Assembly: GCF_015482585.1 (NCBI RefSeq)
Contig: NZ_CP049742.1
Span: 2,077,001-2,141,000 of the forward strand
Reading direction: 5' to 3'
Origin: Mangrovibacillus cuniculi
GTDB lineage: Bacteria > Bacillota > Bacilli > Bacillales > R1DC41
Length of the DNA: 64,000 bases
The notes under the pieces are model-generated. The model was given only the letters and a program-made list of their open reading frames with translations. It did no database searches and had not been told where the DNA came from. Both the position numbers and the translations under genes were made by a program. Of the stretch, positions 1-64,000 are shown one piece after another (the stretch's first letter is position 1; each line of letters starts with the position of its first letter).

Positions 1-587
1 AAAGCGGAGAAAGCTGAAACGTCTGTCACTTCTTGTGCAACTAGTACTGTTCCAATCAGTCCAATAATATAAGCACCCCAACTAGAGATTGGTGACACTA
101 CACAAATTGGTGCAGCAGTAGAATCTAGAATGTATGCTAATTTAGCACGTGAAACTTTGTGACGATCCGTAACTGGACGAGCAACTTGACCAACAGCTAA
201 GGAATTAAAATAATCATCAATAAAAACTAATACACCGAGAATAGCTGTCATCACTTGTGCTCCAGCACGTGTTTTTACTCGTTGCAAAGCCCATTCTCCA
301 AATGCTCTGCTTCCACCTGAAATAGATAAAAGTGCCGTGATAATTCCTAAAATCAATAAGAAGAAGACAATATACATATTCCATGTATTTAAGGCAAAGC
401 CTTCATCAAAAATAATCCCTCTAACCTTTTCATAGATTAAAACAAAAGAATCAATAGGATTAAAGTTCTCTAAAAGCAAAGCACTTAAAATAATCCCTAC
501 ACCAAGTGAGAGTAATACTCTCCTTGTTAAAATAACCATTACAATTGCTACCACTGGTGGTAACAACGAAAACAAACTTGCTTCCAT
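1..587 (-). CDS. NhaC-family Na+/H+ (probable lysine) antiporter, N-terminal part
   Basis: This is the first ~195 codons of an integral membrane antiporter of the NhaC family; the rest lies beyond the window edge. The start ATG at 585-587 follows a GGAGG Shine-Dalgarno site. Several hydrophobic segments are visible, along with the family block FIDDYFNSLAVG and the conserved stretch DSTAAPICVVSPISSWGAY. The leader carries a lysine riboswitch. Lysine-riboswitch control of NhaC-type genes is known in Bacillales and points to a role in lysine uptake or exchange rather than general sodium homeostasis. The family is clear from sequence; the substrate is inferred from the regulation. Confidence 0.85.
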   Translation of the reverse strand, partial: MEASLFSLLPPVVAIVMVILTRRVLLSLGVGIILSALLLENFNPIDSFVLIYEKVRGIIFDEGFALNTWNMYIVFFLLILGIITALLSISGGSRAFGEWALQRVKTRAGAQVMTAILGVLVFIDDYFNSLAVGQVARPVTDRHKVSRAKLAYILDSTAAPICVVSPISSWGAYIIGLIGTVLVAQEVTDVSAFSA

Positions 588-722
588 TTTCTTTTCCTCC
601 CATAGAACATATTAAATGGACATGGGGGAACTGTTGAAACGAATTACGGAGAAATAAAAACACTCAACTGAATATGTTTTTTAACATAATCTATAAAGTC
701 TTTTCCAATAGTAACAAATAAT

Positions 723-790
723 AAGGATACTCAGGTAAGTACAGGCCACATCACGTGGTCAACCATGAGTTGTTACTAATCACGTAACAA
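723..790 (-). repeat. Terminator-associated structured element, copy A
   Basis: One of seven ~67-bp dispersed copies. Read on the minus strand it starts TTGTTACGTGA directly after the T-tract of the lysine-riboswitch terminator and ends near TGAGTATCC. It has a 5' hairpin (TTGTTAC with GTAACAA), an outer stem (ACTCA with TGAGT) and an inner hairpin whose loop is GTGAT. It lies between the riboswitch terminator and the antiporter start, so it is transcribed only when the switch is on. Confidence 0.8.
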
Positions 791-793
791 AAA

Positions 794-827
794 AAGTAAT
801 GATAGGATAGAGAACCTACCATTACTT
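794..827 (-). terminator. Lysine-riboswitch intrinsic terminator
   Basis: The inverted repeat AAGTAATG...CATTACTT, extended by a TAGG/CCTA pairing, is followed on the minus strand by a run of T. It lies just downstream of the lysine aptamer and is the likely expression platform. Confidence 0.75.
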
Positions 828-844
828 TATGTAATGTTATATTC

Positions 845-1035
845 CTCCATCTCGATCTGTAGCTCCCCATTATAGGATTCCCTATAATGACAGTGTTACC
901 CTTATTTAAGGCAACCCCAGTAGTAAAAGTCGTGACTCCTTTTACTACTTCGGCAAATCGTCCTTTTAAACGTGATCACAGTTGTCATCCTCACACGTTT
1001 TACTCTTTCGATCTGCTCCTCTACCCCACCGGACT
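845..1035 (-). promoter_or_regulatory. Lysine riboswitch (L box)
   Basis: Read on the minus strand the leader holds the conserved L-box blocks in the right order: AGAGGAGC, then AAGAGTA, then GCCGAAG, then CTGTCA, then GGGGAGCTA. Between them are variable hairpins. A terminator follows at 794-827 and the NhaC-type gene starts at 587. This is the known arrangement for lysine-repressed genes, so high lysine should stop transcription before the antiporter. The exact ends of helix P1 are uncertain. Confidence 0.88.
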
Positions 1036-1122
1036 GGTTTGGCGTTATATTTTCATGTCGAATAAACAGTAACATAATTCTAGTAAACTAGCAAGACTAG
1101 AATTGGTACTATTGTGGTATTC

Positions 1123-2220
1123 TTAACTTTCCATATATTCTAACTGACATTCTTTAATCACGACCGATAATTCTTTCTTAAGATTTATTTCATAAGGCTG
1201 TTCTACTTTCATCCCACTTTGTTCAATAATTTTTACAATTGGCCGTTCTGTAAATCCAACATTTTGTCCACAAACAATCCCTACACGCTGATCACTTAAT
1301 TTTACAACCATTCCATTAGGATAGATGGCAATTGCTCTCCTAAATGCTTCAATGATTGTTTGATCAAACAACGTACCAGCACCAGAATAAAGAATTTCTA
1401 ACCCTTCATGAGGCAACATCGCATTTCTATAGACTCGGTTAGATGTAACAGCATCAAAAACATCGGCAACAGCAATGATTTTAGCATATAAATGCATTTC
1501 ATTCCCTTTTAAGCCTCTTGGATATCCGGTGCCATTTAACCTTTCATGGTGTTGAAAAGCACAATGTGCAACAATTAACGGTACGGTATGAAGTTGCCTT
1601 AATATATCAAACCCATGATTTGCATGTTTCTTTATCTGTTCGAATTCATGATCAGATAACCTACCTGGCTTCAATAATACATCTTCATCTACCATAATCT
1701 TACCTATATCATGAAGGATAGCACCTAATCCTAGTGTCTCTAATTCTTCCATGGATAATCCTAGTTCCATTCCAAGTGCTAACGTGTATAACGTCACATT
1801 AAACGAATGTTGGAAGATATAAGAATCATATGTGTAAACATCAGATAGAATAGTTAACAGGTCTGGATTACTTTTTATTTCAGAAAGCAACGTCCGTATA
1901 ATCCCCTTAAACTTGGATGAATCTTTATCTAACAGAAAGCTTTTCTCTGATAAGTTCTCTTGTTGAAGAGATAAAAAAGTAGATTCTATCGTTTGTACTG
2001 CTTCTAATCTAATAGATGATGATATCGTTTCTTTTACTTCTATGTCTTGCGATAATTGATCCTGAATGTATACGTACTTAACATTCAATTCTCTCAATCG
2101 CCTTACTAGTCTTTCTGTTAACATAACATCTTTATTTAAAAGTACTTGTCCTTTTTCGTTGTAAATAGGGTGTGCTAATTGCATACCAGGTGACAAAATT
2201 TTAGTTGAAATAAGTCTCAT
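1123..2220 (-). CDS. HD-GYP domain protein, probable cyclic-di-GMP phosphodiesterase
   Basis: This 365-residue cytoplasmic protein has an N-terminal region of about 130 residues without obvious motifs, then a C-terminal HD-GYP domain. The metal-binding HD pair is at residues 170-171 (AILHDIGK), further histidines follow, and the signature HERLNGTGYPRGL is near 225-237. HD-GYP proteins hydrolyse cyclic di-GMP, and the catalytic residues look intact. It appears to be a single-gene unit; an inverted repeat around 1076-1104 lies just downstream, ahead of the lysine riboswitch. The enzyme class is well supported; the signal it senses is unknown. Confidence 0.88.
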   Translation of the reverse strand: MRLISTKILSPGMQLAHPIYNEKGQVLLNKDVMLTERLVRRLRELNVKYVYIQDQLSQDIEVKETISSSIRLEAVQTIESTFLSLQQENLSEKSFLLDKDSSKFKGIIRTLLSEIKSNPDLLTILSDVYTYDSYIFQHSFNVTLYTLALGMELGLSMEELETLGLGAILHDIGKIMVDEDVLLKPGRLSDHEFEQIKKHANHGFDILRQLHTVPLIVAHCAFQHHERLNGTGYPRGLKGNEMHLYAKIIAVADVFDAVTSNRVYRNAMLPHEGLEILYSGAGTLFDQTIIEAFRRAIAIYPNGMVVKLSDQRVGIVCGQNVGFTERPIVKIIEQSGMKVEQPYEINLKKELSVVIKECQLEYMES

Positions 2221-2384
2221 ATTAAACTCCCTAAGAGTACATGTATATTTTTACAAAATACGACAAAGTTTACTAAGTTTCTTTATTATATATAAGCAAA
2301 CTATATTAATAAAGGGCGTTTTGGTAATTTTTTTATTAATTCTGGCAAATACTTCTTTCCAACTATTTTTATCCTTAAAAAAGG

Positions 2385-2417
2385 AAACGCTCTCCGTCGC
2401 TAGAAGGAGAGCGTTTT
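2385..2417 (-). terminator. Terminator after yunC
   Basis: The inverted repeat AAACGCTCTCC...GGAGAGCGTTT lies directly after the yunC stop codon. On the minus strand the right arm runs into CCTTTTTT, typical of an intrinsic terminator ending the yunE-yunD-yunC unit. Confidence 0.85.
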
Positions 2418-2418
2418 T

Positions 2419-2721
2419 TCACACCATTTTAACCAAAGCATCTTTCCCAATCATACCTGCACTTATTCCTCTTGATTCAGCTTCAAATGTAACAGATTCT
2501 AAAGGAGCATTTAATAATTGTTCAATGGTTTTTACACCAACTGCTCTTCCAGCAATTACTTTTCTATCTGCTAGCTTTTCATTTAATAATCCAACGTCTA
2601 ATGCTCCACACATGATATAGCCGTTATCATTACTAACTACTAGGAGCGTTGTTTTCGGCAATAGGACCGTAGTAGCGACAAAAGAATGACCATCAATTGT
2701 CATGGGAGTAATGGTTACCAT
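2419..2721 (-). CDS. yunC: DUF1805 family protein YunC
   Basis: A 100-residue protein matching the DUF1805/YunC family, with the pattern TTVLLPKTTLLVV, GYIMCGALDVGLLNEKL and AVGVKTIEQLL. The start chosen (MVTITPM) follows GGAGG at the right spacing; an upstream in-frame ATG eight codons earlier lacks such a site. It lies downstream of yunD as in B. subtilis. Its biochemical function is not known to me; it is a small globular protein with no signal peptide or membrane segment. Confidence 0.85.
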   Translation of the reverse strand: MVTITPMTIDGHSFVATTVLLPKTTLLVVSNDNGYIMCGALDVGLLNEKLADRKVIAGRAVGVKTIEQLLNAPLESVTFEAESRGISAGMIGKDALVKMV

Positions 2722-2779
2722 CTTCGTACCTCCTGTTATTGTCATTCTATATACACTATGACAAAACGAAGAAGTTGGT

Positions 2780-4120
2780 TCATCTAGAAGTGGTAAGAAA
2801 CTTCTCTAAAACATCTCGCATAAATTCTGGCATATAATATCTCTTTTTTACTGCTTCTTTTATTTCAGGAAAAAAGGGGCCAAAAGTGAACACATCTAGT
2901 GTGGATATAGTATAGATGGAATCATCACGTACCAGATTTCCATTAGTGATAAGCGTTCTCCCATCACTCCCTACTCCCATTCCTTCTATATGAAATGCTC
3001 CCATTATCGTCCCGCGGAAACCTAGTCCCTTTAAAGGAAAATGTTGTAGTGATTGATCCTGGCACTTTTGATAAATAGCTTTTAATTCACTACCAGTCAC
3101 TTCTACTGTTACATAGTTTATCGGATGAGGTAAAAGTTGATGTATATGATAAGAAGTTACCTCTCCCTTCTTTAATGGAACTAGAAGGGTTCCTAGGTTA
3201 AACAACCCTATGGAAGTATTGGTATGCTGTAACATGGATCTCGCAATAAGGGTACTTAAAGTAGAAGTAGAAAACCAATTAGCTTCAAGGTCGTTATCTA
3301 TAATAGTGACTGGTTTTTTTAAAGACTTTTCACCTTTTAATTCGTAATCTTCTCCTGGCATGTACGGTAAGTTTTGTACGTCTAATAGTCTCGGTACGAT
3401 AGATGAAAGTTTTCTGTCACTTGATATTTCCAACTGGATTTCCCCAATCCACTGACCATGTTTTCCACCCGCTGCTAACATTGTATTTTTCACTTGTTTC
3501 CCATTATGTAAGATATGGTGTGTATGCCCACCTAGAATAACATCAATTCCTAAATCTAACTCTGCAATTTGTTCATCCATATGTATCCCTAAGTGAGAGA
3601 GGAGAACAATTACATCACATTGAGAATTCAACTCCGAAACAGATTGTTGAATCACCTGAATGGGATCTTCTATCTCCCATCCTAAAAGGGCATAAAAGGT
3701 CTCATACATAGCTGTAGTACCGATAACTCCAACTCGCACATCATTATTAGTGGAAAAAATCTTGTAGGAGCTAGCCCAATTAGGTAACGTACCATTATCT
3801 TTTAAGTTATTTAGGAGGACAGGTACCGTTAAGTTTTCATACATTGCGTTTAATTCATTTTTTGTAAATGTAATTCCTTCATTGTTACCAATAGTTATAG
3901 CATCATACGTTGCTTCTATCATCTCACGAATTCCTGTTCCTTTTGTACCTTCAATAAAAGGGTGAGAACGATCTGCGAAGTCTCCAATATCAAAGAACAA
4001 TGCAAATTCAGAAGCCTCTTGATGATTTTTTCTTCTGTTTAGCAGGAAATTCTGAATCGTTGGCCAATGTTGAAAATGACTGCGTAAATCATTTGTGTGA
4101 TAAATATAAACCTTTTCCAT
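2780..4120 (-). CDS. yunD: Metallophosphoesterase / 5'-nucleotidase-like protein YunD
   Basis: About 446 residues, with an N-terminal calcineurin-like phosphoesterase domain and a C-terminal 5'-nucleotidase domain. Visible motifs are YHTNDLRSHF near the N-terminus, FDIGDFADR, GNNEG, LLSHLG and ILGGHTHH. There is no signal peptide, so it should be cytoplasmic, unlike secreted UshA-type enzymes. The first motif reads DLR where related enzymes usually have a DxH metal ligand pair, so one metal ligand may be missing. The gene starts just after the yunE stop; a TTG three codons upstream (4129), overlapping that stop, is an alternative start. Confidence 0.85.
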   Translation of the reverse strand: MEKVYIYHTNDLRSHFQHWPTIQNFLLNRRKNHQEASEFALFFDIGDFADRSHPFIEGTKGTGIREMIEATYDAITIGNNEGITFTKNELNAMYENLTVPVLLNNLKDNGTLPNWASSYKIFSTNNDVRVGVIGTTAMYETFYALLGWEIEDPIQVIQQSVSELNSQCDVIVLLSHLGIHMDEQIAELDLGIDVILGGHTHHILHNGKQVKNTMLAAGGKHGQWIGEIQLEISSDRKLSSIVPRLLDVQNLPYMPGEDYELKGEKSLKKPVTIIDNDLEANWFSTSTLSTLIARSMLQHTNTSIGLFNLGTLLVPLKKGEVTSYHIHQLLPHPINYVTVEVTGSELKAIYQKCQDQSLQHFPLKGLGFRGTIMGAFHIEGMGVGSDGRTLITNGNLVRDDSIYTISTLDVFTFGPFFPEIKEAVKKRYYMPEFMRDVLEKFLTTSR

Positions 4121-4121
4121 G

Positions 4122-4946
4122 TTAGCCAATAATACCTTGATAGATCATGCGAATTCCAAGCAATACTAGTACGATTCTTAATATAGCTACTAACATATCT
4201 GATTTTAGTTTTGAATTAAGTAGTGCCCCTAACTTCGCACCAACCCATGCTCCAGGAATAAGCGCAACAGTAAATAACCACTGAACATTTCCAAGACTTA
4301 TGTGTGTTCCAGAGCTCAGTAAAGAAGACAATAAGATCATCAGCATGGATGTCGCTACTGCTACATGAGGTGGAAAAGCAAAAAGTAAAATCATTGCGGG
4401 AACCATAACAGATCCGCCACCTATACCAAATAATCCAGAAGCGAATCCTACAAAAAAGGCAATCAACAAAGCCAGACTTATTCGGTAACCATACACATGT
4501 TTGTTCCCTTGCCCATCGACAAATTCACGTATATAACTCTTTTCAGGGTTTAATGGTAATGGCTTTAGTCGATTTCTTACCATTAAGAGAATTGCCATAA
4601 AAATCATAAATAGTCCAAAATATATATTGAACTGTTGTACATTTAGATATTGGTTGACCCAAGCACCAACTATGCCTCCTGGACCACTAGCAGCAAAAAA
4701 TAATAAACCACTTTTGATATCAATTGTACCGTGTTTACGATACGCTAGCGTGGACGCAAGTCCTGTAAAAATCATAATTACTAAGGAAGTTCCTACTGCA
4801 ACTTGTGGAGAAATCTCCGTTAATAGTGGCGTATAGGAACCAAAAAATAATAAAGCTGGTACAATGATAACTCCTCCACCAAGTCCAATTAAGGACCCTA
4901 AAGCACCTGCTGTACAGGCAATTAAAAATAATAGAATGAATTCCAT
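4122..4946 (-). CDS. yunE: TauE/SafE-family membrane exporter YunE
   Basis: A 274-residue, highly hydrophobic protein with about eight predicted membrane segments. It contains the duplicated glycine-rich motif of the TauE/SafE (DUF81) family: SLIGLGGGVIIVPALL near the N-terminus and GLFGIGGGSVMVPAMI in the second half. Members export sulfite, sulfoacetate or related organic anions. The start follows GGAAGGAG. The gene precedes yunD and yunC on the same strand with almost no gap, so the three are probably co-transcribed. The substrate cannot be read from the sequence. Confidence 0.88.
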   Translation of the reverse strand: MEFILLFLIACTAGALGSLIGLGGGVIIVPALLFFGSYTPLLTEISPQVAVGTSLVIMIFTGLASTLAYRKHGTIDIKSGLLFFAASGPGGIVGAWVNQYLNVQQFNIYFGLFMIFMAILLMVRNRLKPLPLNPEKSYIREFVDGQGNKHVYGYRISLALLIAFFVGFASGLFGIGGGSVMVPAMILLFAFPPHVAVATSMLMILLSSLLSSGTHISLGNVQWLFTVALIPGAWVGAKLGALLNSKLKSDMLVAILRIVLVLLGIRMIYQGIIG

Positions 4947-4973
4947 TCGTAAACTCCTTCCAGGTTACTACAA

Positions 4974-5816
4974 TTATTCTGAGAATAAATCTAGTTGTTT
5001 GTCTGCTAACCCAGTATACGTAATGTTTGCTAGTTCCATAAAGCTTTTTGCATTAGCTGCGGCATGTCCACCAGAATTATTGTTAAAGAGGATATAGACA
5101 TTTTTAGTACTTTGAGAAAGAAGTTGAACATCCCTCTCTATACTTTTTAACTCTTCTATCGAGTAATCATAGAGGTATCGAACTTCTCTCCAATTAGGTT
5201 GTCCAGACGCATTCCACCCATATAGATTCCTACCATGTAAACGTATTAACACAGTATCTGCTTTTGTTGGTATAGGTACAAATGGAATACTTCCTTCTCC
5301 AGCTTGTGGTTCGTCACATACCCCATGAATGAGATTATTTTTAGTTAAAAAAGTAATGGTCTTTTCTCTAAATTCCGGTTTATACCATGATTGATGGCGA
5401 AACTCAATTGCCATGGGATAATTTTTGTAACGTTCCGTTAAAAATCTAATATAATCTACATTTTGTTTTTCACAGGTAAACCAAGGAGGAAACTGACATA
5501 GAATCATCCCTAGTTTTTCCCCAAACGCTAAAATAGATGTTTCAAAAGCTGTGAACATTGCTTCTTTTGTAGGATAAGGGTTTTCTCCTCTTAAATGACC
5601 TGTTATCCCTTGATAAGCTTTTACTACAAATTTAAAGCTAGATGGAGTCATGTCGATCCATTTTTCAATTATTTGAGGAGATTGAATAGCATAGAACATG
5701 GAATCCACTTCTACTGTCGGAAAATGAGCAGCGTATTCTGCGAGTTTGTTACGAGAAGAAACATGACGATATAGAGAATCATGATCTCCCCAACCAGTTA
5801 ACCCAACTAAAATCAT
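4974..5816 (-). CDS. yunF: DUF72 family protein YunF
   Basis: A 280-residue protein of the DUF72 (YunF/YecE) family. It shows the conserved elements GLTGWGDH at the start, FPTVEVDSMFYAIQ, FRHQSWY and a late IRLHGRN-YGWN block. The family folds as a TIM barrel, but its activity is not established. It sits directly upstream of yunE, completing the yunF-E-D-C order seen in Bacillus. No signal peptide or membrane segment is visible. Confidence 0.85.
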   Translation of the reverse strand: MILVGLTGWGDHDSLYRHVSSRNKLAEYAAHFPTVEVDSMFYAIQSPQIIEKWIDMTPSSFKFVVKAYQGITGHLRGENPYPTKEAMFTAFETSILAFGEKLGMILCQFPPWFTCEKQNVDYIRFLTERYKNYPMAIEFRHQSWYKPEFREKTITFLTKNNLIHGVCDEPQAGEGSIPFVPIPTKADTVLIRLHGRNLYGWNASGQPNWREVRYLYDYSIEELKSIERDVQLLSQSTKNVYILFNNNSGGHAAANAKSFMELANITYTGLADKQLDLFSE

Positions 5817-5870
5817 GGTAGTTCCTCCAAACAGTTTGTAAGATACTCAACGAGGTACGTAACAGAATAA

Positions 5871-5928
5871 GGAGACTCATCTAAGTGCAGATGGTCAATG
5901 CTAAGATGTTACTGGTCACGTAACAAAG
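5871..5928 (-). repeat. Terminator-associated structured element, copy B (short form)
   Basis: A shortened copy. On the minus strand the 5' hairpin (TTGTTACGTGACCAGTAACA) directly follows the suf-operon terminator, and the distal end CTTAGATGAGTCTCC is intact. The GTGAT-loop inner hairpin is missing, replaced by TTGACCATC. A second degenerate piece (CTGTTACGTAC then GTTGAGTATC) lies at about 5846-5868. Confidence 0.7.
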
Positions 5929-5931
5929 AAA

Positions 5932-5960
5932 GGACTATCCAACTCATGTTTGGACAGCCC
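5932..5960 (-). terminator. Terminator after sufB
   Basis: The inverted repeat GGACTATCCAA...TTGGACAG-CC is followed on the minus strand by TTTCTTTG. It closes the suf operon eleven bases after the sufB stop. Confidence 0.75.
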
Positions 5961-5970
5961 CCCTTCATTA

Positions 5971-7368
5971 TTAACCGATAGAACCTTCCATTTCAAACTT
6001 GATTAGGCGGTTCATTTCTACTGCGTATTCCATTGGTAACTCTTTTGTAAATGGCTCGATGAAGCCCATTACGATCATCTCTGTTGCTTCTTCTTCTGAG
6101 ATTCCACGGCTCATTAGATAGAACAGCTGCTCTTCAGAAACTTTCGAAACTTTCGCTTCGTGCTCAAGAGAGATATTATCGTTCATGATTTCGTTATAAG
6201 GGATTGTATCAGAAGTAGACTGATTATCCATGATTAACGTATCACATTCAATGTTAGAACGAGCACCTTCTGCTTTACGTCCGAAGTGAACGATACCACG
6301 GTAAGTTACTTTACCACCTTGTTTCGCAATAGACTTCGATACGATAGTAGAAGAAGTATTAGGCGCTAAGTGAACCATTTTCGCACCTGCATCTTGGTGT
6401 TGTCCTTTACCAGCAAGAGCAATGGAAAGTGTCATTCCACGTGCACCTTCCCCTTTAAGAATAACAGCAGGATACTTCATCGTTAGTTTAGATCCAATGT
6501 TTCCATCAATCCATTCCATCGTTGCATTTTCTTCACAAACTGCACGCTTCGTTACTAGGTTGTATACGTTGTTCGCCCAGTTTTGAATCGTTGTGTAACG
6601 GCAGTACGCATCTTTTTTGATAATGATTTCTACAACTGCAGAGTGAAGAGAGTTCGTTGTATAAACAGGAGCTGTACATCCCTCTACATAATGAACGTGT
6701 GCACCCTCATCAACAATGATTAATGTACGCTCAAACTGACCCATATTTTCTGAGTTAATACGGAAATAAGCTTGAAGTGGTGTATCAACTTTCACTCCTT
6801 TAGGAACGTAGATGAAAGATCCACCAGACCATACTGCAGAGTTAAGTGCAGAGAACTTGTTGTCTGCAGCAGGAATTACTTTTGCCCAATGCTCACGGAA
6901 AAGATCTTCGTTTTCGCGTAATGCTGAATCTGTGTCTTTAAACACAATTCCTAGGTCTTCTAAGTCTTCTTTCATGTTGTGGTAAACAACCTCAGACTCA
7001 TACTGTGCAGAAACACCAGCAAGGTATTTTTGCTCTGCTTCAGGAATTCCCAGTTTATCAAACGTCTGTTTGATTTCTTCTGGTACTTCATCCCAAGAAC
7101 GCTCTGACTTCTCAGATGGTTTTACGTAGTACGTAATCTCATCAAAGTTCAGTCCCATTAAGTCTCCGCCCCACATAGGCATTGGCATGTTATAGAAATG
7201 TTCTAGTGATTTTAAACGGAAATCTAGCATCCATTGTGGTTCTTTTTTCATGCGAGAAATTTCTTCTACAATCTCACGTGTTAAACCACGCTTCGAGCGG
7301 AATACAGATACGTCTTTATCTGAAAAGCCATACTTGTAATCGCCGATATCAGGCATTTTTTTTGCCAT
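5971..7368 (-). CDS. sufB: Fe-S cluster assembly scaffold subunit SufB
   Basis: A 465-residue protein, the usual length for Bacillus SufB, when started at MAKKMPD after GGAGG. It forms the SufBCD scaffold that builds iron-sulfur clusters in the cytoplasm. Characteristic blocks include [35 protein letters not shown], the RSNIECDTL cysteine block and the C-terminal [20 protein letters not shown]. It is the last gene of sufC-sufD-sufS-sufU-sufB, the standard Bacillus order, and is followed by an intrinsic terminator. This is the essential, general Fe-S assembly operon of Gram-positive bacteria. Confidence 0.97.
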
Positions 7369-7394
7369 GTTTTTCTCCTCCATTCATGGTTGTC

Positions 7395-10358
<2,964 letters not shown>

Positions 10359-10381
10359 TGTAATCCTCCTAAACGTTATGC

Positions 10382-11161
10382 TTATTGGCCAACAGTTTCG
10401 TCTTCAATACCTAGTTCTTCTTTAATCCACTCGTACCCTTCTGCTTCTAGACGTTGCGCTAATTCTGCACCGCCAGATTTAACGATACGACCTTGCATCA
10501 TAACATGAACGAAGTCAGGTGTGATGTAATTTAATAGACGTTGGTAGTGAGTGATCATTAGGCATCCAAAATCTTCGCTACGCATATCGTTGATTCCTTT
10601 AGAAACAACTTTAAGTGCATCGATATCAAGACCAGAATCGATTTCATCTAAGATAGCAATTTTCGGTTCGATCATCATTAATTGTAAGATTTCGTTACGC
10701 TTCTTTTCTCCACCAGAGAAACCTTCGTTAAGGTAACGTTGTGCCATATCTTGATCCATTTCTAAGAAGTCCATTTTTTGATCCATTGTACGGATAAACT
10801 TCATTAGAGAAATTTCATCGCCTTCTTCACGACGTGCATTGATTGCAGAACGTAAGAAGTCCGCATTTGTAACACCTGAGATTTCAGATGGATATTGCAT
10901 TGCAAGGAATAGACCTGCACGCGCGCGCTCGTCTACTTCCATTTCTAGTACATCTTCTCCGTCTAATAGAACAGAACCTTGTGTAATTTCATATTTAGGG
11001 TGACCCATGATTGCAGATGATAGAGTAGATTTACCCGTACCATTTGGTCCCATGATTGCGTGGATTTCTCCACCTTTAATTTCTAGGTTTACCCCTTTTA
11101 AGATTTCTTTTCCGTCGATAGAGACGTGAAGATCTTTAATCGTTAACGTTGAACCAGCCAT
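10382..11161 (-). CDS. sufC: Fe-S assembly ATPase SufC
   Basis: A 259-residue ABC-type ATPase without membrane segments. Walker A is GPNGTGKST, the signature motif is [11 protein letters not shown] (the SufC variant) and Walker B is [12 protein letters not shown]. It drives conformational change in SufB-SufD during cluster assembly. The start at [10 protein letters not shown] follows GGAGG; the ORF extends nine codons further upstream but without a ribosome site. It is the first gene of the suf operon. Confidence 0.97.
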
Positions 11162-11274
11162 GATTATTACCTCCGTAACATTTATCAAATAATGAGTTTA
11201 AATAGCAATTCTCATTTTATTCTCATTCTAATTTTAGCGTATATAGAAACTTATATCAAATCTTTTAGATAATA

Positions 11275-11485
11275 GAAAAGTGAAAGGCGCGCGTTTAGCC
11301 GCGGCAGAAAAGTTTGGAAGACCGAATAGGCAGCTCTTCAGCCAACGGAGGGCTTTCGGACTTTTCCGAGCGGTTGCGCACCTGGAGCTAGACATGGCAT
11401 CTTTAAGTTGAGGCTTCAGTGGGTCTCAACTTACTGCTATAGCAGCGTGGGAGTCGCCGCTTTCACTCCAAGCCTAAATTTAATT
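11275..11485. repeat. Mosaic GC-rich intergenic repeat, copy R1 (core plus one shell side)
   Basis: The long-core module begins AAGGCGCGCGTTTAGCCGC and ends at CTGGAGCTAGACAT; part of the shell (GGGTCTC, GGAGTCGCC, CTCCAAGCC) follows, but the other shell end is absent. It occupies most of the 455-bp gap upstream of sufC. Its GC content is far above the surrounding intergenic DNA. No gene is supported in this gap. Confidence 0.75.
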
Positions 11486-11552
11486 TAATTGTAAACGTAG
11501 TATCTGCATAAATATATTTTATAAGTTCAAAAGTTCCTTCAAACCTTTACAC

Positions 11553-11594
11553 ACAAAAAAGGAGGATGCATCTCTAAAAAATGCACACTCCTCT
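11553..11594 (-). terminator. Terminator after yurZ
   Basis: On the minus strand the arms GGAG-TG-TGCAT and ATGCA-TC-CTCC form a hairpin followed by TTTTTT. It lies 23 bases after the yurZ stop. Confidence 0.8.
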
Positions 11595-11616
11595 TTTACT
11601 ATTTAATACCTGCCTA

Positions 11617-11979
11617 TTAATGTGTTGTTCCCTTAAGTTCTTGGATACACTCTTGGACTAGGGTTACGGCTTGGCTTAGGGATGCTCCCCCGCCGAAAGC
11701 AGCAGTTACTCCACATGCTTCTAGGATTTCTTCTTCTGAACAGCCTTGGTCCAGACAACCTTTTGTATGGTAGATGATACAGTACTCATCTTGAGAGTAT
11801 AAACCGATACCTAGAGCAATTAGTTGCTTTTGTTTTTGAGAAAGTGTTCCTTCTTTAAAACACTCTTGTGTAAAAGCATTGAAAGTAGATACTAACTGAG
11901 GCATTTTTTCCTCAAACTGTCCCATTCCAATTTTATATTGATGAAGAGCTTGTTCTGTTGAGTTATGTTGAGTTTCCAT
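11617..11979 (-). CDS. yurZ: Carboxymuconolactone decarboxylase-family protein YurZ
   Basis: A 120-residue protein of the CMD/AhpD-like family, with the helix-turn pattern [18 protein letters not shown] followed by [18 protein letters not shown]. The redox-type cysteines and the histidine are retained (C..YH..GC). Family members act as decarboxylases or peroxide/alkylhydroperoxide reductase partners; the substrate here is unknown. It lies between suf and met genes as in B. subtilis. A terminator follows. Confidence 0.85.
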
Positions 11980-12094
11980 GCGTCACCACTCCTTTAGAGA
12001 ATTTTACTTCTATAGTATGGATGTGGAAGGCGGGTACTATGCATTAAATAGAATTGTGAGGTTTTCTATAAATCAGCAATCCTATATTGAAAAA

Positions 12095-12134
12095 AAGAAA
12101 AGAACTACAGATTTTGTTGTAGTTCCTTTCTTTG
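12095..12134. terminator. Bidirectional hairpin terminator
   Basis: The arms AAAGAACTACA and TGTAGTTCCTTTCTTT flank a short T-rich loop, with A-rich and T-rich sides. It lies between metQ and yurZ and probably ends metNPQ transcription past the mosaic repeat. Confidence 0.6.
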
Positions 12135-12207
12135 TGCAAATATCAGTAGTACTGTTGGTAAAACGTCATTGCAGTAACAATGCTTTCACTCTACATAATG
12201 AAGGGAT

Positions 12208-12350
12208 TGGAGCGGAAGGGGGCGACTCCGGCGGGATAAAAGCGGTAAGCTGAGACCCCACAGGAGCGCGCACTTTAGCGACGAGGAGGCTCAGCACCGC
12301 CCCGCGGAACGCGTCCCCCTGGAGCGGAAATCCCGGTGCAGTCACTATAG
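12208..12350. repeat. Mosaic GC-rich intergenic repeat, copy R2 (short core)
   Basis: The shell ends match the other copies: GATTGGAGCGGAAGGGGG on one side and CGTCCCCCTGGAGCGG with GTGCAGTCAC on the other. The long core is replaced by a short one containing CGACGAGGAGGCTCAGC, which can pair with an upstream GCTGAG. It sits directly downstream of metQ. The rest of the 388-bp gap holds only a terminator. Confidence 0.8.
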
Positions 12351-12367
12351 GTTTAAAATTCTAGAAA

Positions 12368-13204
12368 TTATTCCTTAGTAGCCGGAACTACAGATCCGCC
12401 CCACTCTTCAAGAATGAAGTCTTGGATTTCTTTCGAAGTTAACACCTCAACTAACGCCTTAATCGCTTCACTATCCTCATTACCAGCTTGAGTAGCAATA
12501 ATATTTACATAAGGAGACTCAGAATCCTCAATAGCGATAGAATCTTCTAATGGGCTTAAACCTGCATCAATTGCATAGTTAGAGTTGATTAAAACTGCAT
12601 CGCCTTCTTCATTTTCATACATTTGAGGAAGAAGTGCTGCTTCGTATTCGTAGTCAAATTGAAGGTTTTTTGGATTATCTTGAATATCATCTAACGTTGC
12701 AGCTGTTTTCTCCACATCTGGATTCAATGTAATTAGGCCCTTAGCTTCTAACATCGTTAAAATACGGCCATGATCAGCAACTGAGTTAGACATTAAGATG
12801 GTTGCACCCTCAGGAAGTTCTTCTAAAGAACCGTACTTCTTAGAATAAACACCGATTGGCTCAATGTGAATTCCGCCAGCATTCGCAAAATCATATCCAT
12901 TATCAGCGATTTGAGACTCAAAGTAAGGAACATGTTGGAAATAGTTAGCATCAATATCGCCATTCTCTAAATCTTTATTCGGTAGGATGTAATCTTGGTA
13001 CGTCTCAATTGTTAACTCATATCCTTTTTCTTCTAATAAAGGTTTTGCTTCCTCTAAGATAATAGCGTGAGGAACATTAGAAGCACCTACTACAATCTCT
13101 TTGCTTTCTTCTTCACCAGAACCGGAGTTTGAACCTGAAGTTCCACAAGCAGCTAATGCAACAACACTTGAAGCTAATACAATACCAGAAAATAATTTTT
13201 TCAT
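12368..13204 (-). CDS. metQ: Methionine ABC transporter substrate-binding lipoprotein MetQ
   Basis: A 278-residue lipoprotein of the NlpA/MetQ family. The signal peptide ends in the lipobox LAAC (C20), followed by a Ser/Gly-rich linker. Family blocks are IVVGASNVPHAIILEEAKPL, ANYFQHVPYFE and ILMSNSVADHGR. It captures L-methionine outside the membrane and delivers it to MetP. It is the last gene of metN-metP-metQ, under the SAM riboswitch at 15.3 kb. Confidence 0.95.
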   Translation of the reverse strand: MKKLFSGIVLASSVVALAACGTSGSNSGSGEEESKEIVVGASNVPHAIILEEAKPLLEEKGYELTIETYQDYILPNKDLENGDIDANYFQHVPYFESQIADNGYDFANAGGIHIEPIGVYSKKYGSLEELPEGATILMSNSVADHGRILTMLEAKGLITLNPDVEKTAATLDDIQDNPKNLQFDYEYEAALLPQMYENEEGDAVLINSNYAIDAGLSPLEDSIAIEDSESPYVNIIATQAGNEDSEAIKALVEVLTSKEIQDFILEEWGGSVVPATKE

Positions 13205-13215
13205 TTTACATTCTC

Positions 13216-13884
13216 CTATCTTTTATCGATTAGTTTTGTTATTACATCTCCAATAAATTGGATGATAAATACAATAATAAGAATTGAAATGGTAGCGGCT
13301 AACGTAACGTCCCAACGATTACGTTGAAATCCGTCTAAATAAGCTAAGTTACCTAATCCACCAGCACCGATAATACCTGCCATCGCTGTGTAGCCAACAA
13401 GTGCAATAGCAGTAACCGTAATTCCAGAAATTAACGCTGGCATCGATTCTGGTAATAGAACTTTAAAGATAATCGTTCTTGTTTTAGCACCCATAGCTCG
13501 TGCTGCTTCAATTACACCTTTATCTACTTCACGTAATGCAATTTCTACCATTCGAGCGTAGAAAGGGGCTGCACCAATAATTAACGCTGGAAGTGCTGCA
13601 TTTGCCCCACGAATTGTGTCTAACAAGAACTTAGTAAACGGTATAAGGAGGACAATTAAAATGATAAAGGGTATTGATCTGAATACGTTCACTACTGCAC
13701 TAGTAATCACGTTAGTGAACCTATTTTCCCATAGTTGGCCTTTAGACGTTAAGAAAAGCAATAAGCCCAAAAGTGTACCTAAAATAAACGTTATTACTAC
13801 TGACATTCCAGTCATATATAAAGTTTCTAATGTAGCTTCCCATAGTTTCTCTACATCTACATTTGGAAACATATTAGTTAACAT
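13216..13884 (-). CDS. metP: Methionine ABC transporter permease MetP
   Basis: A 222-residue membrane permease with about five hydrophobic segments and the ABC-permease coupling loop EAARAMGAKTRTIIFKVLLPESMP. The FRSIPFIILIVLLIPF and GLGNLAYLDGF stretches are typical of MetI/MetP. It forms the methionine channel with the MetN ATPase. Its start overlaps the end of metN by 11 bases. Confidence 0.95.
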   Translation of the reverse strand: MLTNMFPNVDVEKLWEATLETLYMTGMSVVITFILGTLLGLLLFLTSKGQLWENRFTNVITSAVVNVFRSIPFIILIVLLIPFTKFLLDTIRGANAALPALIIGAAPFYARMVEIALREVDKGVIEAARAMGAKTRTIIFKVLLPESMPALISGITVTAIALVGYTAMAGIIGAGGLGNLAYLDGFQRNRWDVTLAATISILIIVFIIQFIGDVITKLIDKR

Positions 13885-14905
13885 CTGACATCACCTCCAC
13901 TTGAACACCTTTCTCTTGAAGGTAAGTCAACGCTTCATTCAATACAGAATTCACTCCACTTACATGTAAGAACAACTCTCCGAAAGCGCCATTTTTCGTT
14001 TGAGAAACATTTCCTTGAACAATGTTAGCTGTCACATCAAATTGTCGAATGAAATCTGTTAATACAGGTTGCTCTACAATGGAACGTTTAAAAGTAAGCT
14101 TCCAGATATGTCCTTCTGGATATTTTTCTTTTAGATGAGTAAAAGTTTCAAGTGAATCATCTTCTACATCGACTACCTGTCTAACAAAACGTTTCGTAAC
14201 TTCTTTTTGAGGATTTTCAAACACATCGATAACATCACCTAGTTCTGCTACCTTCCCATTTTCCATTACCGCTACTCTGTGACAGATTTTTTTAATAACA
14301 TGCATTTCATGTGTAATTAACACAACGGTTAACCCTAACTGTTGGTTAATGTTTAATAACAAGTCTAAGATAGAATCCGTTGTTTCCGGGTCAAGCGCCG
14401 ACGTTGCTTCATCACAAAGCAGCACTTTAGGGTTGTTGGCTAAAGCCCTTGCAATTCCAACACGTTGCTTCTGTCCTCCACTCAATTGAGAAGGATAAGA
14501 TCTCCCTCTTCCACCTAGTCCGACCAATTCAATTAGTTCCTGTACACGCTTATCTCTCTGTGACTTTGGAACCCCAGCAATTTCAAGAGGAAATGCAATG
14601 TTTTCTTCTACTGTTCTCGACCAAAGTAGGTTGAAATGTTGAAAAATCATACCTATCTCTTGTCTTGCTTCTCGTAGCTTAGTCCCTTTTATCGTATTTA
14701 TTAATTTATCTGAAACAGAAATAGTTCCTTCTGTAGGTTTTTCTAGTCCATTTAACATACGTAGTAATGTACTTTTCCCAGCTCCAGAGTATCCAATAAT
14801 CCCAAAAATCTCTCCACTCTGAATAGATAAATCTACGTTATCTACTGCAAGTAACTCACCATTCTTCGTGTTAAATCTCTTCGTTACCTTTTTAATTTCA
14901 ATCAC
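13874..14905 (-). CDS. metN: Methionine ABC transporter ATPase MetN
   Basis: A 343-residue ATPase with Walker A GYSGAGKST, signature LSGGQKQRVGIARAL and Walker B VLLCDEATSALD. The C-terminal ~90 residues form the NIL domain, which in the family binds methionine and inhibits transport when the cell is replete. It is the first gene of the met operon. Its ~440-nt leader holds an S-box aptamer, a terminator and a copy of the structured repeat, so regulation is by SAM-controlled attenuation. Confidence 0.96.
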   Translation of the reverse strand: MIEIKKVTKRFNTKNGELLAVDNVDLSIQSGEIFGIIGYSGAGKSTLLRMLNGLEKPTEGTISVSDKLINTIKGTKLREARQEIGMIFQHFNLLWSRTVEENIAFPLEIAGVPKSQRDKRVQELIELVGLGGRGRSYPSQLSGGQKQRVGIARALANNPKVLLCDEATSALDPETTDSILDLLLNINQQLGLTVVLITHEMHVIKKICHRVAVMENGKVAELGDVIDVFENPQKEVTKRFVRQVVDVEDDSLETFTHLKEKYPEGHIWKLTFKRSIVEQPVLTDFIRQFDVTANIVQGNVSQTKNGAFGELFLHVSGVNSVLNEALTYLQEKGVQVEVMSDVN

Positions 14906-15118
14906 GTTGTCTCACCTTCTTTTTCATTCTGCATGTTTATTTACTATTACCCAACTTACGTTAATAAATTTGAATAAGAAATGTGTATCTATATAACTAC
15001 TTCTCCTATCACTTGTATTAATCAACGCTTTAACCGTGCATTTAATTAAAGTGTGTAGGGTCTGCTAAAGACCAGTTAGATCATATAGCCAACCCAAAGT
15101 TATTGCTTTATCCATTTC

Positions 15119-15187
15119 AAAGGATACTCATCTAAGTGCCGACCACATCACGTGGTCAACGATGAGTTGTTACAGGTCACGTAACAA
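15119..15187 (-). repeat. Terminator-associated structured element, copy C
   Basis: On the minus strand it starts TTTGTTACGTGACC right after the S-box terminator T-tract and ends GATGAGTATCC. All three helices are well formed: GTTAC/GTAAC, CTCATC/GATGAG and GACCAC/GTGGTC around a GTGAT loop. It lies inside the metN leader between the attenuator and the start codon. Confidence 0.82.
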
Positions 15188-15193
15188 ACAAAA

Positions 15194-15222
15194 ATGCCTT
15201 CCTACAATGAGTAGGAAGGCAT
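15194..15222 (-). terminator. S-box attenuator terminator
   Basis: The perfect arms ATGCCTTCCTAC and GTAGGAAGGCAT flank AATGA; on the minus strand a T-run follows. It lies between the SAM aptamer and metN. Confidence 0.88.
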
Positions 15223-15236
15223 AAATATATAAGCCA

Positions 15237-15347
15237 TTCCTCTCATCTACCAAAGCATAAGCTTTGTGTGAATTGGCACCATTTTAACAGTTGTTAACGG
15301 TTGCCGGGTTTCATCGGGCACGTCCCTCCACCTCTCTTGATAAGAGA
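15237..15347 (-). promoter_or_regulatory. SAM riboswitch (S box, SAM-I)
   Basis: The minus strand reads CTTATCAAGAGAGGTGGAGG, then GCCCGATGAAACCCGGCAAC, then TGGTGCCAATTC and finally GATGAGAGG, the full set of S-box conserved blocks in order. It lies upstream of metNPQ with a terminator directly after it. SAM binding should favour the terminator and shut off methionine uptake. Confidence 0.96.
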
Positions 15348-15424
15348 AAAACTATTAAGTTAAATTTAAGTACGATTGTGAGTATATCATCCTATTCTTT
15401 TTCATGTCAACGAATTTATTTTTC

Positions 15425-15715
15425 TTATAATCTAGTTAACCATAAAAAAGATTCTATCACTAGAAATTGTCGATATTTCCCTTCAAAAGATAAAGAAGAT
15501 CTGCTAAGTAGTGTGTTTCCAGAAAGAACATCTGATATTTCATGATCCGTTCCTTGAAAGACGCAGTCTGCATCTCCTTTATATTCTCTTTCTGAAACGA
15601 CTTCTTTGCCTAATGTTATAAATAGTTGTTTACTTTCAGAACGGAACAAAACGTTTATGGGTGAATTAGGTAGCACCCATTTACCTCTAATACTGGATTT
15701 CCATCTCTCCATCAT
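15425..15715 (-). CDS. yusD: YusD-like small protein, possible SCP2-type lipid-binding fold
   Basis: A 96-residue protein in the position of B. subtilis yusD, directly upstream of the metNPQ leader. The pattern of alternating strands, GDADCVFQGTDHEISDVLSG and a C-terminal GKYRQFLVIESFLWLTRL, is compatible with a short SCP2/sterol-carrier-like domain. I recognise it mainly by position. No catalytic motif, signal peptide or membrane segment is seen. Confidence 0.6.
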   Translation of the reverse strand: MMERWKSSIRGKWVLPNSPINVLFRSESKQLFITLGKEVVSEREYKGDADCVFQGTDHEISDVLSGNTLLSRSSLSFEGKYRQFLVIESFLWLTRL

Positions 15716-15818
15716 TTCCTCACTCCGCTATTCAATGTTTATGGGAGTAATTCCATTTCATTCCTCAAAGTTCCTCTGTAAACATTTCGACAAAATAAAT
15801 TATTTCCCGAGAAATGTG

Positions 15819-16136
15819 TCATAATTTCTCACGATTTAGCTTTTCAAGTAAGTCAGGTACGGAACGAAAAGCATAAATTTTGTCGATAGGGTATCCGTCT
15901 TCGAAAATAATAAGACAAGGTACACTCTCTACCTCGTATCTATTAGCTAATAGAGGGACAAAATTCAAATCGCTTTTTCCAATAATGAAGTCGGGAGTAA
16001 GTTCTTTTGCTACTTCTAGCATTTTGGAAGCAACCTGACAAGTACCACACATTGGAGTATATAAGTAATAGGCAAAAGTCTTTTTTCCTTCTACATTTTC
16101 CTGGAATTCAGATAATTCCCATTCTTGTAAAGTCAT
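15819..16136 (-). CDS. yusE: Thioredoxin-like protein YusE
   Basis: A 105-residue thioredoxin-fold protein with the redox motif CGTC in YTPMCGTCQVASKML and the cis-proline block VESVPCLIIFEDG. An extra cysteine beside the cis-proline is unusual for thioredoxin. It is cytoplasmic with no signal peptide. It sits between yusF and yusD as in B. subtilis; the client proteins are unknown. Confidence 0.85.
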   Translation of the reverse strand: MTLQEWELSEFQENVEGKKTFAYYLYTPMCGTCQVASKMLEVAKELTPDFIIGKSDLNFVPLLANRYEVESVPCLIIFEDGYPIDKIYAFRSVPDLLEKLNREKL

Positions 16137-16150
16137 ATTCTCACCTCAAA

Positions 16151-16492
16151 TCATGCCAGAAACTCTTTGTGTACATCAATATTCGCATGAAGTAGAACAG
16201 CTGCGATATGTTGATCAGGCGCTGCTGCAACTTCTCTGTACGCTCGATCAATAAATAGATGCCTAGCTTCTGGGAATTCTTTTTTAAATAAGGAACGTAA
16301 ACGGTCACCTGCATCATCTGCATCCGCAAGTACAAAGACATCTCGATCGAAGTATTCATCTACAATTTCATCCATTTTTTGAACCCCTATTGTTCCATTT
16401 GTACATAAGATTTCGACTGGTTCTGAAATTATTTTTTTTACTTTTTTTCGATCAGAGGACCCTTCCACGATCAATACTTTGGCCATTTCCAT
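16151..16492 (-). CDS. yusF: Toprim-domain protein YusF
   Basis: About 113 residues from the start chosen (MEMAKVLIVEG after AGGTG); an upstream extension of the ORF looks non-coding. The protein is a small stand-alone Toprim domain: KVLIVEGSSD carries the catalytic glutamate and VFVLADADDAGDRLR carries the DxD pair. Related small Toprim proteins include the ribonuclease M5 type. It precedes yusE with 14 bases between them, suggesting an operon. Confidence 0.82.
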   Translation of the reverse strand: MEMAKVLIVEGSSDRKKVKKIISEPVEILCTNGTIGVQKMDEIVDEYFDRDVFVLADADDAGDRLRSLFKKEFPEARHLFIDRAYREVAAAPDQHIAAVLLHANIDVHKEFLA

Positions 16493-16600
16493 ACGTTCAC
16501 CTACTTTATCAACCTTACATCTATTTTGTAGCTTCTGCCTCATCAGTTCAAGTAAGAAATATAATTGTAATGATATATAAATTACTTCATTTAACGTAAT

Positions 16601-16632
16601 TAAAAAGAATGCCACAGCTAGTGTGCTGTGGC
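16601..16632 (-). terminator. Terminator after yusG
   Basis: The arms GCCACAGC and GCTGTGGC around a 6-base loop are followed on the minus strand by ATTCTTTTTA. It lies ten bases after the yusG stop. Confidence 0.75.
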
Positions 16633-16642
16633 TATTTACCTT

Positions 16643-16888
16643 TTAACACCAACCACCTTCATCGCAGTCCGTGTACCTAGCGTCTTGACCAGTTGTTTCT
16701 GTGTAATATTGATATATCTGTTGTGCATTTAATTCAAAGTTAGGCTCAGAATGAAAATTCGCACCAAACACGTCTTCTAATTTTGCTGCACCAACTTTTT
16801 CTCCATCAAGCATGAATACTAGCTCGTTATGTTGTACTTTTGCCGTTAATCTCTCTGTAACGTTTAGTTTCTTAGGATTTAAAGTCAT
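16643..16888 (-). CDS. yusG: DUF2553 family protein YusG
   Basis: An 81-residue protein matching the short YusG/DUF2553 family by length, position next to gcvH and the pattern VTERLTAKVQHNELVFMLDG with a cysteine-ending tail (YTDCDEGGWC). The function is unknown. The start follows GGAG. It lies alone between a terminator and a mosaic repeat, so it is probably a monocistronic unit. Confidence 0.82.
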   Translation of the reverse strand: MTLNPKKLNVTERLTAKVQHNELVFMLDGEKVGAAKLEDVFGANFHSEPNFELNAQQIYQYYTETTGQDARYTDCDEGGWC

Positions 16889-17005
16889 TTAGAACACTCC
16901 TCTTTATTGGATATATTTATTCTGTCCAAGATGAGAGTGCTTATGTTAAAAAGACGAATTTTGACGTAAGGGGAATCATCGATGAAGTTAACTTATAACG
17001 ATAAA

Positions 17006-17276
17006 GAAGTTGGGACAAAAACCAAAAGTGACTGCACAGGGATTTCCGCTGCAGGGGGACGCTTTCCAATTCGAAAAGCGGAAGGCGCGCGTTTAGCCGC
17101 GGCAGGAAAATTCTGAAGCCTGAGGAGGCAGCTCTTCAGCCACCGGAGGGCTTTCGAACTTTCCCGAGCGGTTGCGCACCTGGAGCTAGACACGGCATCT
17201 TCACGTTGAAGCTCCTGTGGGGTCTCGACGAACCGCTATATTCCCGTAGGAGTCGCCCCCTTCCGCTCCAATCCCA
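17006..17276. repeat. Mosaic GC-rich intergenic repeat, copy R3 (full, long core)
   Basis: A complete ~270-bp copy. One shell end reads GTGACTGCACAGGGATTTCC and the other CTTCCGCTCCAATCCC. Read inward, both ends start GGGATT and share GGGGG-n-CG, forming imperfect terminal inverted repeats of ~25 bp. The core runs from AAGGCGCGCGTTTAGCCGC to CTGGAGCTAGACAC. It fills the gap between gcvH and yusG. An open frame through the core also recurs in R4 and R5, but has no ribosome site. Confidence 0.85.
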
Positions 17277-17334
17277 AAGATATATTCTGTAAATTCATTA
17301 TTTCTGCAGTGTTATAAATTCAAATACAACGCAA

Positions 17335-17371
17335 GAAAGGTACATTCTTTTATAAAAATGTACCTTTCTTT
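17335..17371 (-). terminator. Terminator after gcvH
   Basis: The arms AAAGGTACATT and AATGTACCTTT flank a T/A-rich loop. The same GGTACATTC hairpin ends three other units in this window. Confidence 0.8.
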
Positions 17372-17395
17372 ATTTTTAAAGCCTCTTTAAGTTTT

Positions 17396-17782
17396 TTACT
17401 CTTCATTAATCATTTCTTTATATTTATCAGCTGTCATTAATTCATCTACTTCGCCCTCATTAGTAGGCTCAACAATAACCATCCAAGCTTTTTCATATGG
17501 TGATTCGTTAACGTATTCAGGATTATCGTTTAGGTCTTCGTTTACCTCTACTACCTTCCCGCTAATTGGTGCATACAGCTCAGATACTGTTTTAACGGAT
17601 TCTACACTTCCAAATGGTTCATTAGCGCTAAGCTCATCCCCTACTTCTGGAAGTTCCACAAATACGATATCTCCTAGTTCTGCTTGTGCAAAGTGGCTAA
17701 TACCGATTGTAGCTCGTCCACCTTCAACTTTTACCCACTCATGTTCTTTAGAATAACGTAGTTCATTTGGTGTATTTGACAT
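17396..17782 (-). CDS. gcvH: Glycine cleavage system H protein
   Basis: A 128-residue lipoyl-carrier protein, started at [10 protein letters not shown] after GGAGGG. The lipoylation site is K64 in [20 protein letters not shown] protein shuttles the aminomethyl group between the P, T and L proteins; in Bacillus it is also needed for lipoate transfer to other enzymes. It follows yusI by 36 bases, matching the B. subtilis arrangement, away from the other gcv genes. Confidence 0.96.
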
Positions 17783-17818
17783 ACTAATTCCCTCCATTAT
17801 GACTATATGTAAATTTAA

Positions 17819-18175
17819 TTATCCCCAAGTACTTTGGAATTCTTCCTCTTTAAAACCAACTGTTACGCTAGATCCGTCTGTTACCAGCGGCCTCTTAATT
17901 AGCATGCCATCAGAACTTAATAAGTCTAAGATTTCCTCTTCTGACGCAGTTGGCAGTTTCTCTTTCAATCCTAATTCACGATACTTCTGTCCACTAGTAT
18001 TAAAGAATTTTTTCCATTCCAAGCCAGAAAGTTCTTTTACTTTCTTTAGTTCTTCTTTGTTCGGTGGATTTTCTACGATATGTATTTCTTGAATCGCTAC
18101 TCCTTGATCGTCAAACCATTTCTTCGCTTTTCGACACGTTCCACATTTCGGATACGTATACATTGTAATAGACAA
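17819..18175 (-). CDS. yusI: ArsC/Spx-family protein YusI
   Basis: A 118-residue thioredoxin-fold protein of the ArsC/Spx family with the N-terminal CxxC in YTYPKCGTCRKAKKWF. The C-terminal block LIKRPLVTDGSSVTVGF is the conserved RP motif. Whether it acts as a reductase or a regulator is not established. The start is probably a TTG at 18173-18175, because AAAGGGG sits seven bases before it; the next ATG four codons in is too far from that site. Confidence 0.85.
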   Translation of the reverse strand: MSITMYTYPKCGTCRKAKKWFDDQGVAIQEIHIVENPPNKEELKKVKELSGLEWKKFFNTSGQKYRELGLKEKLPTASEEEILDLLSSDGMLIKRPLVTDGSSVTVGFKEEEFQSTWG

Positions 18176-18232
18176 GGAAATACCCCTTTCTGTTCGTGTT
18201 GTTCTGGAGTTTGAATAAATTGCTTAGTAGGA

Positions 18233-18263
18233 CATAAAAAGAGACCCACCTGCTCTTTTTATG
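18233..18263 (-). terminator. Terminator after arsR-family gene
   Basis: The perfect 11-bp arms CATAAAAAGAG and CTCTTTTTATG are separated by a 9-base loop. They lie 39 bases past the ArsR stop. Confidence 0.75.
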
Positions 18264-18301
18264 TTACTAAATTCGCCATCAATTAGCAAAATCCTGCATT
18301 T

Positions 18302-18604
18302 TTAGAGACAATCTTTTTCTACTGTTTCAATTAATTTTTTCAAAAGGACTACTGAGGAATCTAGAGTAAGGGAATACCATCTTTTTGTTCCTTTTTGTTG
18401 AATCTCCACTAACCCTTGTTCACGTAATATTTTTAAATGATGGGAAATAGCAGGCCTAGACAAAGTGCTATGGTCTGCTATTTCTGTAACTGTCAATGAA
18501 TCATGCTCTGCCAAGAGTAAAATAATGTCTTGTCTATAAGGATCACTTAACGTTTGAAAAAGTGGTATACACTCACGAAAAATTTCACTAGCTTTATTTG
18601 TCAT
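18302..18604 (-). CDS. ArsR-family transcriptional repressor
   Basis: A 100-residue winged-helix protein. The ArsR recognition helix region is LTVTEIADHSTLSRPAISHHLKILREQGLVE, followed by the wing QQKGTKRWYSL. It lacks the cysteine set of metal-sensing ArsR proteins (one terminal cysteine only), so it probably responds to something other than arsenite or cadmium. It is co-transcribed behind the short-chain dehydrogenase (8-base gap). The large palindrome upstream of that gene is its likely operator. Confidence 0.9.
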   Translation of the reverse strand: MTNKASEIFRECIPLFQTLSDPYRQDIILLLAEHDSLTVTEIADHSTLSRPAISHHLKILREQGLVEIQQKGTKRWYSLTLDSSVVLLKKLIETVEKDCL

Positions 18605-18612
18605 AGACCTAA

Positions 18613-19389
18613 TTACCCTCTTTCTTGTACCTTCCTAACAACCGATGTAACCACATTACGAGGTAAGAATCGATTAGCTTGTGCCATTAGTTGATTTTTG
18701 AAGCCTGGAATAATAACTGTTTTCTCTCTTTTCATTCCTACTTTCGCAATTTCGGCAACGGATTTAGCACTCATTGTACCACTTTTAAATAATTTTGATG
18801 ACTCTAATTCAGCGGCAGCTTTGAAATTCGTTTCTGTTGGGCCTGGACATAGCACACTTACTTTCACGCCAAAGTCTTTCGATTCGTTTGCAAGTGCCTC
18901 TGAGAAAGATAAAACATATGCTTTGCTCGCATAATATACTGCCATTAATGGACCAGGTTGAAAAGCAGCTGTGGATGCAATATTTAAAATTTCTCCATAA
19001 TTTTTATCTTTCATATCCTTTAAATAATACTTACTCAACTCCGTAAGTACCGTGATATTTAAGTGAATCATGTCTAGCTCTTTCGACAATTCCGAATCCA
19101 CAAACTCTCCAAATAATCCAAATCCCGCATTATTGATTAATGTATCCACTTCTAAACCTAGAGAATCAGTCTTTTCTTTCAATTCTTTTGCTGCATTAGG
19201 CGCTAATAAATCGCTTTGGATAATAGTCACTTTTCCACTATAGTTAGCTTCTATTTTACGAGCTACATTTTCCAATTTATCCATTTGGCGTGCTACCAAA
19301 ATGACGTGAGCACCCTCTTGTGCAAATTGATATGCTAATTCCTCTCCTATTCCACCTGAAGCTCCTGTAATAAGTACTGTCTTTTTCAT
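18613..19389 (-). CDS. Short-chain dehydrogenase/reductase
   Basis: A 258-residue SDR enzyme started at MKKTVLITGASGG after GGAGG. It has the NAD(P)-binding TGASGGIGEELA motif, the NNAGFGLFGE motif, a catalytic Ser in NIASTAAFQPG and the YYASKAYVLSFSEAL active-site Tyr-Lys. It belongs to the DltE/YqjQ-like oxidoreductases. The substrate is unknown. It forms a two-gene operon with an ArsR repressor behind a 48-bp palindrome. It has no counterpart between yusI and fadE in B. subtilis, so the pair is probably an insertion. Confidence 0.9.
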   Translation of the reverse strand: MKKTVLITGASGGIGEELAYQFAQEGAHVILVARQMDKLENVARKIEANYSGKVTIIQSDLLAPNAAKELKEKTDSLGLEVDTLINNAGFGLFGEFVDSELSKELDMIHLNITVLTELSKYYLKDMKDKNYGEILNIASTAAFQPGPLMAVYYASKAYVLSFSEALANESKDFGVKVSVLCPGPTETNFKAAAELESSKLFKSGTMSAKSVAEIAKVGMKREKTVIIPGFKNQLMAQANRFLPRNVVTSVVRKVQERG

Positions 19390-19400
19390 TTTGTTACCTC

Positions 19401-19448
19401 CAATTATTATATGTTTAAACATTTAAACGTTTAAACATATAATAATTG
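19401..19448. promoter_or_regulatory. 48-bp palindromic operator of the SDR-ArsR operon
   Basis: Two perfect 20-bp inverted arms (left CAATTATTATATGTTTAAAC) are separated by 8 bases, ATTTAAAC. GTTTAAAC and TTTAAAC steps repeat within it, giving a nested palindrome. It lies just upstream of the dehydrogenase ribosome site. The AT-rich dyad and the adjacent ArsR gene suggest an autoregulatory operator overlapping the promoter. Confidence 0.75.
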
Positions 19449-19477
19449 TTGTTTTGTTTCGTGTCAAATTTTAAATA

Positions 19478-19754
19478 AAATAAGGCTAAGACAGAACCTC
19501 AAAGTGACTGCACAGGGATTTCCGCTGCAGGGGGACGCTTTCCAATTCGAAAAGCGGAAGGCGCGCGTTTAGCCGCGGCAGGAAAATTCTGAAGCCTGAG
19601 GAGGCAGCTCTCAGCCACCGGAGGGCTTTCGAACTTTCCCGAGCGGTTGCGCACCTGCAGCTAGACACGGCATTTTCACGTTGAAGCTCCTGTGGGGTCT
19701 CAGTAACCCACCTTTCCCGTAGGAGTCGCTCCCTTCCGCTCCAATCCCAAAATT
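19478..19754. repeat. Mosaic GC-rich intergenic repeat, copy R4 (full, long core)
   Basis: A full copy nearly identical to R3 through the shell and core, with small deletions (for example CAGCTCTCAGCC) and a diverged inner shell segment (CAGTAACCCACC). It lies between the palindromic operator and the fadE terminator. Nothing else is visible in this gap. Confidence 0.85.
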
Positions 19755-19820
19755 AATTCAGTAATGCATTAATTCTGCAATGATATATTGCTAAAAAATT
19801 TTAGACATTGTTCCCAAGAC

Positions 19821-19851
19821 AAAAGGTACATTCGCTTTGAATGTACCTTTT
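19821..19851 (-). terminator. Terminator after fadE
   Basis: The arms AAAAGGTACATTC and GAATGTACCTTTT flank GCTTT. The hairpin ends the fadN-fadA-fadE operon about 80 bases after the fadE stop. Confidence 0.85.
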
Positions 19852-19930
19852 GTTCATTTCATTTCAGCTTATAGAAATAACTTCCATACCGCTTTCGATT
19901 CTCCATGAGAATGATTAGGAAATAATCAGT

Positions 19931-21709
19931 TTATACAATGTACTTCTCTGCTTCGATTAGTCCCTCAGAAGCTTCACGCTTAAGTCCAATTACGTTAATT
20001 GGTGTAAAACGAGTGAATTTACGCAATGCGGAGATCATCATTCTTAATGTGTCACCAGATTCGACAGCAAGTAATGTTTCTTTTGCGTGTGCCTCGATTT
20101 CTTGGAATGACTCTTGGCAGAAGATTTGCGTGTAACGTAATTTTTGTTCGTACTTCAAGCCGTTTTGCATAGCTTTTTCTGTACGAAGAACAACTGATTC
20201 CATTGCGTAAGCTAAGGATACGATGTCTGCAATGTTAGAAAGGATTTCTTGCTCTTTCTCTAATGCCTTACCGAATTTTTGTGCAGCTAATCCAGCCATC
20301 ATTAGGCCAATTTTCTTCGCATTACGTACCATCATTTTTTCTTGCTCTAACGGAGCATCGCCTACTTCTTCTGGCATCATCATCATTAGTTCTTCTTGTA
20401 GAGCTTGTGCTTTTTGAAGAAGTGGAAGTTCTCCTTTAAATGCTTTACGTAAGAACGTTCCTGGAACTAATAAACGGTTAATTTCATTTGTTCCTTCAAA
20501 GATACGGTTGATACGGCTATCACGATACATTCTTTCAATCTCGTATTCTGCCATGAAACCATATCCACCGTGGATTTGAACTCCCTCATCAACAATGTAA
20601 TCTAGTACTTCTGTTCCGAAGAATTTACCTAGAGAACACTCAATTGCATACTCTGCTACTGATGCAGCAATCGCTCTACCATCTTTTTGTTCTTCTTCAG
20701 ACAGTTGACCCATACGTTGCTCAAATAATCCAACAGTACGATAGATAGAAGATTCGATAGCGTAAAGCTTCGCACCCATAGTACCGAATTTTTGCTTCGT
20801 TAAATTAAATTGGCTAATAGGTGTTTTAAATTGTTGACGTTGATTTGCATATTGAAGAGCTAATTCCATTGCACGCTTCGATGCACCGATAGCTCCTACT
20901 CCTAATTTATAACGACCAATGTTCAAAATGTTAAATGCAATAACGTGGCCTTTTCCAATATCTCCAAGAACGTTCTCTACTGGTACTTCGGCATCTTCTA
21001 AAATTAGCGTTCTAGTAGAAGAAGATTTAATTCCCATCTTTTTCTCTTCTGGACCTACAGAAACACCTTTAAACTCACGTTCTACAATAAATGCAGAGAA
21101 TTTGTCGCCGTCGATTTGTGCGTACACAACGAATACATCAGCAAAACCAGCATTCGTAATCCACTGCTTTTCACCGTTTAGTACATAGTGAGTACCTGCT
21201 TCATTAAGCTTAGCTACTGTCTTAGCGCCTAATGCATCTGATCCAGAACCTGGCTCAGTAAGAGCGTATGCTGCAATGCGGTCTCCAACAGCTAGATCCG
21301 GTAGATAACGTTGTTTCTGATCTTCATTACCGAATAAAACAATCGGTAGTGATCCAATTCCCACGTGAGCACCGTGAGTAATTGAGAAGCCACCTGCTTT
21401 AGACATTTTTTCTGCAATTAGTGCTGAACTCACTTTGTCTAATCCAAGTCCACCGTACTCTTCTGGTACGTCTGCTCCTAGTAAACCAAGTTCTCCAGCT
21501 TGTTTTAATAGCTTTACAGAGCGATCAAATTCGTGCTCTTCTAAGTATTCTACTTGTGGTACAACTTCATTTGTTACATAGTCATCAGTTGTTTTAGCAA
21601 TCATTTTTTGCTCATCTGTGTAATCCTCTGGTGTGAATACTCGATCTGCCGTAATATCCTCGATTAAAAAGCTACCACCTTTAATTGGTGTTTCAGTTTG
21701 ATTTGACAT
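19931..21709 (-). CDS. fadE: Acyl-CoA dehydrogenase FadE
   Basis: A 592-residue acyl-CoA dehydrogenase with a C-terminal extension, the length typical of Bacillus FadE. It shows the FAD-binding ALTEPGSGSDA motif, WITNAGFADVFVVYA, and the catalytic glutamate in RINRIFEGTNEINR. It oxidises acyl-CoA to trans-2-enoyl-CoA, the first step of beta-oxidation. It is the third gene of fadN-fadA-fadE, with 22 bases after fadA. Confidence 0.95.
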   Translation of the reverse strand: MSNQTETPIKGGSFLIEDITADRVFTPEDYTDEQKMIAKTTDDYVTNEVVPQVEYLEEHEFDRSVKLLKQAGELGLLGADVPEEYGGLGLDKVSSALIAEKMSKAGGFSITHGAHVGIGSLPIVLFGNEDQKQRYLPDLAVGDRIAAYALTEPGSGSDALGAKTVAKLNEAGTHYVLNGEKQWITNAGFADVFVVYAQIDGDKFSAFIVEREFKGVSVGPEEKKMGIKSSSTRTLILEDAEVPVENVLGDIGKGHVIAFNILNIGRYKLGVGAIGASKRAMELALQYANQRQQFKTPISQFNLTKQKFGTMGAKLYAIESSIYRTVGLFEQRMGQLSEEEQKDGRAIAASVAEYAIECSLGKFFGTEVLDYIVDEGVQIHGGYGFMAEYEIERMYRDSRINRIFEGTNEINRLLVPGTFLRKAFKGELPLLQKAQALQEELMMMMPEEVGDAPLEQEKMMVRNAKKIGLMMAGLAAQKFGKALEKEQEILSNIADIVSLAYAMESVVLRTEKAMQNGLKYEQKLRYTQIFCQESFQEIEAHAKETLLAVESGDTLRMMISALRKFTRFTPINVIGLKREASEGLIEAEKYIV

Positions 21710-21731
21710 TATTTTTTCCCCCTTTGTTTGA

Positions 21732-22910
21732 TTAAGAAATTAATTCAAATACTCCCGCTGCTCCCATTCCGCCACCGATACACATGGTTACGATACCAAA
21801 TTGAGTTTGCGAGCGTTGCATTTCATGAATTAAAGATAATGACAACTTAGCTCCTGTACAACCAAGTGGATGTCCTAGCGCGATTGCTCCACCATTTACA
21901 TTTACTCTTTCTTCATCAATACCTAAGCTACGGATAACTTGGATAGATTGAGAAGCAAATGCTTCATTAAGTTCAAACAAGCCAATGTCTTCTAGTTGAA
22001 GCCCAGCTAGCTTTAAAGCTCTTGGAATTGCTTCCACTGGACCAATTCCCATTACCTCTGGAGCTACACCTGCAACAGCAAAAGATCGGAATCTTACTAA
22101 TGGTGATAAACCTTGTGCTTGAGCATATTCACGATCCATAACCATAACAGCAGCTGCACCGTCACTTGTTTGGGAAGCATTACCGGCCGTTACCGTACCT
22201 GTAACCGAAAAGGCTGGGCGTAATCTTCCTAGAGCTTGCGCATTTGTATCTGGACGAACTCCTTCATCTACAGAAAACAGTAGTGATTTTTCTTGTAGCT
22301 TATTTTGACTATCAACATAGCGTTTTGTCACTTCTACTGGCACTATTTCATCAGAGAATTTCCCTTCTGCTATAGCTTTAGCTGCCTTTTGATGACTGCG
22401 AATAGCGAATGCATCTTGATCTTCTCTGCTAATTCCATATTTAGTAGCAACTTCTTCTGCTGTATGGCCCATACCCATGTAATATTCAGGTGCTTCTTCC
22501 GCAAGTTTTACATTAGGTCTTACTGTGTGGCCCATCATTGGTACTAGTGACATTGACTCTGCCCCACCAGCAATAACAGCTTGCGCTTGCCCTAACATGA
22601 TTCTTTCAGCTCCGTACGCAATAGATTGAAGGCCAGAAGAACAATAACGGTTTATCGTAATAGCAGGAACAGTATGTGGTAATCCCGCTAACGCTCCAAT
22701 ATTACGAGCCATATTTAACCCTTGCTCCGCTTCTGGCATGGCACAACCGATAATTAAATCATCGATTGGTCCATCATATCCTCCAGCTCTTTTTAAAGTT
22801 TCTTTTACAACTAAAGCTCCTAAATCATCTGGCCTAACATTGGCAAGTGTTCCTTTTTTTGCTCTACCTACAGGTGTACGAGCTCCTGCAACAATAACTG
22901 CTTCACGCAT
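21732..22910 (-). CDS. fadA: Acetyl-CoA C-acyltransferase (3-ketoacyl-CoA thiolase) FadA
   Basis: A 392-residue thiolase. The nucleophilic cysteine is C90 in [11 protein letters not shown]; the other catalytic motifs are [24 protein letters not shown] and the C-terminal [13 protein letters not shown]. It cleaves 3-ketoacyl-CoA with CoA, closing each round of beta-oxidation. It lies between fadN and fadE with short gaps, and works on the product of FadN. Confidence 0.96.
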
Positions 22911-22927
22911 TGATTTCTCCCCCTTTT

Positions 22928-25312
22928 CTAGTTACGTAACGGTTTCCCTTTAACAAGCATGTGTTGCATTCTTTGCTGTGATTTTTGCTTAGACACAAGT
23001 CGTAAGAATGCTGCTCTTTCGATATCTAGTAGATACTGCTCATCAACTTCCGTTCCAAACGGTACTTTACCTCCAGCAATTACATATGCTAGCTCTTTCG
23101 CTATTTCTAAATCATGGTCTGAAATATAACCAGAAAGGCGCATATTCTGAGCTCCTAAAAGTAACGTTGCATAACCTGTTTCTCCGACTACAGGAATTTT
23201 CTTTCTCAGTGGTGGCTGATATCCAGAAGCATCTAATGACAGTACACTTTGTTTTGCATCATATAATAGATGATCTTTGTTAACGCTTACAGAGTCACCT
23301 TTCTCAAGGAAGCCATTTTCTGCTCCTTCATGACCTGATGTGGACACTTTTGCCATTGCAACTGTTTCAAATACACTGTTTGCAATGTCTTGTAAATCTA
23401 CTTTAATTCCTTCTGGCACACTGTTTAAGCGGTTAATATAAAGCTCTTTATTACCGCCTCCACCTGGAATTAACCCAACTCCTACTTCCACAAGACCCAT
23501 ATATGTTTCGTAAGACGCTTGAATTTTCGCTGCTGGTAAACAGATTTCCGTCCCACCACCAAGTGTCATACCAAATGGTGCAGCAACTACTGGACGCTTA
23601 CTATATTTAATTTTCATCATTGCTTGTTGGAATTGTTTTACGACAAATTCAACTTCGAAATAGTTATCGTCTTGTGCTTCCATTAAAATCATTGCTAAGT
23701 TTGCACCAACACAGAAGTTCTTGCCTTCGTTTCCAATTACAAGCCCTTTGTAATTTTTTTCTACTTCCTCCACAGCAAAGTTGATCATTTGAATAATATC
23801 TAGCCCAATTGCATTATTCGGTGAATGGAATTCTAGAAGTGCTACTCCGTCACCCATATCTAGTAAACTAGCACCGCTATTCTTCTTGATAAGCTTACCT
23901 TGCTTTTTTAGTTCTGCAATGGAGATTTGTTTTTTATTCCCTTCTACTAGCTTCATTTCTCCGTTATGGTAAAAGAACTTGCCTTCTTCTCCATCTACAT
24001 AGAATGACTGATAGCCTTTTGCCAGTAGCTCATGAACCCATTCTGGTACTTGATATCCGTCTTCTAATAATCGCTGAACGGTTTTTTCCACGCCTAGAGC
24101 ATCCCACGTTTCAAAAGGTCCTAAATCCCAGCCAAAGCCCCACTTCATAGCATCATCAATTGCTTTAATATCATCTGCAATTTCAGAAGATAGTTGAGCA
24201 GAGTAAGATAAAACTGGAGCAAGTAGTTTCCAAATTAAGTGACCAGCTGGATCGTTAGAGTTAACAAGTGCTTTTAATTTTCTTCGAGTACCTTTTTCTT
24301 GCTTCGCTAACGCAAGACCAGGAGAAACGAATTTTTTTCTTGCCTCGTATTGAAGAGTTTCTGGATTAAGAGCCAGAATTTCTTTTCCTTCTTTCTTAAA
24401 GAAACCTTGACCACTCTTACTTCCTAACCAGCCATTTTCACGCATTTTGTGCATAAACATTGGGATAGAGAATACTTCTTTTTCTTCTCCTTCTACTTTT
24501 TCATACACGTTATTTGCTACGTGAATAAACGTATCAAGTCCCACTACATCAAGCGTTCTAAAAGTTGCACTTTTCGGTCTACCTAGTAAAGTTCCCGTTA
24601 AAGAATCGATTTCTCCCACAGATAGGTTGGACTCTAACATTTCTCTAACAGTTACTAACAATCCATACGTTCCAATACGGTTAGCAATGAAGTTTGGCGT
24701 ATCTTTTGCTAGTACTACTCCTTTACCAAGTACATCTTCTCCAAACTCTTTCATAAACTCTACTACTTCAGGTGCTGTCTTAGAAGTAGGAATAACTTCT
24801 AAAAGTTTTAGGTAACGAGGAGGATTAAAGAAATGCGTTCCAAGGAATTTCGCTTGGAATTCTTCGCTTCTTCCTTCCTTCATTGCTTCAACTGAGATAC
24901 CAGAAGTATTGGAGCTCACAATAGAACCAGGTTTACGATGTTTCTCGATCAAAGTAAACACTTGTTTCTTTACATCTAGATTTTCAACTACTACCTCAAT
25001 AATCCAATCACAGTTTGATAATTCGGCTGCATTATCTTCTAAGTTTCCAGCAGTAATTAACTTAGCATTTTGCTTACGAGAAAGTGGAGCTGGTTTCTGT
25101 TTAAATAAAGCTTGAATGGAGTTATTCGCTAAACGATTTCGAACTAATTTATCTTCTAGGGTTAAACCTTTTTTCTTTTCTTCATCCGTTAGTTCTCTAG
25201 GAACGATATCTAACAGTAGCGTTGGAATTCCGATATTTGCTAAATGTGCTGCAATCCCAGATCCCATGACTCCAGAACCAATAACAGCAACTTGTTGGAT
25301 GCGTTGTATCAT
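22928..25312 (-). CDS. fadN: Bifunctional 3-hydroxyacyl-CoA dehydrogenase / enoyl-CoA hydratase FadN
   Basis: A 794-residue two-domain enzyme. The N-terminal NAD-binding site is VAVIGSGVMGSGIAAHLA, followed by SNTSGISVEAM and the HFFNPPRYLKLLEVIP dehydrogenase block. The C-terminal third is a crotonase domain with VGANLAMILMEAQ and GGGTEICLPAAK. It hydrates enoyl-CoA and oxidises the hydroxyacyl product. It is first in the operon; a FadR-type operator lies 26 bases upstream of its start. Confidence 0.95.
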   Translation of the reverse strand: MIQRIQQVAVIGSGVMGSGIAAHLANIGIPTLLLDIVPRELTDEEKKKGLTLEDKLVRNRLANNSIQALFKQKPAPLSRKQNAKLITAGNLEDNAAELSNCDWIIEVVVENLDVKKQVFTLIEKHRKPGSIVSSNTSGISVEAMKEGRSEEFQAKFLGTHFFNPPRYLKLLEVIPTSKTAPEVVEFMKEFGEDVLGKGVVLAKDTPNFIANRIGTYGLLVTVREMLESNLSVGEIDSLTGTLLGRPKSATFRTLDVVGLDTFIHVANNVYEKVEGEEKEVFSIPMFMHKMRENGWLGSKSGQGFFKKEGKEILALNPETLQYEARKKFVSPGLALAKQEKGTRRKLKALVNSNDPAGHLIWKLLAPVLSYSAQLSSEIADDIKAIDDAMKWGFGWDLGPFETWDALGVEKTVQRLLEDGYQVPEWVHELLAKGYQSFYVDGEEGKFFYHNGEMKLVEGNKKQISIAELKKQGKLIKKNSGASLLDMGDGVALLEFHSPNNAIGLDIIQMINFAVEEVEKNYKGLVIGNEGKNFCVGANLAMILMEAQDDNYFEVEFVVKQFQQAMMKIKYSKRPVVAAPFGMTLGGGTEICLPAAKIQASYETYMGLVEVGVGLIPGGGGNKELYINRLNSVPEGIKVDLQDIANSVFETVAMAKVSTSGHEGAENGFLEKGDSVSVNKDHLLYDAKQSVLSLDASGYQPPLRKKIPVVGETGYATLLLGAQNMRLSGYISDHDLEIAKELAYVIAGGKVPFGTEVDEQYLLDIERAAFLRLVSKQKSQQRMQHMLVKGKPLRN

Positions 25313-25337
25313 TTCGTAAATCCCCCTTTAATGTACT

Positions 25338-25355
25338 TGAATGAACAATCATTCA
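25338..25355. promoter_or_regulatory. FadR (YsiA) operator
   Basis: TGAATGAACAATCATTCA is a near-perfect match to the Bacillus FadR box, a TGAATGA/TCATTCA dyad. It lies just upstream of fadN, so long-chain acyl-CoA should relieve repression of fadNAE. Confidence 0.88.
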
Positions 25356-25492
25356 TTTTTACTTTAAAAAAATTTGACTTGGTTCATCGATATTTATATT
25401 CTAATAGATTTTCAGAAAAGTCGCAACGATTAAAATGCCGAATTAGTAAATTTTTTCTTGTTGGGAAGTCTAACAGTAAGGAGGTGAGTATT

Positions 25493-25603
25493 TTGGTAAA
25501 AAAACAAAAAAATCCAAGTAAAAAAGCTGTGAGTGCTGCAAGTGTAAAAGGAAACGCTGGCCCTGGTAACGAACCTAACGGTGGTGGCCGCGCTAAGAAG
25601 TAA
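25493..25603 (+). CDS. yuzL: YuzL family small basic protein
   Basis: A 36-residue lysine-rich protein starting at TTG (25493-25495) after a strong AAGGAGGTG site. It contains the family core NPSKKAVSAASVKGNAGPG and ends GGGRAKK, matching Bacillus YuzL. In B. subtilis the gene also sits between yusL (fadN) and yusM (putM). It is predicted to be disordered and strongly basic. The role is unknown. It is followed by its own terminator. Confidence 0.85.
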   Translation: MVKKQKNPSKKAVSAASVKGNAGPGNEPNGGGRAKK

Positions 25604-25635
25604 CGTACTTACTAAAAGTAGCTGGGAAGTTACTA

Positions 25636-25671
25636 AAAAGGTACATTCAAAAAAACGAGTGTACCTTTTTT
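25636..25671 (+). terminator. Terminator after yuzL
   Basis: The arms AAAGGTACATTC and GAGTGTACCTTTTT flank a run of A, ending in a T-tract. It belongs to the recurring GGTACATTC hairpin type. Confidence 0.85.
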
Positions 25672-25726
25672 ATGTTGTTATTATTTTAAAATACTGCAGA
25701 ATTCGTGTTTTTACAGAATAGCTCTT

Positions 25727-25998
25727 TGGGATTGGAGCGGAAGGGGGCGACTCCTACGGGAATGGTGGGTAGCTGAGACCCCACAGGAGCTTCAACGTGA
25801 AGATGCCGTGTCTAGCTGCAGGTGCGCAACCGCTCGGGAAAGTTCGAAAGCCCTCCGGTGGCTGAAGAGCTGCCTCCTCAGGCTTCAGAATTTTCCTGCC
25901 GCGGCTAAACGCGCGCCTTCCGCTTTTCGAATTGGACAGCGTCCCCCTGCAGCGGAAATCCCTGTGCAGTCACTTTTGGTTTTTGTCCCAGCCTCTTT
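25727..25998. repeat. Mosaic GC-rich intergenic repeat, copy R5 (full, long core, inverted)
   Basis: A full copy in the opposite orientation to R3 and R4, nearly identical to R3 after reverse complementing. It ends within a few bases of the putB stop codon, so it separates yuzL from the convergent proline dehydrogenase gene. Confidence 0.85.
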
Positions 25999-26001
25999 AG
26001 T

Positions 26002-26919
26002 TTATTTACGAACCATTCCCTTTGCCACAAATGCCACGTTTGCTGGGCGCTCTGCTAGACGGCGCATGAAGTAACCGTACCAGTCTGTTCCGTATGGTAC
26101 ATAGACACGCATTTTATATCCTTCTTTTGAAAGCTCCAATTGACGCTCCACTCTAATTCCATAAAGCATTTGGAATTCAAATTGGTCTCGAGGAATATCG
26201 TGTTCTTCTACTAATCTCTTAGTATATTCAATCATCGCATCATCATGCGTCGCAATCGCTGTATAATGACCATTTAATAAGTGCATTTTGATAATGCGTT
26301 TAAAGTTTTCATCAACATCTACTTTATTTGGGAACGCAACAGTTGCCGGCTCTTTATAGGCTCCCTTTACCAGACGAAGGTTTGGTGCATACGAATCTAA
26401 ATCATTCATATCTTCAACCGTTCTATATAAATAGGCTTGAATCACCGTTCCAATATTATCGTATTCCGATTTTAGCTTTTTAAATAGTTGAAGGGTTTTT
26501 TCGCAACGCTCATAGTCTTCCATATCAATAGTAACGAATACGCCTTCTTCTTTTGCAGCGTCTAAAATACGTTTCATATTTCTTACTACCAGTTCTTCCG
26601 ACATATCTAATCCCATGGAAGTTGCTTTTAAGGAAAGTTGCGATTGCAGCTTTTCTCTACCAATGGCACGAATTGCTTCTATACATTGGTTAGTCATTTC
26701 ATTTGCTTCTGCTTCATTATCCACAAATTCTCCAAGGTAATCTATCGTGACAACTAAACCTTTTTCATTTAGTTGTTTAATCGTGTTAACTGCTTGATCG
26801 ATAGATTCCCCTGCTACAAATCGTCCAGCACCAAAGCGAAGACCATACTGTTTAGCCATCTTCGTTAGTGCTCTATTTTTGGAAAGGAACAAAAAGAAGT
26901 TTCTCATCGTCTGTTCCAT
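26002..26919 (-). CDS. putB: Proline dehydrogenase
   Basis: A 305-residue monofunctional proline dehydrogenase. Family blocks are YGLRFGAGRFVAGE, TIDYLGEFV, LRLVKGAYKEP, IATHDDAMIEY, FQMLYGIR and the C-terminal YVPYGTDWYGYFMRRLAERP, which holds flavin and substrate contacts. It oxidises proline to pyrroline-5-carboxylate at the membrane, passing electrons to quinone. The position after fadN and yuzL matches B. subtilis yusM (putM/fadM), so it may be that orthologue rather than the putB of a put operon. No partner put genes are nearby. Confidence 0.93.
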   Translation of the reverse strand: MEQTMRNFFLFLSKNRALTKMAKQYGLRFGAGRFVAGESIDQAVNTIKQLNEKGLVVTIDYLGEFVDNEAEANEMTNQCIEAIRAIGREKLQSQLSLKATSMGLDMSEELVVRNMKRILDAAKEEGVFVTIDMEDYERCEKTLQLFKKLKSEYDNIGTVIQAYLYRTVEDMNDLDSYAPNLRLVKGAYKEPATVAFPNKVDVDENFKRIIKMHLLNGHYTAIATHDDAMIEYTKRLVEEHDIPRDQFEFQMLYGIRVERQLELSKEGYKMRVYVPYGTDWYGYFMRRLAERPANVAFVAKGMVRK

Positions 26920-26968
26920 CTCTACTCCCCCTAATTAAACAAATGATGTAAACGCTTTCTATCAGCTT

Positions 26969-26996
26969 AAAAAAAGAAGGACTTCCCTTCTTTCGA
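26969..26996 (-). terminator. Terminator after the siderophore permease operon
   Basis: The arms AAGAAGG and CCTTCTT around ACTTC are followed on the minus strand by seven T. It lies about 70 bases past the FhuF-like stop. Confidence 0.8.
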
Positions 26997-27064
26997 AACA
27001 TGTAGAATATAGTCACATTTTATCAGTTTTTAATTCGTTTGAAAAGTGCATATAATGGGACCAC

Positions 27065-27748
27065 TCAACACCCTAGCATAGGGCAGGTTTTACATTTTTT
27101 ACTGTCTGGTAATTTACATTTCATGCAGCATGTTTGGCGCACACGATACATTTCACCAGAAGGAAATAATCGACTTTCCTCATCATGATAGAAAGCAAAA
27201 GATTTCATATGGCAGATTTGTTGCCATTCCTTTCGCCAATCTACTTGTTGTGGCATTTTCTTTGGTCCATCTTCTGTAAACAGCTTACGTAACGCAATAT
27301 ATACATTTTCAAGTAGTATTTTCTTAGACACTTTTGCTGTAGCAGAGAGCACCTCGACAAATGGTAAGATAAACTCCACCACTAACTTTCTAGCGGTCCA
27401 TTCTTCTCTTACAGTATGCACAGGACAGTTTGTCACGTGTAGAGTAGGTACCCACTTATCACTATCCCACCTACTTGCAAAATATAGGTTAGCTTTTGGC
27501 AAGTTATAAAGTTTGTTGGTTAAAAAGTGCATGCTAATTGCCCATGAGAATACAGGCATAACTCTTTTTAGAAGTAAGGAAGCTGTCACTCGTATATTCG
27601 GTGCTTGCATCTCTTTCTTTAAACGTTGTAACTCTTCTCTCACTTTTTCTTTATTTGTCCAGTCAGTTAAATGCCATGCTGGTATATGGTCTTCTGGAAG
27701 TTGAAAACGAATGTTCTTTGGTTGTATTGGAGATAATTTGTCCATCAT
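27065..27748 (-). CDS. FhuF-like ferric siderophore reductase
   Basis: A 227-residue protein with the C-terminal cysteine pattern of FhuF-type [2Fe-2S] siderophore-iron reductases: CCMKC...CKTCPMLGC. The N-terminal part has the family's FASRWDSDKW-like region but no signal peptide, so it acts in the cytoplasm, probably releasing iron from imported ferric siderophore. Its start overlaps the upstream permease stop (ATGA), so it is translationally coupled. Fur control is expected from the operon's promoter region. Confidence 0.85.
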   Translation of the reverse strand: MMDKLSPIQPKNIRFQLPEDHIPAWHLTDWTNKEKVREELQRLKKEMQAPNIRVTASLLLKRVMPVFSWAISMHFLTNKLYNLPKANLYFASRWDSDKWVPTLHVTNCPVHTVREEWTARKLVVEFILPFVEVLSATAKVSKKILLENVYIALRKLFTEDGPKKMPQQVDWRKEWQQICHMKSFAFYHDEESRLFPSGEMYRVRQTCCMKCKLPDSKKCKTCPMLGC

Positions 27749-28803
27749 TTTCCACCTCTTTGCTTAAACAATAGATATATAAAATATGGTGCACCAACAG
27801 CCGCTGTAAAAACACCTGCTGGAACTTCTAAAGGAGCGATAACAGATCTTCCAACCCAGTCAGCTATTACAACTAGTGCAGCCCCAATAATGGCTGCCAT
27901 AGGAATTAGTGCGCCATATTGTGATCCAACTAAACGGCGTGCTAAATGTGGTGCCATTAATCCTACAAATCCAATTCCGCCTGCAAATGCAACCGCACCA
28001 CCCACTAACGCTGTACTCACTAGTAATAGAATAAAGCGTTGCCTTTGTACATTGGCTCCCATTGATGTAGCTACATCTTCTCCCATCTCATGTAAATTAA
28101 TATGTCTAGATAAGTAGATACTGATAAGTAAAAACACTAGAATCCATGGGAGTAAAATGCCCACTTGTGACCAATTGGAGCCGTTTACCGAACCCGTAAT
28201 CCAAATATTCGCTTGGCTCGCTCGATAAATTGGTCCCATTAGCATTAACAAGGTAGTTGTAGCATGTAAGAATAAGGACATTCCAATACCGATTAGCACT
28301 AGCTTTGTAGGCGAAATTCCTCCGTTCCAAGAGAACCAATACACTAGAACTAATGCGGATAATGCACCTAGGAATGCAGCTAAGGGTAACCAGTGAATAG
28401 ATACCGTTAAAGAACCGTTTGAATCACTCAATAATGTTAAAAAACCAACAACGAATACACTTGCTCCGCCTGTTAGACCGATAATATCAGGTGAAGCTAA
28501 TGGATTTCGTACAATTCCTTGTAGTAAAGCACCTGACACAGCTAGTCCAATTCCAACTAGAAGAGAAATTAGTATCCTTGGTAAACGGAAATCCATCACG
28601 ACTAGCTGGTGCAATGTGTCCCCTTGTCCACCGAGTGCTAATACTATTTGCCACGGATTAATGAAGATCTCTCCGCTTCCTAGAGACAATAGTGTCACAA
28701 CTAGTAAAACGAGAGCAGCAATACTAATCCTTTGTAAAGCTTTTCTATCTAACAGAATGGAGTACTCCTTTTTACCAACACGAACTGGTATATAGCGATT
28801 CAT
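27745..28803 (-). CDS. FecCD-family siderophore ABC permease (second subunit)
   Basis: A 352-residue membrane protein with about nine to ten hydrophobic segments. It has the BtuC/FecCD motifs RLPRILISLLVGIGLAVSG and GIGFVGLMAPHLARRLVG, the latter forming the coupling contact with the ATPase. It overlaps the preceding permease start by four bases. Together the two subunits make the heterodimeric channel for a ferric siderophore. Confidence 0.93.
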   Translation of the reverse strand: MNRYIPVRVGKKEYSILLDRKALQRISIAALVLLVVTLLSLGSGEIFINPWQIVLALGGQGDTLHQLVVMDFRLPRILISLLVGIGLAVSGALLQGIVRNPLASPDIIGLTGGASVFVVGFLTLLSDSNGSLTVSIHWLPLAAFLGALSALVLVYWFSWNGGISPTKLVLIGIGMSLFLHATTTLLMLMGPIYRASQANIWITGSVNGSNWSQVGILLPWILVFLLISIYLSRHINLHEMGEDVATSMGANVQRQRFILLLVSTALVGGAVAFAGGIGFVGLMAPHLARRLVGSQYGALIPMAAIIGAALVVIADWVGRSVIAPLEVPAGVFTAAVGAPYFIYLLFKQRGGK

Positions 28804-29822
28804 GATGAACGTACCCCTTTCCTTGCGATGTAAATAAATACTGGTGTACCAATTAGTGCAGTCATTACGCCTACTGGTATTTCTTGCGGCATAATAACAT
28901 ACCTGGATACGATATCAGACAGTAATAGAAGATTTGCTCCCAGTATTGCTGAGAAAGGTAACACTACTCGATGATCTGTTCCCACAAGTTTTCTAACCAT
29001 GTTTGGTATGACTATTCCAATAAAGCCAATTGGACCAGCTACCGAAACAGCTCCTCCTGCCAATAAAATAACGATAAGTCCAATCATCACTTTCATAAAC
29101 GTTGTTTTTAATCCTAACCCTGTAGCAACATCATCTCCCATTGCAAGTACGTTAAAGGAAGAGGCTAAGAACAACATGATTCCAAAACCAACAATCATAT
29201 AAGGCAGTACAGCCCAAAGTAAATCAAGACTTCGACCTGATACGGAACCCGCTAACCAAAATAATACTTGCTCTAGTGCAGACTCATTTAATACAAGAAG
29301 ACCTTGTGTCATAGAGCCGAACAAGGCAGACATAGCTGCACCAGCTAACACAAGCTGCATGGGTGTCAATCCTTTTCCATCCAAAGCTCCTAAACCAAAA
29401 ACCGTCATCATGGCGATTGCAGCCCCTAAGAATGCAAACCAAACAAACGTTTGAAGAGACGTAAAAGAAAACACCGAAACTGCTAGAACGACTCCGAGTC
29501 CAGCACCAGCATTCACACCTAATATTTCAGGAGCCGATAATGGGTTTTTCGTTAATGTTTGCATTAAGACGCCTGATACAGCTAACGCCGCTCCAACAAA
29601 TAATGCAATGACAGCTCGCGGAATACGGACGGATTGTATAACTAGATGTTCCGTAGAGTTAGTAAAATTCGTAAAAGATTGATATACGTCGAGAATAGTA
29701 ATGGATTGATAACCAAGCACGACACTACCTAGAAATAATAAAAAGAGCATTACAATGGAAATACTAAATAATAACCAAAGTCTTATATGTGAAGACATCA
29801 TACCTATATCCTTCCTGTTCAT
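28800..29822 (-). CDS. FecCD-family siderophore ABC permease (first subunit)
   Basis: A 340-residue membrane protein with the same motif set as its neighbour: RIPRAVIALFVGAALAVSG, GAGLGVVLAV and GPIGFIGIVIPNMVRKLVG. It is the first gene of a three-gene Fur-controlled operon. A divergent gene encodes the binding lipoprotein, while the ATPase is about 16 kb away. Confidence 0.93.
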   Translation of the reverse strand: MNRKDIGMMSSHIRLWLLFSISIVMLFLLFLGSVVLGYQSITILDVYQSFTNFTNSTEHLVIQSVRIPRAVIALFVGAALAVSGVLMQTLTKNPLSAPEILGVNAGAGLGVVLAVSVFSFTSLQTFVWFAFLGAAIAMMTVFGLGALDGKGLTPMQLVLAGAAMSALFGSMTQGLLVLNESALEQVLFWLAGSVSGRSLDLLWAVLPYMIVGFGIMLFLASSFNVLAMGDDVATGLGLKTTFMKVMIGLIVILLAGGAVSVAGPIGFIGIVIPNMVRKLVGTDHRVVLPFSAILGANLLLLSDIVSRYVIMPQEIPVGVMTALIGTPVFIYIARKGVRSS

Positions 29823-29852
29823 TACTTACTTAGTATTATACAGAAATTTATA

Positions 29853-29875
29853 GATAATGAAAATCGTTTTCATTT
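29853..29875. promoter_or_regulatory. Fur box (permease side)
   Basis: GATAATGAAAATCGTTTTCA is a 7-1-7 type Fur site (TGAAAAT-C-GTTTTCA) in the divergent intergenic region, 30 bases upstream of the permease start. Confidence 0.85.
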
Positions 29876-29880
29876 AAGTA

Positions 29881-29909
29881 TTGACATAAGGTGACGGGTT
29901 TATTATGAT
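29881..29909 (+). promoter_or_regulatory. Sigma-A promoter of the binding-protein gene
   Basis: A perfect TTGACA (29881-29886) and TATGAT (29904-29909) are separated by 17 bases. The start point would fall within the following Fur box. Confidence 0.8.
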
Positions 29910-29916
29910 GAATCTA

Positions 29917-29933
29917 TTGAAAATGATTATCAA
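29917..29933. promoter_or_regulatory. Fur box (binding-protein side)
   Basis: TTGAAAATGATTATCAA contains TGAAAAT-G-ATTATCA, a close Fur-box match, directly downstream of the promoter and 20 bases before the binding-protein start. Iron-replete Fur would block transcription start. Confidence 0.85.
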
Positions 29934-29953
29934 TATTAAATGGGGGCATACAG

Positions 29954-30916
29954 ATGAAAAAATCATTATTATTAGTTGTTATCGGTATTCTTGCTTTATT
30001 TGTAGCAGCTTGTGGATCGTCAAACAACGACACAACAGAAAAAGAACCAACAGGTGGAAATGAAAAAGAAACAACTACATATACAGTCAAACATGCAATG
30101 GGTGAAGCAACAATCGAAGGTACACCAGAAAAAGTGGTTATCCTTACAAACGAAGGAACGGAAGCACTTTTATCTATGGGTGTAATTCCTGTAGGTGCTG
30201 TTCAATCGTGGACAGGGGATCCTTGGTATGAGCACATTGCTGATCAAATGGAAGGCGTAGAAGTAGTTGGGACTGAAAGTGAAGTAAATGTGGAGGCAAT
30301 CGCTGCTCTTCAACCTGATTTAATCATTGGTACAAAACTTCGCCAAGAAGCTATTTATGAGCAATTAAATAAGATCGCACCAACAGTTATGTCTGAAACA
30401 CTTAAGGGTGACTGGCAAGAAAACTTTGCTCTTTATGCAGAAGCTTTAGGGAAAACTGCAGAGGGTGAAACAGTAATGGCAGACTATAATGCACGTGTTG
30501 AACAATTAAGTACTGACCTAGGCGACCATCTAACCAAAGAAATTTCAATGGTTCGTTTCTTAGCTGGTGATACTCGTATTTATCACAAGGATTCTTTCTC
30601 TGGTATTATCCTTGATCAACTTGGATTTGCTCGTCCAGATGGCCAAGATGTAGATGATTTCGCAGAAAAAGGCGTAACAAAGGAACGTGTTAGTGCAATG
30701 GATGGAGATGTTTTATTCTACTTCACGTACGAGACTGGTGACGGAGAAGGAGCCAAAATGGAAGAAGATTGGTTGAACGATCCTCTATTCCAAAACCTTG
30801 AAGTAGCGAAAGCTGGTAACGTGGTAGAAGTTAGTGATACCATTTGGAATACAGCTGGTGGTGTTTTAGCAGCTAACAAGATGTTAGATGATATTGAGGA
30901 TTACTTCTTAAAATAA
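29954..30916 (+). CDS. Iron-siderophore ABC transporter substrate-binding lipoprotein
   Basis: A 320-residue lipoprotein. The signal peptide ends in the lipobox VAAC (C20). The periplasmic-binding-protein-like fold of the FecB/FepB type is shown by PEKVVILTNEGTEALLSMGV, VGTESEVNVEAIAALQPDLIIGT and LNKIAPTVM. It presents a ferric siderophore to the divergent FecCD permeases. A sigma-A promoter with a Fur box lies upstream. Similarity is closest in type to YfiY-like hydroxamate/schizokinen binders, but the ligand is not proven. Confidence 0.92.
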   Translation: MKKSLLLVVIGILALFVAACGSSNNDTTEKEPTGGNEKETTTYTVKHAMGEATIEGTPEKVVILTNEGTEALLSMGVIPVGAVQSWTGDPWYEHIADQMEGVEVVGTESEVNVEAIAALQPDLIIGTKLRQEAIYEQLNKIAPTVMSETLKGDWQENFALYAEALGKTAEGETVMADYNARVEQLSTDLGDHLTKEISMVRFLAGDTRIYHKDSFSGIILDQLGFARPDGQDVDDFAEKGVTKERVSAMDGDVLFYFTYETGDGEGAKMEEDWLNDPLFQNLEVAKAGNVVEVSDTIWNTAGGVLAANKMLDDIEDYFLK

Positions 30917-30926
30917 GATTTGACGG

Positions 30927-30973
30927 AACTGCACAGAATGTTTGTGAAAACAAACCACTCTGTGCAGTTTTTA
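30927..30973 (+). terminator. Terminator after the binding-protein gene
   Basis: The arms AACTGCACAGA and TCTGTGCAGTT are followed by TTTATT. They lie 11 bases past the stop. Confidence 0.85.
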
Positions 30974-31014
30974 TTATGGATTTCCTTGCATTGTATACTT
31001 ATATATCTTGTTAT

Positions 31015-31376
31015 CGTGTGCTCTACTCCCTTCTTTCACCACTTTGACCACACGTTATTTACGTAACGTGTGCTCTACTCTCTTCTTTCACCACCTTGAC
31101 CACACGTTATTCCCGTAACGTGTGCTCTACTCCCTTCTTTCACCACTTTGACCACACGTTATTCCCGTAACGTGTGCTCTACTCTCTTCTTTCACCACCT
31201 TGACCACACGTTATTCCCGTAACGTGTGCTCTACTCTCTTCTTTCACCACCTTGACCACACGTTATTCCCGTAACGTGTGCTCTACTCTCTTCTTTCACC
31301 ACCTTGACCACACGTTATTCCCGTAACGTGTGCTCTACTCTCTTCTTTCACTATCTTGAACACTCGTTAATTCTTT
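31015..31376. repeat. Tandem array 1: seven 52-bp hairpin repeats
   Basis: Unit starts fall at 31015, 31067, 31119, 31171, 31223, 31275 and 31327, an exact 52-base period. Each interior junction has a perfect 9-bp hairpin: arms CACACGTTA and TAACGTGTG with loop TTCCCG. A 28-base pyrimidine-rich linker (CTCTACTCTCTTCTTTCACC and so on) joins them. The last unit is degenerate. It fills the gap between the binding-protein terminator and gerA. No coding frame is kept, since 52 is not a multiple of three. Confidence 0.93.
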
Positions 31377-31485
31377 TTCTCTCCCTTATAATTCTTGTCC
31401 CAACTATCATTTTCCAGTTCCCCACATAAAATCGGCATATTAGGTGAAAATACTGGTATGTCAGTGGAAGATTGGAGATTAAAGT

Positions 31486-32994
31486 ATGTGGTGGAAATTC
31501 AAATCAGCAGAACAAAAGAAAAAAGAACTACTCGATAAGAAGCTCTCTTCTCATTTTGACTTTATCTCTTCTGGGTCTATTGACTATAAGCAAATATTTT
31601 TCACAAACAAACATGATCATAAAGAGTATGTACTTATTTTTATTAGTACGTTAATTGATGACACCATTCTTCAAAAAGACGTTTTACCTTATTTATATAG
31701 TGAACGGTTTACAACCTTAGAAAATATCAAACAAACAATACCAATTCCTGATATCGAATACACAAATGATGTAAAAGAATTAGAAAAAAAATTGTTTCAT
31801 GGTTATGCACTTCTTAAAGAAAACAATACTACTTCACCACTCGTATTTATTTCAGCTCCACAACAAGTGGTGCGCTCTGTTACTCAACCAGAAATTGAAT
31901 TTAGTGTAGTGGGGCCAAAAGAAGCTTTTGTAGAATCCATGGATAAGAATGTCAATTTAATCAGAAAGAGATTACCCATAAAAGAACTGACCGTAGAACA
32001 GTTTGAAGTTGGTTCACTTTCCCAAACTAGAATTTCCTTAGCTTATATAAAAGGGATTGCAAATGAAGAAAATGTGGAAACGTTTCGGCAACGTTTGAGG
32101 TCAATCGATTTTGACTTAATAACGGATAGCTCTTATGTTGAGCAGCTTCTAGCAGATAACGTCCATTCTATTTTCCCACAATTGTTAGATACGGAACGTC
32201 CCGATCGTGTTGTTGGAGTCCTGGCAGAAGGAAAAGTAGTAGCTATAGTAGATGGATCTCCTCATGCTTTAATTGGTCCAACGACACTAGTAGAATTCTT
32301 CAGCTCTTTTGATGACTACTACATGAATTGGTTTGTTTCTTCGTTCTTTCGAATGGTCCGATTGTTTGCTGTTGCCTTTTCTATTTTAATATCACCAATT
32401 TACGTAGCTGCTCTGACTTTTCATTATGAATTGATACCGAAAGATTTACTAGCGACGCTGATATCGTCAAGGCAGGATGTCCCTCTTCCTCCTTTATTAG
32501 AGGCGTTGTTTTTAGAGTTAACTATTGAACTACTTCGAGAAGCTGGCGCAAGATTGCCAACCAAAGTCGGTCAGACGATTGGTATCGTTGGTGGGATTGT
32601 AATTGGAACAGCTTCCGTTGAAGCAGGAATTACGAGTAACATTCTTTTAATCATTGTTGCTCTATCAGCACTAGCATCCTTTACTACGCCAATTTATAAA
32701 ATTGGTAACACCATTCGTATCCTGCGATTCCCGTTTCTTTTCATGGCTGCGATTTGGGGATTACTTGGTATCGTTTTCTGTTTCTGTGTCTTATTAACGC
32801 ACTTGTTACGATTAACTTCTTTAGGTAGACCATATTTAGAACCGCTATTTCCACCAAGATTATCTGATATGAAAGACGCCTTTATTCGCTTTCCATTTGG
32901 ATTGCAATTTAAGCGACCTGGTTATTTACGGACAAAACAGCCTGTTCGTTTTGCACCTTCTGAAGGTAAAAAACGACTGGATATTGATGAATAA
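31486..32994 (+). CDS. GerA-family spore germination receptor A subunit (operon 1)
   Basis: A 502-residue spore germinant receptor A subunit with a long soluble N-terminal region and about five C-terminal membrane segments. Family blocks are VGPKEAFVESMDKNVNLIRKR, DNVHSIFPQLLDTERPDR, VAIVDGSPHALIGPTT, FHYELIPKDLLATL and LLEALFLELTIELLREAGAR. It assembles in the spore inner membrane with the B and C subunits encoded next to it. The germinant it detects cannot be read from sequence. Expression is expected in the forespore under SigG. Confidence 0.93.
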   Translation: MWWKFKSAEQKKKELLDKKLSSHFDFISSGSIDYKQIFFTNKHDHKEYVLIFISTLIDDTILQKDVLPYLYSERFTTLENIKQTIPIPDIEYTNDVKELEKKLFHGYALLKENNTTSPLVFISAPQQVVRSVTQPEIEFSVVGPKEAFVESMDKNVNLIRKRLPIKELTVEQFEVGSLSQTRISLAYIKGIANEENVETFRQRLRSIDFDLITDSSYVEQLLADNVHSIFPQLLDTERPDRVVGVLAEGKVVAIVDGSPHALIGPTTLVEFFSSFDDYYMNWFVSSFFRMVRLFAVAFSILISPIYVAALTFHYELIPKDLLATLISSRQDVPLPPLLEALFLELTIELLREAGARLPTKVGQTIGIVGGIVIGTASVEAGITSNILLIIVALSALASFTTPIYKIGNTIRILRFPFLFMAAIWGLLGIVFCFCVLLTHLLRLTSLGRPYLEPLFPPRLSDMKDAFIRFPFGLQFKRPGYLRTKQPVRFAPSEGKKRLDIDE

Positions 32995-33012
32995 AGAAAG
33001 GTGGTGAAGTGG

Positions 33013-34110
33013 ATGAAGAGTATCCCAGAAGCCAAAAAGATCTCTCCGTATCTAGCTTTTTTTCTCATACACTCTACTCAGGTGGGTGTTGGTGTTCTAG
33101 GATTTCAACGTATTGTTGCTAGTGAAGCTGGATATGACTCGTGGATATCCGTTATCGCTGCTGGGCTCTCCATACACTTTATCTATTTCTTTATGTATGG
33201 TCTTTTGCAAAAGGGTGGCGGCGATATCGTTGGTGCACACAGGACACTTTTTGGTAAATGGTTAGCCAAGCCATTAGATCTGTTCTTTGCAGTATATTTT
33301 ATGTCTTTGTGTATGACCGCTTTACGGACGTACATAGAAGTTATTCAAGTATGGATGTTTCCTGAAATGAATGGTGTCATCTTTGGCGCAGCCTTTATGG
33401 TTTTAAGCGCATATGTAGTTAGTAGTGGCTTACGAACAGTGACAGGGATATCGTTCTTTGGCATGATACTTCCCTCTTATTTAATTCTCACGTTTTTTTT
33501 CACTATTCCCTTTGCTCAATATCGTAACTTTTTACCCCTTTTTGACCATAATCTAACCGAATTGATTAAAGCTAGTATAAGTATGTCTTTAACGTATCTC
33601 GGATATGAAATGCTATTAATGATTTACCCTTTTATAAAGAGACCCGAAGAATCAAAGAAATGGACTCATGGTGCGTTAGTAATAACAACGGGTCTTTACA
33701 CTCTAACAGCACTAGTGACGTTTTCTTTTTTTAGTGAAGAACAACTTACCAAAACTGTTTGGGCTACGTTAAGTATTTGGAAGATAGTTCAATTACCTTT
33801 CGTAGAACGGTTTGAATATATTGGGATAGCTAACTGGTGTTTAATCATCTTACCTAATGTCTGTGTACCACTATGGTGTGCAAGTCGAATACTAAAGAGA
33901 AGTTTTCGTATGCGCCAAAGAACTGCTATGTGGTTTTTTGTCATCTTGATAGTTGGTTGCATACCACTTTTAGACTCACGTTTAGCGGTAAATACACTGA
34001 ATGACGTAGTAGGAAAAATTGGTTTATATATAAATTACATCTATATCCCCCTTCTCTTTGCAGTCCTATTCATCAAAAGGAAGGTGTCCTCTCAAAATGA
34101 AAAAAAATAA
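33013..34110 (+). CDS. GerB-family spore germination permease (operon 1)
   Basis: A 365-residue membrane protein with about ten segments, in the APC-like GerAB/ArcD family. The N-terminus FLIHSTQVGVGVLGFQR and the mid-region SLTYLGYEMLLMIYPF are typical. It is the likely germinant-binding subunit. The start ATG at 33013 follows AAGGTGG at good spacing; the two GTG codons four and three codons earlier are part of that site. The 3' end overlaps the next gene by 14 bases. Confidence 0.9.
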   Translation: MKSIPEAKKISPYLAFFLIHSTQVGVGVLGFQRIVASEAGYDSWISVIAAGLSIHFIYFFMYGLLQKGGGDIVGAHRTLFGKWLAKPLDLFFAVYFMSLCMTALRTYIEVIQVWMFPEMNGVIFGAAFMVLSAYVVSSGLRTVTGISFFGMILPSYLILTFFFTIPFAQYRNFLPLFDHNLTELIKASISMSLTYLGYEMLLMIYPFIKRPEESKKWTHGALVITTGLYTLTALVTFSFFSEEQLTKTVWATLSIWKIVQLPFVERFEYIGIANWCLIILPNVCVPLWCASRILKRSFRMRQRTAMWFFVILIVGCIPLLDSRLAVNTLNDVVGKIGLYINYIYIPLLFAVLFIKRKVSSQNEKK

Positions 34111-35167
34111 TTTACCTTTATTACTATTGCTATTTGTATTTTTAAGTGGTTGTGTAAAGCAAGAAGTAATAGATGAATTAAACGTAGAGAGTATTGCCGG
34201 ATATGACGTTGGATCTAAGCCGGATAAAATTTTAGGCACAGTCTCCTTTCCTATTTATCAAGCAGACAAATCCGTTGAGAATATTGTTTTAAGTGATGAA
34301 GCTGTTTTAAGTCGTGAGCTTTTATCTAAACTTGATAAGCAATCGTCTCAACCGCTCGTTACCGGAAGCTTACGAGTCGTTTTATTTGGGGAGAAATTAG
34401 TGACACAAGGAATTTTACCCTTGGTAGACTCTTTACAACGAGATTCTAGTATTGGGTCAAGAATGTATCTAGCAATTGCAAAACCCGAAGCTGGAACTCT
34501 GTTGAAAGGAAAATATGGAAGAGGAGATAATGGTACGTACGTTAGTAATTTAATCTCGCACAATATGAATCAACGCGATGTACCCAAGTCTAACCTTCAT
34601 GTGTTCCTTAGAGACTATTACCAAAGAGGAAAAACCCCGTTCTTACCAATTCTCACACAAGTTGGTGATGGTCAACTAGAAATATCAGAAATCGGTTTGC
34701 TGGATGCTGATAAACTAGTAGATACTATTCCCTTAGAAGATATGTTCTTTTTTAAAGTAATGGTTGATCAGTTTTCTGAAGGGTCTCAGTTAGTAGAAAT
34801 TGAAGAAGGCGAAGCAACGGTAAGAAGTATTAATTCACGGTATAAATTTACATATGATCAAAAAAAGAGTAATGAGTTTAAAATTGATATTACGTTAAGA
34901 GGCATTATTAGAGAGTATTCTGGTAAGTTACTAACCCAAAAAGAGATTGAGAAACTTGAAAAAAACTTAAACGATATGATTCATGAAAAGTGTACAAAAC
35001 TAGTCAATAAATTCTTGGAATTAAACATTGATCCTCTAGGATTAGGATATTACGCTAAGACAAGCTCACGAGGTTTTGATTGGAAGGAGTGGGAAGATAA
35101 TTATCAAAATTTAACTATTTCTGTTTCTGTTGATGGTAAAATCATTGAAGCTGGTACAATCGAATAA
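34097..35167 (+). CDS. GerC-family spore germination lipoprotein (operon 1)
   Basis: A 356-residue Ger(x)C lipoprotein started at MKKNNLPLLLLL, with lipobox LSGC. Domain features include VESIAGYDVGSKPDKILG, GSLRVVLFGEKLVTQGILPLVDSL and the C-terminal LTQKEIEKLEKNLNDMIHEKC. It completes the A-B-C receptor on the outer face of the spore inner membrane. Its start lies inside the end of gerB, suggesting coupling. Confidence 0.9.
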   Translation: MKKNNLPLLLLLFVFLSGCVKQEVIDELNVESIAGYDVGSKPDKILGTVSFPIYQADKSVENIVLSDEAVLSRELLSKLDKQSSQPLVTGSLRVVLFGEKLVTQGILPLVDSLQRDSSIGSRMYLAIAKPEAGTLLKGKYGRGDNGTYVSNLISHNMNQRDVPKSNLHVFLRDYYQRGKTPFLPILTQVGDGQLEISEIGLLDADKLVDTIPLEDMFFFKVMVDQFSEGSQLVEIEEGEATVRSINSRYKFTYDQKKSNEFKIDITLRGIIREYSGKLLTQKEIEKLEKNLNDMIHEKCTKLVNKFLELNIDPLGLGYYAKTSSRGFDWKEWEDNYQNLTISVSVDGKIIEAGTIE

Positions 35168-35229
35168 TGAATGTTTACGTGAGCATGTACTACAATTTGT
35201 AGCAATAAATGCGTTGTTAATCGTTAGTT

Positions 35230-35296
35230 GAGGAGATTCAGTTAAGAGCAGGCCACATCACGTGGCCCTTCTTGAATTGTTAATGCTCACGTAACA
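35230..35296 (-). repeat. Terminator-associated structured element, copy D
   Basis: On the minus strand it follows the rodA-like terminator T-tract. The outer stem is ATTCA with TGAAT instead of ACTCA with TGAGT, a compensating change. The inner stem GGCCAC/GTGGCC around GTGAT is perfect. Confidence 0.82.
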
Positions 35297-35298
35297 AA

Positions 35299-35326
35299 AA
35301 ACAGCAGTCATCAAAACTGCTGTTTT
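35299..35326 (-). terminator. Terminator after the rodA-like gene
   Basis: The arms AAACAGCAGT and ACTGCTGTTTT flank CATCAAA, with TTTTTTG following on the minus strand; it merges directly into element D. Confidence 0.85.
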
Positions 35327-35327
35327 C

Positions 35328-36508
35328 TTATGCAAACATATACTTTTTATAATGATATCGGATGGATAAGATAAGTCCAATTGCCATCATGTTAGCTAAC
35401 AACGAACTACCTCCGTAACTTATAAACGGTAATGGGATACCTGTAATAGGAAGCACGCCAATCGTCATACCAACATTTTGGACAACATGAAATGTTAGCA
35501 TAGAGATCACACCAGCACAAATATATCCATAGAACTCATTGTTATTTTGTAACGCAGCTTTTGTTACGTGATAAATTAGCATAAAAAATAAAGAAATTAG
35601 TATACTAGCGCCAATAAAGCCAAACGTTTCTCCTACAATAGCAAAGATAAAGTCTGAATGGGCTTCTGGAAGGTAAACTTCCCGGTTACCCAATCCTTTT
35701 CCACCAGTCTCTCCAGAACCTATTGCTAAGAAAGACCTAGTGAGCTGATAACTATCTCCACTCGGATTGTTATAAGGGTCTAGCCAAGAGTAAATTCTTC
35801 GCAATTGATACGGTTGAACACCAAAGTATTTTTCTAACCATTCGGGATGGACTAATACTGCATAAAAAATCGCAGAAATAAGTACAATCGCTCCCGAGAA
35901 CAAAGGGACAAGTATTTTCCAAGTAATGCCCCCACTACAATTAACCCTAAGAGAATCGAAATAATTACTAAAGCCGTTCCTAAATCTGGTTGCGTCATAA
36001 TTAAAGCTAGTGGAACAGCTGTAATCCCTCCTAGCTTAATCATCAACCACAAATCCGTTTTCACTGTTTTTCTAATAAATTTTTCATGATGCTCTACAAT
36101 TAATTTTGAAAGGACAATTATTAGGAAGATCTTCATAAACTCGGATGGCTGTACAGAACCTGCTCCAGGGATAACATACCAAGCTTGTGCTCCATTTATG
36201 TAAGGAGTAAAGTTCGTTATGGGAGCAACTGCTAGCCCGAATAATAGAATAATACCTACCGCATATAAATACCAAGATAACTTTTTTAGCTGGTCTGAAT
36301 CAAATCGCATAACAAATGCAGCAGCAATTGTTCCGATTACATACCATTGAATCTGTTTAAAAACAAAGTTGCTACTATATTGTTTAAATGCTCCAGATTC
36401 TGCTGCATATATAGAAACACAACTGAAGATTGCCATTAATAAAACGGTTAAAATAACCCCATAATCTACTTTTGAACTTGTCTTGGAGTAAGACGACACG
36501 TAGCTCAC
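35328..36508 (-). pseudogene. rodA: FtsW/RodA/SpoVE-family glycosyltransferase, frameshifted
   Basis: Two overlapping frames encode the front (36508 to about 35930) and back (about 35930 to 35328) of one SEDS-family polymerase. The front ends ...ISILLGLIVVG and the back resumes ...FSGAIVLISAIF, then GSGETGGKGLGNREVYLPEAHSDFIFA and the C-terminal GIPLPFISYGGSSLLANM. Restoring one base in the five-C run at 35929-35933 gives about 393 residues, the normal RodA length. SEDS proteins polymerise peptidoglycan glycan strands. A true pseudogene, slippage or a sequencing error are all possible. Confidence 0.85.
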
Positions 36509-36610
36509 CCTTTTCTTTTGTCACTATCCGTCATTATATCATGAAAAATTCATTCTTAGCATGAGAAAAGGGGGCCATTGTTAAAATTCATGTCTTATGA
36601 CTTATCTTTA

Positions 36611-37783
36611 CTAAAGTGTTACAATCCATCCAGCCACTGCTGTTAATAATACTACTAACCAAGCTGGTACTTTCCACGATTGAAGAGCAACATAGGCTAC
36701 GATGACGATAACAAAATCCCAAACTTCTATGACAGAACTTGTAAATATCGGGTCATATAATGCAGCCAACAGAATTCCGACAACTGCTGCATTAACGCCC
36801 ATTAAAGCTGCAGTAAAGGTTGGCTTTTTACGAATAGAATTCCAAAATGGTAAGACGCCAATTATTAATAAGAAAGATGGTAAGAACATAGCAGCGGTTG
36901 CTAAAAGAGCTCCAGGAATCCCTTCCATGATAGCTCCAAGATAACTAGATAGCGTAAATAAAGGACCAGGAACAGCTTGAGCAGCACCGTACCCCGCTAA
37001 GAAAGTGGAGTCACTCATCCATCCTACAGGTACCACTTCTCTCTCTAACATTGGTAAGACTACATGCCCTCCACCAAAAACAATCGATCCTACTCGGTAA
37101 AACGTATCAAATATCGCTACATACACAGAGTCAAAAACAGTTCGTAGAATAGGTAGTATTACCAATAGCGCAAAGAAAATCGTTAATGCTATCACTCCAG
37201 TAGACTTCTTAATAGATAGGGCTAAATCTACTCCCTCTTGCACCTTTTGATTTCGATATAATGCAAAACCAATGACACCTGCAACAACGATGATTCCAAT
37301 TTGCCCTATAGCAGATGGTATTAACAATGTGGTAATTGCCGCGAGAGCAGCTATCGTCATTCTTTCACGATCTGGAGCTAGGTTTTTCCCCATTCCCACA
37401 AGTGCTTGAGCTACTACAGCTACTGCAACTAACTTTAATCCATGAATGATTCCATCTACATTCACTCCACTTCCTTGTACAAACAGAGCAAATAGCATAA
37501 GTGCAATAACGGAAGGCATAGTAAAACCAAACCAAGATAAGAATCCGCCAAGAAGTCCTCCGCGTACCATTCCAATAGCAATGCCTACTTGGCTACTAGC
37601 AGGACCTGGTAAAAACTGACACAGCGCAATGATGTCTGCGTATGCTTTCTCGTCCATCCAATTACGCTTTTCAATATATTCATTTCGAAAATACGCTAAA
37701 TGTGCAACTGGTCCTCCGAATGATGTAAAACCTAGCTTAGTGGATGCACTTATTATTTCTTTATAGTTCTTCCAACGACTCAT
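36611..37783 (-). CDS. chrA: Chromate transporter ChrA (long-chain, two CHR domains)
   Basis: About 390 residues, mostly hydrophobic, with two homologous CHR halves. The first half has FTSFGGPVAHLAYFRNEY and LCQFLPGPASSQVGIAIG. The second repeats the pattern as FGGGHVVLPMLEREVV and YGAAQAVPGPLFTLSSYLG. CHR proteins export chromate by proton antiport, though many homologues have unknown anion substrates. The start at MSRWKNY follows GGAGTGTGAAGAA; an ATG five codons upstream is also in frame. It stands alone. Confidence 0.88.
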   Translation of the reverse strand: MSRWKNYKEIISASTKLGFTSFGGPVAHLAYFRNEYIEKRNWMDEKAYADIIALCQFLPGPASSQVGIAIGMVRGGLLGGFLSWFGFTMPSVIALMLFALFVQGSGVNVDGIIHGLKLVAVAVVAQALVGMGKNLAPDRERMTIAALAAITTLLIPSAIGQIGIIVVAGVIGFALYRNQKVQEGVDLALSIKKSTGVIALTIFFALLVILPILRTVFDSVYVAIFDTFYRVGSIVFGGGHVVLPMLEREVVPVGWMSDSTFLAGYGAAQAVPGPLFTLSSYLGAIMEGIPGALLATAAMFLPSFLLIIGVLPFWNSIRKKPTFTAALMGVNAAVVGILLAALYDPIFTSSVIEVWDFVIVIVAYVALQSWKVPAWLVVLLTAVAGWIVTL

Positions 37784-37951
37784 TTCTTCACACTCCATAA
37801 GTAAAATTCCCTATAATCATAAAGGAACAGACGATGGTTGAAAACCTTTCAAATGCTAATTTACAAAGATGTAAACACAAAAATTCTGTTTCTTCCTATT
37901 TAATAATATTTACTAAAAAAACTTTCCCACTCTTTTCTCTAAACAGAAGAT

Positions 37952-37980
37952 TTGCTTCCCTTCTTCTCATTCAGTACAAT
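37952..37980 (+). promoter_or_regulatory. Sigma-A-like promoter of the thioredoxin-like gene
   Basis: TTGCTT and TACAAT are separated by 17 bases. The elements lie 35 bases before the start codon of the next gene. Confidence 0.55.
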
Positions 37981-38015
37981 ACAGATATTAGCAAATCCAA
38001 CTAGGGGGTTTTTCC

Positions 38016-38330
38016 ATGAAACCAATTAATACAGAAGAAAACTACAGAAGTACAATTGAACAAGATCAACCTGTTATCATTAAATTCCATGCAGACTGGT
38101 GTCCTGATTGCCGAAGAATGGATATGTTCATTGATGATATTATGGCTGACTACAATCAATATCAATGGTTTGATATTAACCGTGATGAATTACCTTCCAT
38201 AGCAGAGGAACAACAAGTGATGGGTATCCCGAGCTTATTAGTGTTCAAAAACGGAGAAAAACTAGCGCATCTTCATAGTGCAAATGCGAAGACTCCTGAA
38301 CAAGTTCGTGAGTTTCTTTCTTCTTTATAG
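38016..38330 (+). CDS. Thioredoxin family protein
   Basis: A 104-residue thioredoxin-fold protein with the redox motif CPDC in KFHADWCPDCRRMD and the cis-proline block VMGIPSLLVFKNGEKL. There is no signal peptide, so it is cytoplasmic. The CPDC motif differs from classical CGPC thioredoxin and suggests a specialised YtpP-like thioredoxin. The start follows AGGGGG. A GGTACATTC-type terminator follows. Confidence 0.88.
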   Translation: MKPINTEENYRSTIEQDQPVIIKFHADWCPDCRRMDMFIDDIMADYNQYQWFDINRDELPSIAEEQQVMGIPSLLVFKNGEKLAHLHSANAKTPEQVREFLSSL

Positions 38331-38367
38331 GACGAAAGAGGCTTTTACAAAATTAAAGATCACGTCG

Positions 38368-38402
38368 AAAAGGTACATTCGTTTTTTGAATGTACCTTTT
38401 TA
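38368..38402 (+). terminator. Terminator after the thioredoxin-like gene
   Basis: The arms AAAAGGTACATTC and GAATGTACCTTTTT flank GTTTTTT. Confidence 0.85.
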
Positions 38403-38656
38403 GCTTGGATTCCAGCCTCTTCTCTATGTAATAAAAATGTGAAAATTCTCCCTTTTACCTCCATATATTACTAATAAAGTATTTTTTTTAATACTTTTTA
38501 TCTATATCCAGATCTCATATTTTGGATTCTGACTCGTAAAAAAAGAAAAAACGTCTGAAACCATCAGAAAGACGCATGCCTTTCCTACTTATTGTCACAT
38601 TCTTTCATTCCACATACATTAATAGATAGAAAGAGATAAAGAAAGGTAGGAATACT
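38403..38656. other. Intergenic stretch without recognised features
   Basis: This AT-rich stretch follows the thioredoxin terminator and should carry the promoter of the SLH-CAP gene. A weak hairpin (CGTCT with AGACG, about 38551-38575) is the only structure I notice. I see no ORF with a ribosome site except the gene that follows, preceded by GAAAGG at 38641. Confidence 0.5.
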
Positions 38657-39652
38657 ATGAAGAAACTATTAGCAGCACTTAGCACGACCATTTTATTAGC
38701 CATTCCAACTATTGGACATGCTTCTACGAATTTTTCTGATGTCCCTTCTTCTTTTTGGGCAAAAGAAGAAATAACTCGTTTAGCGGAAGCCGACGTCATC
38801 TCTGGTTTTCCAGATGGAACATTTAAACCAAGTCTGTCTGTTACAAGAGAACAAGCAACCCTATTGTTAGGTAGAACACTAAAGCTATCCAAAACACCTA
38901 GTGGTTCTGTATCGTTTTTAGATGTAAACAAAAATACGGAAGCATATGCCTACTTAACACAGTTTGTTCAATCGGGAGTTTTTGTTGATAGCACTAGTTT
39001 TCGACCTAAAAGCCCATTAACTAGAGCGGAGATGGCGAAAATTTTAACCACTTCTTTCTCAATGAAAGGAACAGCCTCTCTACCATTCACAGATGTACCA
39101 AAAGGATATTGGGCTGAAACGCATATCAAGCAATTAGTAGCAAATAACATCACGGCTGGGACAACCTCAACTACTTACTCTCCTGGAAGTTCTGTGACGA
39201 GAGCACAACTAAGTGCATTTATTGATCGTGCACTAGGTAACTCTTCTGCTCCAGCGGTCTCTGAAAATGAAAAGTTTGCTGCTGAAGTACTATCTCTAGT
39301 AAATCAAGAAAGAAGTAAAGCTGGGTTAAAAATATTAGAGTTGGACACTGCTGTTGCTTCTGTTGCTACAAAAAAATCAGAAGATATGAGAGACAACAAC
39401 TATTTCAGTCACACTTCCCCAACTTACGGAAGTCCATTTGATATGTTAAATCAGTTCGGCATATCGTATCGTGCAGCAGGTGAAAACATTGCCGCAGGAC
39501 AACGAACTCCAGAAGAAGTAATGAAAGCGTGGATGAACAGCCCTGGTCATAAAGCGAACATCCTTTCATCAAACTACACTCATTTAGGTGTAGGAGTTGC
39601 AAAAGGTGGATCTTACGGGATGTACTGGACGCAGATGTTTATTGGGAAGTAA
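38657..39652 (+). CDS. Secreted SLH-domain and CAP-domain protein
   Basis: A 331-residue exported protein. The signal peptide is MKKLLAALSTTILLAIPTIG with cleavage after HAS or nearby. Three S-layer homology domains follow (about 24-80, 85-140 and 145-200; for example FSDVPSSFWAKEEITRLAEA and FTDVPKGYWAETHIKQLVA), anchoring it to the cell-wall polymer. The C-terminal ~125 residues form a CAP/SCP (YkwD-type) domain with HTSPTYGSPFDML, AGENIAAGQRTPEEVM and SPGHKANILSSNYTHLGVG. The role of bacterial CAP domains is unclear. It is paralogous to the next gene over the CAP domain. Confidence 0.92.
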   Translation: MKKLLAALSTTILLAIPTIGHASTNFSDVPSSFWAKEEITRLAEADVISGFPDGTFKPSLSVTREQATLLLGRTLKLSKTPSGSVSFLDVNKNTEAYAYLTQFVQSGVFVDSTSFRPKSPLTRAEMAKILTTSFSMKGTASLPFTDVPKGYWAETHIKQLVANNITAGTTSTTYSPGSSVTRAQLSAFIDRALGNSSAPAVSENEKFAAEVLSLVNQERSKAGLKILELDTAVASVATKKSEDMRDNNYFSHTSPTYGSPFDMLNQFGISYRAAGENIAAGQRTPEEVMKAWMNSPGHKANILSSNYTHLGVGVAKGGSYGMYWTQMFIGK

Positions 39653-39655
39653 GAA

Positions 39656-39802
39656 AAGCGTAAGGCGCGCGTTTAGATGCGGCAGTAAACTTCGGAAGAC
39701 CGAGTTGGCAGCTCTTCAGCCAACGGAGGGCTTTCGGAGTTTACCGAGCATCTGCGCACCTGTAGCTAGACATCAAGAAAAGCGTAAGGCGCGCGTTTAG
39801 CT
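39656..39802. repeat. Mosaic repeat, copy R6 (core only, plus a second core start)
   Basis: The long-core module (AAGGCGCGCGTTTAGATGC through ACCTGTAGCTAGACAT) stands here without any shell. Directly after it the first ~25 bases of the same core repeat (AAAAGCGTAAGGCGCGCGTT), then break off. It begins within four bases of the SLH-CAP stop codon. Confidence 0.75.
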
Positions 39803-39832
39803 TTAAAGTACTCCCTTTTAAAAGAGATAAAA

Positions 39833-39872
39833 TAACAGGTCTTTCCTCTTTGAAGGAGAGCCTGTTTTTTTG
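39833..39872 (+). terminator. Terminator after the SLH-CAP gene
   Basis: The arms AACAGGTCTTTCCTC and AAGGAGAGCCTGTT, separated by TTTG, are followed by TTTTTTG. It lies beyond repeat R6. Confidence 0.8.
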
Positions 39873-39931
39873 TTTAAAAAGATTTGTATTTACTATAACT
39901 CTGCAGAAATCACGCTATATATACCATTGGG

Positions 39932-40083
39932 AGGGATTGGAGCGGAAGGGGGCGACTCCTACGGGAAAGGTGGGTAGCTGAGACCCCACAGGAGTTAGGA
40001 GCGACAGCGACCACGACGAGGAGGCTCAGCTGCCCGCCCCGTGGAAAGCGTCCCCCTGCAGCGGAAATCCCCTGCAGTCATTT
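39932..40083. repeat. Mosaic GC-rich intergenic repeat, copy R7 (short core)
   Basis: The shell matches R5 (GGGATTGGAGCGGAAGGGGG on one end; CGTCCCCCTGCAGCGG on the other) but the core is the short form, with CGACGAGGAGGCTCAGC pairing to GCTGAG. The following 350 bases to the next gene are AT-rich and show no gene; they must hold the promoter of the CAP gene. Confidence 0.82.
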
Positions 40084-40432
40084 AAGCCTCGTTTTTTGAT
40101 ATACATACGCCTTTTTACACATATAAAAGTCACATAAAACTCTATTTGTAACACCTATCCTACTTTCGTAACGCATCTGAAAGACTGTAATGAAACTGTA
40201 TTATAAGAATGTTTTTTCCTCTTTTACCCTCTAATTCATACATTGTCCACTTATCTAAACAAAAAGTCTTACCAAAACAAATAAATCTACTACATATAAC
40301 CAAATTATCTATCAAATAATTCCATAATTTGCGTATCATATAAGCCTTTTGTCACCTGTTGCAAGATTGCTAGATTCTTTATAAGCTAGTCTCGTACCAC
40401 AGCAAAACAAACACGAAAGGATGATTTCTTTT

Positions 40433-41239
40433 ATGAAGAAGTACGCAATCGCGTTAGGAACTACATTAATGTTAGCTGTACCAACTATTGGACAAGCAGA
40501 TGCAAATACTGCTGATGTGCAAGTGAAAGTTCAGAAACTAAATTCTTTAAATATAGAAAGCATTTTATCTGATATTCAAAACGGAACATTCTCTTTAGAT
40601 AAAAACTTATCTCAAGAACAAATCAACAATTTATTAAAACAAGCTCTTCAAGGTGCGAACGGACACACTCAAATGACTCCAGCGCCTGAACAAAAGCCAG
40701 CTCCAGAGGCACCTAAACAGGAAGCACCTAAAGCTGAAGCACCTGCTCCTGCTCCAGCACCTGAGAAAGTAGAAGCTCCTGCTCCAGCACAACCTAAGGA
40801 AGAAGTAAAAGAGGAGGCTCCTGCTCCAAAGCAAGAAGCACAATCTTCTGAAGATAAGCAATTTGCAGCGCAAGTTCTAGACTTAGTAAACCAAGAACGT
40901 CAAAAAGCTGGATTACAACCAGTTCAATTAGATGAGCAAGTAGCATCTGTTGCAACGAAGAAGTCGGAAGATATGCGTGACAACAACTACTTCAGCCATA
41001 CTTCACCAACTTACGGAAGCCCGTTTGACATGCTAAAGCAATTTGGTGTGAATTATAATAGTGCAGGTGAAAACATCGCAGCTGGTCAACGTACTCCTGA
41101 AGAAGTAATGAAAGCTTGGATGGAAAGCCCAGGTCACAAAGCAAACATCCTATCTTCTAACTTTACTCACCTTGGTGTAGGTGTAGCGAAAGGTGGATCT
41201 TACGGAGTATACTGGACTCAAATGTTTATCGGTAAATAA
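40433..41239 (+). CDS. Secreted CAP-domain protein (YkwD type) with Pro/Ala-rich linker
   Basis: A 268-residue exported protein started at MKKYAIALGTTLML, eight bases after AAAGGATG; an ATG four codons upstream overlaps that site. The signal peptide ends near GQADA. A region of about 60 residues without a known domain is followed by a Pro-, Ala- and Glu-rich linker (about 80-140, repeats like APAPAPEK). The C-terminal CAP domain is about 85% identical by eye to that of the SLH-CAP protein upstream. The linker probably spans the cell wall. Confidence 0.92.
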   Translation: MKKYAIALGTTLMLAVPTIGQADANTADVQVKVQKLNSLNIESILSDIQNGTFSLDKNLSQEQINNLLKQALQGANGHTQMTPAPEQKPAPEAPKQEAPKAEAPAPAPAPEKVEAPAPAQPKEEVKEEAPAPKQEAQSSEDKQFAAQVLDLVNQERQKAGLQPVQLDEQVASVATKKSEDMRDNNYFSHTSPTYGSPFDMLKQFGVNYNSAGENIAAGQRTPEEVMKAWMESPGHKANILSSNFTHLGVGVAKGGSYGVYWTQMFIGK

Positions 41240-41251
41240 TTGACACTTTCC

Positions 41252-41283
41252 AAAGCTTAGAGGATTTCCTCTAAGCTTTTTTG
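41252..41283 (+). terminator. Terminator after the CAP gene
   Basis: The arms AAAGCTTAGAGG and CCTCTAAGCTTT flank ATTT and end in a T-tract. Confidence 0.88.
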
Positions 41284-41428
41284 TATGTAATTGATCTCTC
41301 AACATCCCTTTGCTCAGCTCGCGAAGAGACCCTAATCACTCCTATGTTCTTTTTACATCCCTCGATGTAACTCATTCATGGACTACACAAGACGTTTGAT
41401 CACTGTTTACCCTTTTTATCCCTAAACA

Positions 41429-41496
41429 AAGGAGACTCCTCTAAAAGCAAGCCACACCACGTGGCTAACGATGAGTTGTTACTGGTCACGTAACAA
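41429..41496 (-). repeat. Terminator-associated structured element, copy E
   Basis: On the minus strand it follows the Na/Pi-transporter terminator. Inner stem AGCCAC/GTGGCT is a compensated variant of GACCAC/GTGGTC in copy C; the loop is GTGGT here. The outer stem has one mismatch (CTCATC against GAGGAG). Confidence 0.8.
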
Positions 41497-41498
41497 AA

Positions 41499-41540
41499 AA
41501 GAGCCTCTGCAAGCAATGAACACTGCTTACAGAGACTCTT
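41499..41540 (-). terminator. Terminator after the Na/Pi transporter gene
   Basis: Long interrupted arms AAGAG-CTCTG-AAGCA and TGCTT-CAGAG-CTCTT form a ~15-bp stem; TTTTTTG follows on the minus strand. Confidence 0.82.
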
Positions 41541-41548
41541 ACTTTATA

Positions 41549-43180
41549 TTAGTGACGCGTACCCATAACACTTTCTGCTAAGTTTACTGCATGGTCACCA
41601 ATACGCTCTAAGTTACTCACGATATCTACGAAAATAACACCTGCGTCACCAGAACAAACCCCTTCATTTAAGCGCACAATATGTTTCTTACGTAAAACAC
41701 GTTCCATGTTATCTATCTTCTCTTCGTTAGCTAAAACTTGTTCTGCTAAACGAACGTCTTTTGTATCTAAAGCTTTTGTTGCATTTTTAAGTGTGGCAAT
41801 CGTTAATTCCATCATTTCTGTTAACTCGCTTAAAGCTTGTTCAGATAGAGAGACTCGGTTATTAATACGGAAGTCAATCAACTCTACAATATTCTCCATA
41901 TGGTCACCTACACGCTCTAAATCGCGTACTGAATCCATTAGGTTAGCATGAAGTGTTCTTTCTTCTTCTGACAATGACTTACCTGATAGTTGCACTAAAT
42001 AAGCAGTTATTTTTCTATCTAAGTTATTAAGCGCATCTTCTGTTTGTAAAGCTATGTCAGCATGTTTCTTTTTGTTCGTGTGAATAAAGCTATTTGCTTC
42101 TTCTAAACCTTTTAAAGATAATGTCGCCATGCGGACTACTTCTTCTTTTGCTTGTCCTAAAGCAACAGAAGGTGATGTTTCAATGAAAACAGGATTTAAA
42201 TGCTTAGGAGCATATTCAATAGCCGAATCTTCTCCGCGAATCAACTTTGTCACAATCCATGCTAAAACAGCAATGAATGGGAACTGGATTATTGTGTTTG
42301 CGATGTTAAATGTTCCGTGTGCAAATGCAATGGTCATAGCAGGTTCTAATTCTAACTTGTCTTGTAAAAATGAAATAAATGTTGTAAACGGAATTAATAA
42401 AAGTAAGAAAATAGCTGTACCAATTAAGTTAAACGTAACATGGACAGCTGCTGCTCTTCTTGCTGCAACAGAAGTACCAATTGCTGCTAGAACTGCAGTA
42501 ATCGTTGTACCAATGTTATCTCCAAATAGTACTGGTAATGCCGCATCTAAGCTCATAGCATCTTGCGCGAATAATTCCTGAAGAATACCAATTGTAGCGG
42601 AAGAACTTTGTACAATTACAGTGAAAACTGTTCCGATAATTACCCCTAGAATTGGATTATCACTCATTTGTACTGTTAATTCTTTAAAGGCTTCCAAAGA
42701 GCGTAATGGCTTCATTCCATCACTCATAAGCGAAAGACCTAAGAATAATGCACCGAATCCAAATACAACTTGTCCTAAGTGATAAATTTTCTTCGATTTA
42801 AAGAAGAATAACAAGATTGCTCCAGCACCAATGATCGGTAAAGCATAGTCAGAAATCTTAATACCGATGATAAATGCTGTAACCGTTGTTCCAATGTTCG
42901 CACCCATGATTACCCCAATCGCTTGGCGGAACGTCATAAACCCGGCATTTACTAAACCTACAGTTAAGGCTGTTGTACCAGAACTAGATTGAATAAGAAT
43001 TGTAACTAAGATACCTGATAGAACACCCATAAACGGGTTAGAAGTCGATTTTTCTAAAATCTCACGTAAACGATCACCTGCAGCATTTTGCAAGCCATCT
43101 CCCATATACTTTATTCCAAAAAGGAAGATCCCTAGTCCTCCAATAAATTGGAAGATCATCTCTTGGACATTATAATCCAT
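41549..43180 (-). CDS. Na+/phosphate cotransporter (NptA/PhoU fusion family)
   Basis: A 543-residue protein started at MDYNVQEMIF after AGGAGTGGG. The N-terminal ~310 residues carry two Na/Pi-cotransporter repeats, each with a QSSS signature: VTILIQSSSGTTALTVGL and FTVIVQSSSATIGILQ. The C-terminal ~200 residues form a PhoU-like helical bundle (LMDSVRDLERVGDHMENI and VSNLERIGDHAVNLAE). It probably moves phosphate with sodium across the membrane. It stands alone with its own terminator. Confidence 0.93.
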   Translation of the reverse strand: MDYNVQEMIFQFIGGLGIFLFGIKYMGDGLQNAAGDRLREILEKSTSNPFMGVLSGILVTILIQSSSGTTALTVGLVNAGFMTFRQAIGVIMGANIGTTVTAFIIGIKISDYALPIIGAGAILLFFFKSKKIYHLGQVVFGFGALFLGLSLMSDGMKPLRSLEAFKELTVQMSDNPILGVIIGTVFTVIVQSSSATIGILQELFAQDAMSLDAALPVLFGDNIGTTITAVLAAIGTSVAARRAAAVHVTFNLIGTAIFLLLLIPFTTFISFLQDKLELEPAMTIAFAHGTFNIANTIIQFPFIAVLAWIVTKLIRGEDSAIEYAPKHLNPVFIETSPSVALGQAKEEVVRMATLSLKGLEEANSFIHTNKKKHADIALQTEDALNNLDRKITAYLVQLSGKSLSEEERTLHANLMDSVRDLERVGDHMENIVELIDFRINNRVSLSEQALSELTEMMELTIATLKNATKALDTKDVRLAEQVLANEEKIDNMERVLRKKHIVRLNEGVCSGDAGVIFVDIVSNLERIGDHAVNLAESVMGTRH

Positions 43181-43354
43181 TTTCCCACTCCTAATTCGAC
43201 ATATTTTGCGCACACCTCCGCAATTGTAAATAATTATTGAAGCATTTGTAAACCCAATTTACGATAAATTTACATAAAATTAATATTAGGAAACAGTGTA
43301 ACTGGTGAATTCGATTCAGAGGGAGTTTTTTTGTGTAACATTATGCACATTTTT

Positions 43355-43421
43355 TGGAGACTCAACTAAATTCAGGTCACATCACGTGGCCACCGTTGAG
43401 TTGTTACTGTTCACGTAACAA
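43355..43421 (-). repeat. Terminator-associated structured element, copy F
   Basis: On the minus strand it follows the AbgT terminator. The outer stem CTCAAC/GTTGAG replaces CTCATC/GATGAG of copy C with both sides changed. The inner stem has one C-A mismatch. Confidence 0.82.
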
Positions 43422-43424
43422 AAA

Positions 43425-43451
43425 AACCTTCTCCGATAAGAGAAGGTTTTC
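43425..43451 (-). terminator. Terminator after the AbgT-family gene
   Basis: The arms AACCTTCTC and GAGAAGGTT flank CGATAA, with a seven-T run on the minus strand. Confidence 0.88.
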
Positions 43452-43454
43452 GTA

Positions 43455-44990
43455 TTAAGGTCGAATATATTCTACGCCAGAACCAGGACCGATCGGCAGA
43501 CCAGTTGCCATCCAGATAAATAGCATCAGTACCCAGAAAATTGTAAAGGCAATAGAGTATGGAAGCATAACAGAAATAAGTGTACCTATTCCCACTTTCT
43601 TGTCATACTTTTGTGCAAATGCGATAACAATTGCGAAGTATGGCATTAATGGTGAGATGATATTAGTTGTAGAATCTGAAATACGGTATACCAATTGTGT
43701 TAACTCCGGTGAATATCCAGAAGACATCATTAAAGGAACGAATACTGGAGCCATAATAGCCCATTTTGCTGATGCACTACCAATAAACAAGTTGATCAAT
43801 CCAGTTACCACGATAAAAGTAAGTATTAACGGGAAACCGTTAAATCCAGTTGCATCAATAAATTCAGCACCTTTAACAGCTAATACTGTTCCAAGTTTTG
43901 ATTCTGCAAAGTATGCTACGAATTGTGCAGCTACGAAAGCTAAAACAAGGTATGATCCCATTGTAGCCATTGTATCTGACAACTGATTAGCAACATCTTT
44001 ATCGTTCTTAATAGACTTTGTAATTAGTCCATAAACAAGACCTGGAATAAAGAATGTAAGTAAAATTACTGGTACTAGAACATGCATAAATGGAGTATTA
44101 ACAAAGCTTTCTTCTCCTGCACGTAGAGGTCCCCAAGAAGGAACTACAAGTAATGCTAGTCCAACAAGTGTTAAAGCCATTGTAGCAAATGCTGCCCAAA
44201 GGCCACGCTTTTCTTCTGGACGCAAGTAATCTACTTCTTCTTTATGTGTACCTTCGTATTTATCTAAACGAGGTTCCACAATAAAGTCAGTAACTAATGT
44301 ACCAATGATCGTAATTAAGAATACAGATGCGATCATGAAATAGTAGTTCATCGCATAGTTAATTGTTTCTGCATAAGCAGGATCAAAAATTTTCGTTGCT
44401 TCTACTGTTAAACCACCAAGTAATGGGTCAAGAGAAGTTAACAGTAAGTTTGCAGAGAATCCCCCAGATACCCCTGCGAATGCCGCTGCTAAACCTGCTA
44501 GCGGGTGGCGTCCAAGACCTGCAAATAGTACTGCTCCTAGTGGTGTTAATACTACATAACCAGCATCTGCAGCCATACTAGACATTACCCCACCAAATAC
44601 AAGAGCGGCAGTAATAAGCTGACGAGGCACAGATGTAACTAGTCCACGAAGTGCTGCACTTATTAACCCTGAACGTTCTGCAATTCCGATACCTAACATC
44701 GTTACAAGAACTGTTCCTAATGGAGCAAAGCCTGTAAAGTTCGTTACAGCACTTTCGAATAAGTATAGTATACCTTCTGAACTTAATAGGTTTTTGACTG
44801 CGATCGTCTCACCTTCATTAATTGGGTCTGCAACTGTGACACCAAGAGATGAAAAGACGGCAGACAAAATCACTACTAATAAAGCAAAGCCTGCGAATAA
44901 TGTTACTGGATCTGGTAATTTGTTACCAACTCGTTCAATGACATTCAAGAAGCCATTAACGAATCCAGATTTCTTTTGTGTCTCTTCCAT
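43455..44990 (-). CDS. AbgT-family transporter
   Basis: A 511-residue membrane protein started at MEETQKKSGF after AGAAAGG; the ORF extends 33 codons further without support. Family blocks are NVIERVGNKLPDPVTLF, FTGFAPLGTVLVTMLGIGIAE, MAADAGYVVLTPLGAVLF and GSASAKWAIMAPVFVPL. AbgT proteins import p-aminobenzoyl-glutamate in E. coli and can export antimetabolites in other bacteria. Which applies here is unknown. It is a single-gene unit. Confidence 0.92.
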   Translation of the reverse strand: MEETQKKSGFVNGFLNVIERVGNKLPDPVTLFAGFALLVVILSAVFSSLGVTVADPINEGETIAVKNLLSSEGILYLFESAVTNFTGFAPLGTVLVTMLGIGIAERSGLISAALRGLVTSVPRQLITAALVFGGVMSSMAADAGYVVLTPLGAVLFAGLGRHPLAGLAAAFAGVSGGFSANLLLTSLDPLLGGLTVEATKIFDPAYAETINYAMNYYFMIASVFLITIIGTLVTDFIVEPRLDKYEGTHKEEVDYLRPEEKRGLWAAFATMALTLVGLALLVVPSWGPLRAGEESFVNTPFMHVLVPVILLTFFIPGLVYGLITKSIKNDKDVANQLSDTMATMGSYLVLAFVAAQFVAYFAESKLGTVLAVKGAEFIDATGFNGFPLILTFIVVTGLINLFIGSASAKWAIMAPVFVPLMMSSGYSPELTQLVYRISDSTTNIISPLMPYFAIVIAFAQKYDKKVGIGTLISVMLPYSIAFTIFWVLMLFIWMATGLPIGPGSGVEYIRP

Positions 44991-45281
44991 ATCTGACAAC
45001 CTTTCTTGTGTGGAAATTTTCAAACAATTAACTAAAATGACTTTTAAATTATAAATAATCTTGTCGAATTTTGAAAGGGTATTTTCCAAATTCTAAATTA
45101 TTTGAAATATATAGTGGCCAATTTTGTTACCTACGCAATATTTTAACCATTTTTAGGGTTATTTATATGTATTTAGGAGGGTATCAACCAATACTATTTA
45201 CTTTAACATCGACATAGACATGCGCTTGGTTACAATACACTACATCACCTTGAGACCTTAGAGTTTTTCTTATTAAAATAT

Positions 45282-45315
45282 CAAAAAACCAGCATCGCCA
45301 ATTCGAATGCTGGTT
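45282..45315 (-). terminator. Terminator after the siderophore ATPase gene
   Basis: The arms AACCAGCAT and ATGCTGGTT with an inner loop are followed by TTTTTTG on the minus strand. Confidence 0.85.
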
Positions 45316-45324
45316 CCCTACCTC

Positions 45325-46149
45325 TTATGAACCTGTCTTTCTAGTAGCATTAGGAAGTAAACAACGTCCTCTACCATATGGTATGCATAAAGGCGTTCCA
45401 AATAGTGGATCACTTGTTACTTGACAGTCCATGTCAAACACAGCTCTTACCATCTCACAACTAATCACGGACTCCGGTGTACCTTGTGAGTATACCGCTC
45501 CATCTTTAATGGCAACCAGGTTATGTGCATAACGGCAGGCTAAATTCAAATCATGGAGTACCATCACAATGGTTCTACCTTCTTTTTCGTTCAGTTCAAA
45601 GAGTAAGTCTAATATTTCAATTTGGTGAGTCATATCCAAGTAAGTTGTCGGCTCATCCAAAAGAATAATATCTGTATCTTGTGCAAGCGTCATGGCAATC
45701 CAAGCTCGCTGTCTTTGGCCACCTGATAATTCATCTACGGATCGATCTCTAAACTCTAACATGTTAGTAGAGTCTAGCGCTTCCAAGACTTTCGCTTCGT
45801 CTTTTTTCGTCCATTGTTTAATCCAAGATTGATGAGGATATCGACCTTGTTTCACTAGTTGATAAACAGTAAGTCCCTCTGGAGCTACTGGAGTCTGAGG
45901 TAAAATAGCCATTTTTCTAGCAATCTCTTTTGTTGATAAACTAGATATCTGCTTTCCTTCTAATAATACTGAACCATTATGAGGCTTTAATAACCTAGCT
46001 ACAGATCGAAGGAGCGTCGACTTGCCACAACCATTACCACCAATGAACACAGTAATTTCACCTTTTGGTATTTCAATAGTTAAATCATCGATGATCACTC
46101 TTTCTCCATACCCTAGTGAAAGATTATTTGTTGCAATCGGTTGCTTCAT
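45325..46149 (-). CDS. yusV: Iron-siderophore ABC transporter ATPase (YusV-like)
   Basis: A 274-residue FecE-type ATPase: Walker A GGNGCGKST, signature LSGGQRQRAWIAM and Walker B ILLDEPTTYLD. In Bacillus the YusV-type ATPase energises several siderophore permeases that lack a dedicated ATPase. That fits this window, where the FecCD permeases and binding protein at 27-31 kb have none. The cysteine and proline-rich C-terminal tail is longer than the core domain requires. A Fur box lies 74 bases upstream. Confidence 0.9.
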   Translation of the reverse strand: MKQPIATNNLSLGYGERVIIDDLTIEIPKGEITVFIGGNGCGKSTLLRSVARLLKPHNGSVLLEGKQISSLSTKEIARKMAILPQTPVAPEGLTVYQLVKQGRYPHQSWIKQWTKKDEAKVLEALDSTNMLEFRDRSVDELSGGQRQRAWIAMTLAQDTDIILLDEPTTYLDMTHQIEILDLLFELNEKEGRTIVMVLHDLNLACRYAHNLVAIKDGAVYSQGTPESVISCEMVRAVFDMDCQVTSDPLFGTPLCIPYGRGRCLLPNATRKTGS

Positions 46150-46223
46150 GGTGGGCTCCTCCTTTATGTATTGTTAGTTCTCTAACAACTACATTATTCA
46201 TGCGTCTATACTCATATGATAAA

Positions 46224-46238
46224 TGATAACGGTTTTCA
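46224..46238. promoter_or_regulatory. Fur box upstream of the siderophore ATPase
   Basis: TGATAACGGTTTTCA is a 7-1-7 Fur site flanked by further AT-rich half-matches. It places the ATPase in the same iron regulon as the permease cluster. Confidence 0.8.
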
Positions 46239-46251
46239 TTGTCAAATAAAG

Positions 46252-46432
46252 AAATGCGCAAGGCGCGCGTTTAGATGCGGCAGAAAACTTGGATGGACCG
46301 AGGGCTTGTGCGTGACGTACTGTCTTCTGCGTTGGTGACGTGATGTCACCGGTTCTTAGTAGAAGGTCCACTTCAGCCACCACAGGCTTTCAAACTTTTC
46401 AGAGCGGTTGCCCACCTGGAGCTAGACACCAC
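46252..46432. repeat. Mosaic repeat, copy R8 (core only, disrupted)
   Basis: Both ends of the long core are recognisable (AAGGCGCGCGTTTAGATGC and CACCTGGAGCTAGACACC), but about 70 central bases are replaced by unrelated sequence. That segment includes a perfect hairpin with arms GGTGAC and GTCACC around the loop GTGAT. Confidence 0.65.
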
Positions 46433-46485
46433 CTCAAGAGAACTAGACTGGCATCAAGCTTAAAAATCCTCTACCCACACTCTCC

Positions 46486-46850
46486 GACGGTCCTCAAATT
46501 GAAGGAATTTCCTTTTTCACGACCTACTCAAGCTTCTGACGGTCCTCAAATCGAAGAGATCTCCTTTTTCACGACCTTCTCCCGCTTCTGACGGTCCTCA
46601 AATCCAAGGAGTCTCCTCTTTTACGACTTTCTCCCGCTTCTGACGGTCCTCAAATCGAAGGGATCTCCTTTTTAACGACCTTCTCCCGCTTCTGACGGTC
46701 CTCAAATCCAAGGGATCTCCTCTTTCACGACCTTCTCCCGCTTCTGACGGTCCTCAAATCCAAGGGATCTCCTCTTTCACGACCTTCTCCCGCTTCTGAC
46801 GGTCCTCAAATCGAAGGAATCTCTTTTCTCACGTCCTACTCCCTAAATTT
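46486..46850. repeat. Tandem array 2: seven 52-bp repeats
   Basis: Unit starts (GACGGTCCTCAAAT) fall at 46486, 46538, 46590, 46642, 46694, 46746 and 46798, an exact 52-base period. Each unit joins a weak stem GACC/GGTC (16-base loop TTCTCCCGCTTCTGAC) to a 28-base linker containing CTCCTTTTTCAC. In the last unit the stem is GTCC/GGAC, with both arms changed. It lies between the siderophore ATPase and a nitrilase-family gene; the remaining ~140 bases of this 845-bp gap show nothing. Confidence 0.93.
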
Positions 46851-46994
46851 GGAGGACTATCAAAACGTTAAAGTTGCTAGATAGTTGCCAAGTACACTAC
46901 TATCCACCCTATTGATCAAACGTTTGTTTAATTTCTTTGTCGATTAATGGATGCTGATTTGCTATATAGAACATCACCATCTAAAGTAGTCTTA

Positions 46995-47852
46995 CTAATC
47001 CCAATCCGTATACAAATCAGTTCTACGATCTCTCCACGTTGTAACCGATCCCTTGGCCCTTACTTGATAAAGTAAATCTAGATTAAGGTCGGCTGTCACT
47101 ATTTCATCGTGGTTCAGTTCACCCTCCACTAATATCCCTCTTGGTGGGAATGGGATATCGTTAGGCGTAATAATTGCTGCCTGACCAGTGTTTGCTCTCA
47201 TGAAATCCACAGTTGGTAATGCACCTACTGTACCTGTTAACACTACATAGACTTGATTCTCTACTGCTCTTGCATGGCTAGTATAACGAACTCTGTAAAA
47301 TCCGTGTTTATCGTCTGTGCAAGATGGACAGAAGATGACGTCCGCACCTTTTGCACGGGCCATACGAACAATCTCGGGGAATTCTATATCATAACAAGTC
47401 AGCATTGCTACTTTGCCAAAAATAGTGTCAAATACTTTTAGCGATTCTCCCGCTTCCATATTCCATTCTTCTACTTCTGTAGGAGTTATGTGTATTTTGG
47501 GTTGTTCTTCCACTCTGCCATCTGGATAAAATAGATGCGCCATATTCAGTAATTTTCCTTTGCGCTCTACAACATGTGTACCTCCAACAATGTGCATATC
47601 ATACTTAGCAGCCATCTCTTTAAAAAGGTGAAGATACTGCTCGGTAAACTGCGGTAATTCATGTATTTGCAGCGCTTGTCCCTTCTCATTTCCAATGGAC
47701 ATTAACTGGGTCGTAAAAAATTCTGGAAATAAAACAAATTGTGTTTCATATTCACTAGCGGTTCTTATATAATGCTCAACCTGTTGAGCGAAATCGTTAA
47801 AACTAGATATGGTGTGTAAATGATACTGTACTGCGGATACTCTAAAATTCAT
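46995..47852 (-). CDS. Carbon-nitrogen hydrolase (nitrilase superfamily)
   Basis: A 285-residue nitrilase-superfamily enzyme. The catalytic triad is visible: Glu in FVLFPEFFTT, Lys in EEQPKIHITPTE and Cys in VAMLTCYDIEFPE. A typical dimer-face block SHARAVENQVYVVLTG follows. Such enzymes hydrolyse amides, omega-amides or N-carbamoyl compounds. The substrate is not evident. It is a monocistronic gene next to tandem array 2. Confidence 0.9.
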   Translation of the reverse strand: MNFRVSAVQYHLHTISSFNDFAQQVEHYIRTASEYETQFVLFPEFFTTQLMSIGNEKGQALQIHELPQFTEQYLHLFKEMAAKYDMHIVGGTHVVERKGKLLNMAHLFYPDGRVEEQPKIHITPTEVEEWNMEAGESLKVFDTIFGKVAMLTCYDIEFPEIVRMARAKGADVIFCPSCTDDKHGFYRVRYTSHARAVENQVYVVLTGTVGALPTVDFMRANTGQAAIITPNDIPFPPRGILVEGELNHDEIVTADLNLDLLYQVRAKGSVTTWRDRRTDLYTDWD

Positions 47853-48057
47853 GAGAAAACCTCCCTTAAATAACTCTTGGTAAAACTCATCCAGTCATGA
47901 TTATGAAGAAATTAGAACAAAAGAACAACCTTTAAGTGTTAGAAAGAGAATAACCAATTTAGCTTCATTTGTATAAACTGTCTAAAGTGAAAATAGGCGG
48001 ACCATTACATGTCAGAAATACTGAGTTGTTAATCAAGCATAAAAGTAGGCGATGATC

Positions 48058-48645
48058 ATGACTAATGATCAATTAGAACTAACAGGAGCCTGGATACAAG
48101 CAATCGGAACTGTTACTGCAGCCGTTGGGGCTTCACCAATAAAAAAACTATCCAACGATTTTCTAGAGGATTTAGCCTTAATAGGCAATGAACTACAAGC
48201 AACAGGTAATGCAATCTTAGCGGGTACTTCTGATGAAGGTTCATTAGAACAGTTAGGAAATGCTGTGCAAGCTTCCGGTAATGTGATAGAAGTTGGTGGA
48301 TATGTATTACCGCTTGAAGAAGAAACGCAAAATGATTTGTTTAATGCAGGAAATATTATTCAAGCCATAGGTGGAAGTGTTGCTTTATCTGCTTTATTTG
48401 ATGGAACACCTGAAGTAAACGATTTGTATGACTTGTATGGAAACATCCTTCAGATTATTGGTAACTCCTTACAGGCCATTGGAGGTAATCAAAATTTATC
48501 TGAACAAGAGTCTTTTCAACTTAATTTTGTTGGAAGTTGGATTCAAGCTACTGGCTCTGTGATATCTGCAATTGGTGTATCTAAAGAGATCTTAAAAGAT
48601 GACTCTACCGTACAAATAAATAAACCTCTTTCCTATCCTAATTAA
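48058..48645 (+). CDS. Repetitive glycine-rich protein (DUF6944-like)
   Basis: About 195 residues built from at least six imperfect repeats of the form G-N/S/A-x-I/L-Q-A-x-G, for example GAWIQAIGTVTAAVG, GNELQATGNAIL, GNAVQASGNVIE, GNIIQAIGGSV, GNSLQAIGG and GSWIQATGSVISAIG, spaced about 30 residues apart. I associate this with a Bacillus repetitive family (DUF6944, from memory). There is no signal peptide or clear membrane segment. Two in-frame ATGs (48052 and 48058) compete as start; the second has better spacing to AGGCG. It lies 77 bases before the DUF3231 gene, perhaps as an operon. Confidence 0.75.
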   Translation: MTNDQLELTGAWIQAIGTVTAAVGASPIKKLSNDFLEDLALIGNELQATGNAILAGTSDEGSLEQLGNAVQASGNVIEVGGYVLPLEEETQNDLFNAGNIIQAIGGSVALSALFDGTPEVNDLYDLYGNILQIIGNSLQAIGGNQNLSEQESFQLNFVGSWIQATGSVISAIGVSKEILKDDSTVQINKPLSYPN

Positions 48646-48721
48646 AAGTAACATTCCTCTATGTATACATTTCTAATCATGTTGCAACCTATAAGTACGA
48701 ATAGTACTAAAGGAGGTACTT

Positions 48722-49723
48722 ATGTCAAAAGAGAAAATTATTTTGACCTCCCCTGAGATTGCAGCATTATGGTCACACTACATCCAATTTAGCGCTACTA
48801 CGTGCTTTTATAAACATTTCTTACACCATATGGTTGATGAAGATATTCAATTATTGGTAGAGAGAACACTATCATTTGAAACAAAAAAGATGCAAGAGAT
48901 AGCAGCAATTTTGGAAGAAGAGACTTTCCCAATTCCGCATGGTTTTACAGATCAGGACATCCAATTAGAAACACCAAGATTGTTTAGCGATTTGTTTGCT
49001 TTAAGTTTTGTTTATCGTGTAGGTCAATTACATGTACCAACGTTAGCTACCAATTTAACCAAAGTAGCAAGGACAGATGTCTTTCAATTCTTTTTAAATT
49101 GTCAGCAGGAAGCAACTCAACTATATAAAGATGCAATAGATCTAATGCTCAAAAAAGGTATTTACGATAGACCGCCTAAGATGCCTTATCCAACAAAAGT
49201 AGAATACATTTCGCCTGAGGAACATTTTCTTGGAAGTTGGTTTGGGGAGAAAAGACCTTTGCATGCAATGGAATTAAGTGAGATATTTTTTGCCATTGAG
49301 CGGAATTGTATTGGAATTTTATTAATGATGGGACTTTTACAAGTTACTAGCGATGTGGAACTAAAACAATATTTCCTTAAAGGCAAAAAACTTTCCGAAA
49401 AACAAGTAGAAGTATTAAATAAAGTTTTAAAAGACGAAGAACAGATAGGCAATATTCCCGTTAGCATAGAAGTTACTGATTCTACTGTGCCCCCATTCTC
49501 CGAGAAGTTAATGGCATTCTTGGTGACAACTACTACAAGTACTGGATTGTATTTAATGTCTTATGCTTTGTCGATGACGATGAGAAAAGATTTAAATGCA
49601 AAATATATTGCACTTATTGCGGAAATTGCAGAGTTTGGCCTAGAAGGATTTCAATTATTAATAAAAAGAGGTTGGATGGAAAAACCACCTCAACCTATTA
49701 ATAGAAAAAATTTATATCGATAG
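48722..49723 (+). CDS. DUF3231 family protein
   Basis: A 333-residue protein of two related helical halves (about 1-165 and 170-333), each resembling a ferritin-like four-helix bundle. The second half echoes the first: LTSPEIAALWSHYIQFSATTCFYKHF versus MELSEIFFAIERNCIGILLMMG. This matches DUF3231, which is found mainly in spore-forming Bacillaceae. The function is unknown. The start follows AAAGGAGG at good spacing. Confidence 0.82.
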   Translation: MSKEKIILTSPEIAALWSHYIQFSATTCFYKHFLHHMVDEDIQLLVERTLSFETKKMQEIAAILEEETFPIPHGFTDQDIQLETPRLFSDLFALSFVYRVGQLHVPTLATNLTKVARTDVFQFFLNCQQEATQLYKDAIDLMLKKGIYDRPPKMPYPTKVEYISPEEHFLGSWFGEKRPLHAMELSEIFFAIERNCIGILLMMGLLQVTSDVELKQYFLKGKKLSEKQVEVLNKVLKDEEQIGNIPVSIEVTDSTVPPFSEKLMAFLVTTTTSTGLYLMSYALSMTMRKDLNAKYIALIAEIAEFGLEGFQLLIKRGWMEKPPQPINRKNLYR

Positions 49724-49728
49724 AAGAG

Positions 49729-49760
49729 AAAGCCTTTAAGAGTAGAAACTCATAAGGGCT
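49729..49760. terminator. Convergent terminator between DUF3231 and the copA operon
   Basis: The arms GAAAGCCTT and AAGGGCTTTTC with a long loop serve the plus-strand gene. The hairpin overlaps the last codons of the small ORF on the minus strand. Confidence 0.6.
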
Positions 49761-49873
49761 TTTCCTGCATGATCGTCATTATTATGCTGATTAGGTGTAA
49801 GGAATGAATAAGCAGATATCACAAGTAATATATACGCTACACCAGCTAATATCCACTTCTGTTTACTACTCAT
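49736..49873 (-). CDS. Small membrane protein overlapping the end of copA
   Basis: A 45-codon ORF starting at ATG 49871-49873, which overlaps the copA stop codon in an ATGA junction; the site GGAAGTGG lies just upstream inside copA. The product has a short basic start (MSSKQKW), one hydrophobic segment (about residues 8-25) and a polar tail with three histidines ([12 protein letters not shown]). The topology would place the tail outside the membrane. I do not recognise the family. The overlap with copA suggests coupled translation and a role in copper handling, but that is inference. Confidence 0.6.
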
Positions 49874-52293
49874 ACCATACCACTTCCTTTTTTTAATGAT
49901 ATTCGTTGAAGTCTAAGTGCATTTAAAACAACCGATACAGAACTAAACGCCATAGCTGCTCCCGCTACCCAAGGTGCAAGAAGACCAATAGCAGCAATGG
50001 GAATTCCAATCGAGTTATAAGCAAATGCCCAGAACAGATTTTGTTTAATGTTCTTCACTGTAAATTTACTCATCTGAATAGCATCAGCCACAGTTGTTAG
50101 GTCCGCTCTCATTAACGTAATATCCGCTGCAGCAATGGCGATATCTGTACCCGTACCCATCGCAATTCCAATGTCTGCAGTTGCTAAAGCAGGAGCATCA
50201 TTTATTCCATCGCCTACCATCGCCACCCGGTAACCTTCCCCTTGTAACTTTTGGATATGTGATGCTTTCTCTTCAGGCAAGACACCAGCGATAACATCCG
50301 TAATGCCAACTTCTTTGGCAATCGCATTGGCCGTTCTTTCATTATCTCCTGTTAACAGCACTACTTTGAGGCCCATCGCTTGGAATTTTGCGACTGCTTC
50401 TTTTGATGTAGAACGAACGGTATCTGCAACAGCAATGACACCACTTAACTCTTGGTTTATCGCTATTAGCATAGCTGTTTTTCCTTGTTCCTCATATTTT
50501 GTTAAAAGAGAGAAATCCCCTGTAACCGAGAATCGGTCCATTAGCTTTTTCGTACCTACTAAAACATGTTTTCCTCCTACAATAGCTTCTAATCCGAAAC
50601 CTGGGATTGCCTCTGCGGATTCAACCTGTTCTAGCGTGTACCCCTCTTCTTTCGCATGATTCACAATAGCCAATGCTAAAGGATGTTCGGAAGAAGTCTC
50701 TGCTGAAGCTGTCATAATCAACAATTCTTCTCTATTATTCTGACCAACTACTTCTATATCTGTCACAACGGGTTTTCCCTCTGTGACGGTACCAGTTTTG
50801 TCTAATACAACGGCTGTAATATTCTTAGTCGTTTCTAAGTGTTCTCCACCTTTAAACAAAATGCCATGCTCTGCTGCTCGACCAGAACCTGCCATAATGG
50901 AAGTTGGAGTTGCCAGTCCTAACGCACATGGGCACGCAATGACTAGAACCGCTATCATCACTTCCACAGCTTGTGACGTGTTACCTGGATCTACAAGAAA
51001 GTACCAAAGAAGAAATGTAACCAAAGCGATTCCCACCACAATAGGAACGAAAATACCTGAGATAGTATCAGCTAGTCGCTGAATCGGAGCCTTAGAACCT
51101 TGCGCTTGTTCTACTATTTTTATAATTTGCGAAAGTGTTGTATCTTTCCCAACTTTTGTGGCTTCTAGGATCAATTGACCCGTCGTATTAGTAGTAGAAC
51201 CTATTACTTCTGACTCTACTGTTTTTTCAATGGGTATACTTTCTCCCGTAATCATGGACTCATCAACGGAAGATGTGCCTTTTACTACTTTTCCATCTAC
51301 AGGGATACTCTCCCCAGGTTTAACGATTACATGATCTCCGACTTGAATATCTTCAACAGGAACAATTACTTCCATGTTATCACGTAGAATAGTTGCTTCT
51401 TTCGGTCTAAGCCCCATCAACTTCTTAATCGCTTCCGAGGATCTGCCTTTTGCTTTCGCTTCAAAAATCTTACCTAGTAGCAATAACGTTAGTAGCACCG
51501 CACTTGTTTCAAAATAAAGTTCGACCATGCCAGTCGAACCAATAGATTTAATAGAAAGATAAATACTATAGAAATAAGCAGCAGACGTTCCCATGGCCAC
51601 CAATACATCCATATTGGCGCTCTTATTCTTTAATGCTTTATAGGCTCCCACGTAAAATGGAGCACCAACAATGAACTGAACAGGTGTAGCTAAAGCGAAT
51701 TGCACCCAAGGGTTCATCAACATATCTGGCAACCAAATAAACGAGGTAAAAGAAAAATGACTAACCATCGCCCAAAGTAAAGGGAAGGAAAGGATAGCGG
51801 CAAAATAAAACTTAGCCACTTGTTTCTCTTCTGCTTCTTTTCTTATTTGGTCTATATCCGATTTTTCTTCTTTTTTCTCTACTAATTCAAATCCTAGATC
51901 CTTTATGGCTGCCTTCATCTCTTGAGGATTTACTTCTTTTTCGTTAAACGTAACCTGAGCAGTTTCTAATGTTAAGTTGACTGCTGCTTTCTCTACCCCG
52001 GACATTTTAGAAAGCTTTCTCTCAATTCGATTCGCACAGGCTGCACACGTCATACCAATTACATCAAATTCCGCCGTTTGACTAATTACTCCGTACCCCA
52101 GATCATGAATCTTTTCTTTAATCGTTAACGCGTTGACAGAAGAAGAATTAGTCACAACCGTTGCACTTTCTAAAGCTAAGTTTACCGAAGCCTTTTCTAC
52201 TCCCTCCATTTTAGTTAACGATTTCTCTATGCGATTAGAGCATGCTGCACACGTCATTCCGGTAATCTGAAGTGTTATTTCTTTTTGTTCCAT
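49870..52293 (-). CDS. copA: Copper-exporting P1B-type ATPase CopA
   Basis: An 807-residue P-type ATPase started at [10 protein letters not shown] after GAGGAGG. Two N-terminal heavy-metal-associated domains each have GMTCAAC (near residues 13-19 and 81-87). The membrane metal site is CPC in [13 protein letters not shown], the phosphorylation site is DKTGT and the hinge is GDGINDAPA. It exports Cu(I) from the cytoplasm, loaded by the chaperone CopZ encoded upstream. A CsoR-like operator lies in the 85-base gap between copZ and copA. Confidence 0.97.
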
Positions 52294-52316
52294 AACCGTA
52301 TTCCTCCTCACCAAAA

Positions 52317-52331
52317 TACTTGTATGGGGTA
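52317..52331. promoter_or_regulatory. CsoR-like operator upstream of copA
   Basis: TACTTGTATGGGGTA resembles the CsoR site (TAC...GGGGTA). It lies 24 bases upstream of the copA start, suggesting copA may have its own copper-responsive promoter. Confidence 0.6.
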
Positions 52332-52378
52332 TATTTATTTTCAAAAATAATCGTGCACGTTTATGCACGATTCATCTC

Positions 52379-52585
52379 TTATAGTACGTCGTAACCTTGT
52401 TCTTCAATTGTTTCTTTAATTACTTCTAAATGAACTTTGGACTCATCAAATGCTACTTCTACTTTAGCATCTTCCAGGTTTACAGAAACTGTTTCTATAC
52501 CATCTAATTTACCTACACTTGTTTCGACTGCTTTAACACAATGTCCACAAGACATTCCTTTAACGCTAAGTACTTCTACTGTCAT
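52379..52585 (-). CDS. copZ: Copper chaperone CopZ
   Basis: A 68-residue single heavy-metal-associated domain with the Cu(I)-binding motif GMSCGHC. It is started at MTVEVLSVKG after TAGGAGGG. It ferries Cu(I) to the N-terminal domains of CopA. The gene lies directly before copA and after csoR, the standard Bacillus order. Confidence 0.95.
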   Translation of the reverse strand: MTVEVLSVKGMSCGHCVKAVETSVGKLDGIETVSVNLEDAKVEVAFDESKVHLEVIKETIEEQGYDVL

Positions 52586-52624
52586 TTTAAGCCCTCCTAT
52601 TGTTAAGTTCAATTTTATAGTACT

Positions 52625-52641
52625 ATACTCCTGTAGGGTAT
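52625..52641. promoter_or_regulatory. CsoR operator upstream of copZ
   Basis: ATACTCCTGTAGGGTAT is a near-perfect dyad (ATACYCC...GGGTAT) matching the Bacillus CsoR site, 40 bases before copZ. Confidence 0.75.
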
Positions 52642-52656
52642 ATCAATAGAAAATGT

Positions 52657-52932
52657 TTATTTTACCATTTTTTTGACTAAACCCATTAACTCTTCAATTG
52701 CTTCTTCTCCATTGTTCTTATGGATAGCATCCGCTACGCAATGATGTGTATGGTTTTCTAATAAATTTAAAGCAACTTTGTTCGTAGCCGCTTGAATAGC
52801 AGAGATTTGGTTAAGAATATCTACACAATAACGGTCTTCTTCCACCATTTTGTGTATGCCTCTTACTTGTCCTTCAATACGTTTTAATCTATTTAATAAT
52901 TGTTGTTTATTTGGTTGATGAGCAGTCTTCAT
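52657..52932 (-). CDS. csoR: Copper-sensing repressor CsoR
   Basis: A 91-residue all-helical repressor of the CsoR/RcnR family. The Cu(I) ligands are visible: Cys in DRYCVDIL, and His and Cys in ENHTHHCVADAI. It releases DNA when it binds Cu(I), derepressing copZ and copA. It lies directly upstream of copZ, and operator-like dyads precede all three genes. Confidence 0.95.
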   Translation of the reverse strand: MKTAHQPNKQQLLNRLKRIEGQVRGIHKMVEEDRYCVDILNQISAIQAATNKVALNLLENHTHHCVADAIHKNNGEEAIEELMGLVKKMVK

Positions 52933-52956
52933 TTATACTCCCCCTTAGTATTAAGG

Positions 52957-52972
52957 ATACCCTCTTGGGGAT
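52957..52972. promoter_or_regulatory. CsoR operator upstream of csoR
   Basis: ATACCCTCTTGGGGAT is a GC-centred dyad of the CsoR type, 25 bases upstream of csoR. It implies autoregulation. Confidence 0.7.
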
Positions 52973-52994
52973 TAAAAAACAAGTACTCTGCTCC

Positions 52995-54104
52995 TTATCC
53001 TTTATAGGTGTTTGGTGGTCTCTTTGTTCTTAAAAAGACGACAATACCCAAAATGAAAGGTAGTCCTATCTGTACAGGTAAATGGAGGTACTTCGGAACA
53101 ATTTCTAAGCCGATATAGAGATGTTCTGTTATGCTTTCACTCTTGTAAAAAGTGAGTAAATAAACGACCGACATCAAAGCAATAATGTGTATTTTTGTTA
53201 GTTTTAGCTTGAATAGTTGCATCAAGATTGTTAATGCTCCAAAAATGAACACGTAAATTTTAATAAATCCTCCACCAATCAATAATAGGTATGTAAAAAT
53301 CTCAAAGTGTTCAATAATATCTAAATACGTAACCAATTCCATTGCCTGTACAAAAGGAAAGTAATGCTGATCGGCAAAGGTAGCATGTAATATCCCCATG
53401 GTTAACACCATTGTTACAACAATGATTGTTCCAGATAAAACAATAGGTATCCATGCCACTTTCATTAATTTTTGTTTCAGAGTAACTAGTGGGATTAGGA
53501 CAAGAAATACGACTAATTCACCATAAGGAAAGGTAACCCCTCTCGGAAATACTGCTTCAAAAATCGGCTTCCACCCTTGTCCAAGGATCGGTAAAAGATA
53601 TCTACCTTGAAATTCTTCAGAAGTAAAGCCTGCAATCCACAAAGTAACGGTAATGATGGAGAAGAAGACTAAAATGATGATACTACTTCTTGCTACCGCT
53701 TCCACACCTAAGATGACACAATACCCTATTACTACCAAAAAAGGTAAAACAGCAAAATTAGTAGGAGCATCTGGATAAATAATTTGAGTAGTAAAAAAGG
53801 CAAAGTCATTGGTCACCCTTGCAGCAATGTACAAGAAGTATAAGCAAAATAGGATGGCAACACCCTTTGAAAGAATTTTTCCGAATCCCAATTCTAAAAG
53901 AGGTACGAACTCTTTCCATGAACTTCTCTTCATAATAAGAAGATAGAAATAAAACAGCACAACCCCAATTACCATATCTACTATAGCAGCGACGATACTA
54001 TCTTCCTTTACAGAAAAGTTTAGTCCAACAACAATCGTACTTCCCATTAAAAAAAGAAGCATCATCGCACAAAATTCTAAACGTGATATGGTAACCTTGT
54101 TCAT
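52995..54104 (-). CDS. GerB-family spore germination permease (operon 2)
   Basis: A 369-residue membrane protein with about ten segments. The N-terminus ISRLEFCAMMLLFLMGSTIVVGL and the stretch FFTTQIIYPDAPTNFAVL are typical of GerAB-type receptor permeases. It is the last gene of a second receptor operon, after gerC, an order of A-C-B instead of the common A-B-C. The start follows GGGAGG. Confidence 0.9.
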   Translation of the reverse strand: MNKVTISRLEFCAMMLLFLMGSTIVVGLNFSVKEDSIVAAIVDMVIGVVLFYFYLLIMKRSSWKEFVPLLELGFGKILSKGVAILFCLYFLYIAARVTNDFAFFTTQIIYPDAPTNFAVLPFLVVIGYCVILGVEAVARSSIIILVFFSIITVTLWIAGFTSEEFQGRYLLPILGQGWKPIFEAVFPRGVTFPYGELVVFLVLIPLVTLKQKLMKVAWIPIVLSGTIIVVTMVLTMGILHATFADQHYFPFVQAMELVTYLDIIEHFEIFTYLLLIGGGFIKIYVFIFGALTILMQLFKLKLTKIHIIALMSVVYLLTFYKSESITEHLYIGLEIVPKYLHLPVQIGLPFILGIVVFLRTKRPPNTYKG

Positions 54105-54125
54105 CTTCTTACCTCCCTTAAAGAC

Positions 54126-55295
54126 TTATAAACCAATATGCCCTGTACGAACCAAACTAACTTCTACATTAGTATTTATTTTTACTGTTGATAGGTAATC
54201 TTTATCTTCCTTTACTTGTTTCCAACTTTTCGGATCCTGTCTGTATAAGGTATCCTTAAAACGAAAAATGTCTATTCCATCAGAGATTGTCTTTTCGAAA
54301 AGAGCATCAATTTTTTCCTTATAAGTTTTCTCAAGTTGCTTTTCTAAACTATGCAAACCTGTTGATAAAGGTAATTTTTCCGTGCATGACAACTCTTCCA
54401 CATTACCTTCGATTTGAACTTTCAAGTCAAAAGTATTCTCTTTTTTGACCTTTAATTTAGAACCAGTATGGATAGTATCCATAGTAAAAGTCTCTTCACT
54501 ACCAGGACAATTCACAGACATAGATACAACCTGATCGATATTATAAATTAATGCTATCGTATTGCTTTCTTCTGAAGTGAAATAGGAATGAAGTTTATCG
54601 TCTTTAAGTACAGAGAATCCTCCAAATTCTAATTGCTCGGAAGGCGTAAAACCTTCTATGTTACTCTTAGTTAATCCTTTCTCTATATCCCCAACTATCT
54701 GTAAATATGGAAGCATGAGATCTCCACTAGATTCGTCTACAAGAATACTTTTTAATCGTTCCGGTGAATTCTTTATTAGTCTTCCATAGGATTGTTCCGT
54801 ATTATGTAAAAGTGTACTAGCGTATAAAGAAGATAACTTCTGTTGTTGTGTGAAAATATGAAAGAACGTATCTGGACTGTATTCCTTTATTGTAAGAATA
54901 ATTACGTTTGCGGGAATACGGGTATCACGAACGAGGTAGTCAATTGTTTTCGTGAGTCCCTCTTCCTTTAATAGTTGTTCCCCGAGCACAACCACCTGAA
55001 GAGTATCCAAGATCGGTTTTTTCCAACTCATTTTTTTAATTTTTTGAATGGCTTCCGGAACTGTCTTGCCCGATTGTGTATAGGTATATCCTCCAATTAG
55101 ATCTTGTGCATCTTTCTTATTAGCAGCTGGGTTAAATATCTGTAAGCTCACAACATATTGTTCATCTACCTTTTCTACTCCAAGACCGGAAGCTAATTCT
55201 ACTTGTTTCATGGTTCTGTTATTAATAGAACCTATAGTGAGAGCACCAATGATGACTAATACATAGATAACATATCTAAAATTTGTAATTTTCAT
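54126..55295 (-). CDS. GerC-family spore germination protein without lipobox (operon 2)
   Basis: A 389-residue Ger(x)C protein. Family blocks include VELASGLGVEK, DTLQVVVLGEQLLKEEGL and the helical C-terminal region LEKQLEKTYKEKIDALFEKT. The N-terminal hydrophobic segment ends LTIGSINNRT, with serine 23 where GerC lipoproteins have the lipidated cysteine. Thus it is probably a membrane-anchored protein with an uncleaved segment. The gene starts two bases after gerA. The start seems right, as there is no room upstream. Confidence 0.88.
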   Translation of the reverse strand: MKITNFRYVIYVLVIIGALTIGSINNRTMKQVELASGLGVEKVDEQYVVSLQIFNPAANKKDAQDLIGGYTYTQSGKTVPEAIQKIKKMSWKKPILDTLQVVVLGEQLLKEEGLTKTIDYLVRDTRIPANVIILTIKEYSPDTFFHIFTQQQKLSSLYASTLLHNTEQSYGRLIKNSPERLKSILVDESSGDLMLPYLQIVGDIEKGLTKSNIEGFTPSEQLEFGGFSVLKDDKLHSYFTSEESNTIALIYNIDQVVSMSVNCPGSEETFTMDTIHTGSKLKVKKENTFDLKVQIEGNVEELSCTEKLPLSTGLHSLEKQLEKTYKEKIDALFEKTISDGIDIFRFKDTLYRQDPKSWKQVKEDKDYLSTVKINTNVEVSLVRTGHIGL

Positions 55296-55297
55296 CT

Positions 55298-56776
55298 TTA
55301 CTTCCTCTCTTCACTTGTATCTTCCATCTGTTCCTCTTTGTGAAAAATGGGAATTCCCTTATCTGTCGTTGGGATTGGTTTACGTGTGAAAACGTCTCTA
55401 GAAATATCCACCCATTTAAAAGGCGCTAAAGGAGACATATAGGGCACACCAAACGAACGTAGAGAGCAGAGGTGAACTAACAAGGCAAGGGTCACAAGAG
55501 CTAATCCATATAAACCTAATAATGCCCCAACTAAAACTAATCCAAATTTTAAAAACCTTGCAGCATACCCCATACTAGCGATCGGTACAATACTGGACAA
55601 TATAAAGGAAGAACTTACAACGGCTAGGGTAATTGGCTGGACTATTTGCGCTTCAATAGATGATTGACCAAACACAATTGCCCCAAAAAGAGATATGGTA
55701 ACAATGACAGCTTGGGGTAACCTACTTGACGCTTCAAATATGGCTCCAGTTAATATAAGTACTAACAAAAGTTCCCATAGTGCTGTAAATGGTACTGCCT
55801 CTTGTTGGGCTAAGAAGCCAATCAGCAAATTTACCGGAAGTAGTCCTTTATGATAGGTTGTGATTGCAATATAAAAGGCAGGCATGTACGCAGCAATCCA
55901 AAATAGGATAAAACGCATCGGCCTAACTAATTTTAACGATTGACTGCTAATATGGTAGTCATCTGATGATTGAAAGAATTGATAAAAAAGTGCTGGAGCG
56001 ATTAAGACATAAGGAGAGCCATCTACAATGATACAAACTCTCCCCTCCAATATTGCACCAGAAGCGACATCCGGACGGTCAGAGTTTAAGACTAAGGGAA
56101 AAAATGATTGTGATTCCTTTGTAAGATATTCGGAAATATAATTAGATCCTAGTACCGTTTTTAACGAAATCTCCTCTAACTTTTGTTTAATAGTTGATAG
56201 AATTTCTTCATCTACCATTCCTTTTAGATAAATTAACGAAGCAGAAGTATTGGTATTTTTTCCGTACACTTTTGTTTCAACAGTAAGTTTAGGATTTTTA
56301 ATAATTTTTCTTATTAAAGCTATATTTGTACTCATGCTCTCTGTAAAGCCGATGTCTGGTCCTTCCACTGCTCTTTGGCCTTTTGGGCTAGTAACAGCAC
56401 GATTCTCCCACTTCTCCGTTTGAGCAACAAGGATATCTTTTCCTTGCTCGTTAAGGATAATAGTGCACCCATCTAAGAGTTTGGTACCAGCTTCTTCTAC
56501 AGTTTCTATTTCTGTAAGAGTAGTAATTTCTACAACGGACTGAATTTGTTTAGAAAGCGTACGATCCTGACTAATAGGAAAGGATTTGTTTAAGATAGGG
56601 TCCATTATGTGCTCTTGAATCGATGGTATGTCTACAATTCCGTCAATGTAAAGTAAGGATATTTTACTATCGTTAGCAGTTGTTAAATCTCTAACTTTAA
56701 TATCTGAACTATCGCCTAAATAGGCTTTAATGTCCTCTATTTGTTTGTCTAAACTAAATACATTACTACTATTCAT
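55298..56776 (-). CDS. GerA-family spore germination receptor A subunit (operon 2)
   Basis: A 492-residue receptor A subunit. Blocks shared with the first operon are EGPDIGFTESMSTNIALIRK, ESQSFFPLVLNSDRPD, VCIIVDGSPYVLIAPALF and YHKGLLPVNLLIGF, with about five C-terminal membrane segments. The start at ATG 56776 lies five bases after AAAGGGTGA; a GTG three codons upstream overlaps that site. It is diverged from the first GerA copy, so the two receptors probably sense different germinants. Confidence 0.92.
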   Translation of the reverse strand: MNSSNVFSLDKQIEDIKAYLGDSSDIKVRDLTTANDSKISLLYIDGIVDIPSIQEHIMDPILNKSFPISQDRTLSKQIQSVVEITTLTEIETVEEAGTKLLDGCTIILNEQGKDILVAQTEKWENRAVTSPKGQRAVEGPDIGFTESMSTNIALIRKIIKNPKLTVETKVYGKNTNTSASLIYLKGMVDEEILSTIKQKLEEISLKTVLGSNYISEYLTKESQSFFPLVLNSDRPDVASGAILEGRVCIIVDGSPYVLIAPALFYQFFQSSDDYHISSQSLKLVRPMRFILFWIAAYMPAFYIAITTYHKGLLPVNLLIGFLAQQEAVPFTALWELLLVLILTGAIFEASSRLPQAVIVTISLFGAIVFGQSSIEAQIVQPITLAVVSSSFILSSIVPIASMGYAARFLKFGLVLVGALLGLYGLALVTLALLVHLCSLRSFGVPYMSPLAPFKWVDISRDVFTRKPIPTTDKGIPIFHKEEQMEDTSEERK

Positions 56777-56879
56777 ACCATTCACCCTTTATGGTTACGT
56801 TGTTAGTAGTATCTTCTTTACAGACAAACTTATGCCCTAGGATTAAACAGAAGAAATTCGTATTTTGCCGAAATATAAA

Positions 56880-56906
56880 AAACTGTAGAGGATCTCCCCT
56901 ACAGTT
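56880..56906. terminator. Hairpin between ssrA and gerA operon 2
   Basis: The arms ACTGTAG and CTACAGT flank AGGATCTCCC with A and T runs on the outer sides, giving a bidirectional terminator shape. It separates tmRNA from the germination operon. Confidence 0.65.
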
Positions 56907-56924
56907 GAAAAATTTTATATAATA

Positions 56925-56953
56925 AAAAACCACCAACAATATGTATTGGTGGA
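56925..56953 (-). terminator. Terminator of ssrA
   Basis: On the minus strand CCACCAA pairs with TTGGTGG, followed by TTTTTTATT. The left arm overlaps the encoded CCA end of tmRNA. Confidence 0.75.
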
Positions 56954-57298
56954 GACGGTGGGAGTCGAACCCACGTCCAAAGATAACGCCACTTAGGCTT
57001 CTACGAGTGTAGTTGGTATATTTGTGTTTCGCCGCTTCTTATGCCTACCAACAGGCGTCCGAGCAGCTAGTCTGATTATTCTCTTCCTTCGTCCCCAGAC
57101 GGAGAACTCCGGCGTAGCCCACTAAATTTGAGCTCCTTACCCTACTACATGGGCGATAGAGGGGGGAGCAGCTGCATTAGGCAGCTAGTGCTAAATTATT
57201 ATTTTTGCCAGTTATATTTAGGCGTGCGTTGATACGGAGCCGACCCTCCGACTCGCCACCCAAGCTCGAACTACCCCTGTCGAATCCGTAACGTCCCC
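56947..57298 (-). ncRNA. ssrA: Transfer-messenger RNA (tmRNA, SsrA)
   Basis: A 352-base tmRNA. The 5' end GGGGACG pairs with CGTCTCC before the encoded ACCA 3' end, forming the acceptor stem. The 5' portion continues TTACGGATTCGACAGGGG and the T-arm reads GGTTCGACTCCC. The tag reading frame starts with GGC and encodes GKNNNLALAA then TAA, so the tag would be (A)GKNNNLALAA. It rescues stalled ribosomes with SmpB, whose gene lies just upstream. Confidence 0.95.
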
Positions 57299-57422
57299 AT
57301 ATAAAAGGGTTACAGGACCACATCAGTTATGAAGCTTGATGGGTTAAACAACGTCTTAGCTAACGTTGTGTTATTAGTATAACATATATCACACAGAATT
57401 CAATTAGTACATCTTTACAAGA

Positions 57423-57890
57423 TTACCATTGGTTCTTGGCCTTAAATACCTTTTCCATCTCACGCTTTGCTTCTTTCTTCTTCAAATCTTCACGCTTATC
57501 ATAATTCTTTTTCCCTTTAGCAAGACCGATTAATACTTTCGCGTATCCATCTTTAATATAAACCTTTAAAGGAACGATGGAATATCCTTGTTCTTTAGAC
57601 TTGCCTATTAGCGTATTAATCTGTTTCTTGTGTAGCAACAATTTTCTTACACGTAAAGGATCGTGGTTATAACGATTTCCTTGTTCATATGGAGAAATAT
57701 GAGCGTTCCACAAGAAGATTTCACCGTTATGGATCTTAGCGAATGCGTCTTTTAAATTCATTCTTCCTTTACGAACAGACTTAATCTCTGTCCCTTGTAA
57801 CACGATTCCCGCTTCGAACGTTTCCTCTATAAAGTAATCAAAACGAGCTTTCTTATTTTGAGCAATTAATTGCCCTTCCCCTTTTGGCAT
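57423..57890 (-). CDS. smpB: SsrA-binding protein SmpB
   Basis: A 155-residue protein started at [10 protein letters not shown] after GAGAGGTG; the ORF runs 12 codons further without a site. Family motifs are [31 protein letters not shown] and the basic C-terminal tail [17 protein letters not shown]. It delivers tmRNA to stalled ribosomes. The order rnr-smpB-ssrA is standard for Bacilli. Confidence 0.96.
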
Positions 57891-57912
57891 GCATAAACAC
57901 CTCTCTATGAAC

Positions 57913-57948
57913 TGAAGTACTGCCACACCTATCGTGTGACAGTACTTC
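57913..57948 (-). other. Strong hairpin between rnr and smpB
   Basis: Arms GAAGTACTGCCACAC and GTGTGACAGTACTTC form a 15-bp stem with one mismatch and a 5-base loop. No T-run follows on the minus strand, so it may be an mRNA processing or stability element rather than a terminator. Confidence 0.6.
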
Positions 57949-57953
57949 TTATA

Positions 57954-60362
57954 CTAACGTCTTTTTTTCTTCTTTTTCTTAAAAGCAGGAGCACCTTCAA
58001 AGAACTTCTTGTTGCTTTTCTTTTTCGGTGGTCGTGTAGACCATTCTTCCGCTACACGCGGCTCCGCTGGTTTTTCTGATGATTTAGTAGTATCTGCCGT
58101 CTTTCTTTCTGGCTTTTTACGACCATCTGCTTTTTTCTTTCTATTAGCCGTTGTTGGATGATTTCCACCTCTTGTCGCACGGATGGTTCTAGGGCGGTCA
58201 GAATCCCTTCTTGGTCTGTTAGATTTCATGCCGACTATTTCAAAATCAATGGCACGCTCATCTTTATTCACGTCCACCACGCCGACAGTGATTTCGTCCC
58301 CGATTCTAAACACGCTTCCAGATCTTTCCCCAATCATAGCATAATGGCGCTCATCATAGCGATAATAATCATCCGTCATATGACTTACATGAATTAAACC
58401 TTCGATTGTATTTGAAAGCTCCACAAACATTCCAAAGTTAGTCACAGAACTGATGATTCCGTCAAACTCCTCACCAATCTTATCTAACATGAATTCCGCT
58501 TTCTTCATCTCATCTGTTTCTCGTTCTGCTTCCACCGCACGACGTTCCATTTTAGATGTATGATCTGCAATCTCGTCCATTCTACTTGCCCATTTAGCAC
58601 GAGTCTCTTCAGATAAGTCACCTTCAATAAGGTACGTTCTAATTAATCGATGAACAATTAAATCTGGGTAACGTCTAATTGGTGACGTGAAATGTGTATA
58701 GAATTCCGTTGATAAGCCAAAGTGACCAAGGCTCTCAGGGTCATATTTTGCTTGTTGCATCGAACGTAACATAACCGTTGAAACAACCATTTCTTCTGGT
58801 TTACCAGCAACATCTTCTAAAATCTCTTGTAGTGCTCTAGGGTGAACGTCATTTGATTTACCTTTTACCACTAAACCAAAATTCGTAATGAATTCAAAGA
58901 AACGTTGTAACTTTTCTTCTTTTGGCTCTTCGTGGATACGGTATATAAATGGAACGTCCATCCAGTGGAAATGTTCAGCAATTGTTTCGTTTGCTGCTAA
59001 CATAAATTCTTCAATTAGCTTTTCACCTACTGAGCGTTCGCGAAGAACGACTTCAAGAGGAGTACCATCTTCTTTTACCAATACTTTAGACTCTTTAAAG
59101 TCAAAGTCGATTGCACCGCGGTTCATACGTTTCGTACGTAGGATTTTCGCTAATTCTTCCATCAACTCAAACATCGGTACTAATGCTTCGTATTTCTCTC
59201 TGAGACTTTGATCTTTTTCCACTAAGATGCTATTAACATCAGAGTACGTCATACGCTCAGTTGTGTTAATTACACTTTGATAAATCTCGTGTTTTACGAC
59301 TTCCCCTTGAGGAGTAATCTCCATCGTACAAGATAACGTTAAGCGATCTACTTGTGGATTTAAAGAACAAATTCCATTTGACAGTCGATGCGGAATCATT
59401 GGAATAACGCGGTCTACTAAGTAGCAACTTGTCGCTCTTTCAAATGCTTCTTCATCAATAGGGGAATGCTCTTGTACGTAATAGCTAACGTCAGCAATAT
59501 GAACTCCAAGCTCATAGTTACCGTTTTCTAGTTTTTTCACTTGTACCGCATCATCTAAATCTTTCGCATCAGCACCATCAATCGTTACAATCATATCTTC
59601 CCGAAGGTCACGACGATTTTTAATTTCTGCGGGATCTATTTCATCAGGTACTTTTGTAGCTTGATCGATGACATCTTTCGGGAACTCTCCAGGAAGACCG
59701 TGCTTGTGAATAACAGACAAAATATCGACACCCGGATCATTTTTGTGCCCAAGGATATCCACAACTTCTCCTTCTGCACTTTTACGTCCTTCTGGATACG
59801 CTGTGATTTTCACCACTACCTTGTGACCTTCGACAGCACCCATGCTAGCTTCTTTTGGAATGAAGATATCATTTCCAAACTTCTTATCATCGGGAATAAC
59901 AAAGCCGAAGTGACGACTCTCTGTGTATTCACCGACAACCTCTGAGACGCCTCGCTCGATTATCTTCATAACAAAGCCTTCTCGTCGCGATCCTGCTTTT
60001 TGCGTTTCGGCTACACGGACTAGCACTGTATCACCGTGAAGTGCGCCATTTAAATCACCTGGGGGAATAAAGATATCATCCATTCCCTCTTCTTCAGGGA
60101 TTAAAAAAGCGAATCCCTTCGAATGACCTGTTAGACGTCCACGAACCAAATTCATTTTCTCAGGAATACCATACCGATTAGATCTTGTTCTAACAAGTAG
60201 TCCTCTGTCTTCCATATGGTTTAATGTTTTGACTAATTCTTTAAAGTCATCGGCTTCATCTAAGCCAAATGTCTCTTCAATTTCTTGGACAGTAAGAGGT
60301 TTATAAGCCTCTTCTTTCATAAATGTTAATAGGCGTTGGACTAGCTGTTCTTGTATGTCCAT
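57954..60362 (-). CDS. rnr: Ribonuclease R
   Basis: An 802-residue 3'-5' exoribonuclease. An N-terminal helix-turn-helix region precedes two cold-shock-type domains ([13 protein letters not shown] and [13 protein letters not shown]). The catalytic RNB domain carries [14 protein letters not shown] with its metal-binding aspartates. An S1 domain ([19 protein letters not shown]) and a long Lys/Arg-rich tail follow. It degrades structured RNA and, with tmRNA-SmpB, non-stop mRNA. It lies between est and smpB. Confidence 0.96.
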
Positions 60363-60383
60363 TCGCGCCTCCCTTCCTGGACG

Positions 60384-61130
60384 TTAAACAGTCCAATTAA
60401 GCGATTCTAAGAACTGATAAACATCTTCATGCAACTGTTCTTTCTCTTTATCTAATGTTATGACATGTCCTGACTCTTCAAACCATTTAATTTGCTTGTC
60501 TGGAGATTCAATGGAGTCATAAATAATATTTGCACTATCTGTGTTAATCATGTGGTCATTTCGAGCTTGAACAACAAAAGTTGGAGCATAAATCATATCG
60601 ACATTATTACGTACTTCTTTAATTAACTCTTGTAACGCACGTAACGTATCCATCGGCGTTTTCGCAAACTCTTCCATCTCTTGTTCTATTACATCATCTG
60701 ACTTACCTTCATACTTTTTAAATTCGCGAGCGTAGGCCAGAACTCCTTTATACATGACCTCTTCACTTTTGATAAACATAGGAGCACACATTGGTACAAT
60801 ACCCTTTACAGGAACAGTGTAACCTAATTTAAGTGAAAATACCCCACCAAGGGATAGACCAGCCACGGCAATCTCTTCGTGACCCAGATCTTTTAAGTGT
60901 TGGTATCCATCCATCACGTCTTTCCACCAATCCTCTGGTCCCGTATGTACTAATTCTTCCGGCGGAACTCCATGCCCTTTGTAGTGAGGTGCATGAGATG
61001 TGTATCCTCTTTTTTCTAAATAACGACCAAGCATTCGAACGTCGGACGAGTTGCCAGTGAAGCCATGAAGTAATAGGACTGCACGTTTACCACCTTCGAA
61101 TGTAAATGGTTTCGGTAATTGTAATTTCAT
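60384..61130 (-). CDS. est: Carboxylesterase Est/YvaK
   Basis: A 248-residue alpha/beta hydrolase started at [10 protein letters not shown], matching the start of Geobacillus Est30. The catalytic residues are Ser93 in AGLSLGGVF, Asp in [10 protein letters not shown] and His in ESGHVITLD; the oxyanion region is LLHGFTGN. It hydrolyses short-chain carboxylic and monoacylglycerol esters in the cytoplasm. The ORF extends 22 codons upstream (a second candidate start is MKKGESDN). It is conserved between secG and rnr. Confidence 0.92.
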
Positions 61131-61244
61131 GTTGTCTGACTCTCCTTTTTTCATCTCTATCCTATATTGTAAACATAAAAGAATGGGAGCATCCAATAAT
61201 TGAGCTGGTTACGTATATGTATTGAATTTAATTGATACTTTTAG

Positions 61245-62105
61245 TGGAAGGAGCTTGCCCTGGTATACCTGGAACTGGGTTGCTGGTGGCTGGTATACCG
61301 CGGCACGCTCCTCTGGTATACCTGACACGGCTTTTCTCCTTGCTGCTATACCGCGGCACGCTCCTCTGATATACCTGACACTGCTTTTCTCCTTGCTGCT
61401 ATACCGCGGCACGCTCCTCTGGTATACCTGACACTGCTTTTCTCCTTGCTGCTATACCGCGGCACGCTCCTCTGGTATACCTGCGACTGTTTTTCCCTGG
61501 TCTGCTATACTGCTGGACGTTCCACTGGTATACCTGGCACTGCTTTTCTCTTGGCTACTATACCGCTGGAGTTTTTGCGGACCACCTATTCCACTTTTCC
61601 CCCACCTAGATGATCCGCTAGACGCTCTCCCGGGACACCTGAACCTCTTTTTCCTCACTCTGGTGATCCGCTAGACGCTCTCCCGGGACACCTGAACCTC
61701 TTTTTCCTCACTCTGGTGATCCGCTAGACGCTCTCCCAGGACACCTGAACCTCTTTTTCCTCACTCTGGTGATCCGCAAGATGCTCTTCTGGGACACCTG
61801 AACCTCTTTTTCCTTACTCAGGTGATCCGCCAGACGCTCTCCCGGGTCACCTGAACCTCTTTTTCCTCACTCAAGTGATCCGCAAGATGCTCTCCTGGGA
61901 CATCTGAACCTCTTTTCCCTCACTCAGGTGGTCCGCTAGACGCTCTCCCAGGACACCTGAACCTCTTTTTCCTCACTCTGGTGATCCGCTAGATGCTCTC
62001 CTGGGACATCTGAACCTCTTTTCCCTCACACAGGTGGTCCGCTAGACGCTCTCCCAGGACACCTGAACCTCTTTTTCCTCACTCAAGTGATCCGCAAGAC
62101 GCATT
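61245..62105. repeat. Tandem array 3: about seventeen 53-bp hairpin repeats in two diverged blocks
   Basis: Block A (about seven units, anchor positions 61298, 61351, 61404, 61457, 61510, 61563) has a stem TATACC/GGTATA around a 15-base loop GCGGCACGCTCCTCT. Block B (ten units, anchors 61612, 61665, 61718, 61771, 61824, 61877, 61930, 61983, 62036, 62089) has a stem GGTGATCC/GGGACACC around GCTAGACGCTCTCCC. The period is 53 throughout and continues across the A/B junction with a one-base slip. The linker contains CCTCTTTTTCCTCAC or GCTTTTCTCCTTG. It fills nearly the whole gap between est and secG. Confidence 0.93.
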
Positions 62106-62122
62106 AAATTCCCACACCACGA

Positions 62123-62152
62123 AAAAATCCTGACCGCCTGGGCCAGGATTTT
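62123..62152 (-). terminator. Terminator after secG
   Basis: The arms AAAATCCTG-CC and GG-CAGGATTTT around a short loop lie ten bases after the secG stop, followed by T on the minus strand. Confidence 0.82.
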
Positions 62153-62161
62153 GTACGTTCA

Positions 62162-62392
62162 TTACGCAAAAAATGCTACAGCAATCGTTAAAACAAAGAA
62201 CAGAACAGATAGAACAATCGTAATACGATGTAGAACTAAATCCATTCCTCTCGCCTTTTGCTTACCGAATAGCTGCTCAGCTCCACCAGAGATCGCACCA
62301 GATAAACCAGCACTCTTACCTGACTGAAGTAATACAACAGCGATTAAGCTAATGCATACGATCACTAATAAGATTACTAAGAAACCATGCAT
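62162..62392 (-). CDS. secG: Preprotein translocase subunit SecG
   Basis: A 76-residue protein with two membrane segments, started at [10 protein letters not shown] after GGAGGTGGG. The loop [29 protein letters not shown] is the conserved SecG signature region. It supports protein export through SecYEG. It lies between eno and est, as in other Bacilli. Confidence 0.95.
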
Positions 62393-62528
62393 GAGACCCA
62401 CCTCCTGAGACGTACAATGCAATATTTCTTATTTTACCATATCTATTTATAGTGGACAATGTAAAAATGTTTTGATAACTGTTACGTGTTTGTAAACTCT
62501 TCTACTATCACGCCAAAGTTTTCTCAAA

Positions 62529-62594
62529 AAGGTACTCAACTAAGAACAGGTCATATCACGAGGACAACTTTGAGTTGTTACCGATCACATAACA
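62529..62594 (-). repeat. Terminator-associated structured element, copy G
   Basis: The most diverged full-length copy. On the minus strand it follows the eno terminator; the 5' hairpin is TTGTTAT/GTAACAA with a wobble, the outer stem ACTCAA/TTGAGT is intact and the inner hairpin is partly eroded. Confidence 0.78.
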
Positions 62595-62622
62595 AAACCA
62601 CCGAGCAACACTCGGTGGTTTT
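62595..62622 (-). terminator. Terminator after eno
   Basis: The perfect arms AAACCACCGAG and CTCGGTGGTTT flank CAACA; a short T-run follows on the minus strand and merges into element G. Confidence 0.9.
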
Positions 62623-62633
62623 CTTAAAAGGAA

Positions 62634-63950
<1,317 letters not shown>

Positions 63951-64000
63951 TTATTTTTTAAGTAATGTTGTTCCAGTCATTTCACTTGGCTTTTCTACAT
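63951..64000 (-). CDS. gpmI: Phosphoglycerate mutase GpmI, C-terminal end
   Basis: Only the last 16 codons are in the window, reading VEKPSEMTGTTLLKK and stop. This tail matches the 2,3-bisphosphoglycerate-independent phosphoglycerate mutase, which precedes eno in the Bacillus gapA-pgk-tpiA-gpmI-eno operon. It lies 24 bases before the eno start. Confidence 0.85.
   Translation of the reverse strand, partial: VEKPSEMTGTTLLKK

Follow-up and report, generated by a model that had tools for sequence, protein, structure and literature searches.

MIRU and bacterial minisatellites (VNTR) are dispersed families of intergenic tandem units of approximately 50 bp that undergo concerted turnover. Plasmid centromeres (sopC) and iteron arrays are built of dyad or direct binding sites set in tandem at helical spacing. 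The REP/BIME elements with their RAYT are dispersed intergenic imperfect palindromes (PMC2817692), and the RacA ram clusters of Bacillus subtilis comprise many dispersed sites that become denser toward the origin (PMC6593407).

The window analysed here, a 64,000-nucleotide stretch (G000:C1:2077001-2141000) of the 3.15 Mb genome of the Bacillales bacterium Mangrovibacillus cuniculi, which is the sole representative of its genus and family among the genomes compared, contains an array of a 53-bp repeat family. Like MIRU/VNTR, this family is intergenic, tandem and dispersed, with concerted turnover; unlike MIRU/VNTR, its unit is a pair of inverted half-sites, the arrays are helix-locked in unit length across unrelated families, and they are oriented by replication, with flanks that flip in keto content. 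Dispersed intergenic imperfect palindromes and a Y1 transposase gene beside one 85-bp array are reminiscent of REP/BIME-RAYT systems, but the units here are direct (head to tail) rather than alternating, the 53-bp family lacks an adjacent RAYT, and the arrays in the genome of a related genus (G128) occur without any. As in sopC and iterons, the arrays are tandem, helically spaced, dyad predicted binding sites, whereas here there are 29 chromosomal copies of one family together with several other families. They recall the ram clusters in being many, dispersed and denser near the origin, except that the RacA family (NF009646) was not found in this genome. Lastly, they are purine-rich and leading-strand oriented as are SRS/KOPS and Chi, which are single short words, unlike these 53-bp arrays, only some of which carry Chi-like words.

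The array occupies positions 61252-62099 of the window on the minus strand and comprises 16 units of 53 bp in R-linker-L register, with one 52-bp step, as determined by TRF and unit alignment; the earlier note had recognised it at 61245-62105. TRF reports two 53-bp blocks, at 61260-61566 (5.8 copies) and 61611-62102 (9.3 copies). Read along the minus strand, which is the leading and the purine-rich strand, ten type-B units (62099-61570; arms of the GCGGAYCACC / CAGGTGTCCC type, unit 10 degenerate) are followed by six type-A units (61569-61252; arms CGGTATAGCAG / CAGGTATACC). The A/B junction is the site of the single 52-bp step, and both blocks keep one register. The A and B consensus sequences align best at register 0 with 58% identity (shuffles, each in its own best register, had a mean of 42% and a maximum of 57%), in agreement with the proposal that this is one continuous array, alignable over the full 53 bases. 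The features described earlier were also recovered: a GAGCGTC-type centre, a pyrimidine tract, which is purine on the opposite strand, and two halves that have different arms but this centre and the linker in common. Blocks of the two types also occur in one register in many of the 29 arrays.

The array lies, as previously placed, between two minus-strand genes, secG (PF03840; 62162-62392) and est, which encodes an alpha/beta hydrolase (PF12146; 60384-61130), in a gap of approximately 1030 bp. The leading-strand 5' flank (62100-62160) carries the secG terminator (a terminator-like hairpin at approximately 62120-62155), which separates secG from the array, and then a G/T-rich stretch, GTGGTGTGGGAATTTAATGCG; the 3' flank (61170-61251) is A/C-rich. 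secG and est occur together in 68 of 80 related loci, where the gap ranges from 130 to 2230 bp (median approximately 285 bp), so that the spacing is elastic. In the two genomes read from the related genus g56, where this repeat family is also present, the gap measures approximately 170 bp and holds no array. In Neobacillus drentensis (L111) and Bacillus sp. ISL-18 (L141) it contains a 145-bp higher-order array of 21-bp AT-rich units, which suggests that this site gained different helical arrays more than once. Two further minus-strand arrays of the same class are found in the window: a 52-bp array of other sequence at 31015-31369 (6.8 copies), flanked by two plus-strand (head-on) genes, and a 52-bp array at 46486-46843 (6.9 copies) with GAAGCGG in most units, which is the only array with an inverted flank signature.

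A BLAST search with the array identified 61 places in the M. cuniculi genome, corresponding to 29 arrays and 318 units. Our own-genome sample of approximately 0.86 Mb (27%) consisted of the window and 20-kb stretches picked at array hits and at spaced control positions, and array density within it is therefore biased upward; because the core is near-palindromic, training of the unit scan used the leading strand alone. Unit spacing is almost invariant, with 276 of 284 steps being 53 bp, the other eight 52 bp, and none 51 or 54 bp. Five remaining inter-unit gaps measure 84, 73, 105, 106 and 159 bp, the first two of which add near-integral helix turns. Within arrays, at least 359 linker substitutions and at least 629 core substitutions are set against 13 length changes, and the 284 linkers include 191 distinct sequences; unit length is constrained and linker sequence is free. 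The half-sites are conserved between taxonomic families f1 and f22, while the linkers vary. Constant helical spacing, conserved sites and free spacers are the properties of a phased (iteron- or centromere-like) array. Predicted intrinsic curvature was not consistently above that of shuffled units.

In every array the units run head to tail at 53-bp steps. By inspection, the leading-strand start is half-site R (the right arm) in about 28 of the 29 arrays and the end is half-site L (the left arm) in about 26, which makes R-linker-L the natural unit: what had been called the loop is the unit boundary, and what had been called the linker is the unit middle. In this register the two halves described earlier are two blocks of pure units, which meet at a unit boundary. 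Type switches were found eight times at the dyad centre and twice across the linker, a difference in the expected direction that is not significant (p=0.11).

A helical unit length is not confined to the 53-bp family: almost all noncoding tandem arrays in the sample and in loci of other Bacillaceae repeat at close to a multiple of 10.5 bp. The 57 noncoding arrays of the own-genome sample, with periods of 20, 40-43, 52-53 and 85 bp, one of 105 bp and one of 124 bp, and several unrelated sequences, fit a single helical repeat of 10.55 bp (mean cosine 0.93, p<=0.001 vs uniform periods), and 26 noncoding arrays in the 80 loci of other Bacillaceae fit 10.35 bp (mean cosine 0.90). Members of the same family are not independent (37 of the 57 have period 53), and the argument, for this genome and other Bacillaceae, rests on the agreement of about ten different unit families. 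A second dispersed element of approximately 75-124 bp, with CCACGTGATGTGG, occurs at more than 30 places in the sample (including G000 433429, 521175, 1574299, 2564084 and 360217, with arrays at 443787 and 1371135); it is not helical and has no flank flip.

The arrays are also oriented by replication. By GC skew, the origin lies between 2.70 and 2.76 Mb, where dnaA is also located (2.714 Mb), and the terminus is near 1.18 Mb. In 29 of 29 arrays the leading strand is the purine-rich one, the orientation switching with GC skew, and the other helical families are likewise purine-leading (lowest value 0.52). This polarity holds between two head-on genes too, as in the array at 31015-31369; orientation tracks replication, not transcription or gene strand. 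In G128, 16 of 19 53-bp arrays share the polarity, which is strong but imperfect there, and the three that differ include one with an inverted core. A natural inverted 53-bp array of G128 (G128:C1:3704103-3705280; L204:9102-10280) has its core reversed with respect to replication, yet a purine strand that is weakly leading (0.54).

The third feature is compositional. Around 49 helical arrays, the 5' 100 bp are keto-rich and the 3' 100 bp amino-rich, with a left-minus-right keto difference of +0.198 that is positive in 48 of the 49 arrays (p=2e-9; 0.00 under random placement). The flip reaches about 100 bp and is equal whichever strand the adjacent gene is on (0.60/0.60 and 0.38/0.38); neither array-free gaps nor six non-helical repeats show it. 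Within the arrays there is a gradient to match, with C>T and A>G deviations becoming fewer and G>A deviations more frequent between the first unit and the last. Twenty-two arrays in other Bacillaceae loci showed a keto difference of +0.13 (p=0.0014). In G128 the flip was not significant (13 of 25 positive, p=0.17), and it is thus not obligatory. Base pairing between the flanks was ruled out, as same-array duplex energy equals that of permuted flanks. To the left and to the right alike, it is the strand with its 3' end towards the array that is keto-rich, a pattern that would fit 3'-ended single strands having been exposed on either side, for instance by a break or where forks converge.

Tentatively, and with somewhat less than even confidence, we explain the family as a DNA-level minisatellite of helically phased, predicted protein-binding half-sites that recurrently exposes 3'-ended single strands through fork stalling or breakage. 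It starts from what the sequences show, namely the exact phase, the conserved half-sites with free linkers, the orientation by replication and the local keto/amino flip centred on the array; to these we would add a protein, its binding and a fork stall or break as the mechanism. The 53-bp unit corresponds to five helix turns, with inverted half-sites R and L around a variable, purine-rich, A-tract-bearing spacer, and head-to-tail units keep one helix face over as many as about 25 units, which would allow a protein, probably an oligomeric one, to coat the array. Forks may stall, or the duplex may break, at the array, so that single strands with 3' ends would be left on either side of it; if the exposed strand underwent amino-to-keto changes (C>T, A>G), the left flank could become rich in G/T and the right flank in A/C, and repair of the stalls or breaks may produce unit turnover and the A/B blocks. 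A symmetric break alone does not explain the replication polarity, which counts against the break model. The RTP fork-arrest protein (PF02334) was not found in the M. cuniculi genome, although the control was recovered in B. subtilis.

An unlikely alternative is that the arrays are a selfish satellite or REP-like element without cellular function, whose mobility comes from an HUH (Y1, RAYT-type) transposase or from lagging-strand ssDNA invasion, which would account for the replication polarity. In its favour, the arrays are imperfectly palindromic, intergenic, dispersed and family-specific. Type B was found in two of 396 other sampled genomes of the order, both in one other family (f22), and the distribution among relatives suggests that the 53-bp family is old or mobile and is expanding in some lineages. 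In g56 (f22) the array flanks are themselves repeated between loci, and one array of G065 has an array-free counterpart at the matching G128 site, both of which favour mobility. The only Y1_Tnp gene in the M. cuniculi genome is RAYT-like (195 aa, PF01797; G000:C1:2436435-2437422, L027:1168-2455) and lies directly behind an 85-bp array with AAGCGCTT palindromes, with which it possibly forms a REPtron. Against mobility, none of the 53-bp arrays in this genome has a Y1_Tnp/RAYT gene beside it, and their flanks are not shared between arrays, save for an unrelated repeat of approximately 75 bp; in both families (G000, G128) one array follows the same NERD-domain gene at a distance of approximately 20 bp. 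The genome G128, with about 20 arrays, gave no Y1_Tnp match, which rules out RAYT mobilisation as sole cause, and mobility leaves helical unit lengths and the flank flip unexplained. Draft contigs C28, C31, C29 and C22 of G065 (L175, L193, L201 and L203) have their first or last bases within 53-bp arrays, and short-read assemblies therefore conceal the number and length of arrays.

We regard it as similarly improbable that the arrays are chromosome organisers, that is, binding arrays of the centromere, nucleoid-occlusion or segregation type at which neither break nor stall occurs, with the flank composition having another cause. The likeness of tandem dyad sites to plasmid centromeres (sopC) and ram clusters speaks for this, as does the scarcity of arrays near the terminus (28 of 29 lie within 1.11 of the 1.57 Mb from the origin; KS p=0.019), while the missing RacA and the unexplained flank flip speak against it.

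Less probable still is a neutral minisatellite generated by replication slippage, whose orientation and composition merely reflect leading-strand bias. It would be consistent with the greater similarity of units within arrays (0.88-0.89) than between arrays (0.78-0.81), which is concerted turnover. Slippage, however, does not bring unrelated sequences to unit lengths of whole helix turns, nor does it sit well with half-sites conserved between f1 and f22 around variable linkers, and the purine content of arrays is 0.64 vs 0.53 in other intergenic DNA.

It is very doubtful that the arrays are polar recombination or translocase islands, in which Chi-like linker words (AGCGG, GAAGCGG) or SRS-like purine octamers would be read by AddAB or SpoIIIE. 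GAAGCGG is the Staphylococcus Chi site. AGCGG is strongly polar in the linkers (42:0 vs 7.6 expected from shuffled linkers) and in the arrays overall (90:2), but these counts are inflated by homogenised copies, and its absence from many arrays rules out a Chi/SRS island as sole cause. In the array-free 828 kb of the own-genome sample, GGAAGCGG is found 53:0 and GAAGCGG 144:11 on the leading strand; coding bias may contribute to these skews, since the words are mostly in co-directional genes.

The earlier note had proposed that stem sequence was exchanged between the halves with pairing kept, as in an RNA or ssDNA hairpin maintained by compensatory change. The units are imperfect palindromes (61-64% Watson-Crick positions around one dyad axis) that fold better than shuffles (MFE z about -1.4 to -2.4). 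Across the 318 units of the 29 arrays, however, there is no Watson-Crick excess: within each type, multiplying the column frequencies gives the observed frequency at almost every dyad position, the very independence of stem positions that the note had named in advance as contrary to its proposal. Type-B pair 13/23 is Watson-Crick in 0.08 of units vs 0.35 expected, with A-C and G-T in place of A-T and G-C, and a clean double change between A and B exists at only one dyad pair (6/30). The ten-base pairing reported at 61821 (CAGGTGATCC with GGGTCACCTG) holds for nine Watson-Crick pairs, the tenth being T/G. With a Watson-Crick fraction equal to or below independence, no sign of selection for pairing, a more stable strand that is inconsistent (top in A, bottom in B), polarity set by replication rather than transcription, a terminator between secG and the array, and no RNA family match at the array (the window matches only tmRNA and the lysine and SAM riboswitches), stem covariation or stem exchange is ruled out and an RNA or ssDNA hairpin element is highly improbable. 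Near-palindromic tandem units should not be taken as RNA stems before a covariation test.

It is possible, if doubtful, that the phased, strand-exposing minisatellite favoured here belongs to a wider class of Bacillaceae "helical satellites", unrelated intergenic arrays with units of 2, 4, 5 or 8 turns that would be replication-oriented, protein-coated stall or break foci leaving a strand-antisymmetric mutational scar of approximately 100 bp per side. Our search of an open-access library turned up no account of helix-quantised, replication-polar arrays, and an earlier report elsewhere is possible. Helix-quantised lengths, replication polarity and the flank flip are three independent, simple statistics that are applicable to any genome. 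Taken as a set, they make the case that intergenic minisatellites in bacteria are more than slippage debris, being places where a shared DNA-protein-replication process acts, and they point to where the protein and the breaks should be sought.
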